Source: Janibacter melonis (GTDB taxonomy: Bacteria; Actinomycetota; Actinomycetes; Actinomycetales; Dermatophilaceae). Taken from it: a stretch of 64,000 nucleotides of DNA. A program made the translations under genes and the position numbers. This document shows, piece after piece, positions 1 to 64,000 of the stretch. A model generated the notes under the pieces. It was not told the origin of the DNA. It saw only the letters and a program-made list of their open reading frames with translations, and did not search any database. Location of the stretch: the NCBI RefSeq assembly GCF_020567375.1, contig NZ_JAJBZM010000002.1, positions 588,779 through 652,778 on the forward strand. Reading direction: 5' to 3'. Position 1 is the stretch's first letter; the number at the start of each line of letters is the position of its first letter.

Positions 1-12
1 GGCGCCCCCGCG

Positions 13-102
<90 letters not shown>

Positions 103-127
103 ACCGGGCGAAGGGGGGTGGCCCTCG

Positions 128-163
128 TTAGAATGCTTAGCACAGGTAATGAGTTATGCTAAG
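128..163. promoter_or_regulatory. Inverted-repeat operator and promoter of the marR-mfs operon
   Basis: CTTAGCA (136-142) and TGCTAAG (157-163) form a perfect 7-bp inverted repeat with a 14-base spacer. The right arm overlaps a -10-like TATGCT (155-160), and a weak -35-like TTAGAA sits at 128-133. The stretch is conspicuously AT-rich against its surroundings and lies just before a MarR-family gene. An autoregulatory MarR operator is the natural reading; the promoter boxes themselves are weak. Confidence 0.6.
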
Positions 164-183
164 TACCTGACGAAGGGAGCCCC

Positions 184-615
184 GTGCCGACGAAGGAAGC
201 AGCCGCCACCCGGCGGCTCTCGGAGGACCTTCGACTGGCCTGCATGAGGATCAGCCGACGCGTCCGCTTCGAGAGCGACCACGAGGTCGCACCCCACCAG
301 TTCTCCGTCCTGTCCCGCATCGAGGACGGACCGCTCACCCCCCGTGCGCTCGCCGACATCGAGAAGGTGTCGGCGCCGAGCATGACCCGCACCGTCGGCT
401 GCCTCGTCGAGGACGGCCTCGCCGAGCGCGCCGCGCACCCCGACGACGGCCGGCAGGTGCTCGTGACGATCACCGCCCAGGGCCGAGAGGTCCTGCGCGC
501 GACCCGCGCCCGCCGTGACGCCTGGATGGTCGCCCGCGTCGCCGAGCTCAGCGCGCAGGAGCGCGCCACCCTCGCCGACGCCGCGAAGATCCTCGCCGAG
601 ATCGCGGCGAGGTGA
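184..615 (+). CDS. MarR-family transcriptional regulator
   Basis: A 143-residue winged-helix repressor of the MarR type. The recognition-helix segment (VSAPSMTRTVGCL, about residues 62-74) and the wing (HPDDGRQVLVTIT, about 86-98) match the family, and the length is typical. The GTG start follows a GAAGGGAG ribosome-binding site. The stop overlaps the start region of the downstream MFS transporter, so the two are co-transcribed. MarR proteins usually repress an adjacent exporter and are released by small aromatic ligands. The ligand cannot be read from the sequence. An inverted repeat directly upstream is the likely autoregulatory operator. Confidence 0.9.
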   Translation: MPTKEAAATRRLSEDLRLACMRISRRVRFESDHEVAPHQFSVLSRIEDGPLTPRALADIEKVSAPSMTRTVGCLVEDGLAERAAHPDDGRQVLVTITAQGREVLRATRARRDAWMVARVAELSAQERATLADAAKILAEIAAR

Positions 616-619
616 GCCG

Positions 620-1903
620 GTGAGCCCCACCTTCGCCTCCCTGTCGATCCGCAACTACCGCATCTGGGCCGCCGGTGCCCTCGTGTCGAACGTCGGCACG
701 TGGATGGGCCGTGTCGCCCAGGACTGGGTCGTGCTCACCGAGCTCACCGACCACTCCGCGACGGCGCTGGGCATCGTCACCGGGCTGCAGTTCGCCCCGA
801 TGCTCCTCCTGGCCCCGTGGACCGGTGCGGTCACCGACCGCATGCCCAAGCGCGCCCTCATCCTCATGGCGCAGGCCACGCTCGGCCTCAGCGCCCTCAT
901 CGGCGGTCTGCTCGTCGTGAGCGGGTCCGCCCAGCTGTGGCACTTCTACCTGCTCGCGCTGCTCACCGGGGTCGCGACCGCCTTCGACAACCCGGCGCGC
1001 CAGACCTTCGTCGGCGAGATGGTGCCCGCCGAGCGCCTCGCCAACGCCGTGGCGCTCAACAGCGCCTCCTTCAACCTCGGCCGGCTCGTCGGCCCCGGTG
1101 TCGCCGGTCTGACGATCGCCGCGATCGGCTCGGGCCCGACGATGCTCGCCAACGCGGTGACCTTCGCCGCCGTCATCGCCTCGCTGCTGCTCATGCGCCC
1201 CTCCGAGCTCACCCCCGCCCCGCGCTCGGCCCGCCGCGGGTCGGTCGTCGAGGGCCTGCGCTACGTGCGCAGCCGCCCCGACATCAAGCTCGTCATGGTG
1301 CTGATCTTCGTGCTCGGGACCTTCGGGATGAACTTCCAGCTGACGATCGCGCTCATGGCCACGCAGGTCTTCGACAAGGGCTCGCAGGAGTACGGCCTGC
1401 TCGGCTCGGTCATGGCGGTGGGCTCGCTGTCGGCCGCGCTGCTCGCCGCTCGCCGCGGCGAGCCCCGCCTGCGGGTGCTGCTCCTCGCGCTCGTCGGCTT
1501 CACCGTCGCCTCCGGCGCCGCCGCGGTGGCCCCGAGCTATCTCACCTTCGCCATCGCGCTCGCGGCCTGCGGGCTGAGCGCGCTCACGGCGATGACGACG
1601 GCCAACGCGATGGTGCAGATGCGCACCGAGCCCTCGATGCGCGGCCGCGTCATGGCGCTGTACATGGCGATCTTCTTCGGCGGCACCCCGCTCGGCGCGC
1701 CGCTCGTCGGCTGGATCGGCGACGTCCTCGGCCCGCGGTGGACGATCGGCATCGGCGCAGCCGCGGTCGGTCTCACCCTCGTCGCGGTGTCGGCCTGGCT
1801 CATCAGGCGAGAGGATGTCACCGTGAGCTACGAGTCGCAGCGGCGTCCCCACGTGCGCGTGACCGTCCGTCCGACCCAGATCATGCCGGAGGCAGCCAAG
1901 TGA
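620..1903 (+). CDS. MFS efflux transporter (EntS-like subgroup)
   Basis: A 427-residue integral membrane protein with about 12 hydrophobic segments and a typical MFS loop after helix 2 (GAVTDRMPKRALIL). The N-terminus (SIRNYRIWAAGALVSNVGTW) and the FDNPARQTFVGEMV segment are characteristic of the drug/siderophore exporter subgroup related to EntS. The open frame extends upstream into marR, but the GTG at 620, five bases after the marR stop, gives the normal family N-terminus. The C-terminus carries an extra hydrophilic tail of about 35 residues after the last helix. As the partner of a MarR repressor it is probably an inducible exporter; its substrate is unknown. Confidence 0.87.
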   Translation: MSPTFASLSIRNYRIWAAGALVSNVGTWMGRVAQDWVVLTELTDHSATALGIVTGLQFAPMLLLAPWTGAVTDRMPKRALILMAQATLGLSALIGGLLVVSGSAQLWHFYLLALLTGVATAFDNPARQTFVGEMVPAERLANAVALNSASFNLGRLVGPGVAGLTIAAIGSGPTMLANAVTFAAVIASLLLMRPSELTPAPRSARRGSVVEGLRYVRSRPDIKLVMVLIFVLGTFGMNFQLTIALMATQVFDKGSQEYGLLGSVMAVGSLSAALLAARRGEPRLRVLLLALVGFTVASGAAAVAPSYLTFAIALAACGLSALTAMTTANAMVQMRTEPSMRGRVMALYMAIFFGGTPLGAPLVGWIGDVLGPRWTIGIGAAAVGLTLVAVSAWLIRREDVTVSYESQRRPHVRVTVRPTQIMPEAAK

Positions 1904-1983
1904 GCCCCAAGGTCCGCCGCACGACGACGATCGTCGTCCTGCTCGCCCTCGTCCTCGCCGTCGCGGCCGGCGCCCTGCTCTGA
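1900..1983 (+). CDS. 27-residue single-pass membrane peptide
   Basis: A short reading frame whose GTG overlaps the MFS stop codon in a GTGA arrangement, so translation is probably coupled. The product has a basic N-terminus (MSPKVRRTTTI) followed by one strongly hydrophobic helix and nothing else. It ends immediately before a strong hairpin terminator, which supports it as the last gene of the marR operon. Its function is unknown; a small accessory subunit of the transporter is possible but unproven. Confidence 0.5.
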   Translation: MSPKVRRTTTIVVLLALVLAVAAGALL

Positions 1984-2043
1984 CCCGTGCGGCTCCTCCT
2001 CGTCCGCACGGGCGAAGGGAGAGCCCGTCGCGCCGGCGACGGG
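1984..2043. terminator. Two tandem hairpins at the end of the marR operon
   Basis: CCCGTGCGG (1984-1992) pairs perfectly with CCGCACGGG (2004-2012), a 9-bp stem with an 11-base loop starting directly after the stop codon. A second hairpin, CCCGTCGC (2024-2031) with GCGACGGG (2036-2043), follows. No U-tract is present, as is common in high-GC actinobacteria. The pair sits between converging genes and could serve both. Confidence 0.75.
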
Positions 2044-2068
2044 GCCAGCAGCGCAGGCGACGGGGGAG

Positions 2069-3634
2069 TCAGCCGCCCTGGCGGGGCAGTGCCTCGCAGC
2101 CCTCGGGCAGACCCCCGGACGGGTCGGCCTGCACCGAGTCGTCGCGGACGTACACGACGACCGCGCCGAGCGGCTGCCGGTCGTACTGCGCCGAGCGGCA
2201 GCGCTCCCACAGCGCGAGGTCGAGCCCCTTGCGCTGGGCCCACTGCAGGTCGACGACGAGCACCGCGGGGTTGGCGTCCGCAGGCAGGCGGGTGGACAGC
2301 TCCTGGGTGGGCAGACCGAGCCGCACCGCCCGCATCTGCGCCCACACCGTCACCGGGGTCTGCTCCGGCACCGAGCGCTCGACGAGCAGCGCGGCTGCCC
2401 GGTAGTCGTCGACCTCGAGCGTGAGCACCCCGCGCACGTGCTGGGCGGCGACGCCGGCGACCGGCAGGGTGAGGGCGAGCGCGAGGGCCGAGGCCACCCT
2501 CGGCGCCCACGGCGCGCGCCGGGGAGCGGTCGCGCCCGGCCCCGGGACCCAGGCGGCGGCCCCGAGGACGAGCAGGGTCGGCCACCACACGTACTGGTAG
2601 TGGGGCAGCTGCAGCGGTGACACGGCGAGGGCCAGGGCGCTCGCCGCGAGCGTGGCGACCACCGGGGTGCTGCGCCGACGGTGACGCACGGCGCCGGCGA
2701 CCGCGAGCGCCCACAGCGCCGTCGTCGCCACCGGCCCGAGGTGCTGCGCCTGATACCACCAACCCGACCACCACGGCGGGAAGAGCTGGTCTCGCCCGGC
2801 GACCGGGTGGGCGTGGCCCTGGGCGGCGTGCTCGGCCTGGAAGGTCACCGACGTGCGCACGGCCTCGAGCGCATCGCCGCCGAGCGGCAGGTAGCACGCG
2901 GCCCAGGCGGCGAGCGCGCCCACGGCCGCGACGGCGAGCGCGGTCACGGTCCGCCGCACCGGTCTTGTCGCGAGCCGGTCGAGGCGTCGGCGGGCGCGGG
3001 GGTCGAGCCTGCTGAGCACGGCCGGGTCGCGCCGGTCGCGGACGCCGAGGAGCAGCACCGGCAGCAGCCCGGCGACGGCGAGCGCGCCCGTGAGCTTCGT
3101 CGCGACGGCGAGCCCGACGGCGGCGCCGCCGAGGAGGAACCACCACGACGACCAGCCCACGCGGGCGCGCAGCCAGGCCCAGGTCGCGAGCGCGACGAAG
3201 AGGGCGAGCGGCGCCTCGAGGGTCGCCATGCGCGCCGGCTCGAAGGGGAGCAGCCACCACAGCAGGGCCGCCCCGACGCCGGTGAGGACACCCCCCTTCG
3301 TCCGGCCGGTGACCTCCCACACGAGGCCCGCCACGACGAAGCCGGTGAGCCAGGCGCACGTCGCCGCCGGCAGCCGGCCGGGGATCGTGCCGTCGCCGAG
3401 CACCCCCATGGACAGCGCCATGAGCTCCTTGGCGAGCGGCGGGTGCTGTGCGTTGGCGAGCCAGTCGCCGGCGAGGTGGTCCAGCGCGGCGTCGCGGTAG
3501 TAGATCTCGTCGCCGCGGGTCGAGGCGACCCCGAGGCGCCACGTGGCCATGACGACCCCGGCGAGGCTCACGAGGAGCAGCAGGAGGTGTCGCGGCCGGA
3601 CACCGCCGTGACCGCCCGCGTGCGGCAGGCTCAC
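2069..3634 (-). CDS. GT39-like (GT-C fold) membrane glycosyltransferase
   Basis: A 521-residue polytopic membrane protein. After the first helix comes DEIYYRD (about residues 42-48), the acidic pair typical of the first periplasmic loop of protein O-mannosyltransferase/ArnT-type enzymes, then HPPLAKEL (about 64-71), another GT39 signature. Such enzymes transfer a sugar from a polyprenyl-phosphate donor at the outer face of the membrane. The GTG start lies four bases after the serC stop, so it is the third gene of a run with the lipoprotein and serC. The acceptor is unknown. A role in cell-envelope protein or glycolipid glycosylation is inferred. Confidence 0.8.
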   Translation of the reverse strand: MSLPHAGGHGGVRPRHLLLLLVSLAGVVMATWRLGVASTRGDEIYYRDAALDHLAGDWLANAQHPPLAKELMALSMGVLGDGTIPGRLPAATCAWLTGFVVAGLVWEVTGRTKGGVLTGVGAALLWWLLPFEPARMATLEAPLALFVALATWAWLRARVGWSSWWFLLGGAAVGLAVATKLTGALAVAGLLPVLLLGVRDRRDPAVLSRLDPRARRRLDRLATRPVRRTVTALAVAAVGALAAWAACYLPLGGDALEAVRTSVTFQAEHAAQGHAHPVAGRDQLFPPWWSGWWYQAQHLGPVATTALWALAVAGAVRHRRRSTPVVATLAASALALAVSPLQLPHYQYVWWPTLLVLGAAAWVPGPGATAPRRAPWAPRVASALALALTLPVAGVAAQHVRGVLTLEVDDYRAAALLVERSVPEQTPVTVWAQMRAVRLGLPTQELSTRLPADANPAVLVVDLQWAQRKGLDLALWERCRSAQYDRQPLGAVVVYVRDDSVQADPSGGLPEGCEALPRQGG

Positions 3635-3638
3635 CGAC

Positions 3639-5780
<2,142 letters not shown>

Positions 5781-5797
5781 TCATGCCCGGGGCGCGC

Positions 5798-7801
5798 TCA
5801 GCGCTCGCCGGCCGCCTCGACGACGGCCGGGGCGAGCCAGGACCACACGGCGCGCGCACCCTCGGGGGTGAAGTGCACGCCCTCCTCGTACAGCAGCGCC
5901 CCGCCGACGACCCGCTGGTGGCGCCCGCCGGGGCACAGCTGGGCGTCGAGGTCGAGCACGGTGACCCGCGGGCCGTCATCGCCCTGCCGCGCCGCCCAGT
6001 CGTCGATGACGCCGTTGACCCATGTCGGGTCGAGCACGAGCTCGCCGTCGGTGATGCCGAGCTGCGCGCGGATCTGCTCGAGCTGCTGACGCGGCTGGCT
6101 CGAGCCGTCGAGGACCCGGCAGGGGACGTTGAGGATATCGAGCTGCTCAGCCCCGGAGCGCTCCGTCTGCTCTCGCATCGCGTCGAGATCGGCCTCGACG
6201 AGCCCGCGCAGCTGCTCCGAGCGCGGGGGCACGACCTCGCCGTCGACGACGGTCGGCAGGACGAAGCGCAGCCCGGCGGGTGCGAGGACGACGTCGGCGC
6301 CCTTCTCGCGGACCTCGCGCGGCCACAGCTGGCGCCACGACGCGCAGACCGGCGACTCGGGCACCTGCCGGTCGAGCACCTGCATCGTCACCGGGGTCGC
6401 GCTGCACCCGCCGTACTCGGCGTAGCGCAGCACCTCGAGCCCGCGGTAGCGACCGGGGTCCCACCCCGAGAGCAGGCTCGCCGGCACCGAGTCGCCGACG
6501 ACGGCGACGCGCAGCGGCTCGGCCGGATCTCGCCAGGTGAGGGCGGCGTCGATCGGGCGGCCGTCCCACGGCTGGTCCTCCAGGGCCGGGGTGCGGGCGG
6601 CCATGACGAGGGCGACGGCGGTGACCGCCGCGACGGCGCCGGTCGTCACGGCGGTCGCGGAGAGCCCGCGTCGGCGCAGGACCCGGCGCAGCCCGCCGGT
6701 GAGCACCGGCATCTCGACGAGGCGGTACGAGGCGACGGCGAGCACCCAGCTGAGGGCGAAGGCGGTCACGCCCGAGACGACCGGGTGGAGGTCGAGGCGC
6801 TGCCACCACAGCCCGATCGGCCAGTGGAAGAGGTAGAGCCCGTAGGACACCTGCCCGAGGTGGACGAGGGGCGGCACGGAGATGACCCGGTTGAGCAGCA
6901 TCGGGCGGGGGTCGAGCGCCGAGACGCCCATGAGGGCCGCGGCGACGGCGAAGACGAGCATCCCGCCGCCGGCGAAGACCCCGATCGAGGTCTCGTCGAG
7001 CACGAAGAAGGCGGCGAGCGAGACGGCCGTGCCGATCCACCCGATGGCGTGCGAGACGGCCAGCGGCAGCTCGGGCCGTCGCCCCCGCCGGTCCGGCGCG
7101 AAGTAGAAGGCGGCGGCGATGCCGATGACGAAGGCCTGTGCCCGCACGTCGGTGCCGTAGTACAGCCGCGCGGCGTTGACGTCGGTGCCGACGAGGTGAT
7201 GGCTCCACCCGGCGAGGGCGACGGCGAGCGCCACCATGAGCCCGACCCGCTGGGCCCGGGTGCGCAGCACCCTCAGCGCGAGGAGGACGACGAAGGGGGC
7301 GAGGAGGTAGAACTGCTCCTCCACCCCGAGGGTCCACGCGTGGCGAAGGGGGGAGGGCTCGGCGAAGAGGTCGAAGTACTGGTCGTCGCGGGCCACGAGC
7401 CGCCAGTTGATCCACAGCGTCGCCGTCGCGGCCGCGTCGCCGGCCGTCTGGCGCCGGTCGCCCCAGCCGGTCGCCGCCGTCACCGCGAGCACGCCGACGA
7501 CGAGCAGGAGCATCGCCGGCAGGACCCGACGGGCGCGACGGGCGTAGAAGCGCAGCACGTCGATGTCGCCGTAGCGCTGGTGCTCGCGCAGGAGGATCCC
7601 GGCGATGAGGAAGCCGGAGAAGACGAAGAAGTGGTTGATGCCGATCCAGCCGCCGCCGAGCTGGCGCACACCGAGGTGGTAGGCGACGACGAGGAGGACG
7701 AAGAGCCCGCGGTAGCCGTCGACGGGCGCGCTGTACGCCGAGCCGTGACGGTGCCGGTCGGTGCTCACCGCCGCCCTGATGACCCCCATCGCCCGCGACA
7801 T
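5798..7801 (-). CDS. OafA/YrhL-type acyltransferase with C-terminal SGNH domain
   Basis: About 667 residues: an N-terminal membrane acyltransferase-3 domain with some ten helices, then an extracellular SGNH-hydrolase-like domain. The YRGLFVLLVVAYHLG start, the FFVFSGFLI segment and HAWTLGVEEQFYLLAP are family hallmarks. The C-terminal part begins at VAVVGDSVPASLL, the GDS block. Such proteins O-acetylate cell-wall polymers or exported glycans. The start is uncertain: ATG at 7801 is chosen because the upstream candidate would run into the promoter of the divergent paralogue. It is clearly paralogous to the next gene. Confidence 0.88.
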   Translation of the reverse strand: MSRAMGVIRAAVSTDRHRHGSAYSAPVDGYRGLFVLLVVAYHLGVRQLGGGWIGINHFFVFSGFLIAGILLREHQRYGDIDVLRFYARRARRVLPAMLLLVVGVLAVTAATGWGDRRQTAGDAAATATLWINWRLVARDDQYFDLFAEPSPLRHAWTLGVEEQFYLLAPFVVLLALRVLRTRAQRVGLMVALAVALAGWSHHLVGTDVNAARLYYGTDVRAQAFVIGIAAAFYFAPDRRGRRPELPLAVSHAIGWIGTAVSLAAFFVLDETSIGVFAGGGMLVFAVAAALMGVSALDPRPMLLNRVISVPPLVHLGQVSYGLYLFHWPIGLWWQRLDLHPVVSGVTAFALSWVLAVASYRLVEMPVLTGGLRRVLRRRGLSATAVTTGAVAAVTAVALVMAARTPALEDQPWDGRPIDAALTWRDPAEPLRVAVVGDSVPASLLSGWDPGRYRGLEVLRYAEYGGCSATPVTMQVLDRQVPESPVCASWRQLWPREVREKGADVVLAPAGLRFVLPTVVDGEVVPPRSEQLRGLVEADLDAMREQTERSGAEQLDILNVPCRVLDGSSQPRQQLEQIRAQLGITDGELVLDPTWVNGVIDDWAARQGDDGPRVTVLDLDAQLCPGGRHQRVVGGALLYEEGVHFTPEGARAVWSWLAPAVVEAAGER

Positions 7802-7847
7802 GGAGGACAGACTAAGCAGCGCCTGACCCGCGGGTAGCATCGCTGCG

Positions 7848-9839
7848 ATGTCCGGCCCGAGGAGCCCGCGGCGGTACCGGTCCGCCTACGGCCACACCCC
7901 AGCCCTCGACGGGTTCCGGGGGCTCTTCATGGCCCTCTTCCTCGTCGGGCACTTCGGGCTGCCGCACGCCGACGGGCTGTGGCTGGCGATCAACACCTTC
8001 TTCGTCCTCTCGGGCTTCTTCATCACCCGTCTGCTCGTCGAGGAGCGGGCGGTCACCGGCCGGGTCGACGCGTGGCGCTTCTACCAGCGCCGGGCCCGCC
8101 GGCTCCTGCCCGGGCTGCTCCTCGTCGTCTCCGCGATCACCGTGTGGGCCCTGGCCCTCGCGCCCGCCGGGCAGGCCCGGCGCATCGGCGGCGACGTCCT
8201 GGCCACCCTCGGCTTCGCGATGAACTGGCGTCTCGTCGTCCAGGGCGACCAGTACTTCGGCGACCAGGCCAACCCCTCACCCCTTCGCCACGCGTGGACC
8301 CTCGCGATCGAGGAGCAGTACTACCTGCTCATCCCGCTCGTGCTCCTGCTCCTCATGACCGTCCTGCGCTCGCGCAAGCGGCTCGGCATCGTCTTCGCCG
8401 TGCTGTCGCTGGTCGCGAGCGTGCACCTCGTGGTCGTCGCGTCGAGCGGCGCGAGCTTCCCCCGGCTGTACTACAGCACCGACACGCGGGTCTCGGCCCT
8501 GCTCATGGGCTCGGCGCTCGGCGCCTTCTTCTCCGCCGGGCGGGACGGGGTCGTGCCCCGCGTCCCGCGCCGCTGGGTCTCGCCGCTCGCGTGGGTCGGC
8601 GTGCTGAGCCTCGTCGCCGCCTTCTTCTCCATCGGGCCCTACTCGTCGTGGGTGTGGGAGCGCGGCGGGATGCTCCTGGCCAACCTCGGCACGGTGGCGA
8701 TCATCATCGGGATCGCCGACCCGGCGCGGCCGCGGGCGATCGCCGCGGTCTTCGAGTGGCGGCCCGTGCGCGAGGTCGGCCGGCTGACCTACTCGCTGTA
8801 CCTGTGGCACTGGCCGGTGCACGTCGCCCTGCTCGCATCGCCCATCGGCGACCAGGTGCTGCTCAGCGCGGTCGTCGGCCTGAGCCTGACCGCCCTGCTC
8901 GCCCACCTCAGCGACCGCTACGTCGAGGCACCGGTGCTGCGCGGTGGCGTGCGCGCCCTGCTGCCGCGCGCCCGTCGGCCGGTGCTGCTCACCGTCGCGG
9001 CCGTCGCCGTGCCCGCGCTCGTCGTCGGCGCGACCCTCATGCGGGCCCCGACCCAGGAGGCGCTCGCCGCCGAGCCGACGACGATGGACGCCGCGCCGCA
9101 GGTCGTGCAGGGCCAGCCCGAGTACGTGCCCGGCTCGCCGACCCGGATCGGCATGGTCGGCGACTCCGTGCCGTGGTACCTCGTCGAGCGCTTCCCGGAG
9201 CAGCTCTTCCCCGACGCGCAGCCGGTCAACCTCGCCCACGAGGGCTGCGACCTGCTCGACGCGCCGCTCGTCAACGCCTTCGAGACCAAGGCGACGACGC
9301 CGCAGTGCCAGGAGGCGAAGGACTCGTGGCCCCGGCGGGCGAAGGAGGCCGGCGTCGAGGCGGTCGCGGTGTGGGGGAGCACGCTGCTCTCGCTGCCCCA
9401 CGAGCAGCCCGACGGCACCGTCGTGCGTCTCGGCGACCCGGGGCACACCCAGATGGTCTTCAGCCAGCTCGACCGGATGCACGAGCGGGCGGGCGAGGCC
9501 GGCATCCGGGACTTCTACGTCGTCACCGTCACCTGCCGCAGCTTCCCCAAGGGGCCCGGCAACGACGAGTTCGACGCGATCCGCGAGGCCACGCCGGAGT
9601 ACCTCGACGAGTACTCGGACCCGGTGCGCACCAACGCGCTGCTGCGCGACTGGGTCGAGGCGCACCCCGACACCCGCCTGCTCGACCTGCACGGCGCCGT
9701 GTGCGCCGACGGGTACACCGAGGAGGTGCAGGGCCTGCCGCTCTACGACGACGCCGTGCACTTCTCGCCCGAGGCCTCGCCGATGATCTGGCGCTGGCTG
9801 CTGGGTCAGGTCAGTCAGGCCTGGCGGACCCGGGGCTGA
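7848..9839 (+). CDS. OafA/YrhL-type acyltransferase with C-terminal SGNH domain (divergent paralogue)
   Basis: A 663-residue protein with the same architecture as its divergent neighbour: acyltransferase-3 membrane domain (LDGFRGLFMALFLVGHFG, HAWTLAIEEQYYLLIP) followed by an SGNH domain beginning IGMVGDSVPWYLV. A -10-like TAGCAT lies about 8-13 bases before the ATG, so the leader is very short. The two genes share a gap of about 46 bases and probably arose by inverted duplication. O-acylation of an envelope polysaccharide is the family expectation; the exact acceptor cannot be deduced. Confidence 0.88.
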   Translation: MSGPRSPRRYRSAYGHTPALDGFRGLFMALFLVGHFGLPHADGLWLAINTFFVLSGFFITRLLVEERAVTGRVDAWRFYQRRARRLLPGLLLVVSAITVWALALAPAGQARRIGGDVLATLGFAMNWRLVVQGDQYFGDQANPSPLRHAWTLAIEEQYYLLIPLVLLLLMTVLRSRKRLGIVFAVLSLVASVHLVVVASSGASFPRLYYSTDTRVSALLMGSALGAFFSAGRDGVVPRVPRRWVSPLAWVGVLSLVAAFFSIGPYSSWVWERGGMLLANLGTVAIIIGIADPARPRAIAAVFEWRPVREVGRLTYSLYLWHWPVHVALLASPIGDQVLLSAVVGLSLTALLAHLSDRYVEAPVLRGGVRALLPRARRPVLLTVAAVAVPALVVGATLMRAPTQEALAAEPTTMDAAPQVVQGQPEYVPGSPTRIGMVGDSVPWYLVERFPEQLFPDAQPVNLAHEGCDLLDAPLVNAFETKATTPQCQEAKDSWPRRAKEAGVEAVAVWGSTLLSLPHEQPDGTVVRLGDPGHTQMVFSQLDRMHERAGEAGIRDFYVVTVTCRSFPKGPGNDEFDAIREATPEYLDEYSDPVRTNALLRDWVEAHPDTRLLDLHGAVCADGYTEEVQGLPLYDDAVHFSPEASPMIWRWLLGQVSQAWRTRG

Positions 9840-9854
9840 CCCCTTCGCCCGTCG

Positions 9855-11138
9855 TCACCACAGGTGGAGCGAGGCCGCGAAGACCCCGCGCAGGTGCTCC
9901 CCGGTGACCTCGAGCGGCGCCGTGGCGAGCAGGCGCTGCTGCTGCAGGGCGCCCTCGACGAGCCCGTCGAGATCGCCCTCGCCGTACCCGACCTCGGCCA
10001 GGCCGGACGGCATGCCGATGTCACGCATGAGCGCGGTGAGCACCGCGGGCAGCCGGGCGGAGGGCTCGTCGGTGGTGACCTCGCCGGTCGGGTCGAGCCA
10101 GTCGGCCGCGGCGAGATGGCGCTGCGGGTCGGCGTCGAAGGTCAGCGCGAAGGCCGCCGGCGCCGTGAGCGCGACCGCCATGCCGTGGGGGACCATCGCC
10201 TCGTCGACGTCGTACCCCGCGGGCCGGAAGTCCGAGCCGATGTCGTGGACCCGGCCGGCGACCGGGTAGGCGTCGGCGTGGGGCACGTGGACCCCCGCGT
10301 TGCCGAAGCCCAGCCCGGCGAAGGTCGCCGCGAGCGCCATCTGGCCCCGGGCCTCGCGGTCCGAGCCGTCGGCGACGGCCCGGCGGAAGGACCCGGCGAG
10401 CAGCCGCAGCGAGCGCTCTGACCACATGTCGGCGATCGGGTTGGCGCCGCAGTACGGCACCCGCTCGTGGGGCTGCTTCGCCGCGAAGCCCGTGTACGGC
10501 CGCGCCGTCCAGCTCTCGAGGGCGTGGCACAGGATGTCCATGCCCGCGGCGGCGGTGACGCCGGCGGGCTGGCTCAGGGTGAGGTCGGGGTCGACGACGG
10601 CGAGCACGGGGCGCAGCCGGGCGTGGCTGATGCCGGTCTTCACCTGCGCCTGGAGCACGTCGAGCACGCAGATCGTCGTCGACTCGCTGCCCGTGCCGGT
10701 CGTCGTCGGCACGGCGACGACCGGCAGGACGGGCCGGCTCGGTGCCTGCCCGCCGCCGACCGGACGGTTGACGTAGTCCATGAGCTCGCCGGGGTTGGTG
10801 AGCATGAGCGAGACCGCCTTCGCGGTGTCGATGCTCGACCCGCCGCCGACGGCGACCACCGCGTCGACGGTGCCCTCGGCGCGGGCCCGCTCGACCGCGG
10901 CGAGGAGGGAGGCGTCGGTCGGCTCGACCCGGGCGCTGTCGTGGACGACCGCCTCGACGCCTGCGGCCCGCAACGACTGCGCCGCCCGCTCGGGATGACC
11001 GGTGGCGAGCACCCCGGCGTCGGTGACGACGAGCGCCCGGGTCGCGCCGAGACCTGCGACGTCGTGCCCGAGCTCGTCGAGCGCGCCGGGGCCGTACTTG
11101 AGGGCGGGCGCGGCGTAGGTGAAGACGGTCTCGCTCAT
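9855..11138 (-). CDS. Hydroxyacid-oxoacid transhydrogenase (iron-containing alcohol dehydrogenase family)
   Basis: A 427-residue group III alcohol dehydrogenase. GGGSSIDTAK (nucleotide binding), TTTGTGSE, and the segments ANPIADMWSERSLRLL and FAGLGFGNAGVHVPHADAYP resemble the ADHFE1/HOT branch, which oxidises 4-hydroxybutyrate while reducing 2-oxoglutarate. The metal-site histidines usual in this superfamily are visible (MDILCHALE, VPHADAYP, MVPHGMAVAL). The ATG at 11138 has a GGGAGG site and overlaps the upstream gene's stop as ATGA, so the two form a coupled pair. Confidence 0.85.
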   Translation of the reverse strand: MSETVFTYAAPALKYGPGALDELGHDVAGLGATRALVVTDAGVLATGHPERAAQSLRAAGVEAVVHDSARVEPTDASLLAAVERARAEGTVDAVVAVGGGSSIDTAKAVSLMLTNPGELMDYVNRPVGGGQAPSRPVLPVVAVPTTTGTGSESTTICVLDVLQAQVKTGISHARLRPVLAVVDPDLTLSQPAGVTAAAGMDILCHALESWTARPYTGFAAKQPHERVPYCGANPIADMWSERSLRLLAGSFRRAVADGSDREARGQMALAATFAGLGFGNAGVHVPHADAYPVAGRVHDIGSDFRPAGYDVDEAMVPHGMAVALTAPAAFALTFDADPQRHLAAADWLDPTGEVTTDEPSARLPAVLTALMRDIGMPSGLAEVGYGEGDLDGLVEGALQQQRLLATAPLEVTGEHLRGVFAASLHLW

Positions 11139-11920
11139 CGCGCGCCTCCCGCCGCCGGGGCCGTCCCAGGGATCCGTCGCCGCCCGACGTCGACCCAGGT
11201 CGCCGCCGCGCTCGCGAGCACGCGGTCGCCGTCGAGCAGGGCCGTGCCGCAGTGGCGACGGCGCCCCTCGCGCCCCTCGTCCCACGACATGACGACGAGC
11301 TCGCGGCCGACCGGCACGGGCGAGCGCACCTCGGCGACGAAGGTCCCCAGCAGGAGCGCGTCGACCCCGAAGCCGACGGCGAAGGCGCCCGGGCAGTCCA
11401 GCGCGGCGAAGACGGTCGGCAGCTCGGCGTCGGGCAGGGTCACCGGCGCCGCGTGCACGCCCTCACGTCCGGCGACTGCGCCGGCGTAGACGTGCAGCCC
11501 GGCGCTCGCGTCCGGCCCGCACACGTAGCACCCGGGGTAGGGGTGCCCGGTGAGGTCGTAGCCGTCGGCCGCGGCGCGGGCCTGCTCGAGCGAGACCGGG
11601 TCAGGGACGTCGAGCGACGGGGAGGGTGCCGGCCGGGCGACGCCGAGGACCGTGTGGGCGTCGAGGAGCCGCACCGCGACATCGCGGTCACCGGCCCGTC
11701 CCTCGACCTCCCAGCGCAGCGGCCGGCCGACCGGCGTGGGCGCGACGAGTCGCACCTCGGTGGCGGGCAGCTCGCCCGACCCCGGTGCGAGGGCCTCGAG
11801 GCGGTCGGCGAGCAGACCGCACACCCACCCCCCGTTGCCGCACCCGGGCGGACCCTGGTGATCGGCGTCGACGACGGTGGGTGACGGGGGAGCCAGGGCG
11901 GACGACGGCGTCATGGTCAC
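11135..11920 (-). CDS. Hotdog-fold (thioesterase-like) protein
   Basis: A 261-residue protein with two hotdog-like halves and a Cys-rich centre (HPYPGCYVCGPD, about residues 127-138; FAALDCPGAFAV, about 173-184). The N-terminus has GPPGCGNGGWVCG. I recognise the type as a thioesterase-superfamily protein found in actinobacteria but cannot name a substrate. It is transcribed with the downstream transhydrogenase, with an ATGA overlap, so an acyl-CoA or hydroxyacid-related role is plausible. The start is GTG at 11920 or ATG at 11914. Confidence 0.55.
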   Translation of the reverse strand: MTMTPSSALAPPSPTVVDADHQGPPGCGNGGWVCGLLADRLEALAPGSGELPATEVRLVAPTPVGRPLRWEVEGRAGDRDVAVRLLDAHTVLGVARPAPSPSLDVPDPVSLEQARAAADGYDLTGHPYPGCYVCGPDASAGLHVYAGAVAGREGVHAAPVTLPDAELPTVFAALDCPGAFAVGFGVDALLLGTFVAEVRSPVPVGRELVVMSWDEGREGRRRHCGTALLDGDRVLASAAATWVDVGRRRIPGTAPAAGGAR

Positions 11921-11969
11921 CGACCCTAGCGACGGACGACACCGGTCCGGCGACCCCCGACCTGAGACG

Positions 11970-13223
11970 ATGCCGGTGATGACCTCGCCCCCCTTCGCCT
12001 GGCGCCGGATCGCGCTGCCGGCCTACGGCCCGACCCTCGCCACCGGGGCGGCCACGGGTGCCCTGCTCCCGGTCGCGGCGCTGCGGGCCCACGACGACCT
12101 CGGGGCCTCGCTCGCGACCGCCGGGCTCGTCGTCGCGCTCATCGGGGTCGGCCAGCTCGTCGGCGCCCTGCCCGGCGGTGCGCTCGTCGCCCGGCTCGGC
12201 GAGCGGCGCGCCCTCGTCCTCGCCGGTGTGGTCGACGTCGTCGCCATCGCGGTCGCCGGCTTCGCGCCGACGCTGTGGCTCATGGCGGTCGGCATGTTCG
12301 TCACCGGGCTGGCGAGCAGCGTCTTCTTCCTCGCCCGCCAGGGCTTCATGATCGACGTCCTGCCGCCGGACCGGCTGGCCCGGGGGATGTCGCTGCTCGG
12401 CGGCTCGCTGCGCGTCGGGATGCTCCTCGGTCCGGCGGTCGGCGGCGCGGTCGTCGCCGCGACGGGGCTGCAGGGCGCCTTCGGCGTGGCCGTCGCCTTC
12501 GCCGCGCTGTCGCTGGCGATCGTCGTGTCGACCCCCGACATCACCGGCTCGCACGAGCGCGCGATGGCCGCCCGCGAGCAGGCGGAGGGCACGCCGACGA
12601 TGCTTCGGGTGCTGCGCGAGCACTCCCGCGTCCTGCTCACCCTCGGCCTCGGCGTGCTCGTCATCAGCGGGCTGCGCCAGGCGCGGCTGGTCATCCTGCC
12701 GTTGTGGGCGACGCAGATCGGGCTCGACGGCGCCCAGAGCTCGGCGGTCTTCGCCGTCGCCGGGGTCGTCGAGCTCTTCCTCGTCTACCCCGCCGGATGG
12801 GCGATGGACCGCTTCGGCCGCGCCGCGATCGCCGGCCCGATGAGCTTCTTGCTCGGCGCGACGATGATCGCGCTGCCGCTCGCCACCGACCTCGTCGGGC
12901 TCGTCGTCGTCGCGTGCGGCATGGCCGCGGCCAACGGTCTGGGCGCCGGCATCGTCATGACGATCGGCGCCGACAACGCCCCGGCTCTCGGCCGTGCGCA
13001 GTTCCTCGGCGGGTGGCGCTTCTGCGGCGAGATCGGCAACGCCGGAGGCGCGCTCGCCGTCGCCGCGCTCACCGGTCTCGTCTCGCTCACCGCCGCCGCC
13101 CTCACGCTCGGCCTCGCCGGTCTCGTCGGCTCCGGCTGGGTGACGTACTGGGTGCTGCGGGCGGACCGGCGCCGCCTGCGCGATAGGTCCAGAGCCGAAG
13201 AGCGGGCACAATCGGTCTCGTGA
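11970..13223 (+). CDS. MFS transporter
   Basis: A 417-residue 12-helix MFS protein with a clear N-terminal half signature ([18 protein letters not shown]) and a second half beginning near residue 210. ATG at 11970 is taken as start; ATG at 11979 is the alternative, and both fit the 50-base gap to the divergent hotdog gene. The stop overlaps the GTG of the following DtxR-family regulator (GTGA), so transporter and metalloregulator are translationally coupled. An iron- or siderophore-related role is suggested only by that linkage. Confidence 0.82.
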
Positions 13224-13942
13224 AGGACCTGGTCGACACCACCGAGATGTACCTCCGCACGATCTTCGAGCTCGAGGAGGAGGGCATCCCTCCGATGCGC
13301 GCCCGGATCGCCGAGCGTCTGGGCCACTCCGGCCCGACGGTCTCGCAGACCGTCGCGCGGATGGAGCGCGACGACCTCGTGCACGTCGGGACCGACCGCC
13401 GCCTGGTCCTCACCGACCACGGCCGCGTCCTCGCGACCCGGGTCATGCGCAAGCACCGCCTCGCCGAGCTGCTGCTCACCGAGGTCGTCGGCCTCGAGTG
13501 GGAGTTCGTCCACGAGGAGGCCTGCCGCTGGGAGCACGTCATGTCCGACCGGGTCGAGCGCAAGATCGTCGGCCTGCTCGGCGAGCACCGCGAGTCGCCC
13601 TACGGCAACCCGATCCCCGGGCTCGACGAGCTCCTCGGCGAGACCGAGGTCGACGAGTTCCGCGAGGGCCTGAGCAGCCTCACCGAGGTCGTCGACGGGT
13701 CGATGGCCGGCCCCTTCGTCGTGCGTCGTCTCGGCGAGCCGGTCCAGGTCGACGAGGCCGCGCTGCCGCTGCTCACGCTGGCCAAGGTCCGTCCCGGCGC
13801 CCGGGTCGTCGTGCGCGACGACGAGGACGACCGCGTCGTCGTCGTCCTCGAGGGCGCGCAGGAGAGCGAAGGGGTGTCGCTGCCCCGCGACGTCGCGAGC
13901 CACGTCTTCGTCCAGCCGGCGGAGCCGCTGACCATCTCGTGA
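13220..13942 (+). CDS. ideR: IdeR/DtxR-type iron-dependent regulator
   Basis: A 240-residue metalloregulator with N-terminal winged helix ([22 protein letters not shown]), dimerisation domain and C-terminal SH3-like domain. All canonical ligands are in place: ancillary site H79, E83, H98 (RKHRLAE, VHEE) and primary site M10, C102, E105, H106 ([16 protein letters not shown]). The length is typical of IdeR rather than MntR. With Fe(II) it would bind iron-box operators, repressing iron uptake and activating storage genes. The GTG start overlaps the MFS stop, which is unusual for ideR and hints at shared control. Confidence 0.92.
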
Positions 13943-13961
13943 CACTGCCGTGACCCGAACG

Positions 13962-14020
13962 TGACTTTCGCTCACGTCGTGTGTACGGTGCTGGAGTCCG
14001 TCCACCCCCTGAGGACGGAC
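13962..14020 (+). promoter_or_regulatory. Putative promoter and leader hairpin upstream of the riboswitch
   Basis: A -35-like TGACTT (13962-13967) and -10-like TACGGT (13984-13989) with a 16-base spacer precede the riboswitch. A perfect 8-bp hairpin, GTCCGTCC (13996-14003) with GGACGGAC (14013-14020), lies at the expected transcript start. The promoter call is by eye and weak; the hairpin is certain. Confidence 0.4.
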
Positions 14021-14031
14021 CGTCGACACGG

Positions 14032-14218
14032 ACCGCCGAGTCCTGCCCCCGTGCCGACGTCCGGTTCCACCACCGGGCAGGAGCGGGGGACCCACCATCG
14101 GGGCGAGCGTGCTCGCCCCTCGGGGTGAAGTCCTCCAGGTCGTCGCTCGCGCGGCGTCCTGCTGGGCCGGGTGTCCTCCACCCGAACCCGACAGCTCACC
14201 TCGTAGGCATCGAGAGGC
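14032..14218 (+). promoter_or_regulatory. Cyclic-di-AMP riboswitch (ydaO/yuaA leader)
   Basis: The leader carries the conserved blocks of the ydaO class in order: GGGGGACCCACCAT, GGGGTGAAGTCC, a GGGCCGGGTGTCC segment, and ACCCGACAGCTCACC followed by TCGTAGGCATCGAGAG just before the start codon. In actinobacteria this class normally sits in front of cell-wall hydrolase genes, exactly as here. Family knowledge says c-di-AMP binding turns expression off, tying wall hydrolysis to turgor and potassium state. Confidence 0.9.
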
Positions 14219-14224
14219 ACCACT

Positions 14225-15133
14225 GTGACCGAGCGCAGCCACGGGCGCCACCGCGCCGCCGGACGGTACAACCCCGTCACCGAGCTGACCACCATCGTCT
14301 CCGACGCGACGACCCCCCTCGTCAAGGGCGCGGCCGTCGTCGCCGCGTCCGGCGGGCTCATCGCCGCCGTCGCCGTCCCGGCCTCGGCCGCTGACGCCCC
14401 CGTCGACCAGGGTCGCCAGGAGGTCGCCGCCGCCGACGTCAGCACCGTCGCGGCCGTGCCCGCCGTCGCCGCCCCGCAGACCACGACCCCCAGCGCCGGT
14501 CAGCAGACCTTCGGCGCCCTGACGGTCGGCGCCGTCGAGAAGCCCCAGGGCCCGCCGCCGTGGATGGTCCGCCTCGTGCAGGAGCGTCGCGCCGAGATCG
14601 CCGCGGAGCAGCAGGCCGCCCGCGAGCAGGCCGAGCGCGAGCGCGAGCAGGCGGCTGCCGCCGCCGAGCAGGAGCGCCAGGAGGACGAGAGCGCCAGTCG
14701 CTCGCAGGAGCGCACGCCGGCTCCGACCCAGACCCCGACGCAGACCCCGACGGAGTCGGCGCCGACGCAGCAGACCGAGACCACGCAGGCCCCGGCCGCG
14801 TCGGGCGACGTCATCTCGATCGCGAAGCAGTACATCGGCGTCCCGTACGTCTACGGCGGCACCACCCCGTCCGGCTTCGACTGCTCGGGCTTCACCCAGT
14901 ACGTCTTCGCCAAGGCCGGCAAGTCGCTGCCGCGCACGACGACCGAGCAGCAGGCCGCCACCACCCCGGTGAGCAACCCGCAGCCCGGTGACCTCGTCTT
15001 CTTCGGCTCGCCTGCCTACCACGTGGGCATCTACGTCGGGAACGGCCAGATGATCGACGCCCCGCGTACCGGGTCCTCGGTCTCGGTCCGCCCGGTCTTC
15101 GACGGGGTCTCCGGCTACGGCCGGGTGAGCTGA
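14225..15133 (+). CDS. Secreted NlpC/P60 peptidoglycan hydrolase
   Basis: A 302-residue protein: N-terminal export segment ending near ASAADAPV (about residue 60), a Glu/Gln/Ala-rich helical region (about 120-160), a Thr/Pro linker, and a C-terminal NlpC/P60 domain (about 195-302). The catalytic cysteine is in GFDCSGFTQYVF and the histidine in HVGIYVGNG. These enzymes cut gamma-D-Glu-diaminopimelate bonds in stem peptides. GTG 14225 follows the riboswitch. The RIP-like helical region resembles factors that bind other hydrolases. Control by c-di-AMP is inferred from the leader. Confidence 0.9.
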   Translation: MTERSHGRHRAAGRYNPVTELTTIVSDATTPLVKGAAVVAASGGLIAAVAVPASAADAPVDQGRQEVAAADVSTVAAVPAVAAPQTTTPSAGQQTFGALTVGAVEKPQGPPPWMVRLVQERRAEIAAEQQAAREQAEREREQAAAAAEQERQEDESASRSQERTPAPTQTPTQTPTESAPTQQTETTQAPAASGDVISIAKQYIGVPYVYGGTTPSGFDCSGFTQYVFAKAGKSLPRTTTEQQAATTPVSNPQPGDLVFFGSPAYHVGIYVGNGQMIDAPRTGSSVSVRPVFDGVSGYGRVS

Positions 15134-15223
15134 CACCCCTTCGCTCGACGCCAGCGCGCTCGACACGCTCGAAGACACTCGCCACCGGCGGGGGCCTTCG
15201 GCGTGTCCTGGCACCATGGGCCG

Positions 15224-16726
15224 GTGCCCAGCCGTCGCAGCCTCCTCGCCGGGGGCGGCGGTCTGCTCGCGCTCGGTCTGACCGCCGCGGGCAACGACCA
15301 CCGCGACGGGCAGCGACGCGCGCGCGAGCTGTCCTTCGGCGCGACCGTGGCCACGACGGGGGAGCAGCCGTGGCGCGCGTCGCGGCGCAACGTCTCGGTC
15401 GGCGAGCTCGGTCTGCTCGTCAGGGGCCGACGCACGATCGACGGCCCGCTCGCCGCGGAGGCGGTCGACGCCCAGGACGCGCTGCTCGCCGGGGTCCCGC
15501 TCGACCTCGACGGCCCGCACGGCGGGCTGCTCACCCAGGCCGCACTCGACCTGTGGGTGCTGTCGTGGGGGCTGCCCGTCGCCGTCGCCGGCTGGGAGGG
15601 CCGCTGGCGCTACGCGTGGCCCCGCGACACCGCGCACGTCGCGGTCGCGCTCCAGGCACTCGGCGACGCACCCGGGGCCGTCCGCCAGATGCACGCGCTC
15701 TCGCGGCTCGTCGTCGGCGACCACGTCGAGGCCCGCTATCTCCCCGACGGCGGCACCCCCGACGGGCGCCACCCGCAGTCCGACGGGATGGGCTGGGTCC
15801 TGTGGTCGGCCGGCCGCACGGTGGACGACTGGCTCGGGTCCTCTGCTCGCGACGACGTCGCAGAGCTCGTGCGCCGGTGCGCCCGGCTCGCCCTGGGCCA
15901 GGTGCGTGCCTCGGGCCTGCCCCGACCGAGCCCGGACTACTGGGAGGTCGACGCCCCCCGCCTCACCCTCGGCACCGCCGCCCCGATCCTCGTCGGTCTC
16001 GAGCACGCCGAGCTCGTCCTCGCTCGTCTCGGCGGAGAGGGAGACCTCGAGCTCGCGGACCGGTGCGGTCAGGTCGCCCGGCGTCTCGAGACCGCGATGA
16101 TCGAGGTCTTCGGCGCCGCCGGCTGGCCGCGGCAGCGGGGCCGCCTCTCGCGGGACGCGTCGATCGCCTTCATGCTCCCGCCCTACCGGGCCGCGGGCCG
16201 GGCCGAGGAGAGCCTGCGCTCCGCCCTGGAGTCGGCCAGCCGCCGGATGGCCCGCAGCAACGGCGGCTACGCCCCGGGCGAGGACTGGCGCGGAGACGGC
16301 GTCGCCTGGACCCCGGAGGTCGCCCTGCTCGCCGGCGCCTGGGCGAGCTCCGCGGACTCGCACGACCAGGCCCGCGACGCGCTCGGCTGGCTCGCCGTGC
16401 ACCGGACCCGCGGTGGCTCCCTGCCCGAGAAGGTCCTCCACGACGGCACCTCCGCCGGCCCCGCACCCCTCGCCTGGACCGCCGCCGTCTCCGTGCTCGC
16501 GGTCGAGACCCTCGCCACCACCACACCCCAGGGCCAGCCCGGTGCCGCGCCGGCCCCGAGCTCGCCCCCCGCCCAGCCCGGTTCCGCGCCCGTCCCGGGC
16601 TCGCCCCCCGCCCAGCCCGGTTCTGCGCCCGTCCCGGGCTCCGCGGCCTCGCCCCCTGCCCGGCCGGCACCTCCCGCCCAGCCGGTACCTCTCGCCCAGC
16701 AGGTACCCCCCTTCGGCCCCGCCTGA
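15224..16726 (+). CDS. Exported GH15-like (six-hairpin) glycosidase homologue
   Basis: About 500 residues. The N-terminus has a twin-arginine-like signal (SRRSLLAGGGGLLALGL). The core contains WRYAWPRDTAHVAVAL, typical of glucoamylase/GH15 (alpha,alpha)6 proteins, and later YAPGEDWRGDGVAWTPEVALL. The final 60 residues are an Ala/Pro/Gly-rich tail with a 13-residue repeat (PPAQPGSAPVPGS) in near-perfect tandem, probably a wall-spanning or unstructured tail. GTG 15224 places the RR motif at the N-terminus; an upstream GTG at 15203 is possible. The substrate is unknown. Confidence 0.7.
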   Translation: MPSRRSLLAGGGGLLALGLTAAGNDHRDGQRRARELSFGATVATTGEQPWRASRRNVSVGELGLLVRGRRTIDGPLAAEAVDAQDALLAGVPLDLDGPHGGLLTQAALDLWVLSWGLPVAVAGWEGRWRYAWPRDTAHVAVALQALGDAPGAVRQMHALSRLVVGDHVEARYLPDGGTPDGRHPQSDGMGWVLWSAGRTVDDWLGSSARDDVAELVRRCARLALGQVRASGLPRPSPDYWEVDAPRLTLGTAAPILVGLEHAELVLARLGGEGDLELADRCGQVARRLETAMIEVFGAAGWPRQRGRLSRDASIAFMLPPYRAAGRAEESLRSALESASRRMARSNGGYAPGEDWRGDGVAWTPEVALLAGAWASSADSHDQARDALGWLAVHRTRGGSLPEKVLHDGTSAGPAPLAWTAAVSVLAVETLATTTPQGQPGAAPAPSSPPAQPGSAPVPGSPPAQPGSAPVPGSAASPPARPAPPAQPVPLAQQVPPFGPA

Positions 16727-16745
16727 TCCCTGCCGCGCCATCGCT

Positions 16746-18164
16746 CTACGTCCGTCGGTAGAAGCGGATCGAGACGGATCTGTCCTGTCTGCGGGTGGTG
16801 GTGTGCTGCCAGTCGGGTCCGTGGAGCATGCGGTGGTGTCGTCCGCACAGTGGTGCTGCGTCGTCGAGGTCGGTGCTGCCGCCCTGTGCCCAGGGGTCGA
16901 GGTGGTGGATCTCGCACCAGGCGAAGGGTCGGTCGCACCCGTCGGCGGCGCACTGGTCGTAGCGGGTGGTGAGGGCGAGGCGTTGTGCTTCGGTGTGGAG
17001 CCGGCGTTGGCGGCCGAGGTCGAGGGGTTGGGAGGCGCCGTCCAGGACGAGGGGGATGATGCCGGCGGCGCAGGCCATGCGGCGGGTGGTGCCGGCGTCG
17101 AGGTGGTCGCCGGCGTCGGTGCGTCCGGCTCGGGTGAGCTGGCCGCGCAGGTCCTCGAGTCGTGTGGTGACCAGCAGGGTGGCGGCGATCTTGGTGGAGA
17201 GGTGGTCGGTGGGGATGCGGGCGAGGAGGTCGGCCAGGGCGAGGCCGCGTCGGTGCTGCCAGTCGAGCTGGTCGACGCGGGTGTCGCCGGTGAGGGTGGC
17301 GAGGTCGCTGGGTGCGGTGCCGACGGCGCCACCGCTGGTTGCCCTGCGACGGGGTGCGGTCATGGCGTCGATGACCTTCTTGAGGATGATGCCGCTGGCC
17401 CAGGGGACGGTGAAGTGGCCGGTCATGGTGCCGTCGGAGTTGTCCTTGATCCAGAAGGCTGCCGCCTCGACCGCGCGTGCTTCTTCGTCGGCGAGCACGG
17501 ACTCCTCGTGGGCGTCGACGACGTCCTCGTCGGGCTCGACGGTCTCGAGGACGCGTCTGGCGTGCCGTCTCAGCACCGCTGGGGCGTGGCTGGTGGCGAG
17601 GCGCAGCAGCTCCGTCTCGCACTGCCGCCGTGCCTCGGTGCCGAGTCTCTCGGGCAGCTCGGCCATGGCGCTGGTGATGACGCGGGCGTGCTCGGCGCTG
17701 ATCCTCCCGTCGTCCAGAGCGGCCGCGGTCTGCGCGAGCTCTGGCTCGGGCGGGGGAGCGACGAGGCTCAGCACCCCGTTGCTCTCCCCGGCGGTCGGGT
17801 CGCCCGGCTCGGGGGCACTCGGTGCGTTGAGGGCGGCGGCCAGGCGGACGTCGCGCGAGGCGGGCCGGCGGTCGCCGTTCGTCGTCTGCGCGAGCCACGC
17901 CCCGGTGTCGGTGTGCCCGGTGCGCTCGGCCACGCGCACGGAGTCCGCGCGGGCGACGAGGCGCAGCCGCGCGGAGTCGACGCGCCGCGCCAGCCGCTCG
18001 ACCTCGGCCACGTCTGCTCGCAGTGCCCGACCTGCCGTGCGATCGTCACGAGCGATCGCCTCGAGAAGCCGGTCGACTCCTGCGTGGACCTCGTCGAGGA
18101 GTGCCGGCACACCCCCTTCGCCCGGGTGGGTCCCGGGATCTGGGAGCTGCGGCATCGTCGCCAT
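16746..18164 (-). CDS. 13E12-type protein: DUF222 plus HNH endonuclease domain
   Basis: A 472-residue protein of the 13E12/REP family common in actinobacteria. A long helical DUF222 domain fills about residues 20-390. A C-terminal HNH nuclease follows: CAADGCDRPFAWCEIHHLDPW, then LCGRHHRMLH, with the zinc-binding cysteine pairs and catalytic HH. The ATG at 18164 lies 13 bases from a perfect SOS box, so it should be induced by DNA damage. Several mycobacterial 13E12 genes are LexA-regulated. The biological role is unsettled: a repair-linked nuclease or a selfish homing-like element. Confidence 0.88.
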   Translation of the reverse strand: MATMPQLPDPGTHPGEGGVPALLDEVHAGVDRLLEAIARDDRTAGRALRADVAEVERLARRVDSARLRLVARADSVRVAERTGHTDTGAWLAQTTNGDRRPASRDVRLAAALNAPSAPEPGDPTAGESNGVLSLVAPPPEPELAQTAAALDDGRISAEHARVITSAMAELPERLGTEARRQCETELLRLATSHAPAVLRRHARRVLETVEPDEDVVDAHEESVLADEEARAVEAAAFWIKDNSDGTMTGHFTVPWASGIILKKVIDAMTAPRRRATSGGAVGTAPSDLATLTGDTRVDQLDWQHRRGLALADLLARIPTDHLSTKIAATLLVTTRLEDLRGQLTRAGRTDAGDHLDAGTTRRMACAAGIIPLVLDGASQPLDLGRQRRLHTEAQRLALTTRYDQCAADGCDRPFAWCEIHHLDPWAQGGSTDLDDAAPLCGRHHRMLHGPDWQHTTTRRQDRSVSIRFYRRT

Positions 18165-18176
18165 GACTCCACGATA

Positions 18177-18192
18177 TCGAACAGGTGTTCGA
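18177..18192. promoter_or_regulatory. LexA SOS box
   Basis: A perfect match to the actinobacterial SOS box TCGAAC-N4-GTTCGA, with spacer AGGT, placed 13 bases upstream of the DUF222/HNH start codon. A third GAACAG follows immediately. This would give LexA repression and DNA-damage induction. Confidence 0.85.
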
Positions 18193-18259
18193 ACAGGCCA
18201 GACCCTGTCGACGAACGGTCGACGGCCCTAGCCTGGGCGCACCCGACCCAGGAGGACCG

Positions 18260-19546
18260 ATGAGCCCGAGCCCCGGACCCGGCCGTGAGCGGCAGAGCCA
18301 GATCTACCGTGACGGGGTGGTGGGCGACCGGCCGGCGGTGCCGACCCACGCGGCCGGGCTCGAGGAGGCGGCCGAGTCGGCGATGAGCCGCCGCGCCTGG
18401 GCCTACGTCGCCGGCGGCGCGGGCGAAGGGCGCACGATGCGCAACAACCGCGAGGCCTTCGACCGGTGGGCGATCGTCCCCCGGATGCTCGCCGGTGCTG
18501 CCGACCGCGACCTCTCCCGCACCGTCCTCGGGACGCGGCTGCCCGCCCCCTTCGCCCTCGCGCCCGTGGGTGCCGGTCAGCTCGTCCACCGCGACGCCGA
18601 CCTCGTCACCGCGCGCGCGGCGGCCGCGACCGGTGTGCCCTACGTCTTCACCAACCAGGGCGGGACGCCGCTGGAGGAGACCGCTGCGGCGATGGGCGCG
18701 ACCCCGCACTGGATGCAGCTGTACTGGAGCACCGACGAGGGCCTCGTCGACAGCCTCATCGGCCGCGCGGAGGCAGCCGGCGCGAAGGCGCTCGTCGTCA
18801 CGCTCGACACGACCGTGCTCGGGTGGCGACCGCAGGACCTCGACCTCGGCTCCCTCCCCTTCGCCCGAGGTCAGGGGATCGGGCAGTACACGAGCGACGA
18901 GCACTTCATGGGTCTCGTCGACGAGCGGGTGGCCGCGGCGGCGAAGGGGGAGCCCGCCGAGCGCCCGAAGGTCACCCCGTCGGCGATCCGGTCGTTGCTG
19001 TCGATCACACGGCACCACCCGGGACGCCTCCGCGACAACCTGCGCTCACCACGGCCGCGGGCGGCGGTCGAGACCTTCCTCGAGACGTACTCGAACCCGC
19101 GGCTGTCGTGGGACCACATCGCCACCCTGCGAGACCGGACCACGCTGCCGGTCGTGCTCAAGGGGATCCTGCACCCGGACGACGCGCGCCGCGCCCTCGA
19201 CCTCGGCGTCGACGGCATCGTCGTCTCCAACCACGGCGGGCGGCAGGTGGACAGCTCCGTCGCGTCGCTGGACGCCCTCGTGCGGGTGCGCGACGCCGTC
19301 GGGCCGGACGCGACGGTGCTCATGGACAGCGGGATCCGCACGGGCGCGGACGTCTTCGTGGCGCTCGCCCTCGGCGCCGACGCCGTGCTGCTCGGGCGGC
19401 CGTACATGTACGGGATGGCGATCGCGGGTCAGCGTGGCGTCGAGGAGGTCATCGCCAACGTCGTCGCCGAGCTCGACCTGACGATGGCGCTCGCCGGTGT
19501 GCCAGACCTGGCGTCGATCACGCGAGACGTGCTCGTCGAGCGATGA
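18260..19546 (+). CDS. FMN-dependent alpha-hydroxyacid oxidase, lactate 2-monooxygenase type
   Basis: A 428-residue TIM-barrel flavoprotein. Family motifs in order: AYVAGGAGEGRTMRNN, FALAPVGAGQL, WMQLYWSTDEGL, LVVTLDTTVLGWRPQDL, VVLKGILHPDDARRAL with the FMN lysine, SNHGGRQVDSS with the catalytic histidine, and DSGIRTGADVFVALALGA. The WRPQDL block and the overall length fit lactate 2-monooxygenase (L-lactate to acetate, CO2 and water) better than lactate dehydrogenases. CAGGAGG precedes the ATG. The stop overlaps the next start (ATGA). Confidence 0.85.
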   Translation: MSPSPGPGRERQSQIYRDGVVGDRPAVPTHAAGLEEAAESAMSRRAWAYVAGGAGEGRTMRNNREAFDRWAIVPRMLAGAADRDLSRTVLGTRLPAPFALAPVGAGQLVHRDADLVTARAAAATGVPYVFTNQGGTPLEETAAAMGATPHWMQLYWSTDEGLVDSLIGRAEAAGAKALVVTLDTTVLGWRPQDLDLGSLPFARGQGIGQYTSDEHFMGLVDERVAAAAKGEPAERPKVTPSAIRSLLSITRHHPGRLRDNLRSPRPRAAVETFLETYSNPRLSWDHIATLRDRTTLPVVLKGILHPDDARRALDLGVDGIVVSNHGGRQVDSSVASLDALVRVRDAVGPDATVLMDSGIRTGADVFVALALGADAVLLGRPYMYGMAIAGQRGVEEVIANVVAELDLTMALAGVPDLASITRDVLVER

Positions 19547-20055
19547 GCAGGCTCCGTGCGGTCGCCGTGGTGGTCACGTGCGCGGGTGCCGCCGTGGCGT
19601 GCGGCGGGCCGCCGGCGCTCGACGTCGGGCAGGACGGCGGTGAGTCGACGCTGTGCACGATCGCCTCGCGCCCCGGCGACTGGACGGTCGCGAACCACAC
19701 GGCCGACGCGAGCACCGACCTCGAGATCGAGGAGCTCGAGCTGGTGGGCGCCGACGGGGTGCGGCTCGAGGAGTCGTCGCTGTCGACGCTGGACGGGCCG
19801 ACGACGATCCCCGGGACCTCGCCGGGGTGGCCCGGTGAGCTCGTCGACGTGGACGGCCCGATCTGGCGGGACCGCCGGCAGGCGGAGGGGGAGACGATGA
19901 CGAAGGGGGAGAGCCGGGTCCTGGTCCTCCGGGTGGTCGTCGAGGAGGTCCCGGCGACGCTCGAGGGCATCCGCGTGCACTACCGGTCCGGCTGGCGCGG
20001 TCGCGCCGCGGACACGTCGACGAGGATCGAGTGGCGGGAGACCTGCGGTCTGTAA
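19543..20055 (+). CDS. Small lipoprotein of unknown function
   Basis: 170 residues. A signal peptide ends in lipobox GAAVAC (cysteine near residue 20); an acidic, beta-rich domain with two further cysteines (TLCTIAS and the C-terminal ETCGL) follows. The ATG overlaps the stop of the lactate monooxygenase gene, so translation is coupled. I do not recognise the domain. The context gives no strong clue because the partner enzyme is cytoplasmic. Confidence 0.7.
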   Translation: MSRLRAVAVVVTCAGAAVACGGPPALDVGQDGGESTLCTIASRPGDWTVANHTADASTDLEIEELELVGADGVRLEESSLSTLDGPTTIPGTSPGWPGELVDVDGPIWRDRRQAEGETMTKGESRVLVLRVVVEEVPATLEGIRVHYRSGWRGRAADTSTRIEWRETCGL

Positions 20056-20064
20056 ACCGCCGCG

Positions 20065-20247
20065 TCACCTCTCGCGCTGGGTCCAGCGGAACCAGGAGAA
20101 GAGCGTGATCGCTCCGACGAGGAGCATGAGGGGTGCGATGACGAGCATCGCGATGTCGGCGGCGCTCCCCTCGAGGGTGAGCCGAGCCGTCCAGTAGACG
20201 GCGATGATCGCGAACATCGCGATGGACCACTTGCGGTAGGTCGGCAT
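20065..20247 (-). CDS. 60-residue two-helix membrane protein (family member 1)
   Basis: A basic N-terminus (MPTYRKW), one helix, a short loop containing ARLTLEGSAAD, a second helix, then SWFRWTQRER. It shares size and layout (W near the start, R-x-L-x-G loop, W/RR end) with the small proteins at 61913 and 63325. Before island insertion it would have lain immediately beyond the 3' end of the tRNA-Arg gene, with 61913 on the other side. Function unknown. A longer upstream frame exists but starts in non-coding-looking sequence. Confidence 0.6.
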   Translation of the reverse strand: MPTYRKWSIAMFAIIAVYWTARLTLEGSAADIAMLVIAPLMLLVGAITLFSWFRWTQRER

Positions 20248-20382
20248 GGGCGCAGTCTGCCGGGTGGGTCGTGGGGCTTCAGTCCTGGGTGCGTCGTGGC
20301 CTTCAGCAACGGGTGCGTCCACAATGCGGCCTCGACCGCCCGCGCGCGGGGTCGAGGGAGGGCGGGAAGCCCGGTAAATGGC

Positions 20383-20428
20383 GGTGCCCCCGGCAAGATT
20401 CGAACTTGCGACACCTTCTTTAGGAGAG
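20383..20428. repeat. attL: left 46-bp direct repeat
   Basis: Identical over 46 bases to the right repeat at 61754-61799. It corresponds to the 3' part of tRNA-Arg from the anticodon region to the discriminator; here the 5' half of the tRNA is missing, so this copy is not a functional gene. Confidence 0.93.
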
Positions 20429-20658
20429 TCGCGAGGGCGTGATTAGCACGTTGGGCAACCGTGTGAACCGCGGAAACTCGGGCCGGTCGGTATCGGTCGG
20501 AGCCGTCGAGTCGACTGTCGTACGTCCAAAATGCGGCCTCGAGGCGACGTGCAACCTTGGACTCTCAGATGGCCAACGTCGTAGCTGGGAGTCCCGGTGC
20601 CCCAGGTCGCGGGATCTCGTGGAGTCCCTACCTGGAGCGGGCTCCTGTGATCAGATGA

Positions 20659-21333
20659 GTGATGGATGCATCCACTCGTGTTGTTCTCGACAAGATGAAG
20701 GTGGCATTCCCGCAGGGGCCGCCGACCGCTGAGCAGGTGCGCGGTCAGGAGTTCGCATGGGGCCGCTCGCAGTGGGAGAAGCGCTGGCCGGCTGGGATGT
20801 ACCGACCAGCGGCTCTGGACTCGCAGGAGGCAGTCGCGGTGTCACGACGCGACGTGCATCGCCGGGCTGAGCGGGTGGATACGGAGGCGGACGCGCTCGA
20901 GCTCTACCTGCTGATGGCGGCCTGGGGTACGGGCACTAAAGCTCGGGCGATTGCTCGGGCTGCTCGTCCTCTTCAAGAGGAGGGCGTTGCCGCGACGTTG
21001 CTACAGGCTCACTCTGCAGCACGTTCCGAGGAGCCTGCGGACTGCTACGCCCAGATGCTTCGAGGTGGCTCGCTGCGCATCAAGCACCTGGGGCCTGCGT
21101 TCTTCACCAAGTGGATCTACTTCGCCGGGTTCGAGGCTGGTTCGTCGGGCCGTGCTCGGCCCCTCATCCTTGACGCACGTGTGGCTCGGACACTGGGGTG
21201 GGCGACGTGGGGATGGTCGGCATCGAGCTACGCGAGGTACATAGCTGTGAGTGAGGCGCTCAGGGACGCGTGGTGTCCGGAAGCGCCTACGGACGTCATC
21301 GAGTATGCACTCTTCACCGCCAACGGCGCTTGA
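20659..21333 (+). CDS. OGG-fold protein (HhH-GPD DNA glycosylase-like)
   Basis: 224 residues. The central segment GGSLRIKHLGPAFFTKW (about 137-152) followed by PLILDARVARTLG (about 168-180) has the helix-hairpin-helix/Gly-Pro/Asp arrangement of 8-oxoguanine glycosylases: K151 would be the nucleophilic lysine and D172 the activating aspartate. Proteins of this fold without housekeeping context are known in some bacterial defence loci (for example next to CBASS-type systems). No cyclase or effector partner is adjacent here. The start is GTG 20659 or ATG 20662. It is the first gene inside the left island end. Confidence 0.6.
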   Translation: MMDASTRVVLDKMKVAFPQGPPTAEQVRGQEFAWGRSQWEKRWPAGMYRPAALDSQEAVAVSRRDVHRRAERVDTEADALELYLLMAAWGTGTKARAIARAARPLQEEGVAATLLQAHSAARSEEPADCYAQMLRGGSLRIKHLGPAFFTKWIYFAGFEAGSSGRARPLILDARVARTLGWATWGWSASSYARYIAVSEALRDAWCPEAPTDVIEYALFTANGA

Positions 21334-21685
21334 CGACCATCCGGCGCCTTGATCCGTAGCCACGGGATGCCATCGATCCGATAGCGGAGCAATCCGGCCG
21401 TAGGGCTCACGGGTCAAGCGGCCGGGCTCCGAAGGACTGAGCGACCGCAGGTGCGGAGCACCTTCCTGTCTCGATCGTCCAGTGCCGCTTGAGGCGGGAG
21501 ACTGCAGGCCGGACGGTGGAGCTTCGGATTGACGGTGAACTCATAGATGCACACCCGCTGAGATGCCGCGGGACCAGGTTCGCCGCCGCGCCCGGAACGG
21601 CCGCCAGGCCGCACGCCCGGCACGGCGGCGGGCCGCAGGCCCGCCGGCTGGCGCCGAAGGCGCCCTTGATCTGTAAGAGGTGAAT
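21334..21685. other. Gene-free stretch with GC-rich hairpins
   Basis: No convincing gene. CGGCGGGCC (21626-21634) and GGCCCGCCG (21638-21646) form a perfect 9-bp stem with a GCA loop; GGCGCC-GAA-GGCGCC follows (21650-21664). These could act as a terminator for convergent transcription, or be remnants of inserted DNA. Confidence 0.6.
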
Positions 21686-21907
21686 TCAGCAGTTGCAACG
21701 CTGAGGTCCGCGCGGGCGGACCGCTCGGTCTGGCGACCATGAGATCAAGGCCTCACGGTCGTGGGGCCATCCGTCCAGCGCGACACGGGCCATGTGAGCG
21801 GGCACGTCGTACATCGCAGTGAGCTCGGTGTGGCTACGGACCTGCTCGCGCCCGAGTCTCCAGGCCGGGACGTCGGCAAGCCACGGCGCGAGCAGGAAGG
21901 GGAGCAC
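21686..21907 (-). pseudogene. Truncated paralogue of the HTH/zinc-finger protein at 23454
   Basis: The 73-residue frame reads APWLADVPAWRLGREQ, a middle block with ELTAMYDVP, and ARVALDGWP. This matches the middle of the 260-residue protein at 23454-24236 (PWLGDVPAWRTGRDD, EIAELYEVP, VRIALDGWP). It lacks the N-terminal HTH, the later HTHs and the zinc finger. It is best read as a decayed duplicate. A standalone small gene is possible but would lack a DNA-binding motif. Confidence 0.6.
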
Positions 21908-21918
21908 CTGATCTGTGG

Positions 21919-22059
21919 GTGGCCGTGGTGGTCACCCTCGAGGGCGAGCAGCTGCGCGTCGACGTTGTGCCGGCAGCTGCCGTCGCCCCCGTCGAGTCAG
22001 ACCCCAACCGCGTGCTCTCGCGCGACGCTGCTCTCCTGCGCGGCCTGCGGCGGCGCTAA
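21919..22059 (+). CDS. Possible 46-residue ORF
   Basis: GTG-initiated frame with protein-like composition (MAVVVTLEGEQLRVDVVP at the start, ending LLRGLRRR). No recognised family. The ribosome-binding site is poor (GGGGAG about 15 bases upstream). It may be a remnant of a larger gene. Confidence 0.25.
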   Translation: MAVVVTLEGEQLRVDVVPAAAVAPVESDPNRVLSRDAALLRGLRRR

Positions 22060-22082
22060 AGCCTCACGGGAGGAGCCTGCGT

Positions 22083-22928
22083 CTACCCATAGATGATGTC
22101 GTCGTCATCCCAGCAGCGGTCGGGAGCATCGGTAGCAGGTCCGTACCCGATGTAGTCCGTGGCGGGGTCACCGGGCAGCCAGACCATGCACCCGTCAACC
22201 GTCGTCCAGCTCACTCGACCGTCCTCGAGGAGGTAGGTCAGGGTGAGGTAGTTCTTCGGTGACACTGCACTGGCATATCCGGGTGTGGCGGGTGCGTATG
22301 CGCGCAGCTGAAGGGACCAGCCTTTGGGGTGGTCGGCCTTGATGGGGATCGAGAAGGTGGACTTGCTGGTGGTCTTGCCGGTGGCGAGGGTGACCCACTT
22401 CTTGCGGTCGAAGTCGTACATCTGAGCCTTGACCGTGCGCCCAGCTCGAGTCGGCGACAAGGTGCCCTTGACGCGGGCGGTGGAGCCGATAGGGGTCTTG
22501 TTCGGAGAGGCGGACATGGTCGCGGAGCTCTTACGAACGACGGTGATTCTCACGGTGCCGCTCGTGCCCGCGGAGTAGCTTCCACTGGCCGGTGCGTGCA
22601 CCCGGTAGGTGTAGCCCCCGACGCGGCTCGTGGTCACCTTCAGCGCGTACTGGCCCTTGCTGGTGGTGCTCGAGGAGACGGTGGTCCAACGACCCTTGAG
22701 CAGCCGTTGCAGGGTGATCTCGCGCTTGGTCGACGTGGGGTTGACCGATCCCTTGATGTGGACCGTGGCTCCAGCGGTCGGGGCGCTGGCCGTGGCCTTG
22801 GCCGACACCTTGGTCGACGCGGCCTGGCTGGCCGAGGCGACGGGCGTCGCGGCGATGGTCGCGCCCCCGAGGGACAGTGTGGCGATCAGGGCTACACGAA
22901 CGCGGGTTGCGCGACCGAAAGCAAGCAT
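22083..22928 (-). CDS. Secreted Ig-like repeat protein
   Basis: 281 residues: a signal peptide (ALIATLSLGG to ASASQAAS), then two beta-sandwich modules. Each has the pattern A/SP-x-G-x-T-x3-KG-x8-R-x-V/I-x2-Q followed by W-x-T/L and a Gly/Ser-rich turn (about residues 45-125 and 130-215), as in bacterial Ig-like or YPDG-type surface proteins. A C-terminal region with DGCMVWLPGD and an Asp-rich tail follows. It is probably exported and extracellular. The ATG at 22928 follows an AGGA site. Partner unknown. Confidence 0.65.
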   Translation of the reverse strand: MLAFGRATRVRVALIATLSLGGATIAATPVASASQAASTKVSAKATASAPTAGATVHIKGSVNPTSTKREITLQRLLKGRWTTVSSSTTSKGQYALKVTTSRVGGYTYRVHAPASGSYSAGTSGTVRITVVRKSSATMSASPNKTPIGSTARVKGTLSPTRAGRTVKAQMYDFDRKKWVTLATGKTTSKSTFSIPIKADHPKGWSLQLRAYAPATPGYASAVSPKNYLTLTYLLEDGRVSWTTVDGCMVWLPGDPATDYIGYGPATDAPDRCWDDDDIIYG

Positions 22929-23108
22929 TGAGATGTCGGTTCCTATCTTATTCGGCGAGGGTCTGCTCGGATAGTAGGACCATTCGGGACATATCGTTGT
23001 CACCCAGCGAGATTCGTTGCAGAATCACGCGCACGACAATTTCCGTGAAAGTGTCAAAGGCCCGCTTCTGGTTCAGGGGTGGGGCCGCGAAGTGATTGGA
23101 CGGCAGCA

Positions 23109-23441
23109 GTGGCTCAGCGTATGCAGGTGATCCTCGAAGACGACATCGACGGCGGTCCCGCCGAGGAGACCGTCACCTTTGGTCTCGACGGAGCGACATA
23201 CGAGATCGACCTCAACGAGAGCAACGCGGCTGCGCTGCGTGACGCTCTGGCCGCCTATGTCGGGGCAGGTCGCCGCTCAGGCGGTCGGCGCAGCACCGGC
23301 CGTCGCAAGAGCGCCGGCACCGGTGGGACGAGCACGACGAGCGAGATCCGGGAGTGGGCCAAGGCCAACGGCTACGACGTCAGCGAGCGTGGACGCATCA
23401 GTGCGGACGTCAAAGAGGCGTATGAGAAGGCCACCAACTAG
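23109..23441 (+). CDS. lsr2: Lsr2 nucleoid protein / xenogeneic silencer
   Basis: 110 residues. The N-terminal oligomerisation domain (VILEDDIDGGPAEETVTFGL, YEIDLNE) and the C-terminal DNA-binding domain (IREWAKANGYDV, then the AT-hook-like RGR) match Lsr2, the actinobacterial H-NS analogue that binds AT-rich minor groove and silences foreign DNA. A variable Gly/Arg/Ser linker lies between. The GTG at 23109 gives the canonical start. It lies inside a horizontally acquired island, so it is probably an accessory copy additional to a chromosomal lsr2. Confidence 0.93.
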   Translation: MAQRMQVILEDDIDGGPAEETVTFGLDGATYEIDLNESNAAALRDALAAYVGAGRRSGGRRSTGRRKSAGTGGTSTTSEIREWAKANGYDVSERGRISADVKEAYEKATN

Positions 23442-23453
23442 CCCGCCCCAGAA

Positions 23454-24236
23454 CTAGGCGCGGTGCGTCACCGTCTGGTGCATCGAGCGACCTCTCGCCG
23501 TTGAGAAGCGAGCCCGGCACTGCGAGCACCGGTAGCGAAGGTTCGTGCGAGCAACGCGCGTGATCGTGCTCTGCCACCACCACGGGTTCTGCTTCGTGCC
23601 GCCGTCAGGTGCAGGCAGAACACCTTGCAGGCGGTAGACGCGGCTCAAGCTCTTCGACCACCCGAACCGCTCGGCAACCTGTCCCTGCCTCAACCGCACG
23701 GGGGACAGGCGGAGCGACCCTTCGCGTAGCCATTGACGTAGCTGATCGGTGCTGACGCCGACCGCTGTAGCGAGGTGGGTGACCTCGGCGCCCTCGAGCC
23801 ACAGGCGAAGTGCTTCCTGCTTGACGCTGGAGGGTGTGGGCCTCGTCGACGGCCACCCATCGAGGGCTATCCGTACGAGGTACTCAGGCACCTCGTACAG
23901 TTCGGCGATCTCGGAGTCCGGGTGACCGTCGTCCCGGCCGGTACGCCATGCGGGCACGTCTCCGAGCCACGGCATGAGGACCCGCAGCCCGGCGAGGTCT
24001 AGGCCGTGTCTGAGGGTGCTCGGCTTGATGCCCAGTTCCCGTGCGATTGAGGTGACTGGCCGACCCCCGGCTCGGAGTAGCACCGCCCTTTGAGACACCA
24101 CCTGGTGGTGGGTAGCGCGTCGGCTGGCCTGCCAGATCGCGACGTGAGCCTCGGTGGGGTTGTCCGGCATGCCGGCCCGAGTGAGTGCCGGGCGCCACGA
24201 CGGCGCTAGGGCTTCGAGCAGCGTGTAGCGCGTCAA
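23454..24236 (-). CDS. Multi-HTH protein with C-terminal C2H2 zinc finger
   Basis: 260 residues. Three helix-turn-helix-like segments: VTSIARELGIKPSTLRHGL (about 61-79), VTHLATAVGVSTDQLRQWL (about 152-170) and GQVAERFGWSKSLSRVYRL (about 185-203). The C-terminus is a textbook C2H2 finger, CSQC, 12 residues, then H-x4-H (C237, C240, H253, H258). The middle DVPAWR/VRIALDGWP block is duplicated in the fragment at 21686. I do not know a named family with this layout. A DNA-binding regulator or element-control protein is likely. The start (TTG 24236) is uncertain; M23 is an alternative. Confidence 0.6.
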   Translation of the reverse strand: MTRYTLLEALAPSWRPALTRAGMPDNPTEAHVAIWQASRRATHHQVVSQRAVLLRAGGRPVTSIARELGIKPSTLRHGLDLAGLRVLMPWLGDVPAWRTGRDDGHPDSEIAELYEVPEYLVRIALDGWPSTRPTPSSVKQEALRLWLEGAEVTHLATAVGVSTDQLRQWLREGSLRLSPVRLRQGQVAERFGWSKSLSRVYRLQGVLPAPDGGTKQNPWWWQSTITRVARTNLRYRCSQCRARFSTARGRSMHQTVTHRA

Positions 24237-24306
24237 AGGCTCAATAGAGGTAGCTGAGGGGCGGCTGCTCGGTGCACGCAGGATGGTTCAGCGTCATGTG
24301 GGTAGG

Positions 24307-26124
24307 TCACGACCCGATATCCAGTGTCGCGGCAAGCTCCGGGACTTCCTCGATCCCGTACAGGCCCCAGGGCTCTGGGGATATCTGCTGGTCGGGACCC
24401 ATTCGAGCGGGGAGGTAGATCCGAGGGCGCAGGTCGCTTCCTGAGCTCAGGCGGGCGGGGGCATCTTCACCTTGAGCAAGCTTCCCCTGCACCGTCACCG
24501 CGTCTTCCAGTGACATCTGCGGGAAGTACTGGCCCATCTGCTCATCGAGAACGAACTCGGCGACCGCACCCTGAGCCTTGAGCGCATCCAGGGTCCAGTA
24601 GGACGAACCGGGCTCAACGGTGCGGTCGTCGCGGGGGTCGTCCGCTGGGAAAAGCGCGACCACTGAGCGTTCCTCCCCCCATTGGTCGTCCTCAAGCGCA
24701 GCCGGGGTGAGGGTGACGTTGATAGTTGTTTCGAAGGGCAAGCAGACCACCCTGCCCTCGAGTATCCGGCGGAAGATGCGCGCGTCGATTCGATCTAGTT
24801 GCGATACAGCCTCCGGCACAACGAAGTCACGGTCGAACTCCCGCCCGATGAAGAGCAAGTCGTCTGTGAACTCGTTCAGAACGATCGCAGCGTCGAGCAG
24901 CTCAGGCTCCAGGGCGCCCTTCAGCTGCCCCAGGACGGCGAAGACCTTGCCGTTGAGGAGCATCCTCATCTGGTTGAAGCTGGACCATGATAGGAGCAGG
25001 CGGGTGACGCTCCACAGTTCGTACGCCGACCGGGCCTTCTTAAGGTTGACGGTCATGTCGACGAAGGCCGGACCAGGCTGCTCGTTGGGTAAGCGCCACG
25101 TGAGCACAACGGCTCCATTGGTGAAGGCTTGACGCATGGTTGCACCGGCTGATCCCTGGGCTGCACGAGTGATCAGTCCGTGATGGATAGTCGTCGACGT
25201 CTCATCGGTGTCGATCTCTAAAGTGAGTGGTCGCTCCTGGTCTTCGGGGAGATCGGGCACGAACCGCAGCTCGATGATCTCGCCAGGCAGTCCGCTCTTG
25301 ACGATGTCGGGACCGTCGATAACTACCTCGGAAAGGAGACGCGCAGGCAGACGGGCTGGCTCGAGCGGTCCGTACCGTATTGCGTCTGCGAAGTGTTTGA
25401 GGTCAGGGTCGTCAGGGGGGCCCTTAGTGTCAAAGTGGATCGAGAAGGGGCTGCGCTCAGCCGCGCGCGCATGACGGGGGTGCAGCTCCGCGACTTGGTG
25501 CGGTCCATCCGTACGGACCGTCCAGAACCAATCGGGATGGGCGTCCCGCGACACCTGGTCTAGGTCCTTGTGCCGCTTGAGCAAGTCCGGCAGGCCCCCA
25601 GCCAGTACCGACTTCTCCGTGTTGTAGATCGCGGCCTTTTCGAGAGTCTCGTCGCGGCTGATGATCGCCCTGACCACGTCGGGGTACGCCGCGACCCACT
25701 GTGAGTCGAGCCGAGATCGATCAACGAAGGTGATTGTGATCGCGGGATGCTGCGCCCTCAGCGCCTCGATGAAGGCCCACCCCGGCCTGGTTGCGGTGCA
25801 CGGCGCGACCAAGATCCACTCGTCCAACTCTGGACAGGTCTGCAGTGCGCGTTCAAGCGAGTCCGTGATCTGCCTTCGGCTGTCTCTATAGCGACCGTCG
25901 AACCCGTTCGGGAAGTACTTCAGTTGGTAGATCAGTTCCCGAGAGCCTGCTGTAACGACCCGAATGTCGAGGCCGCCGTCTCCGCCCCTGCCGTCGATGA
26001 CCTGCACGTCATCACCCGCATCGTCGTGTCGCCGATCCACGAGCGCGTTGATCAGGCGGTCGAACTTGGGCTGGCCCAGTCGATCCCAGTGCACCATCGG
26101 CTGTCCATCGTCGCTATACCCCAT
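24307..26124 (-). CDS. Large PD-(D/E)xK nuclease-like protein
   Basis: 605 residues. Residues 20-70 contain FDRLINALV, GRGGDGGLDIRV and IYQLKYF: a restriction-endonuclease (Mrr/NERD-like) core with D53 and Q67-x-K69. A second nuclease-core strand/helix with TATRPGW follows near 120. The remaining 450 residues are unrecognised, with alternating beta and helical segments, and may be a sensor or effector domain. The long upstream frame runs through the tRNA-like gene and is spurious; ATG 26124 follows an AAGGGG site. Likely a defence nuclease by architecture and location; no methylase is adjacent. Confidence 0.5.
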   Translation of the reverse strand: MGYSDDGQPMVHWDRLGQPKFDRLINALVDRRHDDAGDDVQVIDGRGGDGGLDIRVVTAGSRELIYQLKYFPNGFDGRYRDSRRQITDSLERALQTCPELDEWILVAPCTATRPGWAFIEALRAQHPAITITFVDRSRLDSQWVAAYPDVVRAIISRDETLEKAAIYNTEKSVLAGGLPDLLKRHKDLDQVSRDAHPDWFWTVRTDGPHQVAELHPRHARAAERSPFSIHFDTKGPPDDPDLKHFADAIRYGPLEPARLPARLLSEVVIDGPDIVKSGLPGEIIELRFVPDLPEDQERPLTLEIDTDETSTTIHHGLITRAAQGSAGATMRQAFTNGAVVLTWRLPNEQPGPAFVDMTVNLKKARSAYELWSVTRLLLSWSSFNQMRMLLNGKVFAVLGQLKGALEPELLDAAIVLNEFTDDLLFIGREFDRDFVVPEAVSQLDRIDARIFRRILEGRVVCLPFETTINVTLTPAALEDDQWGEERSVVALFPADDPRDDRTVEPGSSYWTLDALKAQGAVAEFVLDEQMGQYFPQMSLEDAVTVQGKLAQGEDAPARLSSGSDLRPRIYLPARMGPDQQISPEPWGLYGIEEVPELAATLDIGS

Positions 26125-26317
26125 ACCAGTGCCCGCCCCTTCGTCGAGAGAACCGCCTGCGCACATTCTCCCTGTTGCTCCCGACAGGGTGGTCGCGACA
26201 CCAGCAGCCACCGCTAGAAGAGGGAGCATCAGGCAGCGGTTCGCACGCCAGGCCGTTAGAGTCGCGTCTGCCGCTAGGTGTTCTGATCGCACGATCCGCC
26301 TGGTGACTCCCATCCGG

Positions 26318-26408
26318 GGAGGGTTGGCCGAGTCCGGTTGATGGCAGCGCACTGAAAATGCGTAGGCGAGGGAAAACCTTGTCCGAGGGTTCGAATCCCT
26401 CACCCTCG
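26318..26408 (+). tRNA. Class II (Ser-like) tRNA with GAA anticodon
   Basis: A complete cloverleaf can be drawn: acceptor GGAGGGT, D-arm GCC/GGC, anticodon stem GCGCA/TGCGT with loop CTGAAAA, a 21-base variable arm that pairs, T-arm GAGGG-TTCGAAT-CCCTC and 3' acceptor ACCCTC. The long variable arm says Ser, but the 7-base loop reads GAA (Phe). The acceptor is one base short or has a G-G mismatch at its end. It may be a decayed tRNA-Ser(TGA), or a non-canonical element-borne tRNA. Confidence 0.6.
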
Positions 26409-26415
26409 CCTCGAG

Positions 26416-26433
26416 GTGTGCGGTGACGATCCT
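26416..26433 (+). repeat. Dispersed GACGATCGTC element, copy 1
   Basis: GTGTGCGGTGACGATCC lies between the tRNA-like gene and the 3' end of the repeat protein. It matches the left half of the element consensus (GTGCGGTGACGATCGTCAA); the right half is degenerate. Confidence 0.5.
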
Positions 26434-26523
26434 TGGCGAAGTTCACGACCCCACCACCCGCGAGTGATCCCCAGGACATCGTCTCCGGCTAGTTGCTGAC
26501 GCTCAGGTCGAATCCCTAACTGG

Positions 26524-27345
26524 TCAGCCTTGGCCCAGCTGATCGGCCTCGGAACTCGTCGAGTCGCCCTCGTCGGAACTCGTCGAGTCGCCCTCGTGGC
26601 GCTTCAGGTGGTCGTTGATGGCAAGGAAGATCATGCCCAGGACTGTGAGGTCTGCGTCCGGGATCACCTTCGCCAGGACCGGATGGCCCTCGTCGATGGC
26701 CGATAAGTCAATGCCGACCAGCACCGCGTAGACGTAGAGCGAAAGGACGAAAGCCAAAGCCCGACGATGCTTTCCGGCCGGTAGGACGTCTGATTCCGAC
26801 GCGTCGTCCAGGCCTTCTTCCTCGGGAAGGTCGAGATCCGCGAGCTGCTCATCGAATTGTTCGCTGAGTCTTGCGAGCTCGGGATTGTCGCGAATGATGG
26901 CTGTCATTCGCTCGGACAGGCTCGCCATCTCGGAGTTGCCGTATGCGACGGCCGTCATCCGCTTGGCCAGACTGCTCAGCTCGGAGCTCTCGCGCATGAT
27001 GGCCGCCATCCGCTGGGACGGGCTCGTCAGCTCGGAGTTCTCGCGCATGATGGCCGTCATCCGCTGGGACAGGCTCGTCAGCTCGGAGTTCTCGCGCATG
27101 ATGGCCGTCATCCGCTGGAACACGCTCGTCATCTCGGAGTTGCCGTATGCGACGGCTGTCATCCGCTTGGCCAGACTGCTCAGCCCGGAGCTCTCGCGCA
27201 TGATGGCCGCCACCCGCTGGGTCGGGCTGCTCAGCCCGGAGCTCTCGCGCATGATTGCCGCCACCCGCTGGGTCGGGCTGCTCAGCTCGGCTCGCGTCAG
27301 GGGGGTGTCGCGCGAGTCACGGGACTCATCTTGACTGTCGACCAT
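26524..27345 (-). CDS. Membrane protein with eight 17-residue repeats
   Basis: 273 residues. After a charged N-terminus come eight tandem 17-residue units of the type TSLSQRMTAIMRENSEL (about residues 20-155), an acidic stretch (EQLADLDLPEEEGLDDASESD), two hydrophobic segments (about 195-250) and a Ser/Asp/Glu tail. Hydrophobic positions in the repeats are evenly spaced, so they probably form a long amphipathic helical rod or solenoid. I do not recognise the family. ATG 27345 is preferred; an in-frame ATG lies at 27390. The gene sits alone between two copies of the dispersed element. Confidence 0.65.
   Translation of the reverse strand: MVDSQDESRDSRDTPLTRAELSSPTQRVAAIMRESSGLSSPTQRVAAIMRESSGLSSLAKRMTAVAYGNSEMTSVFQRMTAIMRENSELTSLSQRMTAIMRENSELTSPSQRMAAIMRESSELSSLAKRMTAVAYGNSEMASLSERMTAIIRDNPELARLSEQFDEQLADLDLPEEEGLDDASESDVLPAGKHRRALAFVLSLYVYAVLVGIDLSAIDEGHPVLAKVIPDADLTVLGMIFLAINDHLKRHEGDSTSSDEGDSTSSEADQLGQG
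26870..27290. repeat. 51-bp tandem repeat array (8 units)
   Basis: About eight 51-base units coding the 17-residue repeats. Adjacent units differ by a few bases, and two sub-types (one with GTATGCGACGG, one with TCGCGCATGATGG) recur in a higher-order order, indicating duplication of multi-unit blocks. Confidence 0.93.
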
Positions 27346-27391
27346 CTGAGGGTCCCTCACTCGTCGTGGACTAGAGGAGACCGATCCCACC

Positions 27392-27425
27392 GTGTGCAGT
27401 GACGATGGTCAAGTGCGAATGCGAC
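27392..27425 (+). repeat. Dispersed GACGATCGTC element, copy 2
   Basis: GTGTGCAGTGACGATGGTC followed by AAGTGCGAATGCGAC, near-identical over more than 25 bases to copies 3, 9 and 13. It lies upstream of the repeat protein at the border with the redox cluster. Confidence 0.85.
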
Positions 27426-27876
27426 TAGAGCGATTCGTCGCGAATCATCTGCCGGTCGGCGTGCTCGGGCGGAGGTAGGAGCGTGCAGCGCAGCAGGATC
27501 CTTAGAAAATAGCCCCGCTGCTCGCGCCGATGACGACCCGTGATCGACGCCTGCATCAGGCTTGCATTGGGAGCGGACGACCCAGGGACCTCGGCGGCGA
27601 TCTTGCTGGGCGCCCGGATGTGTCAGCGCGGCTTGACTATGAGGAGGGATACACAGGCCGCCGCGACGACGAGCAGCGGCAGCACCGAGATCCACAGTCC
27701 GAAGGTCATGAGCACACACAATCCGGTCGGCTCCGAGACCGGCAACACGTTGTCCACTCTTCGGGGTCGGTGCCTACCATCGGCTTAGCGCCCAGCACTG
27801 CGTCGGCGAGTCCGGCGAAGACAATCGCCAGAGAGACCTGAGAGCAGGGTCGGCAGAGGCCCGATACGACGGACGC
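27426..27876. other. Largely gene-free stretch
   Basis: Apart from a possible 28-residue membrane peptide (27623-27709, minus), no gene is convincing. Composition is mixed and no repeats or hairpins stand out. Confidence 0.5.
27623..27709 (-). CDS. Possible 28-residue membrane peptide
   Basis: ATG-initiated frame reading MTFGLWISVLPLLVVAAA and ending in IVKPR: one hydrophobic helix with a basic end. Clean composition supports a real small protein, but no ribosome-binding site is evident. Confidence 0.3.
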   Translation of the reverse strand: MTFGLWISVLPLLVVAAACVSLLIVKPR

Positions 27877-28638
27877 TTAGTTGCGACCTGCGTAGAGCTG
27901 CGTTTGTCCACCATCGACCGTGAGCTCCGCGCCGTTCACGAAAGACGCTTCAACGGAGGCGAGATAGACCACGGCGTTGCCAATGTCCTCGGGGAGACCG
28001 ATGCGACCGGCGGGGATCTCATTCACGACGCGCTCCACGTACGCGGCTCCTGCCTCGGGACCCATGTCCTTCTCGAAGACCTCGGTGAGGATGACTCCGG
28101 GGCTGACGGCGTTGACCCTGATTCTGCGGTCACGGAGCTCGTTGGTCAGGGTGCGTACGAGACTGCGCAGCCCGGACTTGGCTGCGGCGTAGACACCGAA
28201 GGTGGGCAGCCCCATGTCCTGGGTGATGGAGGTGTTCACGACGATCGCACCGCCGTCGGGTATCAGCGGCAGCGCGGCCTGGATCGTGAAGATTGTGCCC
28301 TTGAGGTCCAGAGCGAGCCCCTTGTCGATGTCCTCCTCGGATATCTCCGCGATGGTGCCGTACCACGCCGCGCCGGCGTTAGCGAAGAGGATGTCGAGCG
28401 TGCCGCGCTCGGCCTCGATCGCTTCGACGACTGCCTGCATCGCCTCGCGGTCCGTGGCATCCGCGGCGATGCCTCGGGCGCTTCCTGCCAGCCGCTCGAC
28501 GGCGGCGTCCACTCTTCCCTGCGTGCGGCCGGTGATGTAGACGACGGCACCTTCCTCCTGCAGGCGCTTCGCGGTGCCGAAGCCGATGCCTGAGGTGCCG
28601 CCGGTGACCAGCGCGGTCTTCCCGTCGAGTCGCTTCAT
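27877..28638 (-). CDS. SDR-family oxidoreductase
   Basis: A 253-residue classical short-chain dehydrogenase: NAD(P) motif TGGTSGIGFGTAKRL, NAGAAWYG, catalytic serine in VNTSITQ, YAAAKSGL (Tyr-x3-Lys), and C-terminal VNGAELTVDGGQ. The GRT after the second strand suggests NADP preference. It is the last gene of a minus-strand cluster running from the MmyB regulator. The substrate is unknown. Confidence 0.88.
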   Translation of the reverse strand: MKRLDGKTALVTGGTSGIGFGTAKRLQEEGAVVYITGRTQGRVDAAVERLAGSARGIAADATDREAMQAVVEAIEAERGTLDILFANAGAAWYGTIAEISEEDIDKGLALDLKGTIFTIQAALPLIPDGGAIVVNTSITQDMGLPTFGVYAAAKSGLRSLVRTLTNELRDRRIRVNAVSPGVILTEVFEKDMGPEAGAAYVERVVNEIPAGRIGLPEDIGNAVVYLASVEASFVNGAELTVDGGQTQLYAGRN

Positions 28639-28692
28639 GATGCGGTTACTTGCCTTTCGTGGTGGTCATGTTGTGGCTGGGGCCCTGATCCG

Positions 28693-29775
28693 TCACGCGG
28701 CCTCGCGTGCGAATGAGCGGCTGAATCCCTGCCCGGACTGCACGAGGCTGCGGGCGCGGCGCAGTCGCGCACCCTCGTAGTCGAGCAGGGCCGCGGCGGT
28801 CCCGGCGCCGAAACTATGGGCGGCGACCGCCTCGGCGAGGGCCTCGGCGTCGTGGAGCGACTCGCTGAACCCGTTGCCGGTCATCGGAGTCGGCACGTGC
28901 GCGGCGTCGCCGACCAGTGCGACACGGCCGCGCACGAGCCGGTCTGGGACGTACTCGGCGATCGGCGTTCCGATCACGGCGCGTCGGCCGATGCTGTCAA
29001 GGATGGCTTCTCGCCAAGGTGACGGGAAGCCGGTCCTTGCCTGGGCGGCCAGTTCCCGATAGGTCGATACGGGGACGGAGTCGGGCATGAGGGAGTGGCG
29101 CACCACCGACCCCCTTACCGCTCCGGATCGGCGCAGCAGATGGTTGCGGGAGGCGTCGTACCACGCCCACCCGAGACGACGCTCCCCCACAGCGGTGGAC
29201 CCCGAGACTCCAGGGAGCGGGTATCCGAGCAGGGTGCTGTTTCCGCTGTTGAGGACGGCGACGTCATGTGGCCAGCGCCGAGCGCTGATGTCCGCCTCGT
29301 CGGCGATCCCGATCCAGATCGTGTAGCCGGCGAACGTCGCGTTGGGACGCTCGGGCGCGACATGGGCCCTCACCACGCTGCGGTGTCCGTCGGCTCCAAC
29401 GACGAGGTCTGCGACGTGCCGTGTTCCGTCGGAGGCCAGAACCCAGGCGGTATCGCCGTCTTGACCGACGCGGCGCACTGTGGTCTTCTGCTGCAGCGTG
29501 ATCAGAGGGCTCGCGTCGGCGGCGGCGCGTAGGGCCGCGTGCACGGCGAACCACGTCTGGATCCCCGGTGCCAACGGCTGGGGCACCTGGGACGGCGCGA
29601 ACCCGGTGATCCGCTCGATCAGGCCGTCGGGCGCGTGGAGCGCGGCACCGGTGCGGCCCGTATCGTCCGAGCGCTCTAACATCCTCACCTCGACGCCGGT
29701 ACGCGAGAGCGCCAGCGCGGTCATGAGGCCCGAGAGCGAGGCGCCGACCACGACGGCAGTTCCTGGGTGGCTCAT
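28693..29775 (-). CDS. FAD-dependent monooxygenase
   Basis: A 360-residue group A flavoprotein monooxygenase-like enzyme. It has the N-terminal dinucleotide motif VVVGASLSGLMTALALSRTG with acidic MLERSDD, the second FAD motif DLVVGADGHRS, and GDAAHVPTPMTGNGFSESLHDAEAL. The ATG follows AAAGGAAAAACC. Such enzymes hydroxylate aromatic or polycyclic substrates using NAD(P)H and O2. Its place beside two SDRs and two aldo-keto reductases suggests a catabolic or detoxifying pathway. Confidence 0.87.
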   Translation of the reverse strand: MSHPGTAVVVGASLSGLMTALALSRTGVEVRMLERSDDTGRTGAALHAPDGLIERITGFAPSQVPQPLAPGIQTWFAVHAALRAAADASPLITLQQKTTVRRVGQDGDTAWVLASDGTRHVADLVVGADGHRSVVRAHVAPERPNATFAGYTIWIGIADEADISARRWPHDVAVLNSGNSTLLGYPLPGVSGSTAVGERRLGWAWYDASRNHLLRRSGAVRGSVVRHSLMPDSVPVSTYRELAAQARTGFPSPWREAILDSIGRRAVIGTPIAEYVPDRLVRGRVALVGDAAHVPTPMTGNGFSESLHDAEALAEAVAAHSFGAGTAAALLDYEGARLRRARSLVQSGQGFSRSFAREAA

Positions 29776-29786
29776 GGTTTTTCCTT

Positions 29787-30557
29787 TCATGTGGTGCGGA
29801 ACAGGCGGACGTCGGTCATCTCGCCGAGGGCGTTGACGAGCCGGTCCTGGAAGGACGGGTCCGTGACCTCGGGGGCAGGTGCGCGATGGCGGCGGTGATG
29901 CCAGTAATGGCCCGAGACAGCGGCGGCGGGATCCTCGCTGACGGCGAGCCAGCTCTGGGTGTCGTGGCCGAGCTCGAGGTCGTCGGACGCGCCCGGCCCG
30001 CCCATCCTGGTCGGCACCCAGCCGGGGTCGACGGAGTTGCTGAGCACGTCGGGCCACCGACGGGCGATGGCGGAGGCGAGGGCGGCGACGTAGAGCTTGC
30101 TCTCGGAGTACGCGTGGCTTGCCCTCCACCGGCGACTGGTCCAATCCATGTCGGGGATGTTGCTGCGGACTCCCAGGTGCATCCCGCTCGTGACGTAGAC
30201 CAGCCGGCCCGCCCGCTCGATGAGGGCCGTGAGCAGGTAGGGCGCGACCACGTTCACTGCCAGCGTTCGGGCGTGCCCCTCCGGCGTCGGAGAACGGGTG
30301 TCTGTCAGGTAGACACCTGCGTTGTGGATGACGGCGTCCATCCGGCCAAGCCCGTTGACCTGCTCCGCGACCGAGCGAGTCTCGGCGTCGCTGGCGAGAT
30401 CGCCGATCACGATCGACTGGGCACCGAGATCTTGGACGTCGGCGGCGCGGCTCTTCGTCCGTGCGTGCAAGATGACTTCGTGCCCCTGTGCGATCAGGGT
30501 GCGCGCGTTGAGCAGCCCGAGCCCGTCCGTCGAGCCGGTGATGAAGATGCGAGCCAT
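29787..30557 (-). CDS. SDR-family oxidoreductase (WWOX/retinol dehydrogenase-like)
   Basis: 256 residues. ITGSTDGLGLLNARTL (cofactor binding), DAVIHNAGVYLTD, YVTSGMHLG and YSESKLYVAALA (Tyr-x3-Lys) define an atypical SDR. The C-terminus, with DPGWVPTRMGG and a QSWLAVSEDP-like segment, resembles the WWOX/light-dependent protochlorophyllide reductase-like branch. It belongs to the minus-strand redox cluster. Confidence 0.85.
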   Translation of the reverse strand: MARIFITGSTDGLGLLNARTLIAQGHEVILHARTKSRAADVQDLGAQSIVIGDLASDAETRSVAEQVNGLGRMDAVIHNAGVYLTDTRSPTPEGHARTLAVNVVAPYLLTALIERAGRLVYVTSGMHLGVRSNIPDMDWTSRRWRASHAYSESKLYVAALASAIARRWPDVLSNSVDPGWVPTRMGGPGASDDLELGHDTQSWLAVSEDPAAAVSGHYWHHRRHRAPAPEVTDPSFQDRLVNALGEMTDVRLFRTT

Positions 30558-30632
30558 GTCCGAGGTCCTCTCGATGTCTGTGCGATGAACGCGGGGGCGG
30601 ATCCGGTGCGGCACGGATCCGCCCCCGTGGGA

Positions 30633-31511
30633 TCACTCCGGGATCGGCATCCCGCGCTCTTCGAGCGTGATGGAGTCGGGGTCGATCGACCCGCTGACGC
30701 CGGTGTCGAGGGCGTCGATCGACGCGATCTCTTCAGGGGTGAGGGCGAAGTCGAAGACGTCGAAGTTCTCCGCGATGCGCTCGGGCTTGACGGACTTCGG
30801 GATGGCCGAGAAGCCGTGGTCGACATGCCAGCGAAGCATGATCTGGGCAGGGGTCTTCGAGTACTTCTTCCCCAGGTCGAGGAGCACCGGCTCCGTGAAC
30901 GGGTTCTTCTCGTTGCCGTTGTAGGTGTATGCGCCACCGATCGGCGACCAGCACTGGGTGAGGATCCCGTGCTCGTGGTTGGCCGCCTGCCAATCCGGCT
31001 GCGTGTAGTAGGGGTGCAGCTGGATCTGGTTCACCGCAGGCACGACACTGGTCTCGACCATCAGCCGCTCGAGCTCGACCGGACTCAGGTTGGAGACGCC
31101 GATGGCTCGGACGCGTCCATTTGCGAGGAGCGTCTCGAGCGCCTTGTACGCGGCGATCGTCTTGTCGAATCGCGAAGGCAGCGGCTGGTGCAGAAGGAGC
31201 AGGTCGATCTGGTCCACGCCAAGCTTGCGTGCACTCTTCTCGAACCCGTGGAGGGCCTCGTCATAGCCGTAGTCGCTGATCCACAGCTTCGTTTCCACGA
31301 AGACGTCGGCGCGGTCAACCTCAGCGCGGCGCAGGCCCTCGCCGACCTCTCGCTCGTTGAAGTACGCGGCGGCGGTGTCGATGTGGCGGTAACCGGTGTT
31401 CAGCGCTGCGACCACGGCGTCGGTGGTCTCTTCCGGCGCGGACTGGTACACGCCGAGGCCGAGGGCGGGCATGGCGACGCCGTTGTTGAGAGTGAGGTGA
31501 GGGTAGGTCAT
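30633..31511 (-). CDS. Aldo/keto reductase (AKR5-like)
   Basis: A 292-residue TIM-barrel reductase. The catalytic tetrad is visible as HIDTAAAYFNE (Asp, Tyr), FVETKLW (Lys) and LLLLHQPLP (His); IPKSVKPERIAENFDVFDF binds NADPH. It resembles 2,5-diketogluconate reductase-type enzymes. Its ATG overlaps the stop of the carboxymuconolactone decarboxylase remnant (ATGA). Confidence 0.9.
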   Translation of the reverse strand: MTYPHLTLNNGVAMPALGLGVYQSAPEETTDAVVAALNTGYRHIDTAAAYFNEREVGEGLRRAEVDRADVFVETKLWISDYGYDEALHGFEKSARKLGVDQIDLLLLHQPLPSRFDKTIAAYKALETLLANGRVRAIGVSNLSPVELERLMVETSVVPAVNQIQLHPYYTQPDWQAANHEHGILTQCWSPIGGAYTYNGNEKNPFTEPVLLDLGKKYSKTPAQIMLRWHVDHGFSAIPKSVKPERIAENFDVFDFALTPEEIASIDALDTGVSGSIDPDSITLEERGMPIPE

Positions 31512-31800
31512 CGTGCTTCTTCCTTGTCTGCGTCGAAGATGCGCTTGGTGACGTTCATCGCCGACACGGCCTTCGGCCAGCCGGTGTAGAACGCGCGGTG
31601 GGTGACGCTCTTTGTGATCTCGGCCTGCGTCAGGCCGTTCTCCACGCCGTCCGGGATGTGCCAGTTCAGTGGTTGGGATTGCCCGGCGGAGAGGAGCCCT
31701 GCGATGGTCACCAGGCTCTGGTTCTGGGCGACAGCTCCGGGCGCTCCTAGGCGTGGCCGAACAGCACCTCGTCGATGAGCGTGGCGAGCTTGGGGTGAAT
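31508..31800 (-). pseudogene. Broken carboxymuconolactone decarboxylase-family gene
   Basis: The reading starts in one frame as EFTPKLATLIDEVLFGHA followed by a stop, then ERPELSP, then shifts to another frame that continues SLVTIAGLLSAGQSQPLNWH and THRAFYTGWPKAVSAMNV, the family core. The N-terminal part and frame are lost, so a functional AhpD/CMD protein is unlikely. It lies between the two aldo/keto reductase genes and keeps an ATGA overlap with the next gene, evidence that it was once an operon member. Confidence 0.75.
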
Positions 31801-32775
31801 TCACTGGAAGCCGTTGGGCTCGCGCACCCGGTAGGGCGCTTCCAGCGCGAAGACCTCGTCGTCGGTGAGCACGACGTCCAGCGCCGCGACGGCATCGGAG
31901 AGGTGGTACTCCTTCGTCGCACCCACGATCGGGGCGCTAACTACGGGGTTCTTCAGCACCCAGGCGAGGGCGATCTGCGCCATAGGGATGCCGCGGGCCT
32001 CGGAGATCTGCTGGACCGCGTCCGCGACCGGCTTGTCGGCGTCGCTGAACGCGGCCGCTCCGACCGGGTCGTTCGCCGAGCGCATGGTCTGCGCCCCGCC
32101 CCAGGGACGGGCGACGCGGCCCTTCGCGAGCGGGCTGAAGGGGATCGCCCCGACGCCCTGGTCGGCTAGGAGGCCGAACATCTCCCGCTCCTCCTCGCGG
32201 TACATGAGGCTGTACTGGTCCTGCATGGACACGAAGCGGGTCCAGCCGTTGAGGTCCGCGGCGTGCTGCATTTTGGCGAACTGCCACGCCCACATCGCGG
32301 AGGCTCCGATGTACCGGACCTTGCCGGTCTTCACGAGGTCATGGAGCGCCTCCATCGTCTCCTCGACCGGGGTGTCGTAGTCGAAGCGGTGGATCTGGTA
32401 GAGGTCGACGTAGTCGGTTCCCAGGCGTTCCAGGGAAGCGTCGATCTGCTCCATGATCGCCTTGCGGGACAGCCCTCGTCCGCCGGGGCCGTCATGCATC
32501 GGGAAGTGCACCTTCGTCGCCAGGACGACGTCCTCTCGCCGGGTGTACTCCTTGATCGCGCGGCCGACGATCTCTTCCGAGGTGCCGAAGCCGTAGACAT
32601 TAGCGGTGTCCCAGAACGTGATCCCGGATTCGACGGCCTGCCGGAAGAACGGCTCGGCCGCGGCATCGTCGAGCGCCCACTCGGTGAAGCCCCGCGACGA
32701 GTCGCCGAAGCTCATGCATCCCAGCGCGATGCGGCTGATCTTCAGGCCGGTGGATCCCAGTCGTGTGTATTCCAT
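31801..32775 (-). CDS. Aldo/keto reductase (AKR9/YajO-like)
   Basis: 324 residues. MEYTRLGSTGLKISRIALG start, FWDTANVYGFGTSEE (Asp, Tyr), VLATKVHFPM (Lys), YVDLYQIHRFDYDTP (His), and IPFSPLAKGRVARPW place it in the YajO/AKR-B-like branch. AAAGGA precedes the ATG. It is distinct from, and not a close duplicate of, the aldo/keto reductase at 30633. Confidence 0.9.
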   Translation of the reverse strand: MEYTRLGSTGLKISRIALGCMSFGDSSRGFTEWALDDAAAEPFFRQAVESGITFWDTANVYGFGTSEEIVGRAIKEYTRREDVVLATKVHFPMHDGPGGRGLSRKAIMEQIDASLERLGTDYVDLYQIHRFDYDTPVEETMEALHDLVKTGKVRYIGASAMWAWQFAKMQHAADLNGWTRFVSMQDQYSLMYREEEREMFGLLADQGVGAIPFSPLAKGRVARPWGGAQTMRSANDPVGAAAFSDADKPVADAVQQISEARGIPMAQIALAWVLKNPVVSAPIVGATKEYHLSDAVAALDVVLTDDEVFALEAPYRVREPNGFQ

Positions 32776-32839
32776 GGTGGTTCCTTTGCGATGCGGTCCG
32801 AACCGGTTTGTCCGGGCCTTGACAGAGAATGTTGGGCGG

Positions 32840-34078
32840 TCAGGCGATCAGTTCGTGGTCCACGTCAAGAGCCGCAGCGACGGGCAGATCCTCAGGCTCC
32901 GCACTGACGCGGGTGGCGCGCATGAGCGCCAGAACGAGCAGCGGGACGATGCCCAGGACAGCCATGGCCAGTCCGACCACCGAGGGTCCGACGAGCCCGA
33001 GCGAGGACTCCAGGGCGAGCCCGGCCAACCAGGTCCCTGCCGCGATGCCGACGTTGAACGCGGACACGGTTAGGGCCGCGGCCAAGGAGGGCCCAGAGTG
33101 TCCGAAGCGCACGGCCAGCGGCGTGGCGATCGCGGTCACGCCCATCCCGGTGAAGCCGAGCAGGACGACCAGGACGACCGTCGGCATGGCAAGTCCGGAC
33201 AGCGGGATGAGCAGGAGCAGAACGATCGATGATCCGCCTGCGATGGCGAAGTACGTCGCCAACGGAGACCGGTCACCGAAGCGCCCAGCCACTCCGGTGC
33301 CGACGAACGCCCCGACTCCGAAGCCGACGAGCACCAGCGGCACGACGACATCCGTCAGGCCCGTGCGATCGGTGAGCAGCGGGGAGATGTAGCTGTAGGC
33401 GGCGAGAAAGCCTCCCGAGACCAGCGCGGTCGCTGCAAGCACCAGCCACAGCCGGGACTCGCGGAGGATCCCGAGCTGTGAACGCATAGTGACAACCTCA
33501 CGTGCACGTTCATTGGGGGCCATTGCGCCGATGATGGCGGCCGCCACGATCGCTAGGCCGGACAGAGCCCAGAAGATGCCGCGCCAGCCGATGGCCTGGC
33601 CGACGAAGGACCCCAGGGGGACGCCTGCCACGATGGCGATGCCCATTCCGCTCATCATCACGCCCATCGCACGGGAGGCGTTGACCGGCCCGGCAGCAGA
33701 GGTCGCGACGACCGCGGCGACGGACAGGTACGCGCCGGTGGCCACGGCCGTGATCACGCGGGCGACGAGCACCACCCCGAAGTCGGGGCTAACAGCGGCC
33801 ACGACGTGCCCGACCGCGAAGGTCACCAGGGAGAGGACGAGAGTGAGCCGGCTGGGCATGCGCGTCGTGACGATCGAGATGGTCGGTGCTCCGACGATCA
33901 TTCCGACGGCGAACGCCGTGATCAGCAGGCCCGCCTGGGACACGCTCGCCGACAGGTCGGCAGCCATGTTGGGCAGCAGTCCAGCGATGACGAATTCGGT
34001 TGTGCTCATGAGGAATGTGCCGATAGCGAGCAGGGTCACCACGAAGGGCAATCGGCCTGCATTCTGCGAAGAGGGCAT
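32840..34078 (-). CDS. MFS exporter (DHA1 family, AraJ-like)
   Basis: A 412-residue 12-helix transporter. LLAIGTFLMSTTEFVIAGLL and GMIVGAPTISIVTTRMPSR are typical of the Cmx/AraJ-like sugar or drug exporters. The ATG at 34078 is chosen over upstream codons because it begins at the usual family N-terminus. It is the first structural gene downstream of the MmyB-family regulator, so it probably expels the cluster's substrate or product. Confidence 0.87.
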   Translation of the reverse strand: MPSSQNAGRLPFVVTLLAIGTFLMSTTEFVIAGLLPNMAADLSASVSQAGLLITAFAVGMIVGAPTISIVTTRMPSRLTLVLSLVTFAVGHVVAAVSPDFGVVLVARVITAVATGAYLSVAAVVATSAAGPVNASRAMGVMMSGMGIAIVAGVPLGSFVGQAIGWRGIFWALSGLAIVAAAIIGAMAPNERAREVVTMRSQLGILRESRLWLVLAATALVSGGFLAAYSYISPLLTDRTGLTDVVVPLVLVGFGVGAFVGTGVAGRFGDRSPLATYFAIAGGSSIVLLLLIPLSGLAMPTVVLVVLLGFTGMGVTAIATPLAVRFGHSGPSLAAALTVSAFNVGIAAGTWLAGLALESSLGLVGPSVVGLAMAVLGIVPLLVLALMRATRVSAEPEDLPVAAALDVDHELIA

Positions 34079-34239
34079 GGGTGAGAAGTACCTTTGTGCG
34101 TTGAAGAGGTTGAGCCCGCCGTTCGGGGGCACAACTGAATTCAACGCGCGTCCTACAGGACGAGGAAGTCTCAGCTGTGAGGGGTTCCGGTAGTAACCCC
34201 CAGGACGGCAAGCCTCCCAGCGAGCGTCTGCGCGGCGAG

Positions 34240-35139
34240 TCAGTCGCGTAGGCTGTCGTCCGTGATCTCGGCGGCGTCGAGCTTCTCATCGCCCGAGGTC
34301 AGCGACCAGTTCGCGAGCAGGGTGAGGCCGTCCTCCGAGGGACTCTCGAGCTTCGGACTGTAGACGGTGATCGATAGTTTGGCGGATCCGGGAACCGGCA
34401 GGGTTTCGTGCTCCAGTTCGAGCTCGCCGACCACGGGGTGGCGCAGACGCTTAACGCCGTCGCGGAACGTGCCTACGTCGTTGGATCCCCACATGACACG
34501 GAACGCGTCGCTGCGCGTGGAGAGCTCACCGATCAAGTTGGACAGCTCCGTGTCGAAGGGGTCCTTGCCTGCCTCGACACGCAGCGCACCGACGGCAGTG
34601 CGGGCGACCGTCTCCCAGTCCGCGTAGAACCTACGCGCGACCGGGCTCAGGAAGACGAATCGCACCGTGTTCACCGGAGCTCCCTGCTCCTCGAACATGT
34701 CCGAGTACAGCGCATGGCCCAGCAGATTGGCGTGGAGCACGTCGAAGCGGTTGTTCTGCACGAACGCGGGAAGTGTCGGCATCGCATCGACGATGCGACG
34801 CACGATCGGTGGGACCTCGGGGGGTGATGCAGGCCGTTTCCCCTTCCGGGAGCTCGAGGTGTTCGCGACGCGAGCGAGATTGGCCAGGTGCGATCGCTCC
34901 GTGTCATCCAGGAGCAGCGCGCGGCTGATCGACTCGAGCACGCTGTCTGAGACCCCGGTGAGGTTCCCTCGTTCGAGGCGCGTGTAGTACTCGACGCTGA
35001 CGCCGGCCAGCGCCGCGACCTCTCCACGCCGCAGCCCGCTCACCCGCCGGCTCCCGTACACGGGCAGGCCCACCTGCTCAGGTGTAACTTTCTCGCGGCG
35101 GGACATAAGAAACTCCCTCACCTCTGGACGGTTTCCCAT
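34240..35139 (-). CDS. XRE-family regulator with MmyB-like ligand domain
   Basis: 299 residues. The N-terminal HTH (RRVSGLRRGEVAALAGVSVEYYTRLERG) and C-terminal PAS-like MmyB domain (VQNNRFDVLHANLLGHALY, RFVFLSPVARRFYADWE) define a large actinobacterial family that typically controls an adjacent oxidoreductase. ATG 35139 gives the conserved N-terminus (EVREFLMSRREKVTPEQVGL). It heads a minus-strand run: MFS, aldo/keto reductase, CMD remnant, aldo/keto reductase, SDR, monooxygenase, SDR. Known relatives bind fatty-acid-like ligands; the ligand here is unknown. Confidence 0.88.
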   Translation of the reverse strand: MGNRPEVREFLMSRREKVTPEQVGLPVYGSRRVSGLRRGEVAALAGVSVEYYTRLERGNLTGVSDSVLESISRALLLDDTERSHLANLARVANTSSSRKGKRPASPPEVPPIVRRIVDAMPTLPAFVQNNRFDVLHANLLGHALYSDMFEEQGAPVNTVRFVFLSPVARRFYADWETVARTAVGALRVEAGKDPFDTELSNLIGELSTRSDAFRVMWGSNDVGTFRDGVKRLRHPVVGELELEHETLPVPGSAKLSITVYSPKLESPSEDGLTLLANWSLTSGDEKLDAAEITDDSLRD

Positions 35140-35162
35140 GAAATCAAGGGTACGGAGGATGT

Positions 35163-35176
35163 CTCCCACGAGGGAG
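35163..35176. promoter_or_regulatory. Small inverted repeat upstream of the MmyB regulator
   Basis: CTCCC-acga-GGGAG lies 24 bases before the start codon, embedded in GTCTCCCACGAGGGAGTCTC. A possible autoregulatory operator; short enough to be chance. Confidence 0.3.
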
Positions 35177-35335
35177 TCTCTGTCATGCACCCTCTCCGCG
35201 TCCCAGGTTGCCCTTTGCGTCTCCTGGCCTATGTATCCAGATCAGCAGCGGTCGGTATGCGTCGACGTCCTGGGTGTCCGCGCGACGGGTTAGGGCCAAG
35301 GCGTTTTTGACGGTGATCACGAGCCGGGATTTCGC

Positions 35336-35587
35336 TTGTACCTGCGGGCACGACACAACGACGCAGTCATAGACCCCTTGGAGCAGCGCGGCGATTGGGG
35401 GCTAGGCTCCGTGACCTGGAAACCGGTACTCGACGTTGATGCTGTGCTGGCCGACCTTCGGTCACGTCCGCACTCCAAGCTCCGCCCCAGCATCGACCCG
35501 TCTTCCCCCCGCGGCCCATCCATCGTGGTCGCAGATCTATTCGGCGACAGCCTGTGGCTCTGCCAACCGTCTGATCAGAGGGTCTGA
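35336..35587 (+). CDS. Small hypothetical protein
   Basis: 83 residues starting at TTG, with plausible composition (WGLGSVTWKPVLDVDAVLAD, IVVADLFGDSLWLCQPSD). The frame ends seven bases before a copy of the dispersed element, as other cassette genes do, which is the main support. It may be the C-terminal part of a larger, truncated gene. No family recognised. Confidence 0.35.
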   Translation: MYLRARHNDAVIDPLEQRGDWGLGSVTWKPVLDVDAVLADLRSRPHSKLRPSIDPSSPRGPSIVVADLFGDSLWLCQPSDQRV

Positions 35588-35593
35588 GGTCAC

Positions 35594-35627
35594 GTGTGCG
35601 GCGACGATCGTCAAGTGCGACCGCGAC
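35594..35627 (+). repeat. Dispersed GACGATCGTC element, copy 3
   Basis: GTGTGCGGCGACGATCGTC then AAGTGCGACCGCGAC. Contains the perfect 10-bp palindrome. Lies between the small ORF at 35336 and the 3' end of the GNAT remnant. Confidence 0.88.
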
Positions 35628-35835
35628 ATGGAAGCGACTCTGCCCACGAACCGGCCGGCCGCCCAAACTGCTGGGTGGACGCCGGGAGTCCCGCGCAGGC
35701 CGAATCCCGGTACCTCGGGCCATCCCGGTCTTCATAGGGGATGGACGGCGAATTGCGAGTGATCGCACCGATGCGGCATCGATCTACGGCTGGTGCGGTT
35801 CCGGCCGTAGTGAGCGGGTAAGCACGCGGGGTGCT

Positions 35836-36724
35836 TCACCCGGTGCGTGCCCAGTCGGCTACTTCCTCGCCGGCCGTGAACCCCGCAGCGGTGTAGGTCG
35901 CGACCGCTGCTGCGTTCGATGATTCTGCGGCGACTCGTGCGCTGGATGCGCCTCGCTCTCGTAGTGCGGCAGCCCGCTGCGCGAGTCACGAGCACGCCAT
36001 AGCCGCGTCCGCGATGGTCGGCGTGGACGCCCATAGGTTCGACGATGCCAGGTCGACCTGCTCCTGCCGCCCATGTGGCCGCGATCGCGACGGTCCGGTT
36101 GTCGTCGTCCTTGAGCGCCAGGATGGACGTTTCGCGGGATAGCGGGCTCTGCGCCACCGCTCTCCACCCCGCGACGAAGCCTTGGAGCCTGTCCTCGGGG
36201 ATTGGTGTCCCGCGGAATGCCGACCAGTGCACGAGCGCCCATTCCTCGGTGGCCTGCGGCTCGAGGCTGCGCACTCGTAGGCCGTCGACCTCGACGGGGG
36301 CGCGAAGATCGCGGTGCAGCGGCGTCCAGAGCTCGTCGGGTACCCATCCGCGTGCCTCCAGCGCGTCACCGAGAGCGTTCGCTCCTCGAGCCTCGATGAC
36401 GGCGTCACCCGCGCGCAGCAGCCCTGATGTGGGGTCGTCGGCATCGGCGGCGATGCGCTCGGCCAGGTGCTCGTCGTCCCGCAGGGCGGGGTCAATGGCG
36501 AACCTCAGCAGCTGGTCGCCGTCCAGCAGCGCGATGGCGGCGATCGTGTCGTCGACCGCCCAGAGGCGAAGAGCTGCGGCCGTCGCCTCCTCGCCTCGCA
36601 GCCCATACCAGCCGAGGTCACCGGGGTGGAGCTGCAATGGGAGTCGGTCGCCCTGCCACTGTGACAGCACGCCGTGGAGGGTGGCCAGATCACGGGGTTG
36701 CGGCGTGGTGAGGGTGGTGGTCAT
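35836..36724 (-). pseudogene. Frameshifted GNAT acetyltransferase
   Basis: The first 245 or so residues read cleanly, including a GNAT acetyl-CoA loop (GVHADHRGRGYG). The frame then loses sense; the expected C-terminus is found in another frame as AALRERGASSARVAAESSN followed by AAAVATYTAAGF and a stop at 35836. A small deletion or insertion near 35985-36000 explains this. Unless it is a sequencing error, the protein lacks its last strand and helix. Two tandem GNAT-like halves may be present, as in actinobacterial double-GNAT proteins. Confidence 0.75.
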
Positions 36725-36823
36725 CGTCGGGGTCTCCGCTCTGCTCGTAGCGCACCAGCAGCCGCTGGGCCGGCAGCGCGTGCAGTAGGCGAGTCTGCTG
36801 CATCGGGCACATGGATTGCGGGG

Positions 36824-36846
36824 CTTGACTCTAACCCTGGGTCAAG
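36824..36846 (+). promoter_or_regulatory. MerR-type operator/promoter
   Basis: CTTGAC (36824-36829) and GTCAAG (36841-36846) form an inverted repeat around an 11-base centre, with TTGACT serving as -35. This is the layout of MerR-family operators with a stretched spacer. It lies 46 bases upstream of the GyrI-like gene whose downstream partner is a MerR regulator. Confidence 0.65.
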
Positions 36847-36891
36847 CCGTGGGCTGGTCACGGCACATCGAACGACGATAGAGGAGAAGTC

Positions 36892-37380
36892 ATGACAGCC
36901 ATGGTTATCGAGGAGCGCGCCGAGCAAGCGTGGGTCGGCATGCACACGACCGCCGACCTGGCGCACTGGGATCGTGTGAACGCTCACGTGCCCCGGATCT
37001 ACGCCGCACTGGCCGGCGCTGACCAGCCCCCTCTCGGGGGGCCGATCTATCGCTACCGCCGGATGCAGACGGCTGCGGATCCCATGGATGTCACCGTGTC
37101 CGTGCCGGTTGCTCAGCGCGTGGAGCTCGACGGCTTCGCATCCGGCGTGTTGCCGGCTGGCCGCTACCTCGTGGCGCGCCCCGAAGGTGGGCCCGACGCC
37201 CTCACGCACATCCATGGCGAGATGTGGAGGTGGGCAGAAGCGCAGGGGCTTGAGCTTGCCGTCGAGGAGCGCCCCGATGGCATTCACTGGGCAGTGAGAA
37301 CTGAGCAGTTCCTCACCGACCCCGAGACCCAGCCCGACCGAAGTCGCTGGGTCGTCGAGGTCGCATACTTGCTCAGATGA
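36892..37380 (+). CDS. GyrI-like small-molecule-binding protein
   Basis: A 162-residue SHS2/GyrI-like domain protein. The HTHADLAHWDRV-like N-terminus (MHTTADLAHWDRVNAHVPR) and the GVLPAGRYLVARPEGGPDAL block match stand-alone GyrI domains that bind cationic or hydrophobic drugs. GAGGAGAAG precedes the ATG. Its stop overlaps the ATG of the MerR gene. Probably a drug-sequestering or effector-binding protein co-induced by that regulator. Confidence 0.8.
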   Translation: MTAMVIEERAEQAWVGMHTTADLAHWDRVNAHVPRIYAALAGADQPPLGGPIYRYRRMQTAADPMDVTVSVPVAQRVELDGFASGVLPAGRYLVARPEGGPDALTHIHGEMWRWAEAQGLELAVEERPDGIHWAVRTEQFLTDPETQPDRSRWVVEVAYLLR

Positions 37381-38201
37381 GCGGACCGGAGCGGCTGACG
37401 ATCGGTGAGTTCGCTCGCCTGACCTGGCTGTCGCCAAGAGCCCTTCGCCTGTACGAGCGACGAGGACTGCTGCGCCCCGACGCAGTCGACGAGTACACGG
37501 GCTATCGCTACTACCGACCGGCCCAGGCAGAGCAGGCACGCGCGATATCGTTGCTGCGGCGGGCTGGCATGCCACTCGAGCAGATCTCCGCCGTCCTCGA
37601 TGCTCGGGGTGCTCGTCGACGCTCGCTGGTCGACGCGTACCGGGCCGCGACCATCCTTGAGCACCAGCGCGCCATCGCCCTGCTGGACGACGTGGCCAGC
37701 GAGCTGGCAGGCAGCGACGTGCTGCCAAGCACTTCACCGGTCCGTCGGCGGCCAGCACGGTCGTGGTCGTTCGTGTCCTGCGTGCTGCGCACGACGGCCG
37801 AAGACCTCCCGTCGCACATCGAGAAGGCCAGCGCTGCCCTCATCCACCGTGCGGGCGCCAGTCGCGACGACGTTCACCCTCTCGCCGTCGTCTACCACGG
37901 CGAGGTCGGCTGGGAATCCGACGGACCCATCGAGGTGCGCGTACCGACACTCGCCCACGGGTCCGCCGACGGCTCCGAACCCGCGGGGATCGAGCTTTAC
38001 GTCGAGGTGCCCTACGGCGAGATCCAGTTCCCCACAATCCTTCGCGCCTTCGACGCCGTCCGAGCCGCAGCCCAGCGTGACGGGCGACGCGCTGCAGGGG
38101 CGCCGAGAGAGCTGTACTCCGTGGGAGACCCCTTCCGCTGCGAGGTCGCGCAGCCAGTCTCGGAGGCAACTGCCTCATGGCCACCGCCAGGGCCAGCCTG
38201 A
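37377..38201 (+). CDS. MerR-family regulator with GyrI-like effector domain
   Basis: 274 residues. The N-terminal MerR HTH (LTIGEFARLTWLSPRALRLYERRGLL, YRYYRPAQAEQARAISLLRR) is followed by a coiled-coil and a C-terminal GyrI-like domain (about residues 125-265), the architecture of BmrR/multidrug activators. It is translationally coupled (ATGA) to the GyrI-like gene upstream. The dyad at 36824 is its likely autoregulated promoter. The usual MDR pump is absent next door; the GNAT remnant is divergent. Confidence 0.85.
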   Translation: MSGPERLTIGEFARLTWLSPRALRLYERRGLLRPDAVDEYTGYRYYRPAQAEQARAISLLRRAGMPLEQISAVLDARGARRRSLVDAYRAATILEHQRAIALLDDVASELAGSDVLPSTSPVRRRPARSWSFVSCVLRTTAEDLPSHIEKASAALIHRAGASRDDVHPLAVVYHGEVGWESDGPIEVRVPTLAHGSADGSEPAGIELYVEVPYGEIQFPTILRAFDAVRAAAQRDGRRAAGAPRELYSVGDPFRCEVAQPVSEATASWPPPGPA

Positions 38202-38506
38202 TCCCCCGCCTCCTCGGGTGCGATCAGCCGCAACTCTTGCCCGGGATGAGTGGGCCACCGCGTCGCTGGAGTAGGCCCACCCACCCGGGGGGAGTACCTG
38301 CCGAGGAACGTCAGCGACACATGCCAGGACAAGCTGGGCGAAACGTAGCAACCTTCGAAAACACAGGTAGCAACAACGCGCAAAGTGCTGCTTCCCCGAG
38401 CCTGCCTGCGGATTCGTCGGGTAGCCCCAGATGGCCTACACCCCTAGGTTCGCAACACGCCTGGTCGACGACCGGCCGACCACACCATCAGGCGAGAACG
38501 ATCTTC
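38202..38506. other. Gene-free stretch
   Basis: No gene, repeat or strong hairpin recognised. Base composition becomes less GC-rich after about 38330. It separates the MerR operon from the secreted-protein/Rhs region. Confidence 0.5.
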
Positions 38507-38827
38507 GTGAAGTCCTTCAAACGAGCAGCCGTCGCCGCGCTCTTTGCTGCCAGCCTCACCGCCGCAGGTGCAGCCTCTCCCGCGCAGGCAGCCAACCGTT
38601 GCTCGACCCCGCCAACTGGAGGGCCCGACGGCAGGATCTTCTTCTCCTGCACCGGAAGCAGCTACAACACAACCATCCGCATCTACTACCGCTGCTACGG
38701 GTTCTTCCCCGATCAGTTCACCCGGAGCACCCGCGTCCGGATCGGCTACGGCGGAAGCTTCCGAATCGACGCCTGCGGGTGGCCAGCCGCGTCGAGCGTC
38801 ACGGGCTGGTCCTTCATCAAGAGCTAG
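38507..38827 (+). CDS. Small secreted protein with four cysteines
   Basis: 106 residues from GTG 38507: signal peptide (FKRAAVAALFAASLTAAG, cleavage after AQA) and a mature part of about 75 residues with four cysteines (RCSTPP, FFSCTG, YYRCYG, DACGW), suggesting two disulfides. It is Tyr/Arg-rich and ends VTGWSFIKS. Function unknown. It resembles in size and design other small exported proteins scattered in this island. Confidence 0.55.
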   Translation: MKSFKRAAVAALFAASLTAAGAASPAQAANRCSTPPTGGPDGRIFFSCTGSSYNTTIRIYYRCYGFFPDQFTRSTRVRIGYGGSFRIDACGWPAASSVTGWSFIKS

Positions 38828-39026
38828 TGATAGCTCGTACGGTCGAGGCGTTCGCTGCGTGATCAGCAGGGGGTCGATCTGAAGGCTTCGGCGGGGCGAG
38901 CGTGATGTCTCATAGCGCGTTGGGACAGCACTCGAAGGCGCCGTCGACCATGACTGGCACCGTCCTGGACGCGTTGAGCTCGGCGGCTACATCTACGTCC
39001 TCGGCGAACCCCTTGCTGCGGAGCTC

Positions 39027-39893
39027 TTGACCGTTGGTCGAGACGGACGTATCAGCCTGGCAATCCTCACGCCGACCAACGACCAGGCCAGTACCGTCAC
39101 CATTCCGGTTGGACAGGGGACCTCAACGTCCGCCACAGGCCTCGACGCCTGGACCGACTACACCGAATACGGCATCCCGAAGGACGCCGGCGCCATGGCG
39201 ACGACCACTGGCCACAACGGTTATGGGTGGCAAGGAGGGGCGCAGAGATCTACTACCGCCTCCTTCAGCGCCGGTCTCACGCAGATGGGAGTTCGTTGGT
39301 ACAACCCACGACGTGGCGCATTCACCTCCCCGGATGCGGTGATCGGTGGAAACACCACCGCATACACCTACCCAGACGACCCCATCAACTGGCACGACAT
39401 CACCGGACTGGCAGAAAAGCCCGATGCAGGGGGTGGTGGACGAGGCGGCGCGATCAGCGTCGGAGAGGTTCGAAGTATCGGCGGCGGCCAGAAGGTGGTT
39501 GGCCAGAGAACTACCCAGGGCAAGAGAAACTCAATGACGGAGGCTGGACAGCAGGTTAAGCGCAGCCGGTACAAGAACGGTCAACTGACTTCTGGGACGC
39601 TGGGGCGGATTGGAGAAGCTGGGTCAGTCAAATGGATGCACGGCCTCAATATCAGACCGTCTCAACGGAATGTGCGATATGAGGGAGGGTCGCGGATCTA
39701 CGATCTGACATCGTACGACAAGCACGGCAAGATTATTTATTACGAGATCAAGGTGAATGGGTCTCGCCTGACGGCTCGTCAGGCGTACTGGGACCACGAA
39801 GCGCGGGCCGAGTATTCCGTGAGATACATCTGGATGTCTGTCGATAGGTGGACTGGTCAGATTACCTCGGTCGCCAGGGGCGGGGACTGGTAA
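39027..39893 (+). CDS. Orphan Rhs C-terminal toxin tip with REase-fold domain
   Basis: 288 residues. The first 125 match the end of an actinobacterial Rhs/YD-repeat core: LDAWTDYTEYGIP, YGWQGGAQRST, LTQMGVRWYNPRRGAFTSPD and NTTAYTYPDDPINWHDITGL. Beyond that boundary is a variable domain with RIYDLTSYDKHGK and IIYYEIKVNG, a PD-(D/E)xK-like E-x-K core, so probably a nuclease toxin. The N-terminal 1500 or more residues and secretion signals are missing, making this an orphan tip. A DUF4304 gene follows at once, as its probable immunity partner. Confidence 0.7.
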   Translation: MTVGRDGRISLAILTPTNDQASTVTIPVGQGTSTSATGLDAWTDYTEYGIPKDAGAMATTTGHNGYGWQGGAQRSTTASFSAGLTQMGVRWYNPRRGAFTSPDAVIGGNTTAYTYPDDPINWHDITGLAEKPDAGGGGRGGAISVGEVRSIGGGQKVVGQRTTQGKRNSMTEAGQQVKRSRYKNGQLTSGTLGRIGEAGSVKWMHGLNIRPSQRNVRYEGGSRIYDLTSYDKHGKIIYYEIKVNGSRLTARQAYWDHEARAEYSVRYIWMSVDRWTGQITSVARGGDW

Positions 39894-39902
39894 GGTGGAA
39901 AC

Positions 39903-40544
39903 ATGACTGATAAGAAGGAGTTTTTCGCAGCTTTCCGTGAGAATGTAACTCCCTACCTAAAGGAAGTTGGTTTCAAGGGGAGCGCACCACGGTGGGTTGC
40001 GACGAACGACTTTGGTGACGAATGCATCATCGGGGTTGAATTCGACGCTGGGTGGGTGCCACCGAAAGCGCTCATAGAGATGGCAGCAGTCCCGAAGGCC
40101 TGGGAAGAGTGGATGCGTGGCCCCTACTCGTCGGTGTCGCTCGAGCCCATGACAAAGCGAACAATGCACTATCATGGATTGATCCTCGGCACTCCGAAGG
40201 GTGCTGGGGTGGATCGGGACGGATTCTGGCCCATCGATGACACGCATAAATCAACGGTATTAATGTGTGACTCGTTGCAGAATTATCTTCCTCGCTTCAA
40301 GAAGGAAGCCCTCGACCGAGACGCACTGCATCGTAAGATTCGGTCCGGAAAGTTCAAGCCTTACGGCTATCTACGCAACGTTCCGCACCTTCGCGAAGTT
40401 GCCCTCATAGCGTTGTTTCCCTCAGACGACGAGGCCGACGAGGCTCGGGAGACCCTCAGGGAATATCGAGGGACCCCTCGCTGGGAAAAGTTGATCTCTG
40501 CAACGCTCGACTGGGATTCATCACGCTCTGACTCAGGAGATTAA
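39903..40544 (+). CDS. DUF4304-type immunity protein (copy 1)
   Basis: 213 residues beginning FFAAFRENVTPYLKEVGFKG and continuing SAPRWVATNDFGDECIIGVE, the start pattern of DUF4304 proteins, which occur as immunity genes after polymorphic toxins. It begins ten bases after the Rhs-tip stop, so the two form a toxin/immunity cassette. The coding sequence is noticeably AT-richer than the chromosome. Related but divergent copies lie at 41620 and 53095. Confidence 0.65.
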   Translation: MTDKKEFFAAFRENVTPYLKEVGFKGSAPRWVATNDFGDECIIGVEFDAGWVPPKALIEMAAVPKAWEEWMRGPYSSVSLEPMTKRTMHYHGLILGTPKGAGVDRDGFWPIDDTHKSTVLMCDSLQNYLPRFKKEALDRDALHRKIRSGKFKPYGYLRNVPHLREVALIALFPSDDEADEARETLREYRGTPRWEKLISATLDWDSSRSDSGD

Positions 40545-40565
40545 GGCATGCGGAAGGTTGCTTAG

Positions 40566-40685
40566 GCGACCCTCAAAATCGGTCGAGACGAGTTTGTGCG
40601 CATATTCTGGAGTTTCATCCGGGAGGTCCACGCCGGGTTGATCGCTCTGGGCGTTGACCCCATTCCAGTCATCTACAGTGAATAA
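40566..40685 (+). pseudogene. C-terminal remnant of an immunity-type gene
   Basis: The frame reads KIGRDEFVRIFW, SFIREVHAGLIALGVDP and IPVIYSE before a stop. This matches the end of the intact 135-residue protein at 57005-57412 (ERFIREVHQGLIVLGINP, YPVLYK). An in-frame stop at 40563 cuts it off upstream, leaving about 39 residues. Confidence 0.7.
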
Positions 40686-40835
40686 GACGGCGGTCATGCA
40701 CACCCGCGTGCGAAAAGTGGAAATGCCACGGGAGACCACGCACAGCTAACCTATCCTCAGGTGTCAGCAGCTCTACCTCAGCCATGCCTAGACCCTTGTC
40801 AAAGTGGGCTGGCGCAGTGTTGACCAATCGTTCGC

Positions 40836-41309
40836 TCAGAGCCTGTCGATGTGCTTGATCTCGTCGGGGAGCCCAGAGCGGGAGAACTCCCCTTCGCGCT
40901 GGCCGCCGGGAAGGTAGCCGGGGTCGACGAGGAAGTCGCTGCTGGAGTCTCGGCCGCTGCTCGGCTCGATGACCACGGCTCCGATTAGACTGGCCTTCCC
41001 GTCGCACTCAACCTTCACCGCCATGGTGCGCGCGAAGGGGGTGACCGACCCCTCTTCCAGCCCCACCGAGTCCTCATCGACGTCGCACTTCTGATGCAGC
41101 CCGTCGAGCACCGCCACCTGTTTCGCCGACGGGGCCGGGTCGAACAGCTCAGGGTGCTCAGAGACCGAGCCGTCCGCGATTGCCGAGGCAAGCTCCTCAG
41201 CCGCACTGTCCGCGGTGCGCGCACCACATGACGAGAGCGCTGCCATCACGACGACAGCCACCCCCGCGACGCCGACTCGACGTACGACCTGCCCCCCTGG
41301 CTTCACCAT
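40836..41309 (-). CDS. Small lipoprotein
   Basis: 157 residues with lipobox LSSC near residue 28 and a short acidic mature domain with two cysteines (HQKCDVDE, VKVECDG) likely paired. It ends LPDEIKHIDRL. No family recognised. It is a single gene just left of two dispersed elements. A host-derived or immunity-associated surface protein is possible. Confidence 0.6.
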   Translation of the reverse strand: MVKPGGQVVRRVGVAGVAVVVMAALSSCGARTADSAAEELASAIADGSVSEHPELFDPAPSAKQVAVLDGLHQKCDVDEDSVGLEEGSVTPFARTMAVKVECDGKASLIGAVVIEPSSGRDSSSDFLVDPGYLPGGQREGEFSRSGLPDEIKHIDRL

Positions 41310-41358
41310 GGACGAATAGTAGGAGAGCCGCCCGTCGGGCTAATGGACCTCGCCTGGA

Positions 41359-41388
41359 AGTGCGTGCGCTGACGATCGTCGAATGAGA
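41359..41388 (+). repeat. Dispersed GACGATCGTC element, copy 4
   Basis: Within GGAAGTGCGTGCGCTGACG and then ATCGTCGAATGAGACAC. It shares the extended left flank (GGAAGTGCGTGCG) with copy 13, 17 kb away, and contains the perfect 10-bp palindrome. Confidence 0.88.
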
Positions 41389-41409
41389 CACAGGCAGGGG
41401 CAACGGCCT

Positions 41410-41433
41410 GTTCAGTGACGATCGTCACTGAAC
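41410..41433. repeat. Dispersed element, copy 5: perfect 24-bp palindrome
   Basis: GTTCAGTGACGA followed by its exact reverse complement TCGTCACTGAAC. The core is the same GACGATCGTC; here the arms are fully symmetrical, as for a homodimeric recombinase or repressor site. Confidence 0.9.
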
Positions 41434-41619
41434 ACCCATTGAGGGCGGTCGGGTGGTCGAGCCGTGGATCGGTCAGGACGCCGCTAGCGAAGGTCGCGTC
41501 GCTCGAACCGTCGAGCTGCGGCGGCGTTCGAGCAGCGGCGTGACCGTTCGTTTTCTCGACAGTTGGGCCGGCGGAGGAATCTTCCAACCAGGCAGGGTTC
41601 GACGTGGCACTCTGACGCC

Positions 41620-42309
41620 GTGCGAGCCAGAGACGCCCTGAAGCAGGCCCTGCGAGAAGAGTTCGTCCCCACCCTGCGCGCCGCTGGGTTCAAGGGCACC
41701 TACCCGACATGGCGCCTGCAGGTCGGTGACACCACCGCAGTCGTCACCATCCTCGCCGGCCAGTACAACGAGGGAACGTACGGCACCTTCGAGGGCGCGA
41801 TGTCCGTCGTCACCCCCGCCTGGAAAGAGTGGCTCGAGAGCGAGTTCTCAGGAGGCTGGTACGAGCCCAGAAAGCCAGGACGCGAGCAGTACTGGGACGG
41901 CATCGCTCGTCTGGCGCTCACTCCGCTCAACCGCTCGGGCGGCCGCAGTGGCTGGACCATCGACTCCGTCGACGACGCCAAAATCGTGGCCCTCCAGATG
42001 ACCGAAGCCCTCAACGCCGGTCAGCTCGCCAACCTCCTGCGCCTGACCGACCACGCCGAGCTCCTCGCCGACCTGACCACCATCACCAGCAGCCCCCCAT
42101 TCGGCAAGTTCCACGACAACGGGTGGCACTGGGACGCCGGCTACCCGGATGCCCTGATCGCGCACGCCGTCCAGCTCAGCGACCACGGTGGCCCAGAGTT
42201 CAAAGCCGCATGCCAACGCCTCGAGCGATGGGGCAACCCCCGCCCGGCAGCCATCAACGCCGCCCAGTGGGCTCGAGGCCGAGCCGCACGTCTGGGCAAC
42301 GAGGAGTAG
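41620..42309 (+). CDS. DUF4304-type immunity protein (copy 2)
   Basis: 229 residues from GTG 41620. ALKQALREEFVPTLRAAGFKG and TPAWKEWLESEF match the DUF4304 pattern and the copies at 39903 and 53095. There is no toxin gene next to it, so it is an orphan immunity gene. It is flanked by dispersed elements on both sides (41359/41410 and 42358), forming a single-gene block. Confidence 0.6.
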   Translation: MRARDALKQALREEFVPTLRAAGFKGTYPTWRLQVGDTTAVVTILAGQYNEGTYGTFEGAMSVVTPAWKEWLESEFSGGWYEPRKPGREQYWDGIARLALTPLNRSGGRSGWTIDSVDDAKIVALQMTEALNAGQLANLLRLTDHAELLADLTTITSSPPFGKFHDNGWHWDAGYPDALIAHAVQLSDHGGPEFKAACQRLERWGNPRPAAINAAQWARGRAARLGNEE

Positions 42310-42357
42310 TCACACCATCACTGAGCCAACACACACGCGTGGCGTGTCGCCGTCCGG

Positions 42358-42380
42358 AAACCATCGTCAGTGAGCGGCTG
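42358..42380 (-). repeat. Dispersed GACGATCGTC element, copy 6
   Basis: Read on the minus strand: GCTCACTGACGATGGTTTCC. It shares CTCACTGACGAT with copy 7. Lies between convergent 3' ends of the DUF4304 gene and the secreted-protein gene. Confidence 0.7.
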
Positions 42381-42450
42381 TTCTCGCTCCGCGGGTTGGG
42401 TGATCAGGGTCCTCGGCGGTGGCTGCTGTTCCCTTGAGGGGTGCATGCGC

Positions 42451-42969
42451 TTATTGACCCACGTCGAAGTAGCCGATGACCGTCACGCCGTCGCTGCGGT
42501 AGACCGGCAGCCAGTCCACGGTCGGGGTGGGGATGGGTTCATCGGGGCTGGTCGGTGCGGGCTCCGCTGCCATGAGCTCGGAGTTGCGGAGGTACCCGTT
42601 GGCGCCGTTCGTCGCGACCACGGCGATGAGGTCGGGGGTGTCGGCCTCTGACGTCGAGTGGAGGTCGGTGCCGTACGACTCGCCCCGAGCATTGACTCCT
42701 GAGGCTGCTCGCGCCCCCTCGGAGTCCTCCGTGGGGAACGGGCGCCCGTTCGCCAGGGTCGGTGCAGGTCGAGCGGTCATGGTCACCGACACCGTCTCCC
42801 CACCGTCCGGCCCCATGTGAGTGGTCGGTGTTGGTGTGGGCGGTGGCGTCGTAGATCGCGCCGGAACAGCCACTTTCTCGTCGCCGCTTGCTACCGCCGC
42901 GCTCACGCCTGCTAGTGCTAGGACCGCTGCTGCCCCAGCGACGAGTAGGCCCAGATTCCTGTTGCTCAT
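42451..42969 (-). CDS. Secreted protein, NARGESYG family (copy 1)
   Basis: 172 residues: N-terminal signal/anchor helix (LLVAGAAAVLALAGVSAAVA), Thr/Pro linker, and a C-terminal module with NARGESYGTDL, DTPDLIAVVATNGANGYLR, and PVYRSDGVTVIGYFDVG. The module recurs in the protein at 45020. It resembles small extracellular beta domains found widely in actinobacteria. Function unknown. A GGGG(G)ATGAG stretch precedes the ATG at 42969. Confidence 0.6.
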   Translation of the reverse strand: MSNRNLGLLVAGAAAVLALAGVSAAVASGDEKVAVPARSTTPPPTPTPTTHMGPDGGETVSVTMTARPAPTLANGRPFPTEDSEGARAASGVNARGESYGTDLHSTSEADTPDLIAVVATNGANGYLRNSELMAAEPAPTSPDEPIPTPTVDWLPVYRSDGVTVIGYFDVGQ

Positions 42970-43094
42970 CTCATCCCCCTGCCATCGGTACGGCGATACT
43001 CCTCGCGTCATCGCCTAGCAGCAAGGCCTCGAGACGGGGAGCGCTACCCGCCGCATTGGCCGGAACCCTTAGCGGTTGCTTGTACGGGTATCGA

Positions 43095-43228
43095 GCCTGC
43101 TCACTGACGATCGTTTTCGAGCAGCCTGGGGGAGGGGTCGCGGGAGGCTCTGAAAGGTGTTCGAAACCCCTGCTCACTGATTTCGTTGCTCGAAAGGTCA
43201 GAACCGGCGATTTTCGAGCAGGGGTTGA
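43095..43228. promoter_or_regulatory. res-like recombination region (includes dispersed element copy 7)
   Basis: Copy 7 reads CTGCTCACTGACGATCGTTT and is closed by CGAGCAG, giving CTGCTC/GAGCAG arms (43095-43127). A second related site, CTGCTCACTGATTTCGTTG, starts near 43172. AACCCCTGCTC (about 43167-43177) is mirrored exactly by GAGCAGGGGTT (about 43216-43226). Two or three sub-sites directly upstream of a small serine recombinase recall the res sites of Tn3-type resolvases. Confidence 0.6.
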
Positions 43229-43236
43229 GGGTCTTG

Positions 43237-43380
43237 ATGATTGACATGGAGACGGCAGCGGCCGTTGTTGACATCAGTGGGTACGTCACCGCCGCGGTGG
43301 TGGGTGCGGTTGCCGGCGGCGCTGTGCTGGTGGGCCGCGTGTTCGCCCGTCGCCGCGAGCAGGGTGACCGGCGGCCTTGA
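43237..43380 (+). CDS. 47-residue membrane peptide before the recombinase
   Basis: ATG 43237 with GAGGG upstream. The product is METAAAVVDISGYVTAAVVG-like: a short acidic N-terminus, one Ala/Val/Gly-rich helix and a strongly basic C-terminus (ARRREQGDRRP). This layout is that of a filamentous-phage pVIII-type coat protein or a small holin-like peptide. Its stop overlaps the TTG start of the recombinase. No other phage gene is present, so the resemblance may be only structural. Confidence 0.5.
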   Translation: MIDMETAAAVVDISGYVTAAVVGAVAGGAVLVGRVFARRREQGDRRP

Positions 43381-44030
43381 CCACCTGGGGATACGCGCGG
43401 GTCAGCACCCTCGATCAGGACACCGCGATGCAGTTCGATGCGTTGCGTCTGGCCGGCGTCGACGACGAGCACATCGTCACCGACCACGCGTCGGGCTCGC
43501 GCACGGACCGCCCGGGCCTGGCCCGGTTGCTCGAGCAGCTCGAACCGGGGGACGTGCTGACGGTGTGGAAGCTCGACCGGCTCGGCCGGTCGCTCAAACA
43601 CCTCATCTCCGTCGTCGACGAGCTCGGCACCCGCGGGGTGGAGTTCCGCTCCCTGACGGAGTCGCTGGACACCACCACACCGGGTGGGCGCCTGCTGTTC
43701 CACGTCATGGCGTCGGTGGCGCAGTTCGAGCGGGAGATGACCGCCGAGCGCACCCGCGCGGCGCTGGCTGCGGCCAGGGCGAAGGGGGGTCCGTTGGGCC
43801 GGCCCTCCCGTGTCACGGCTCATCAGTTCCGGCTCGTGCACGAGATGGCCGAGGCTGGCAAGACTCAGGGCGTGATCGCGTCGACGACAGGGCTGTCCCG
43901 GGCAGTCGTCGGGCGTGTGCTGCGAGGTGAGATCGCCTCGCTGGCGCGGTTCGACGCAGGGCCGGAGGAAGGCGCGTTGCCGCTGTACCGACGCGACGTG
44001 CAGAGAGCCGCGGAGCGGACAGGTCCGTGA
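43377..44030 (+). CDS. Small serine recombinase (resolvase/invertase family)
   Basis: 217 residues. The catalytic N-terminal domain has GYARVSTLDQD (catalytic S10), ASGSRTDRPGLARLL, TVWKLDRLGRSLKHL and FEREMTAERTRAALAAAR. A short C-terminal HTH reads MAEAGKTQGVIASTTGLSRA. This is the Tn3-resolvase/Hin size class. TTG 43377 overlaps the upstream peptide stop. The stop overlaps the start of the Imm8-type gene. A truncated second copy lies at 52064. It is the obvious candidate to act on the dispersed GACGATCGTC elements. Confidence 0.9.
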   Translation: MTTWGYARVSTLDQDTAMQFDALRLAGVDDEHIVTDHASGSRTDRPGLARLLEQLEPGDVLTVWKLDRLGRSLKHLISVVDELGTRGVEFRSLTESLDTTTPGGRLLFHVMASVAQFEREMTAERTRAALAAARAKGGPLGRPSRVTAHQFRLVHEMAEAGKTQGVIASTTGLSRAVVGRVLRGEIASLARFDAGPEEGALPLYRRDVQRAAERTGP

Positions 44031-44508
44031 GGGCCGCACTGAGATCGCTCACGTCGTTGGATGTCGACGACCTCGCTGCGTGGACAGCCGAGGGGAACGG
44101 TGGGCGCTCAGGTTGCGGATCGTGGCTGGCCCCGATGACGGACTTGGGGAGGAGTCCTTCGACCTCATCGTGTGCAGCTTGGCCTGGGTCGAGGATCAAG
44201 TCCGTCGCGACGGGCTGCTCGACGGACGCCATCATCTGATTGTCGAGTACTACGACTGGCAGGTGCTGCGCGAGTTCATCGAGCGGCGCGTCCGACGCTT
44301 CGAAGGATCAAGCTGGCCTGATGTGGCCGAGAGGCTTGCCCGGCTCCGGCACTGGGAGTTCGAGGGTTTACCAGCAGGGGTGAGGGGCCTCTGCTTTGTC
44401 GATGTGGTCATTGTGGTGTTTAAGGTCAACTGGGCCACGTCCTGCCGTGCAGAGGATGACGGGGCGGGGGAGCGGTTCATAGTCTCCTATAAACGGGTTC
44501 ATCTATAG
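44027..44508 (+). pseudogene. Frameshifted Imm8-family immunity gene
   Basis: Starts at the GTG overlapping the recombinase stop: MRAALRSLTSLDVDDLAAW in one frame. After about 25 codons the sense moves to another frame with LRIVAGPDDGLGEESFDLIV, DGRHHLIVEYYDWQVL and SWPDVAERLARLRHWEFE, the Imm8 core. One frameshift near 44093-44105 explains this. The family's usual short C-terminus is replaced by an unrelated extension of about 45 residues. Probably a decaying orphan immunity gene. Confidence 0.7.
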
Positions 44509-44517
44509 GAGCAGACG

Positions 44518-44543
44518 GCGTGGGTGGCGATCGTCTAGTTGCA
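44518..44543 (+). repeat. Dispersed GACGATCGTC element, copy 8
   Basis: GGGTGGCGATCGTCTAGTTG. It overlaps the stop codon of the minus-strand gene at 44535. Less conserved than copies 2, 3, 4 and 13. Confidence 0.6.
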
Positions 44544-45023
44544 CCAGGTGTAGTGACTCAGGGTTGGTGTGCGCTCTGAGTAACCCAGGGCGTAGTCACT
44601 ACTGGTTGTGCTCCACCCTCTTGCCAGTCCTTTGGAGTAGAACGAGGTGTAGGGCAAGTCGTACCAACCGGCATGCCACAGCTGATACGAGCTCGTGGCG
44701 GAGGAGCTGTACGTCCAGCTGCCGTGCTTGACCAGCGTCCCCCCGCCAGTGAAGAGACGGGCGTAGTTTCCCAAGTAGCCAGACGGGACCGTATACCCAG
44801 ACTTCGTCCGAGCTCCTACCGCGAACTCAGCACACTCGAGCGATCCCCCGGGATAGTTCGTCGCCAGGGATGACCAGGTCTCGTAATGCCGGTTGCCGCC
44901 CTGGAACTCATTGACGACGGACCAAGTGTTGGGCGCGTCAGCCCTGGCTGCTTCCGTCGTGACCAGAAGCGCAGCCAACGCGCCCGCCACCGCACCAGCT
45001 AATCGAATGAATGGGCGCCTCAC
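44535..45023 (-). CDS. Secreted Tyr/Ser-rich protein
   Basis: 162 residues with a clear signal peptide (LAGAVAGALAALLVTTEAARA) and a mature domain rich in Ser, Tyr, Trp and Gly (HYETWSSLATNYPGG, LVKHGSWTYSSSATSSYQLW), ending HYTWCN. Two cysteines (LECAEF, TWCN). Its GTG overlaps the stop of the preceding secreted-protein gene (GTGA), so the two are co-translated. Function unknown. Confidence 0.6.
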   Translation of the reverse strand: MRRPFIRLAGAVAGALAALLVTTEAARADAPNTWSVVNEFQGGNRHYETWSSLATNYPGGSLECAEFAVGARTKSGYTVPSGYLGNYARLFTGGGTLVKHGSWTYSSSATSSYQLWHAGWYDLPYTSFYSKGLARGWSTTSSDYALGYSERTPTLSHYTWCN

Positions 45024-45460
45024 GAGGAGAACCTGAACCCTCCGATGACGGTTGTGCCGTCAGACTCGTACACCGGAACACTCGGGCGAAGTGGCCCGTC
45101 ATTCTTGGCGGCTTCCTCGGGGCTCTTGGGGCTAGGGTCTGCTTCTTCGATCTCGCTGGCTCTGACGTAGCCGATCCTGCCGTTGGAGGCGCGGGCTCGG
45201 ATGAGGTCCGGTTCGTCGTCCGGAGACTTCGCCCACAGTGCACTGCCGTACGACTCGCCCCGGGCGTTCGTCCCGTACTCGTGAGCGCCGGGTGGTTGCA
45301 GAACTCCCGGGCCAGGACCTACCTCTGGGCTCTCGGGGATGTTCCTCGCAGGACTTGGGGCCGGCGCATCGCCAGCGGATGCTGCACCGACAGATGCGAT
45401 CGTCAGCACGGTCGCCGCCGAGGCCGCGACTGTGACAGCTTTCATGCTCCAGGTCGTCAT
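45020..45460 (-). CDS. Secreted protein, NARGESYG family (copy 2)
   Basis: 146 residues: signal peptide (MKAVTVAASAATVLTIASVG to ASAGDA), Pro-rich linker, then TNARGESYGSALWA, DEPDLIRARASNGRIGYVR and PVYESDGTTVIGGF. It shares these three blocks with the protein at 42451 and is a clear paralogue. Translationally coupled to the secreted protein downstream. Confidence 0.65.
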   Translation of the reverse strand: MTTWSMKAVTVAASAATVLTIASVGAASAGDAPAPSPARNIPESPEVGPGPGVLQPPGAHEYGTNARGESYGSALWAKSPDDEPDLIRARASNGRIGYVRASEIEEADPSPKSPEEAAKNDGPLRPSVPVYESDGTTVIGGFRFSS

Positions 45461-45939
45461 AACTCACCCTCCCGTTCCGTGGTGAGGAACTCTCCTCCGT
45501 AGAGCCGTTGCTCCGCAAGGCCTAGATGCAGGAGCCGAAGTGAAGGGGATTGCCGAATCGCCGACTCGTGCCGGGCGTAGCTGGATAAACTCACCGTAAG
45601 CAAAAGTGGCCTCTAGTCGCGGGGTGTGTCGGCTGAAGCTACCGGTCGCGGGGGAGATAAGCAGGCCTCACTCGATTAACCTGACATAAGATAGATCATC
45701 GGCATTATCATAGACGTGACTAGATTGACTTCTGGCATCCGTAACGCGTGACAGTGCGTTCTTGTCCCCGCCGCGGGGCATGCGCGTCGTCCGCACGTCC
45801 GGGCTGCGGCTATCCACTGCCGGATCGGATCTCGTTGCGCAAGCAGTCGGCGACCTGGGCACAGAGATGCCGGCCCGCTCTGACGGGTGCCGTAGCTGGG
45901 GACGAATGCGACGGATCCTGAGCCTGGCGATGACCGCGT
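45461..45939. other. 479-base gene-free stretch
   Basis: No gene is convincing. The middle (45671-45735) is strikingly AT-rich for this genome and contains the dif-like site. The rest is unremarkable. Confidence 0.6.
45679..45706 (-). other. dif-like XerC/XerD site candidate
   Basis: Read on the minus strand, the 28 bases have GCCGAT near the left, a central ATCTATC, and TTATGTCAGGT on the right. Compared with the actinobacterial dif consensus as I remember it (about RCCGATAAT-N3-CATTATGTCAAGT), most positions agree, the XerD-type half TTATGTCA best. It could be a pdif-like site or chance in an AT-rich patch. Confidence 0.4.
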
Positions 45940-46557
45940 CTACGTGATCTTGAGGTCGGTGATGCAGGTGGGGTCATCGTCCTCGGTGGTGGAGACTTCC
46001 CAGGTGCCCACCTCTCCGTTTTGCTCGATCGTCAGCGTTGCCTTGATCCCGCGCGGCACCCACAGGCCGATGAAGCCGTTGTCGTAGGTCCGACGTGTCT
46101 CATCGATGAGGGTTTCACCGCTGCCACCGGTCAGGGTGATGTGTACGTTCGCGTTGCGCAGCTCCCCTACGCAGGTGGTCAGGCTGTGGAAGTGGCACTC
46201 GTGTGTCGTGTGGCGGTAGGGCGCGATCGAGATGTACACCTCGTCCTCGGGCATGGGTAGCTGAACTTGTTGCCCTTGGCCACCGGTGATGCTCACCGTT
46301 CTCGGGTGCACCGATGCGACGAGGCCGGCGGGACGTTCAGCAATGGGCATGGTGTCAAGACGCTCGATGGCCTCTGCGGTGCTCAGACCGGTCAGGTCGT
46401 GCTCGGACAGCAGGTCGGCGGCCGCCGGTGAGGTGGTGGCCGAGGAAGGCGCGGGCGCGCCCGGCGACGGTGCGGACGTGCAGCCTGTCAGGATCAGGGC
46501 ACCGACAGCAGCGGCAGCGAGCTGGCGAGGTCGGATGGGTGCTTGAACGGTGTACAT
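45940..46557 (-). CDS. cueP: CueP-family copper-binding lipoprotein
   Basis: 205 residues: lipobox LTGC near residue 26; then LLSEHDLTGLSTAEAIERLD, SVHPRTVSITG, THECHFHSLTTCVGEL with the Cys/His copper ligands, and DNGFIGLWVPRG. This matches CueP, an exported copper-binding protein known from Salmonella and widespread in actinobacteria. It is third in a minus-strand copper operon after DUF305 and the copper ATPase. GGAGAG precedes the ATG. Confidence 0.87.
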   Translation of the reverse strand: MYTVQAPIRPRQLAAAAVGALILTGCTSAPSPGAPAPSSATTSPAAADLLSEHDLTGLSTAEAIERLDTMPIAERPAGLVASVHPRTVSITGGQGQQVQLPMPEDEVYISIAPYRHTTHECHFHSLTTCVGELRNANVHITLTGGSGETLIDETRRTYDNGFIGLWVPRGIKATLTIEQNGEVGTWEVSTTEDDDPTCITDLKIT

Positions 46558-46687
46558 CGGCGCTCTCCGTCAGGGTCTTGGGGAGTCATCAGCTTTGCTC
46601 CGATGACGTCCGGTCGGGTCATCCACGTCTGGGAGGGCAGATCGGGTGAGTGATCTGCTCAGTGCCGTGGCTCGTTCGGCGTCCGTG

Positions 46688-49036
46688 CTAGTCGATGGTG
46701 CGGGCGCGCAGGCGTAGTGCGTTGGCGATGACGCTGACGCTGGACAGGGCCATGGCGGCGGCGGCGAGGATGGGAGAGAGGAGCAGCCCGAGCACGGGGT
46801 AGAGCACGCCGGCGGCGATGGGGATGCCTGCGGCGTTGTAGATGAAGGCGAACACGAGGTTCTGGCGGATGTTGCTCATCGTCATCTCGGAGAGGTGACG
46901 TGCCTTGGTGATCCCGGTGAGGTCGCCGCGAAGCAGCGTGATCCCCGCGCTCTCCATGGCCACGTCGGTGCCCGATCCCATGGCGATGCCGACGTCCGCA
47001 GCGGCCAGGGCGGGTGCGTCGTTGATGCCGTCCCCGGCCATGGCGACCACTCGGCCTGCTTCGCGCAGGTTCTTCACGACGTCGCTCTTGTGGTCGGGCA
47101 GGACCTCGGCCTCGACGCGCTCGATGCCCAGGGATCGCGCGACCGCGTTCGCGGTGACCTGGTTGTCGCCGGTGAGCATGACGACGTCGATGCCTTCGGC
47201 GCGCAACGCTTCTAGGGCGGCCGGGGTGCTCTCCTTGACCGGGTCGGCGATGGCGAACAGGGCGGCAAGCTGGGTGTCGATACCCATGTAGATCACGGTC
47301 GCCCCGTCAGCGCGCAGCTGGTCTGCGCGTTCGCGCCACACAGCGGTGTCAATGTGGTGGGAGGCCAGGAAGTCGGCGTTGCCGAGCGTGACGTGTCGTT
47401 GCTCGACGAGGCCCGTGACACCTCGCCCGACCGGGGAGTCAAAGTCAGCTACCTCGTGCAGGGTCAGGTGCTTGGCGGTTGCGGCTTCGACGATGGCCTG
47501 GGCTAGGGGGTGCTCCGATGCCCGTTCGACGGTGGCGGCGGTGCGCAGCAGGTCGTCGGGGTCACCGCCGCTGATTGGCTCGATGTGGGTGACGGTGGGG
47601 CGGCCCTCGGTCAGGGTGCCGGTCTTGTCGACCACGAGGGTGTCGATCTTCTCCATGCGTTCGAGCGCTTCGGCGTTCTTGATCAGCACCCCCAGCCTGG
47701 CTCCGCGCCCGACTCCGACCATGATCGACATGGGTGTGGCCAGGCCCAGGGCGCAGGGGCAGGCGATGATCAGGACCGCGACGGAGACGATGAGGGCGTG
47801 GGCCAGCTTGGGGTCGGGCCCGGCGAGGGCCCACGCGGCGAAGGCGATGACGGCGATCGCGATGACGACGGGGACGAAGACGGCCGAGACCTTGTCCGCG
47901 GTGCGCTGGATCGGGGCGCGGGAGCGTTGGGCGTCGGCGACCATGGTCACGATCCTGGCCAGCATCGTCTCGGTGCCGACCCGTTCGGCGCGCATGACCA
48001 GGCCGCCGCTGCCGTTGATGGTTCCGCCGATGAGCGTGTCGCCGCCGCTCTTGGTCACGGGCATCGACTCGCCGGTGACCAGCGACTCATCAACGGAGGA
48101 GCGGCCGTCGGTGACGGTGCCGTCGACCGGTATCGCCTCCCCGGGGCGGACCCGCAGCAGGTCTGCGACCTGCACCTGCTCTAGGGGGATCTCCTCGTCG
48201 ACGCCGTCGGTGATGCGTCGGGCGGTCTTGGGGCTGAGGTTCAGCAGGGCTTTGATCGCACCGGAGGTCTGCTCGCGTGCTCGCAGCTCGAGGACCTGGC
48301 CGAGCAGGACCAAGGTGGTGATGACAGCGGCTGCCTCGAAGTAGACGTCGACGGTGCCGTCGTCGTTGCGGAAGGAGTCGGGGAAGATCCCGGGCGTGGT
48401 CGTGGCCACGAGGCTGAACAGCCAGGCGACCCCGGTGCCCATCGCGATGAGGGTGAACATGTTGAGGTTGCGGCTTCGCAGCGAGGCCCATCCGCGCACG
48501 AAGAAGGGCCCCCCCGCCCACAGCACGACCGGCGTGGCCAGCACCAGCTGCAGCCACACCGAGACCCGCGCCGGGACGGCCTCGTGGATCCATGGCACCA
48601 GGTGCCTGCCCATCTCCAGGACGGTGATGGGCAGGCTGAGCACAACCGCGGCCCAGAAGCGCCGGGTCATGTCCGACAGCTCCCGGCTCGGGCCGCTGTC
48701 GGCTGAGATGGTCACCGGTTCCAGGGCCATCCCGCAGATCGGGCATGCCCCAGGACCGGCCTGGCGAACCTCGGGGTGCATCGGGCAGGTCCACTCGCTG
48801 GCCGAGACCGGTGCTGCCAGGTCGGGCGCTGCCGAAGAGCGGTCCACCGCTCCCACCTCGAAGCCCTGCGGGTCTGCCAGGAAGCGCTCCTTGCAGCTCG
48901 CGGAGCAGAAGAAGTACTCCTGCCCGTCGTGCTCCGTGCGCAGGGCCGTGTCCTGCCTGACCTGCATGCCGCACACCGGGTCCGTGGCAAGCGGGGTCGA
49001 GTCAGCGAGGTCAGGTCGGTCGTTCTCAGTGCTCAC
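46688..49036 (-). CDS. copA: Copper-translocating P1B-type ATPase
   Basis: 782 residues. The N-terminus has a YHS-type metal domain ([24 protein letters not shown]) and a heavy-metal-binding domain ([20 protein letters not shown]) instead of a classical HMA domain. Then P1B helices, [10 protein letters not shown] in the transport site, phosphorylation motif [20 protein letters not shown] and [16 protein letters not shown]. It exports Cu(I), driven by ATP. GTG 49036 follows GGAGG. It is flanked by cueP and DUF305 and divergent from a two-component system. Confidence 0.93.
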
Positions 49037-49101
49037 GAAGACCTCCGATGTCGCACGCGAGGGTGGTGGGGAAGGCAGAGCGGCAGATCAGGGCTGCCCG
49101 C

Positions 49102-49716
49102 TCAGAGCAGATCCTTCATCGTGGTGATCTCGCTGTTCTGGGCCGTGATGATGTCCGCAGCCATGGTCTTGACCTCGCTGTTGGAGGTCGTGGACTGCAC
49201 GTCCTTGGCCATCTTCACCGCGCCCTGATGGTGCTTGATCATCATCGTCAGCCACATCTGGTCGAACTCTTCGCCCGAGGTGGACTCGAGATCGGTCATC
49301 TCGGACTCGCTCATCATCCCGTCGCCGTGGTCCATACCGCCGTGCCCCATGCCCTCGCTGGCCGGCTCGGCCCCCCACTGCTCCAACCATCCCTGCATGG
49401 TCTTGATCTCCGGGCCTTGAGCGGCCTTGATGTCCTTGGCCAAGGCCTGCACCTTCGCCGACGCGCCCGAGCTGTCGTCCAGGGCAAGGTCAGCCATCTC
49501 GACCGCCTGCTGGTGGTGAGGGATCATCATCTGCGCGAACATCACGTCGCCCTCCTGCCCCGAGGACGCAGACCTACTGGTGCTCGAGGACATCGACTCC
49601 GAGCCATGGTTCATGCCCGGCATCGACCCGTCGGAGTTGCTGGAACAAGCGGAAAGAGCGACCGCGGCCAGGGCGCTCACGCCCACGACAGCGGCACGGC
49701 GGGTGGTCAGGTGCAT
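49102..49716 (-). CDS. DUF305 lipoprotein (copper-associated)
   Basis: 204 residues: lipobox LSAC near residue 24, Met/His/Ser-rich linker (MPGMNHGSESM), then a DUF305 ferritin-like four-helix domain with two MMIxHHQ motifs (MFAQMMIPHHQQAVEMA, WLTMMIKHHQGAVKMA) and a Met/His loop (GMGHGGMDHGDGMM). Such proteins usually accompany copper resistance genes and probably bind copper outside the cell. GGAGCAGACG precedes the ATG. Confidence 0.9.
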   Translation of the reverse strand: MHLTTRRAAVVGVSALAAVALSACSSNSDGSMPGMNHGSESMSSSTSRSASSGQEGDVMFAQMMIPHHQQAVEMADLALDDSSGASAKVQALAKDIKAAQGPEIKTMQGWLEQWGAEPASEGMGHGGMDHGDGMMSESEMTDLESTSGEEFDQMWLTMMIKHHQGAVKMAKDVQSTTSNSEVKTMAADIITAQNSEITTMKDLL

Positions 49717-49973
49717 CGTCTGCTCCTTCGATCAGCGCGAGGTCCGCGCGAATTGCGGTCCCTCGACGATGCGTCACCAAGGTGTTCACCATCTTGTGGT
49801 CGTGTTGAGATTTCCTCAAGACCGGGCGACATCTCGCTACAGCTTCAGCTCTTCGAGGTCCCGGCAGGCGAGGGCGCCAGACATGCACCGACCCGGGTTG
49901 AGGTTTGACGAAGATCTCCACCAACAGCGCTTAAGGCTCTGCCCACGCGGCCGCGCTGGATCACACTGACGGC

Positions 49974-50693
49974 GTGAACGACCAGCTCAGCACCGACACC
50001 CCGCGCCGGGTCCTCGTCGTCGAGGACGAACGCACCCTGGCGGGGATGGTCGCGGCCTACCTGTCTCAGGCTGGGTTCACCGCCGAGCTCGCCCACCGCG
50101 GCGACGACGCCGTCGCGGCTGTGCGAGCCGACCCACCCGACGTCGTCGTGCTCGACCTCGGCCTGCCGGGGATGGACGGCATCGAGGTGTGCCGACAGAT
50201 CCGCACCTTCTCCGACTGCTACATCATCATCACCACCGCCCGCAAAGAGGAGGTCGACACCCTCATCGGGCTGTCCGTCGGCGCAGACGACTACCTGACC
50301 AAGCCCTTCGGCGTGCGCGAGCTCGTCGCCCGCGTCCAGACCTTGCTGCGCCGACCACGGGTCGACGACCAGCCCCGCGGTACTGCAAGGGGTGCCCGGG
50401 CTTTCGGGGCGCTGCTCATCGACCCGCTAGGCCACCAGGTACACCTCCACGGCCAGCCCGTGGCCCTGACCCCCACCGAACGCGACCTGCTGATCACCCT
50501 CGCCACCCGCCCGGCGATGGCCTTCAGCCGGCGCCAGCTCATCGACGAGGTGTGGGGCACCGGGTGGATCGGCGACGAGCACCTCGTCGACGTCCACATC
50601 GCCCATCTGCGTAAGAAGCTCGACGACGACCCCGACACCGCCCGCTACATCACCACCGTGCGCGGCGTCGGCTACCGAATGGGCAAGGGATGA
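49974..50693 (+). CDS. OmpR-family response regulator (copper module)
   Basis: 239 residues. Receiver domain with VVEDERT, phosphoacceptor D61 (VVLDLGLPGMDG) and TKPFG; C-terminal OmpR winged helix (LTPTERDLLITLATRP, VDVHIAHLRKKLDDD, TVRGVGYRM). Divergent from the copper operon and overlapping its histidine kinase by ATGA, it is the natural regulator of that operon (CopR/CusR-like by context). No operator was identified. Confidence 0.9.
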   Translation: MNDQLSTDTPRRVLVVEDERTLAGMVAAYLSQAGFTAELAHRGDDAVAAVRADPPDVVVLDLGLPGMDGIEVCRQIRTFSDCYIIITTARKEEVDTLIGLSVGADDYLTKPFGVRELVARVQTLLRRPRVDDQPRGTARGARAFGALLIDPLGHQVHLHGQPVALTPTERDLLITLATRPAMAFSRRQLIDEVWGTGWIGDEHLVDVHIAHLRKKLDDDPDTARYITTVRGVGYRMGKG

Positions 50694-51865
50694 ACCTCTT
50701 ACACAGCCGACCCGCCCGCCCGCACGGGCTAGCCACCCGCCTCCTGCTCGGCCAGAGCATCGTGCTCCTCGCCGGCGCCGTGACGGTCACCCTGGTCGCG
50801 ACCCTGCTCGGCCCACCGATCTTCCACCGCCACCTCCTCGAGGCCGGGCACAGCGAGAACTCCCCCGAGGTCTTCCACATCGAGATGGCCTACCGCGACG
50901 CATCGTTCCTGGCGCTCGGACTCGGACTGCTCATCTCCGTGACCGCCGCAGCCGCCGTCACCTGGTTCTTCACCCGCCGCCTACGGCGACCGCTGGCAGA
51001 CCTCACCCACGCAGCCCGCGAGCTCTCCCGCGGCCACTACGCCACCCGCGTGCCAGACATCGACTCCGGCACCGAGCTGGAGACCCTGGCAGCCGCGTTC
51101 AACCACATGGCCGCCCAGCTCGAAGGCATCGAAGACACCCGCCGACGCATGCTCGCCGACCTCGCCCACGAGTTGCGGACCCCCATCACCACCCTGGCTG
51201 CGTACCACGACGGGCTCCACGACGGGATCACCCACCTCGGCCCGCACTCCCAGATCGCCCTGGCCGAGCAGACGGACCGCCTTGCCCGCCTCGCCGAGGA
51301 CATCGACGAGGTCTCCACCGCCGAAGAAGGACGCCTGAGCCTGGCAATAGACCACATGCCTGTCACCGACGTGCTGTGGAACGCGGCCGAAGGCATACGA
51401 GAGCGCTACCGCGACAAAGGTGTCAACCTTGTGGTCCAACCCGACGGCGCCGCCGGCCTCAATGTCATGGCCGACCAACAGCGCATCGGGCAAGTCATGA
51501 CCAACCTGCTGACCAACGCGCTTCGACACACCCCCAGCGGCGGAACCGTCACCGTGTCCGCGGAGCGCCACGGCGACGAGGTCGACATCACCGTCAAGGA
51601 CAACGGGGACGGCATCAGCTCCCAGCACCTGCCCCACCTCTTCGAGAGGTTCTACCGCGCCGACACAGCCCGTACCCGCTGGCAATCCGGCTCTGGCATC
51701 GGCCTGACCATCAGCAAGGCCATCATCGATGCCCACCACGGCACCATCCGCGCCGAAACCCCGGGACCAGGCCACGGCGCCATCTTCACCATCACCCTCC
51801 CCCTCGGACTGCCCTTCGCGGTAACCCCTCCCCTCGACAGACGGCAACACCCCGCCGAGCACTAA
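50690..51865 (+). CDS. Sensor histidine kinase (copper module)
   Basis: 391 residues. Two membrane segments flank a short sensor loop (about residues 45-70); HAMP domain (RRLRRPLADLTHAARELSRG); phosphoacceptor in LADLAHELRTPITTL; N-box QVMTNLLTNALRHTP; G boxes DNGDGIS and GSGIGLTISKAIID. The very short sensor region resembles metal-sensing kinases. Coupled to the response regulator upstream. Confidence 0.9.
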   Translation: MNLLHSRPARPHGLATRLLLGQSIVLLAGAVTVTLVATLLGPPIFHRHLLEAGHSENSPEVFHIEMAYRDASFLALGLGLLISVTAAAAVTWFFTRRLRRPLADLTHAARELSRGHYATRVPDIDSGTELETLAAAFNHMAAQLEGIEDTRRRMLADLAHELRTPITTLAAYHDGLHDGITHLGPHSQIALAEQTDRLARLAEDIDEVSTAEEGRLSLAIDHMPVTDVLWNAAEGIRERYRDKGVNLVVQPDGAAGLNVMADQQRIGQVMTNLLTNALRHTPSGGTVTVSAERHGDEVDITVKDNGDGISSQHLPHLFERFYRADTARTRWQSGSGIGLTISKAIIDAHHGTIRAETPGPGHGAIFTITLPLGLPFAVTPPLDRRQHPAEH

Positions 51866-51973
51866 ACCGCTTGAAACCTAGAACCCACCGAAGGGCCCCA
51901 GGTCAACCCTCGAGTTCATCGTTGGTTCGGCATCTGCCTGGCTTCGCTGCTGGACAACGATCGCTTACGAGAC

Positions 51974-52000
51974 GTGCGGTAACGATGGTCGACTGCGACT
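51974..52000 (+). repeat. Dispersed GACGATCGTC element, copy 9
   Basis: GTGCGGTAACGATGGTCGAC then TGCGAC. Its right end runs directly into a hexamer tandem repeat. It separates the copper module from the recombinase fragment. Confidence 0.8.
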
Positions 52001-52026
52001 GCGACTGCGACTGCGACTGCGACTGC
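51991..52026 (+). repeat. (GACTGC)6 microsatellite
   Basis: Six perfect copies of GACTGC starting inside the right arm of dispersed element copy 9 (whose normal right arm contains one CTGCGAC or GTGCGAC). It looks like slippage or repeated recombination at the element. Confidence 0.95.
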
Positions 52027-52063
52027 GATTCAGGTCACCGGTTGTAGGGCCGACGGCTCCTGC

Positions 52064-52243
52064 GTGGCTGGCGAGACCCAGGGCGTTATCGCCTCAACCA
52101 CCGGGCTCTCCCGGGCATTCGTCGGGCGCGTCCTGCGCGCGGAGATCGCCTCGCCGGCGAGGTTCGACGCTGCTCCGGAGGTGGGCACGTTGCCGCTGTA
52201 CCGTCGCGACGTGCAGCCGGCCGCAGAGGGGACCGGTTCGTGA
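52064..52243 (+). pseudogene. C-terminal fragment of a second serine recombinase
   Basis: About 60 residues matching the end of the recombinase at 43377: AGETQGVIASTTGLSRA, FVGRVLRAEIASPARFDA, LPLYRRDVQPAAEGTGS, stop. The catalytic domain is absent. It starts about 40 bases after dispersed element copy 9 and, like the intact copy, is followed at once by another cassette gene. Differences from 43377 (around 20%) show it is not a recent duplicate. Confidence 0.85.
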
Positions 52244-52264
52244 GGGGAGGAGCAGGGGGTCGTC

Positions 52265-52474
52265 ATGGCCGACCGTGTGTTGAGCGACGTGTTCTGGGAC
52301 TTGCGAGATGACGCCTACGACCGACCTGAGCGATGGCAGGACGTCTCGCCGGTCGACGTTTTCCAGAGGCTCGCCGAGCTCGTCGACGAAGCAGAGCAGG
52401 GCCAGGTGCCGCACTCCGAGTGGGGTAGCGCCGTAGCCGCCAGGATGATCGCGTGGCGAGCAGGGCTGCGATGA
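52265..52474 (+). CDS. Small hypothetical protein
   Basis: 69 residues, ATG start with GGAGGAG about 20 bases upstream. Helical and acidic (VFWDLRDDAYDRPERWQDV, FQRLAELVDEAEQGQ, SAVAARMIAWRAG). No family recognised; an immunity-type size and position, between the recombinase fragment and the DUF4265 gene. Confidence 0.5.
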   Translation: MADRVLSDVFWDLRDDAYDRPERWQDVSPVDVFQRLAELVDEAEQGQVPHSEWGSAVAARMIAWRAGLR

Positions 52475-52527
52475 CCAACGAGATGGGCTCCCTTGCAGCC
52501 TGCACCGCCTAAGTGGTGGGGTACCCC

Positions 52528-52998
52528 ATGAACGTAGGCAAGTACGCCCTGCACGAGCATCCTGTCTGGCGAGATCGTTCAAACTACATAGTTCAAGCGC
52601 CTCTGAACATCGAAGACGATCTCGAAACAGAGCTCGAGTTCGAGCAGTTGTGGACTCGACAAATCGATGATTCTCACTTTGAGTTGTGTTGCATACCCTT
52701 CTTTCTCTATGACGTCGCGCTGGGTGACGTTCTTGAGGTGAGTGAAGAAGGAGTCGTCCGTAGAGTCAAGAGCACCTCCGGTCGTTACGTGTTCCGGGTA
52801 TGGCTTGGTGATGACGGATACCCTCGATCGAAAGTAGAAGCCGACTTGATTTCGCTGGGGTCGCTGACGGAGTGGGCTTCTAATGACCTGCTCGCGGTTG
52901 ATGCTCGGAATCTGAGTCATGCGCAGGAAGTCGCTGACTACTTGCAGATGCAGGCGAACTCTGGACGTCTCGAGTTCGAAACGGGGAAACAGACGTAG
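52528..52998 (+). CDS. DUF4265-type protein
   Basis: 156 residues from ATG 52528. LEFEQLWTRQIDDSHFELCC, IPFFLYDVALGDVLEVSEEG and VKSTSGRYVFRVWL follow the DUF4265 pattern; such proteins occur among immunity genes. The gene is clearly AT-richer than its neighbours, indicating separate acquisition. Confidence 0.6.
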   Translation: MNVGKYALHEHPVWRDRSNYIVQAPLNIEDDLETELEFEQLWTRQIDDSHFELCCIPFFLYDVALGDVLEVSEEGVVRRVKSTSGRYVFRVWLGDDGYPRSKVEADLISLGSLTEWASNDLLAVDARNLSHAQEVADYLQMQANSGRLEFETGKQT

Positions 52999-53094
52999 CC
53001 GAATTTCCTAGCCGGTGGGGCTCTCGCGATTCCCTGTGCGCACGGACGATGCGGGGGGGGATCAGGCACTACGTGTGTCCACGAGGGTGTTGCT

Positions 53095-53745
53095 CTAGCT
53101 GACGGCGCGCCTCGCGTGGAGATGAACCCATGCGTTGAACCTCTCCGCGGCCGGGCGTGCATCTGGGCGGGTGGTCGCCGTGAGTCGAGCGAGCAGCCGC
53201 TCGAGCTCGGGGGACGGGCCACAGTCCATCAGCAGCAGTGCATCAACCTTGTCGGCGAGGTGGTCGGACTGGCCCTCGCCGAGTTTGCCCAGCTCGCCTT
53301 GCCGCACCCGGCTCGCCAGCGTCTCGCGCGAGAACATCGACTCCAGCACCGGCCATCCCGAGCCGTTCATCAGGTCGACGACCTCACCGACCGCGCTTCG
53401 AGCTGACGCGTCGTCGACGACATCCCACCAGCGGTCCTCGCCGGCGGCAGCGTCGCGCGGACGCAGCGGCTCCCTGTACAGGCCGTGGTACTCGGGCATG
53501 CTGCGCGGCGCGCGACCGGTCTCTTCGACCATCCACCGCAGCCACGGTTCGGGGGCGAACGCGAGGTTGACCGTGAACTTCACGTGGTCGGCTGAGCTCC
53601 ACGCCGAGGACTGGACGTTGACGACCGCGCAGTCACCCGCCGAGAGCTTGCGCCAGTTCGGCGCCGAACCGCGGTACCCGTGCGCTCGTGCGGCCGGCCC
53701 GACGATGTCCCGCAGTGCGTCCTTGAGCGCATTTTGGGCCGTCAC
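53095..53745 (-). CDS. DUF4304-type immunity protein (copy 3)
   Basis: 216 residues from GTG 53745 (GGTGGCGAG upstream). NALKDALRDIVGPAARAHGY, RGSAPNWRKLSAGDCAVVNV and APEPWLRWMVEE match the other DUF4304 copies at 39903 and 41620. No cognate toxin adjoins. A longer frame to 53880 exists but overlaps dispersed element copy 10. Confidence 0.6.
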   Translation of the reverse strand: MTAQNALKDALRDIVGPAARAHGYRGSAPNWRKLSAGDCAVVNVQSSAWSSADHVKFTVNLAFAPEPWLRWMVEETGRAPRSMPEYHGLYREPLRPRDAAAGEDRWWDVVDDASARSAVGEVVDLMNGSGWPVLESMFSRETLASRVRQGELGKLGEGQSDHLADKVDALLLMDCGPSPELERLLARLTATTRPDARPAAERFNAWVHLHARRAVS

Positions 53746-53857
53746 CTCGCCACCCGGCGCGCGTGACAGGCGATCTGTGAGTGCTTGGCGTCGTTCTCCA
53801 CTGCTACTCCGTTCGGTACCGGCTGTGGCAGCCGTGTGATGTGACATCCCGCCTCGA

Positions 53858-53881
53858 GAGTTGACGGTCGTCGCCACCACG
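53858..53881 (-). repeat. Dispersed GACGATCGTC element, copy 10 (divergent)
   Basis: Minus-strand reading GTGGCGACGACCGTCAACTC. The core has CGACC instead of CGATC. Lies between the DUF4304 and DUF6188-type genes. Confidence 0.45.
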
Positions 53882-53895
53882 GCCGGAAGTGACGT

Positions 53896-54306
53896 TCAGA
53901 ACCAGAGCGCAAGGCCACCCCCGGGCATCGACACGACGAGCAACCCTTGGTCCGCTTCGCCTGGCCCGTTTGCCGTCCACGCCTCGTAGTCGTTGCCCGG
54001 GCCGACTTTGATGGTTGCGCCGCTCCCAAAGTCGAGGTGGAGCCCGCCGTCGTCCAGCGCGCTGGCTGAGGTCAAGGTCGTGCGAGCCACTGCTAGGACC
54101 GGGCCCAGCAGTGCCGGGTCACCCTCTGGGGTCAGGGTTTGCTCGACACCCCCTGGCAGCGTCAGTGCGAACGGTTCCTCGATCCGAAACGCGTATCCGT
54201 CGTTGGTCTCGACTGAGACGGCCCAGTCGATCTTGATCCACAGGCAGGAGTCCGTCGAGCAGATCACCCACCCGTCGTCGTCAGGCCGCCGCGTCATCGG
54301 CGCCAT
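53896..54306 (-). CDS. DUF6188-type protein
   Basis: 136 residues. WIKIDWAVSVETNDGYAFRI, EEPFALTLPGGVEQTLTPEG, and LHLDFGSGATIKVGPGNDYE then AWTANGPG match the DUF6188 pattern as I recall it, a small beta protein frequent beside toxin and immunity genes in actinobacteria. Probable immunity-type cargo. The start is ATG 54306 or the ATG nine bases on. Confidence 0.55.
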   Translation of the reverse strand: MAPMTRRPDDDGWVICSTDSCLWIKIDWAVSVETNDGYAFRIEEPFALTLPGGVEQTLTPEGDPALLGPVLAVARTTLTSASALDDGGLHLDFGSGATIKVGPGNDYEAWTANGPGEADQGLLVVSMPGGGLALWF

Positions 54307-54335
54307 GTCCTACCACCTGTCGTGCTCCTGCTCGG

Positions 54336-55070
54336 CTACGTGTTCTCCAGGTTTCGCAGCTGCGCGCGGGGATCCCAGCCAGCAGGGGGATCGTCGATAC
54401 CCGTACTCCACCACGGCATCCCTTGCGCGATCCAACGGTTTCTCCACGACTCGTAGGTATAGCCCTTGTCGTCATCTGTGACCCCGAACTCGAACCCGCA
54501 TGAAGGGCAGATGTCGTACGACCCTCCCCCGCCGTTCGTTCGAGGCTCTTCATCGAGTTCCGGCCAGCCGCACGCCGGACAGGTGAACGTCGCGGCCGCG
54601 GCACTTCTGCTGGCTCGGTCACTCGACGGCTGCACCGGCTGCAGGTGGTGCTCTTCTGCCGCCGTAGGGGTCCGCTCGCCGCTGTCTGCGTCTGTGCGCG
54701 TCATCTCCTGGGTGAACTCCGAGAGGAGGTCGGCCAGGGCAGAGCCGTCCTCGACCACGGTCGAGACCACGAGCGTGCGCGTTTGGGTGGCGACCTCCAT
54801 CACCTCGACCTCGACCTCGCCGCTGACCCACACCGTGAACACACCCAACCGTGTCGGGGACTCGGCGCCGAACGATATCCCTGGCTTGGGCGGGTACCCC
54901 CGGCCTGGCGACAACGTGAGGGTGACATCGGTGGACCGACCAGCACGCCAGCCCTCAACCCAACCCGCGACGAAGTCAAGGTCAACGGCCAAGCTCACAA
55001 CACACCACCGATCTGCTCCGATTCTCCCCAGTCCCATCACCCGGTGGAGCTCCGGCCCCTGAGGGTTCAT
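54336..55070 (-). CDS. Two-domain protein: unknown N-terminal domain plus zinc-ribbon immunity-like domain
   Basis: 244 residues. The N-terminal 130 form a beta-rich domain (GRIGADRWCVVSLAVDLDFV, GVFTVWVSGEVEVEVMEV). A Gln/Ser/Thr linker follows, then a C-terminal domain with two Cys-x2-Cys knuckles (FTCPACGWPEL, YDICPSCGFEFGV) and YTYESWRNRWIAQGMPWW. The second half stands alone in many immunity loci; fusion to another domain suggests a double immunity protein. Family names cannot be given with confidence. Confidence 0.5.
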   Translation of the reverse strand: MNPQGPELHRVMGLGRIGADRWCVVSLAVDLDFVAGWVEGWRAGRSTDVTLTLSPGRGYPPKPGISFGAESPTRLGVFTVWVSGEVEVEVMEVATQTRTLVVSTVVEDGSALADLLSEFTQEMTRTDADSGERTPTAAEEHHLQPVQPSSDRASRSAAAATFTCPACGWPELDEEPRTNGGGGSYDICPSCGFEFGVTDDDKGYTYESWRNRWIAQGMPWWSTGIDDPPAGWDPRAQLRNLENT

Positions 55071-55091
55071 CCACCACGGTCTCGTGCCCAG

Positions 55092-56075
55092 TCACGGTGC
55101 TTGCCCGTCCTTCTCGCGGGCCAGGACACGACGACCCACACGATCTCCGGACGGGGTGTTCTCCAGCCAAACGACGGCACCAGGCGTAGGAATGTCATCA
55201 CCCCAATCGTTGAGCCAATCCAGCCGAATCCGTTCGATCCACTCCTCTGGCACGCCGGTCCACTGGATGAATTCTCCGCCCCGGACGTCGCCCGCGACCA
55301 TGAGACCGTCCGCGAGCACATTCGACACGAGAACCAATGTGGCTTCCCGGCGGACGGCAAGGTCGCCGATGTCGGCGAGCACGCCAGACTGCGAGGCCCA
55401 CCCCAGATACGCCCAGTCATCCAGGCCACCTACTAACAGGTCCTCGGCGGGAGTCCTACGCCATGCGTTCCTCATCCACAGGTAGTCCACGGGCCGGCGC
55501 CTTGATGCTGCACGGTCTAGATCGACAAATGCGGGCGCGGCGATGAAGGCCTTCCCCGCCCGTGCCTCGGCGGACAGCCAGGAGACATCGCGACGCAGCA
55601 GCACCTCGAGCCCGGACGCGGTCTGCCATCGGTTGAGGTCGCGAAGGTCCAGGAGCATCCAGAGGCAAGCGCCCAGCGTGAACCCTGGCCAGAACAGCTC
55701 GAGCCCGCCCTGCGCAGTGACGCCCTGCATCAGCAGGAGAACCCCGGCCATGACCACGGCCAAGACGACCGAGAGCGCGAGCCCTCGCACCGCGCCCCGC
55801 CGCATCCCCTCCACGCGCGCATCAAGCGCAACGTAGACACAGGGTGCGGCCTGCCACAGCGCCCGGGTGCGACCGCGCAGCGCCCACCACGACGACAAGC
55901 CCCAGAACAGAGCCATGAAAACCGCGCCGGCGACGACAGCCACGGGATGCGCATCACTGGTCGCCGCGGCAACCAGTAAACCCACGAGCCCCATCGCGCC
56001 GCTGCAGACCCCCATGGTCTTGCGCATCGCGGCAGCTGACAACGGTGCTGGCGAGGTCGGCGACTGTGGCGGCAT
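55092..56075 (-). CDS. Membrane protein of unknown function
   Basis: 327 residues. Two pairs of hydrophobic segments (about 20-65 and 100-145) are followed by a cytoplasmic region of about 180 residues with SGLEVLLRRDVSWLSAEARA and WTGVPEEWIERIRLDWLNDW. No family recognised. It may start at M17 (MRKTMGVCSG). It sits in a block with the DUF6188 and zinc-ribbon genes, all on the minus strand, between two dispersed elements. Confidence 0.5.
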   Translation of the reverse strand: MPPQSPTSPAPLSAAAMRKTMGVCSGAMGLVGLLVAAATSDAHPVAVVAGAVFMALFWGLSSWWALRGRTRALWQAAPCVYVALDARVEGMRRGAVRGLALSVVLAVVMAGVLLLMQGVTAQGGLELFWPGFTLGACLWMLLDLRDLNRWQTASGLEVLLRRDVSWLSAEARAGKAFIAAPAFVDLDRAASRRRPVDYLWMRNAWRRTPAEDLLVGGLDDWAYLGWASQSGVLADIGDLAVRREATLVLVSNVLADGLMVAGDVRGGEFIQWTGVPEEWIERIRLDWLNDWGDDIPTPGAVVWLENTPSGDRVGRRVLAREKDGQAP

Positions 56076-56123
56076 CGCCCGATCCTAGGGTTCCCTCACG
56101 CCATGCCGAGTCGAATCCGATGC

Positions 56124-56150
56124 CGCGCGGTGACGACGGTCAGCGGGCAG
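56124..56150 (+). repeat. Dispersed GACGATCGTC element, copy 11
   Basis: GCGCGGTGACGACGGTCAGC. Between the divergent membrane-protein gene and the SMI1/KNR4-type gene. Confidence 0.6.
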
Positions 56151-56245
56151 CTCGGACGGCTTCCGGGGTGTACGAGGGCCTCGTCTCACTGCAGCGTGTT
56201 CGCGTCTTACCTTCCTGGCCGTCGGACCTAGGCAATGATCGCTGC

Positions 56246-56815
56246 GTGCCAGACGTCGTCACCCAAGCAGTCGAACGGCTCCGAGCCGCTGGCGTCGAGC
56301 TGAGCCCGGGACTGTCTGATGCGTCGATCTCGCGGGTCCAGGACAGCCTCGGGTTCATCTTCGGCCCCGAGCACAAAGAGTTCCTGCAGACGGTTCTGCC
56401 ACAGGGAAGCAGCTGGCCGGACTGGCGACGCGACTCGGTGCAAGAGCTGCGCCGACGTCTCGACTGGCCGATCGACGGAGTCGTGTTCGACGTGCACCAC
56501 AGCGGGTTCTGGCCACAGTCATGGGGGGACCGTCCCGACAGCACCTCAAAACGAGAAGTCAAAGCCCGAAGCCTCCTTCGTCGAGTGCCCACACTCGTCC
56601 CGGTGTACTCCCATCGCTACCTCGCCTCGGACCCGGCCCTCGCCCCCAGCCCCGTCTTCTCCGTGCATCAGAGCGACGTCATCTACTACGGCGACGACCT
56701 GCTGGACTACGTGGCTCGGGAGTTCGGCGTTCCGCCTCTCCACCCTGCAGCGACCCGGACCTACGTCCCGTTCTGGTCAGACCTGGCCGACGGGGCCGAG
56801 AACGCTGATCTCTAG
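56246..56815 (+). CDS. SMI1/KNR4 (SUKH)-family immunity protein
   Basis: 189 residues from GTG 56246. ISRVQDSLGFIFGPEHKEFL, LDWPIDGVVFDVHHSGFWPQ, VPTLVPVYSHRYLASDP and SDVIYYGDDLLDYVAREFG are typical of the SUKH superfamily, the largest immunity family for contact-dependent toxins. It is a single-gene block enclosed by dispersed elements at 56124 and 56816. No toxin adjoins. Confidence 0.75.
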   Translation: MPDVVTQAVERLRAAGVELSPGLSDASISRVQDSLGFIFGPEHKEFLQTVLPQGSSWPDWRRDSVQELRRRLDWPIDGVVFDVHHSGFWPQSWGDRPDSTSKREVKARSLLRRVPTLVPVYSHRYLASDPALAPSPVFSVHQSDVIYYGDDLLDYVAREFGVPPLHPAATRTYVPFWSDLADGAENADL

Positions 56816-56848
56816 CCAGATCGTCACCGACGGTCTGTCCGCACCGCC
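56816..56848 (-). repeat. Dispersed GACGATCGTC element, copy 12
   Basis: Minus-strand reading GTCGGTGACGATCTGGC, beginning directly at the stop codon of the SMI1/KNR4 gene. The right half is degenerate. Confidence 0.55.
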
Positions 56849-57004
56849 CCTGAGGTAATGCCGATACACGCGCGAGCGACCACTGGGCACGAGCTGCCCT
56901 ATGAGGTCATTGGTGGCCCTCCATCAAGGTGGGAGCGCGGATCCGAGCGCCGCAGCACTCAGTGCCCGTGCGTACGAGCCTGGGTTCACCCCTTTGGGGA
57001 TGTA

Positions 57005-57412
57005 CTACTTGTACAGAACGGGGTAGGGATTAATCCCGAGAACGATCAACCCTTGATGAACCTCCCGAATGAATCGCTCACACATGACTTTCAGCTCCGT
57101 GGGAGAGATCGAAGAGATCAGGAGGCCTGGCGCGAACGACGATGAGATGAGCCACCCGGTTCTGTCCTGCCGCAGAGCAATGATCGCCTCCTCTTCGTAC
57201 GACATGGAGTTGAAGGAGAAGTCATATTCGATCCCGTCCTGCAGCCAACCCCAGAGGCTGCTCGCCAGCTCAGCTACTGGAAAATATTCCTCCCTGAAGA
57301 TTGGGACTTCATCCTGATAGATGAGTAATTCAGCCTCAACTGCGATAAGGTACTCGACTGGCGTATTTCCCCCAGCGTCACCTTGCTTCAGGTTGGCGAA
57401 GGTGAGCTTCAT
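57005..57412 (-). CDS. Immunity-type hypothetical protein
   Basis: 135 residues, AT-rich relative to the island. VEYLIAVEAELLIYQDEVPI, FPVAELASSLWGWLQDGIEY and ERFIREVHQGLIVLGINPYP. The C-terminal 35 residues have a truncated relative at 40566-40685, so the family was present at least twice in the island. Similar small proteins occur with contact-dependent toxins; a name cannot be assigned. Confidence 0.5.
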   Translation of the reverse strand: MKLTFANLKQGDAGGNTPVEYLIAVEAELLIYQDEVPIFREEYFPVAELASSLWGWLQDGIEYDFSFNSMSYEEEAIIALRQDRTGWLISSSFAPGLLISSISPTELKVMCERFIREVHQGLIVLGINPYPVLYK

Positions 57413-57510
57413 TGGCGGAATGTTACATGGTCAAGGCGGCCTCTAATGGGTCACCGTCGTTGTGGAGCCACGGCACGGTGACCGGCTCGGTCTCGCAGGT
57501 CCCGACCTAG

Positions 57511-57936
57511 TTAGTCCTCGGCCGCGATGAGGTCGACCCATACTTGCTCCAACCCTGTCGAGCCGGCGTCCGTGGCGGACACGATTACGCGAGTTTGGGC
57601 GCCAGGAGCCGGAATGATCACCATTTCGTCTGCGTCCCCTAGTGCCACGGTCTCTTGGGCTGTGACGATGACGTGGTCGCACAGAACGTGTCTTTCCGTT
57701 GCTTCCTCGCTGATCAACGAGCGCACGTAGATCGTTGCCGTGGCCCAGTCCCAGTCGCCTTCGAACTTGTCGCCGCCGGTGTCCTGGGCATGTCGAACAC
57801 TCAGCGTGATGACGTCACGGCCTACTGCTACGTTGCGGCCTTCGAAGTTCGTAGGAACGTCCGCTTGCTGGTCGCCCAGTACTGCGATTCCCCAGTGCCA
57901 TGGTCGCCTCAGCGTCAGCTCAGCCATCGGTTGCAT
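57511..57936 (-). CDS. Hypothetical beta-rich protein
   Basis: 141 residues from ATG 57936, or a shorter form from the ATG nine bases on. ELTLRRPWHWGIAVLGDQQA, DVITLSVRHAQDTGGDKFEG and DHVIVTAQETVALGDADEMV. Strongly beta; no family recognised. Single minus-strand gene in the immunity region. Confidence 0.45.
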   Translation of the reverse strand: MQPMAELTLRRPWHWGIAVLGDQQADVPTNFEGRNVAVGRDVITLSVRHAQDTGGDKFEGDWDWATATIYVRSLISEEATERHVLCDHVIVTAQETVALGDADEMVIIPAPGAQTRVIVSATDAGSTGLEQVWVDLIAAED

Positions 57937-58148
57937 GGCCCTAATCGTATGGGCGAGCCGCCGCGGTCCGGGCAGGTTCCGCTCCACAGGGCTAGAACAG
58001 GGGCAGGGTCCTGTGGGAGGAGCAAGGGCCGATCATCCTGACGTTGACCCCAGCTACCTTCTGCAGTGGCAACTCTGGCGCGCGTGTCGATAGAGGTCGT
58101 GTCCCGTAAGTTGACCTGGCCTGCGTTGAACCAGATTTGGGAGAGGCA

Positions 58149-58630
58149 ATGTCGAGGTTGCGTGAGGCCCTTCGCCGGTACGAGCTGCACCCGACTACAG
58201 CGTCGGATCCCAGCAGTCCGCTGCGCCTTCGCTCCGAGATCGTGTGGACTGGAAAGACCGACCTCTGCGGGTCGGACGACGACCGGGAGGTGGCCGAGCT
58301 GCGGGAGCTGGTCACCAGGCGTGGCTGTTCCGTGACGTCGACTATGGCCAGTGGGGGCTTCACTTGCTGACCGAGAGTGCTTGTCATGACGTGTTGGTGC
58401 GCGAGGCCAAAGAGCGGCCCACTGACTTCCACCTTGGCGATACTGTCCTCGGCGAGTTTCTCGGTGAGTTGGACCTGCTGGTCGTTGACCACTCAGGACG
58501 GGTGTTGATCGCTGAACCCGTGTACTGCCGCGAGGAGTGGCCTGTAGCTGCACCCACGCTCACGGGCTTCTTCGCAGCGTTCCTCGATTCGCGAGGCGAG
58601 AAGTTCTGGGAGGTCCAACCGCGGTACTAG
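58149..58630 (+). pseudogene. Frameshifted SMI1/KNR4-like gene
   Basis: The first frame reads MSRLREALRRYELHPTTA to ELRELVTRR; from about 58315 the sense continues one frame over as AWLFRDVDYGQWGLHLL, PTDFHLGDTVLGEFLGELDL and GEKFWEVQPRY, followed by a stop. The second part is typical of SMI1/KNR4 proteins (FLGELDLLV, KFWEV). One base gained or lost near 58310-58325 accounts for it. It ends 24 bases before dispersed element copy 13. Confidence 0.65.
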
Positions 58631-58653
58631 CCAGCCGTTCGATACTGGCCGGA

Positions 58654-58686
58654 AGTGCGTGCGGTGACGATCGTCAACTGCGACGT
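58654..58686 (+). repeat. Dispersed GACGATCGTC element, copy 13
   Basis: GTGCGTGCGGTGACGATCG then TCAACTGCGACGTGCGG: the closest copy to the consensus, with the perfect palindrome and the same extended left flank as copy 4. Marks the border between the immunity region and merR/merA. Confidence 0.9.
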
Positions 58687-58808
58687 GCGGCCGGCCCTTG
58701 ATTTGCCGCGGATCGCCTAGCCTGTGGCTTTCGCCGTTATATGGCGGGGTTCTGTCGACGCTCTGTGGCGGCATCTGCTCATGGCGATACACGCGAGCAC
58801 CGGTCTGG

Positions 58809-59198
58809 TCACAGATAGCGGCAGACGGTCGTGGTGTCGCATTTGGTGGGGTCGCTGGTGGTGGCACTGTGGTGAAGGTGCGCGACGGTGTGTCGCAGTG
58901 CTTGCAGGTCGGCGATTTGGCGGTCCAGGTCGCCCAGGTGGGCTTCGAGCAGGGCGTGCACGTGCTGGCAGGGTGCGACTCCGGCGTCGCGGATGTCGAG
59001 GATCTCGCGAATCTGGGCCAGGGTGAGCCCAGCGGTGCGGCCGCGGCGAACGAAGTCCAGGCGCGCCAGGGCCGCAGGGGTGTAGTCGCGGTATCCGTTG
59101 GCGGTGCGCTCAGGCGCAGGTAGTAGGCCGGCTTCTTCGTAGAAGCGCAGCGTCTTGGTTGTGGTGCCGCTGGCCACGGCCAACTCACCGATGCGCAC
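58809..59198 (-). CDS. merR: MerR-family mercury-responsive regulator
   Basis: 129 residues: HTH (MRIGELAVASGTTTKTLRFY, EEAGLLPAPERTANGYRDYT), coiled-coil, and three cysteines (C77 in APCQHVHALL, C120 and C126 in TKCDTTTVCRYL) that can provide Hg(II) ligands across the dimer. Divergent to merA with a MerR-type promoter between. Other thiophilic metals are possible; the merA partner argues for mercury. Confidence 0.85.
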   Translation of the reverse strand: MRIGELAVASGTTTKTLRFYEEAGLLPAPERTANGYRDYTPAALARLDFVRRGRTAGLTLAQIREILDIRDAGVAPCQHVHALLEAHLGDLDRQIADLQALRHTVAHLHHSATTSDPTKCDTTTVCRYL

Positions 59199-59233
59199 AG
59201 TGGCCCCTTTCTCGGCTCTCGTCCATGTTCGCC

Positions 59234-59265
59234 TTGACCTTCCCCTGCGCTGGAACGTCCACTAT
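59234..59265 (+). promoter_or_regulatory. MerR-regulated merA promoter
   Basis: A -35 TTGACC (59234-59239) and -10 CACTAT (59260-59265) are separated by a 20-base spacer containing an imperfect dyad CTTCC...GGAAC. The over-long spacer is the hallmark of MerR-activated promoters. Confidence 0.7.
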
Positions 59266-59303
59266 GGACGCTGAAGAGGGGTCACGCGAAGGAAGGTGGG
59301 CAA

Positions 59304-60704
59304 ATGGGTGTGGACTACGACGTCGATCTGGCCGTGATCGGCTCAGGAGGCGCGGCGATGTCCGCCGCCATCGCGGCCAGCCAGGCCGGTAAGAGCGTCG
59401 TGCTGGTTGAGCGCGGTGTTCTGGGCGGGACGTGCGTGAACATCGGCTGCGTGCCGTCCAAGACGCTCCTGGCGGCCGCCGGGGCCCGGCACGCCGCGCT
59501 CACCAATCCCTTCAAAGGTGCCCCAACGTCAGCCGCACCGGTGAACCTCGGCGATCTGGTGGCCCAGAAGGACGCACTCATCGAGCGCCTGCGTGATGCG
59601 AAGTACGCCGATGTGGCCGCTGCCTACGGCTTCCAGGTCCGCCCAGGCCAGGCCAGCTTCCTGGACGGGGACACCCTGGCCGTCGACGGCCAGGCGCTGC
59701 GGGCCCGGGCCTATCTGGTCGCCACCGGTGCCACCCCCGCCATCCCGGAGGTGGTCGGTCTCGACTCTGTGGACCGGCTGACGTCCACCACCGCGATGCA
59801 GCTGACCGAGCTGCCTGAGTCCCTGGTCGTTATCGGTGGCGGGTACGTCGGGATGGAGCAGGCCCAGCTGTTCGCTCACCTCGGCACCCGGGTCTCTGTG
59901 GTCGGGCGTCTGGCGCCGCACGCCGAGCCGGAGCTGGCCCAGAGACTTCGGGAAGTCTTCACCGACGACGGCATCACCGTGGTCGAAGAGCGCGCGACCA
60001 CTGTGGCCCGCGAACCAGGCCCCGCAGGAGAGGTGGTGGTGACCACGGACTCGGGCGAACAGGTGCGCGGCGCGCAGGTCCTGGTGGCCACCGGACGCCT
60101 GCCCCGCACCGACGGCCTGAACCTGGCCGCTGCCGGTGTGGACGTGGACGAGCGCGGCTTCGTCGTGGTCGACCAGACCCAGCGCACCTCCAACCCGCGC
60201 GTCTGGGCCGCCGGTGACGTCTCGGGGGCTCCCCAGTACGTCTACGCCGCCGCCGCCGGCGGTCGGGCCGCCGCGCTCAACGCCCTGACCGAGGACAGGT
60301 ACCCGCCGGCAGCTCGGGTCGACTACGCCGGCTTTCCTGCGGTCGTGTTCACCCGGCCCCAGCTGGCCTCGGCGGGGTTGACCGAGGACGAGGCCCTCAC
60401 CCGAGGGCACGCGTGCGACTGCCGCGTCCTGGACCTGTCCGATGTCCCCCGGGCGCTCGTCCAGCACGACACCCGCGGGGCGGTGAAGCTCGTCGCCGAC
60501 GCCGTGAGCGGCAAGGTTCTGGGCGTGCACGCTCTGGCGGACGGGGCCGGGGAGATCATGCTGGCGGCCACCTACGCCATCAAAAGCGGTATGACCGTCG
60601 ACGATCTGGCCGACACCTGGGCGCCGTACCTGACCATGAGCGAAAGCCTGCGCATCGTGGCCGGCCTCTTCCGAAACCAGATGCCGACGTCATGCTGCGC
60701 CTGA
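59304..60704 (+). CDS. merA: Mercuric reductase
   Basis: 466 residues of the pyridine-nucleotide disulfide oxidoreductase family. Redox-active GGTCVNIGCVPSK, FAD motif IGSGGAAMSAAIAAS, NAD(P)H motif VIGGGYVGMEQAQLF, AAGDVSGAPQYV, and the C-terminal vicinal cysteines in PTSCCA that deliver Hg(II) to the active site. It reduces Hg(II) to volatile Hg(0) with NADPH. There is no N-terminal NmerA domain. GAAGGAAGG precedes the ATG. No mercury transporter or merB is visible. Confidence 0.95.
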   Translation: MGVDYDVDLAVIGSGGAAMSAAIAASQAGKSVVLVERGVLGGTCVNIGCVPSKTLLAAAGARHAALTNPFKGAPTSAAPVNLGDLVAQKDALIERLRDAKYADVAAAYGFQVRPGQASFLDGDTLAVDGQALRARAYLVATGATPAIPEVVGLDSVDRLTSTTAMQLTELPESLVVIGGGYVGMEQAQLFAHLGTRVSVVGRLAPHAEPELAQRLREVFTDDGITVVEERATTVAREPGPAGEVVVTTDSGEQVRGAQVLVATGRLPRTDGLNLAAAGVDVDERGFVVVDQTQRTSNPRVWAAGDVSGAPQYVYAAAAGGRAAALNALTEDRYPPAARVDYAGFPAVVFTRPQLASAGLTEDEALTRGHACDCRVLDLSDVPRALVQHDTRGAVKLVADAVSGKVLGVHALADGAGEIMLAATYAIKSGMTVDDLADTWAPYLTMSESLRIVAGLFRNQMPTSCCA

Positions 60705-60705
60705 T

Positions 60706-60725
60706 ACCCGCGGCCCCAGCGGGGT
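60706..60725 (+). terminator. Hairpin after merA
   Basis: CCCGC (60707-60711) pairs with GCGGG (60719-60723) two bases after the merA stop. Short stem with no U-tract; a plausible but weak terminator. Confidence 0.4.
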
Positions 60726-60774
60726 GGACGAGGGCTCCCGCGGCGGCCCGCCTGGCGCCGTGAATGTGCCTTAA

Positions 60775-61672
60775 AAACGTCTCCACGAGGTCTGGGAGCA
60801 GTACGACCGATCTGGCTCCAGTCACCTGCGCGCGACCACGCGGGCGAACTACCGACGAGGCTGGCAGCACGTCGCGCCCGCCTTTGGGTCCTGGCCAGTG
60901 GCCAGAATCGAGCACGCCGATGTCGCCGATTGGGTCGTCGACCTGAGCAAGACCAAGGGGCCCGAAACAGTCCGCCTCGCGCACCGAGTGCTCGTGCAGG
61001 TCCTCGACCACGCGATGCGCAACCGCCGAGTTCCCATCAATGTTGCCCGCGGCGTGCGGCTCCCCAGGCGCCCGCCTGCGCGAGCGGATCCTCACCGTGG
61101 ACGAGGTTCACGCGCTCGCGGAGAAGATGACGCGGGACGGTGACACCGTTCTCGCAATGGCATACCTCGGTCTTCGCTGGTCAGAGCTTGCCGGCCTAAA
61201 GGTCGCGGACGTTGACTTGGTTCGGCGGCGCATCCATGTAATCGAGAGGGCTACCGAGATCGACGGGCGGATCGACGTGAGCCAGCCCAAGAGCAAGGCC
61301 TCGATCCGGTATGTCGGCATCCCTCAGGCGGTTCTTCCTGCCTTCCAGGCTCGAGTCGTCAGCAAGGGGCCCTCGGAGCTGGTCTTTCCATCTCCGGAGA
61401 ACGGGTACCTCAGGAGCCGCAACTGGCGTCGTCGCTCGGGATTCGACCGGGCCCGCGAAGAGCTCGGTCTTGACATCACTCCTCACGACCTCCGTCGCAC
61501 GTTCGGGAGTCTGGCTCGGATGGCCGGCGCCGACCTTCGCTTCATCCAGAAGGCCATGGGACACGAGTCCATCACGACGACCGCGCGCATCTACGCGCAC
61601 CTGTACGACGACGAGCTCGATGCGATCGCTGCGGCCCTGGACGGTCTTCGAGAAGGTCGGGGTGGATCGTGA
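60775..61672 (+). pseudogene. Degenerate tyrosine-family integrase
   Basis: The frame from 60775, just after a stop codon, reads VWEQYDRSGSSHLRATTRAN, RIEHADVADWVVDL and RLAHRVLVQVLDHAMRNRR: the core-binding (SAM-like) domain. Near 61064-61085 the sense moves to another frame with ERILTVDEVHALAEKM, then MAYLGLRWSELAGL (catalytic Arg), HDLRRTFGSLA (His-x2-Arg) and GHESITTTARIYAH (Tyr nucleophile). About 60-100 N-terminal residues (arm-binding domain) are missing and one frameshift splits the rest. It lies 82 bases from attR, as island integrases do. Probably inactive. Confidence 0.85.
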
Positions 61673-61753
61673 TGCGGCCTTTTTGCGGCCTGGGAGGCAC
61701 CTCGAGCGCCTCCGAGCGTGTGCCGGAGAGGCCTTCAGGCCCGGAGATTCAAG

Positions 61754-61799
61754 GGTGCCCCCGGCAAGATTCGAACTTGCGACACCTTCTTTAGGAGAG
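61754..61799. repeat. attR: right 46-bp direct repeat
   Basis: Identical to 20383-20428. It forms the 3' half of the intact tRNA-Arg(CCT) from the anticodon loop to the discriminator, so integration restored the tRNA. Confidence 0.93.
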
Positions 61800-61827
61800 A
61801 AGTGCTCTTCCCCTGAGCTACGAGGGC
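61756..61827 (-). tRNA. tRNA-Arg(CCT)
   Basis: 72 bases: acceptor GCCCTCG with CGGGGGC (one T-G pair), D-arm GCTC/GAGC, anticodon stem CTTCT/AGAAG with loop CTCCTAA (anticodon CCT), T-arm GCAAG-TTCGAAT-CTTGC, discriminator A. CCA is not encoded. It is the integration target of the island. Confidence 0.95.
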
Positions 61828-61912
61828 CGGCCGCTCCCGGGAGCGGCACCGGACCAGGGTACGTGCACCTTTGCTGGTCCGGCGCCACCGCGGGAGGAGG
61901 CAGACTGCGGCC

Positions 61913-62095
61913 ATGCGGACTCACGAGAAGTGGTTGCTCGTCGCCATCACCTTCACGGTGCTGCGCTGGGTCGTCATGGCCACGCTCGACGGGACCGCGG
62001 AGACGATCCTCGGCGTCGCACTGGGCATCCTCACGCTGGTGTGCGCGGCGGTCGCCTTCGTCGCGTGGCGCCGTGAGGGTCCCCGACGCAGCTGA
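61913..62095 (+). CDS. 60-residue two-helix membrane protein (family member 2)
   Basis: MRTHEKW start, helix, MATLDGTAETIL loop, second helix, and WRREGPRRS end. It mirrors the layout of the proteins at 20065 and 63325. GGGAGGAGG lies upstream. Before the island inserted, this gene and 20065 would have flanked the tRNA-Arg gene. Function unknown. Confidence 0.65.
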   Translation: MRTHEKWLLVAITFTVLRWVVMATLDGTAETILGVALGILTLVCAAVAFVAWRREGPRRS

Positions 62096-62116
62096 GCTCC
62101 GGACGAAGAGCACGCC

Positions 62117-62200
62117 GCGGCTTCAGCCGCCGCTGGCGCCGGTAGCCGTGACGCACGTCGCCCCCCGCACTCGCTCCGGACGGAGGTCGAGGCGGGGGGC
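62117..62200. terminator. Hairpins downstream of the small membrane protein
   Basis: GCGGC-TTCA-GCCGC (62117-62130), then a 9-bp inverted repeat GCCCCCCGC (62160-62168) with GCGGGGGGC (62192-62200). They lie between convergent genes and could terminate both. Confidence 0.6.
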
Positions 62201-62235
62201 AAGACCGTCGCAAGGACGGTGCCAAGGCACTCACA

Positions 62236-62499
62236 TCAGCGTCGGCCCGTGACCGCCTTGACGACGAAGAGCAGGATCACAGCGCCGAGGAGCGCGGTGA
62301 GGAAGCTGAAGATGATCCCAGCGCCTTCCACGTCGACGCCGATGAGGCTGAGCAGGAAGCCACCGAGCAGACCGCCGACGATGCCGACGACGATGTTCAG
62401 TGGGATGCCCATCTGCGCATCCGTGCCCATGAACTTGCTCGCGATCCACCCGGCGAGGCCGCCGATCACGATCCAACCGATGAAGCCGAGTCCGAGCAC
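62236..62499 (-). CDS. GlsB/YeaQ/YmgE-family membrane protein
   Basis: 87 residues, three hydrophobic helices. GFIGWIVIGGLAGWIASKFM and the glycine-rich GIVGGLLGGFLLSLIG are the family signature (transglycosylase-associated/stress-induced membrane protein). GTG 62499 with AAAGG about ten bases upstream gives the usual N-terminus; in-frame GTGs upstream are alternatives. Often induced by envelope or acid stress in other bacteria. Confidence 0.85.
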   Translation of the reverse strand: MLGLGFIGWIVIGGLAGWIASKFMGTDAQMGIPLNIVVGIVGGLLGGFLLSLIGVDVEGAGIIFSFLTALLGAVILLFVVKAVTGRR

Positions 62500-62668
62500 G
62501 ACAATCACACCTTTCACATCAGAAACACACACAACACTTGCGGGCCGACGATAGGCGGTGTAAGAGGTCTCCGAGGTTCTTGAGACGGGGCCAATCTGCA
62601 CGTGCCCGCGTGGACGCGGTCGTCCACCGCACGAGTCAGCGCCTTGTGACCCTGCTGGAGACAGCGGT

Positions 62669-62690
62669 GGGCCTCCCGCAGGTGAGGCCC
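62669..62690. terminator. Hairpin terminator
   Basis: GGGCCTC (62669-62675) pairs with GAGGCCC (62684-62690), loop 8. Directly downstream of the minus-strand gene ending at 62704. Confidence 0.7.
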
Positions 62691-62703
62691 TCTCGCGACT
62701 GCC

Positions 62704-63243
62704 TCAGACCCCGAGCTCCCACTCGGCGACGGTGCGGCAGCCGTGGTTGGCGTACCTCTGCAGCGAGATCCGCTCGGCCCGGCACCGAGCCGGCAGGGTC
62801 GGGCCGAGCGCGGACCGGGTGGACCCGACGGTGACCCCGCCCGCCACGTGGTCGACTGTGAGGTGCGGGACGGGGTCGAAGCGCCCGCCGTACGGTGGGC
62901 ACTGCGGGAAGGCCGCGACCAGCGCGGCCGTCAGCGAGGCGAAGGGGGCCGCCGGGTCAGGTCCCAGGTAGATGGTGCCGTCGGGGAAGACCCCCATCTC
63001 GTCCAGCACGAAGTCGATCGGCGCCGTCCTCGACGCGACCTCGGCGATCACGGCCAGGTCAGCGGCTGTCGGGGCGACGACCCACGGCGCGAGCAGGGTG
63101 ATGTGGGCGTGGACGAACGCGGCGTCGGTGGACACGAAGGAGCCGTCGTAGTGACGCGTCCGCTCGAGCACGAAGTCCTCGAGCTGCGGCACCGGAACGA
63201 CGAGCACGTGGTGCCCATCGGTCGCCGTGTCGCTCGTGCTCAT
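62704..63243 (-). CDS. 2'-5' RNA ligase/phosphodiesterase-superfamily protein
   Basis: 179 residues with the two His-x-Thr motifs of the 2H phosphoesterase fold: AHITLLAPW (about residue 50) and PHLTVDHV (about 130). LVVPVPQLEDFV is the typical first strand. Enzymes of this fold act on 2',3'-cyclic phosphates of RNA or small nucleotides. The ATG at 63243 is chosen; upstream codons are out of context. The substrate is unknown. Confidence 0.75.
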   Translation of the reverse strand: MSTSDTATDGHHVLVVPVPQLEDFVLERTRHYDGSFVSTDAAFVHAHITLLAPWVVAPTAADLAVIAEVASRTAPIDFVLDEMGVFPDGTIYLGPDPAAPFASLTAALVAAFPQCPPYGGRFDPVPHLTVDHVAGGVTVGSTRSALGPTLPARCRAERISLQRYANHGCRTVAEWELGV

Positions 63244-63324
63244 GGCCGCGACCCTAGGTCGGCGCCGCAGGAGGCCGCACGTCCGGACCGTCCCCGGATA
63301 CCCAGGACCTGCTTCCATGACCCC

Positions 63325-63501
63325 ATGTCACCCGCACGCCTGTGGTTCGCCGCCGCCCTCGTCCTCGGTGTCGCCGCTCGCATCGCGGACCGTGCGCTGT
63401 CAGGCGGCGGCGCCGACGTCACGACGGTCGTCCTCGTCGCCCTGATGCTCGTCTGCATCGGCATCGGCGCCACCTCGTGGTTCAGACGCAGCCAGCGCTG
63501 A
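63325..63501 (+). CDS. 58-residue two-helix membrane protein (family member 3)
   Basis: MSPARLW start, helix, RALSGGGADVT loop, helix, and SWFRRSQR end. The end resembles SWFRWTQRER of the protein at 20065. Third member of the small family clustered around the tRNA-Arg locus. Function unknown. Confidence 0.6.
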   Translation: MSPARLWFAAALVLGVAARIADRALSGGGADVTTVVLVALMLVCIGIGATSWFRRSQR

Positions 63502-63517
63502 GCCCCTCACGACAGAC

Positions 63518-63551
63518 GAGGGCCCGGCCGTCACCGGACGACCGGGCCCTC
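63518..63551. terminator. Strong bidirectional hairpin terminator
   Basis: GAGGGCCCGG (63518-63527) and CCGGGCCCTC (63542-63551) form a perfect 10-bp stem between the convergent small membrane gene and katG. Confidence 0.85.
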
Positions 63552-63565
63552 ACCTGCTCATGACG

Positions 63566-64000
63566 TCACACGAGGTCGAAGCGGTCAGCCTCCATGACCT
63601 TCGTCCACGCCGTGGCGAAGTCGGCGGCGAGCTTGCCCTTCGCGTCCTCGCTCGCGTACACCTCCGAGAGCGCACGCAGCTGCGAGTTCGACCCGAAGAC
63701 GAGGTCCACACCGGTCGCCGTCCACTTCTTCTCGCCGCTCGCGGCGTCGCGGATCTCGTAGACCCCGTCGCCGGTCTTCACCCACTCGGCGCCGGGGGCC
63801 AGCAGGTTCGCGAAGAAGTCGTTGCTCAGCACGCCCGGGCGGTCGGTGAGCACGCCGTGCTCGGACCCGCCGTGGTTGGCGCCGAGGACGCGCAGGCCGC
63901 CGACCAGCGCGGTCATCTCCGGCGCGCCGAGGCCGAGCATGTACGCGCGCTCGACGAGCAGCTTCTCCGCCGGCACCGGCAGGCCCTCGCGCAGGTAGTT
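63566..64000 (-). CDS. katG: Catalase-peroxidase KatG, C-terminal part (gene runs off the window)
   Basis: The last 145 or so residues. [51 protein letters not shown], and the end [37 protein letters not shown] are the C-terminal domain of KatG, a bifunctional catalase and peroxidase. The start lies beyond base 64000. A strong terminator follows. Confidence 0.95.

Follow-up and report, generated by a model that had tools for sequence, protein, structure and literature searches.

What a gene with the body of tRNA-Ser and the anticodon of tRNA-Phe contributes to its carrier is the question raised by one locus in Janibacter melonis, where such a gene lies within the window, the 64,000-nucleotide stretch of DNA analyzed here. 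The initial annotation had placed the gene in an island, and this is borne out by two perfect 46-bp repeats, one at 20383-20428 and the other at 61754-61799. They delimit a 41-kb island (20383-61799) integrated at tRNA-Arg(CCT), with GC content dropping from about 0.74 ahead of the island to 0.58-0.71 within it. The boundaries and main flanking features are as follows:

20383-20428, no strand: island boundary, a 46-bp perfect direct repeat of the 3′ end of tRNA-Arg(CCT)
24307-26124, minus strand: nearest upstream ORF, divergent from the tRNA, with an N-terminus resembling the Avs2 N-terminal domain (PADLOC, E 4.8e-9; start codon placed by eye)
61040-61672, plus strand: tyrosine integrase ORF adjoining tRNA-Arg, with the catalytic domain only (Pfam PF00589), apparently truncated
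61754-61799, no strand: island boundary, the 46-bp repeat inside tRNA-Arg(CCT) (61754-61827, minus strand)

The ORF at 24307-26124 (minus strand) has no Pfam match and is possibly a new defense gene of the island. On the other side of the tRNA, the product of the minus-strand ORF at 26524-27390 contains several short repeats that are nearly identical, such as LSSPTQRVAAIMRESSG, and only weak DUF6988 and PtuB-like matches were obtained for it. Further island cargo includes a heavy-metal P-type ATPase, a two-component system, and a serine resolvase (43377-44030). A c-di-AMP (ydaO/yuaA) riboswitch is also present in the window at 14051-14221 on the plus strand (41.9 bits), with an ORF starting just downstream at 14225.

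The tRNA gene had been described from its letters as a Ser-type body with a long variable arm, a GAA anticodon, and an acceptor end irregular by one base, and all three traits were recovered. ARAGORN calls a tRNA with anticodon gaa at 26318-26410 on the plus strand, as tRNA-Phe, and the covariance search that the initial annotation proposed returns the Rfam tRNA model RF00005 at 26318-26409 with 46.6 bits (E 8.5e-7; gathering threshold 29), slightly below the 49-57 bits of the host genome's own class II tRNAs. The gene is built as follows:

26318-26409, plus strand: class II tRNA-Ser-like gene with GAA anticodon, positions 1-73 (ARAGORN; Rfam tRNA; cloverleaf MFE -38.2)
26318-26324, plus strand: acceptor 5′ strand GGAGGGT, with G1 unpaired opposite G72
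26352-26358, plus strand: anticodon loop CTGAAAA, 7 nt, with GAA (positions 34-36) at 26354-26356
26364-26384, plus strand: variable region, 21 nt, a stem-loop of class II type
26385-26401, plus strand: T arm GAGGG-TTCGAAT-CCCTC
26402-26409, plus strand: acceptor 3′ strand ACCCTCG and C73, giving the CCCTCGCCT end that is the same in an Arthrobacter plasmid relative

The D arm is of Ser type and the T arm is intact, while the acceptor stem forms six good pairs, leaving G1 opposite G72 and C at position 73. The same end can also be read as lacking one C, in which case a 6-bp acceptor stem is followed by G, C, and C. A functional tRNA-Ser carries NGA or GCT, not the GAA found here; a functional tRNA-Phe combines GAA with A73 and a class I body, whereas this gene has C73 and a class II body; and allo-tRNAs have an 8/4 or 9/3 acceptor/T-stem branch, whereas here the layout is 7/5 with an intact 5-bp T stem. 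Since the host genome also encodes tRNA-Phe(GAA) and tRNA-Ser with GCT, GGA, TGA, and CGA anticodons, the gene is not needed for decoding.

The relatives of the gene point to its origin. It had been suggested that it could be a decayed tRNA-Ser(TGA), but its anticodon arm is that of host Ser(GCT) (CGCACTG..AATGCG) and not of Ser(TGA), and its identity to Ser(TGA) is 65.6%, compared with 75-78% to mobile-element relatives. Its closest sequences are a member of an E. coli prophage (77.6%) and one of an Arthrobacter plasmid (75.3%), against 69.5% for host Ser(GCT). Descent from a host tRNA gene of the same genome was rejected, as identity is lower than to the mobile-element relatives. The ultimate ancestor is likely a bacterial tRNA-Ser, for which Ser(GCT) is the nearest host isoacceptor.

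Pattern scans of viral and genome contigs yielded 33 distinct class II Ser-like tRNAs with a GAT (Ile) or GAA (Phe) anticodon, mostly in prophages, plasmids, viral contigs, and diverse bacterial contigs, and GAT, not GAA, is the main anticodon. On a plasmid of Arthrobacter and another of Brachybacterium avium, a comparable class II gene with GAT precedes a recombinase gene by about 180 bp or less. The member in an E. coli lambdoid prophage occurs in 11 of 5426 genomes, where it lies antisense in the early operon and is annotated as tRNA-Ile. The window gene shares the Ser-like class II body, the GAT/GAA loop, the impaired outer acceptor pairs, and the mobile setting of this group; judged by sequence, it is part of a previously unremarked tRNA family on prophages, plasmids, and islands of unrelated bacteria. 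Literature searches returned no description of such a family. An open scan with only A35 fixed and positions 34 and 36 free again gave nearly all GAT or GAA, the exceptions being two TAG and one CAC; at those positions, then, the search itself did not create the anticodon preference. The regular expressions demand a Ser-like D arm and a standard T loop and miss members with other arms; a looser D-arm pattern gave mostly chance matches in coding DNA. Archaeal GAT matches, which look like intron-containing tRNAs, were left out, and matches in Acidovorax, Rhizobium, and Microvirga proved to be canonical tRNA-Ser genes. One TAG (Leu) gene, L345, has nearly the same body as L088, which carries GAT. 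A leader, CCCCTTGCTTGCAAGGTA, is conserved in L088, L155, L345, and L510, where it abuts the tRNA 5′ end and contains the palindrome CCTTGCTTGCAAGG. No relatives of the window gene were found in 187 other genomes of the same bacterial family or in 395 other genomes of the same phylum, and selection on the window copy is therefore unproven. No conserved partner gene was found across the loci, with phage terminase/HNH and recombinase genes recurring in a few loci only.

Comparison of the members with control tRNAs indicates that the acceptor irregularity of the window gene is a family trait. Both outer acceptor pairs (1:72 and 2:71) are standard in 3 of 28 member clusters versus 83 of 84 control clusters (Fisher p 1e-20, for clusters drawn at 85% identity that are not fully independent), the controls being Ser GCT, Tyr GTA, class II Asn GTT, and a few other Ser tRNAs, mostly from viral contigs. 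Pairing has been lost through either strand, with some members keeping the 5′ GG and changing the 3′ strand (..CCCTATT), and others keeping the 3′ ..CCGCCA and changing the 5′ strand. The rate of loss is close to that expected for unconstrained positions, so release from constraint and active breakage both fit. Since the Arthrobacter plasmid member has exactly the same CCCTCGCCT end, the irregularity in the window looks inherited rather than private. Acceptor pairs 4-7 are intact in all members, and the many compensatory changes in acceptor pairs 3-7 and in the anticodon and T stems (117 cells versus 37 shuffled) mean that selection acts on the structure of the RNA across the family.

The determinants of serine identity in bacteria comprise the long variable arm, C11-G24, R4-Y69, G2-C71, C72, and G73, the anticodon not being used (PMC9976931). 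Among the members, R4-Y69 is kept in 33/33, the C11-G24 column is invariant in all aligned sequences, and a long variable region (15-23 nt) is present throughout. At the acceptor end, G2-C71 is lost in 28/33, C72 in 22/33, and G73 in 21/33, with the discriminator varying among G, T, A, and C. All three acceptor determinants occur together in only 3/33; members L139 and L504 keep the full set, and most members are without two or three. The window copy retains G2-C71 and has G72 and C73 in place of C72 and G73. Because it lacks C72 and G73, and because the acceptor-end determinants are mostly lost across the family, the initial proposal that it would insert Ser at Phe codons if charged by SerRS is weakened, though possible.

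Members frequently occur as lone genes that lie antisense between genes of a phage, and a strong terminator-like hairpin, often then T-rich, starts within a few bases 3′ of most. The downstream hairpin scores differ from those of controls (p 3e-7; fold z about -3.5 for members versus -0.5), a contrast weaker than it looks since most controls come from tRNA clusters, where a gene does not require its own terminator. Near-consensus sigma-70 promoters were seen by eye upstream of L141 and L184.

We tentatively favor, at somewhat less than an even chance, the reading that the gene is a weakened, or "detoxified," non-cognate Ser tRNA. The family combines a tRNA-Ser-type class II body, a loop like that of tRNA-Ile (GAT) or tRNA-Phe (GAA), and outer acceptor pairs that are usually open. 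As SerRS ignores the anticodon and recognizes the long variable arm, an unimpaired Ser body equipped with one of these anticodons would direct serine to hydrophobic codons, with highly toxic effects. Both charging and delivery would be reduced by an open acceptor end that has lost C72, G2-C71, and G73, and the net product would be a putative low-level serine inserter at Ile or Phe codons. Yeast is killed by tRNA-Ser bearing a non-cognate anticodon unless the effect is dampened by second-site mutations, some of them in the acceptor stem or at the discriminator; of the codons tested, Phe codons were those at which Ser insertion reduced growth most strongly (PMC6827378). It is from the partly kept and partly lost Ser determinants, and from this damping in yeast, that the weakened inserter is preferred, with a non-charged decoy a close second. 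Residual serylation, low-level missense, and any benefit to the element are what we infer from these features; with most members lacking two or three acceptor-end determinants, charging may be nil.

Only somewhat less likely is an uncharged, non-translating tRNA mimic that helps the element because its Ile/Phe-type loop engages an enzyme, for instance a host anticodon nuclease, or else the A site of the ribosome. The loss of acceptor-end determinants for any synthetase, with a discriminator that may be any of the four bases, fits a decoy, as do anticodon loops identical to those of tRNA-Ile and tRNA-Phe and the frequent layout as single antisense genes followed by a terminator-like hairpin; phage tRNAs are also known to counter tRNA-cleaving defenses (PMC10264068, PMC11555353). 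A pure decoy, however, need not keep the variable arm, R4-Y69, and C11-G24 without exception, and no nuclease specific for the Ile/Phe-type loops of the family was identified. Either the weakened inserter or the decoy would account for the failure to maintain an intact acceptor end. Taken broadly, it is plausible, though less likely than not, that widespread mobile-element tRNAs with a Ser body, an Ile/Phe anticodon, and a disabled acceptor are regulators or counter-defense agents acting on translation or on tRNA-targeting enzymes, and not ordinary tRNAs.

For the window copy itself, decay from a tRNA-Ser or from a family member, with loss of the acceptor end and transcription signals, is improbable. 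The G1:G72 mismatch and the lack of an orthologue in the same family of genomes fit a relic, as does the outcome of simple scans, which found neither a terminator nor a consensus or sigma-70-like promoter and no hairpin directly 3′ of the gene such as most, though not all, members have; but these scans are weak in high-GC actinobacteria and catch their promoters and terminators poorly. All other stems are intact, and the CCCTCGCCT end recurs in the Arthrobacter relative with a different anticodon, as expected of a shared trait and not of a private lesion. That PheRS charges the gene through its GAA anticodon as a functional tRNA-Phe-like gene is very improbable: the canonical Phe loop with A37 is present, but in a class II body without A73 and with 55% identity to host tRNA-Phe, in a family whose main anticodon is GAT. 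Equally remote is the idea that the sequence serves a recombinase as an attachment site in the DNA and resembles a tRNA merely by descent, which the recombinase genes of the two plasmids and a resolvase near L152 would suit; compensatory changes at the RNA level, terminator-like hairpins, and a conserved anticodon loop speak against it, and a duplicated tRNA-like end was not found in the window.

The family resembles bacterial tRNA-Ser in its D arm, long variable arm, T arm, C11-G24, and R4-Y69, and departs from it in the GAA/GAT anticodon and in G1-C72, G2-C71, and G73, which are mostly lost. Allo-tRNAs and missense and nonsense suppressor tRNAs with 8/4 or 9/3 acceptor branches were reportedly described in bacteria and phages by Mukai et al. 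in 2017. These are likewise class II Ser-type tRNAs with non-Ser anticodons, but their acceptor stem is lengthened, whereas the family has a 7/5 branch with broken outer pairs. Viral contigs also hold class II tRNAs with GTT (Asn) or CTT/TTT (Lys) anticodons, which share Ser-like D and variable arms and a non-Ser anticodon; unlike in the family, their acceptor stems are fully paired (18/18 for GTT), which suggests a role in normal translation. The 18 distinct GTT genes (L232, L242, L296, L353, and others) are likely chimeric phage tRNA-Asn. The mistranslating tRNA-Ser engineered in yeast pairs a Ser body with foreign anticodons, including Phe GAA, and carries weakening changes, whereas the family is natural, bacterial, and borne by mobile elements (PMC6827378). 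The phage-carried tRNA genes that evade tRNA-targeting defenses apparently encode functional cognate tRNAs, in contrast to the mixed body and anticodon and impaired acceptor end of the family (PMC10264068, PMC11555353).

The current annotation of such genes as tRNA-Ile or tRNA-Phe is probably wrong, and the E. coli prophage member offers a tractable model. Naturally occurring tRNAs that combine the body for one amino acid with the anticodon for another would probe the extent to which bacteria and their mobile elements make use of mistranslation, or would reveal a new tRNA-decoy strategy.
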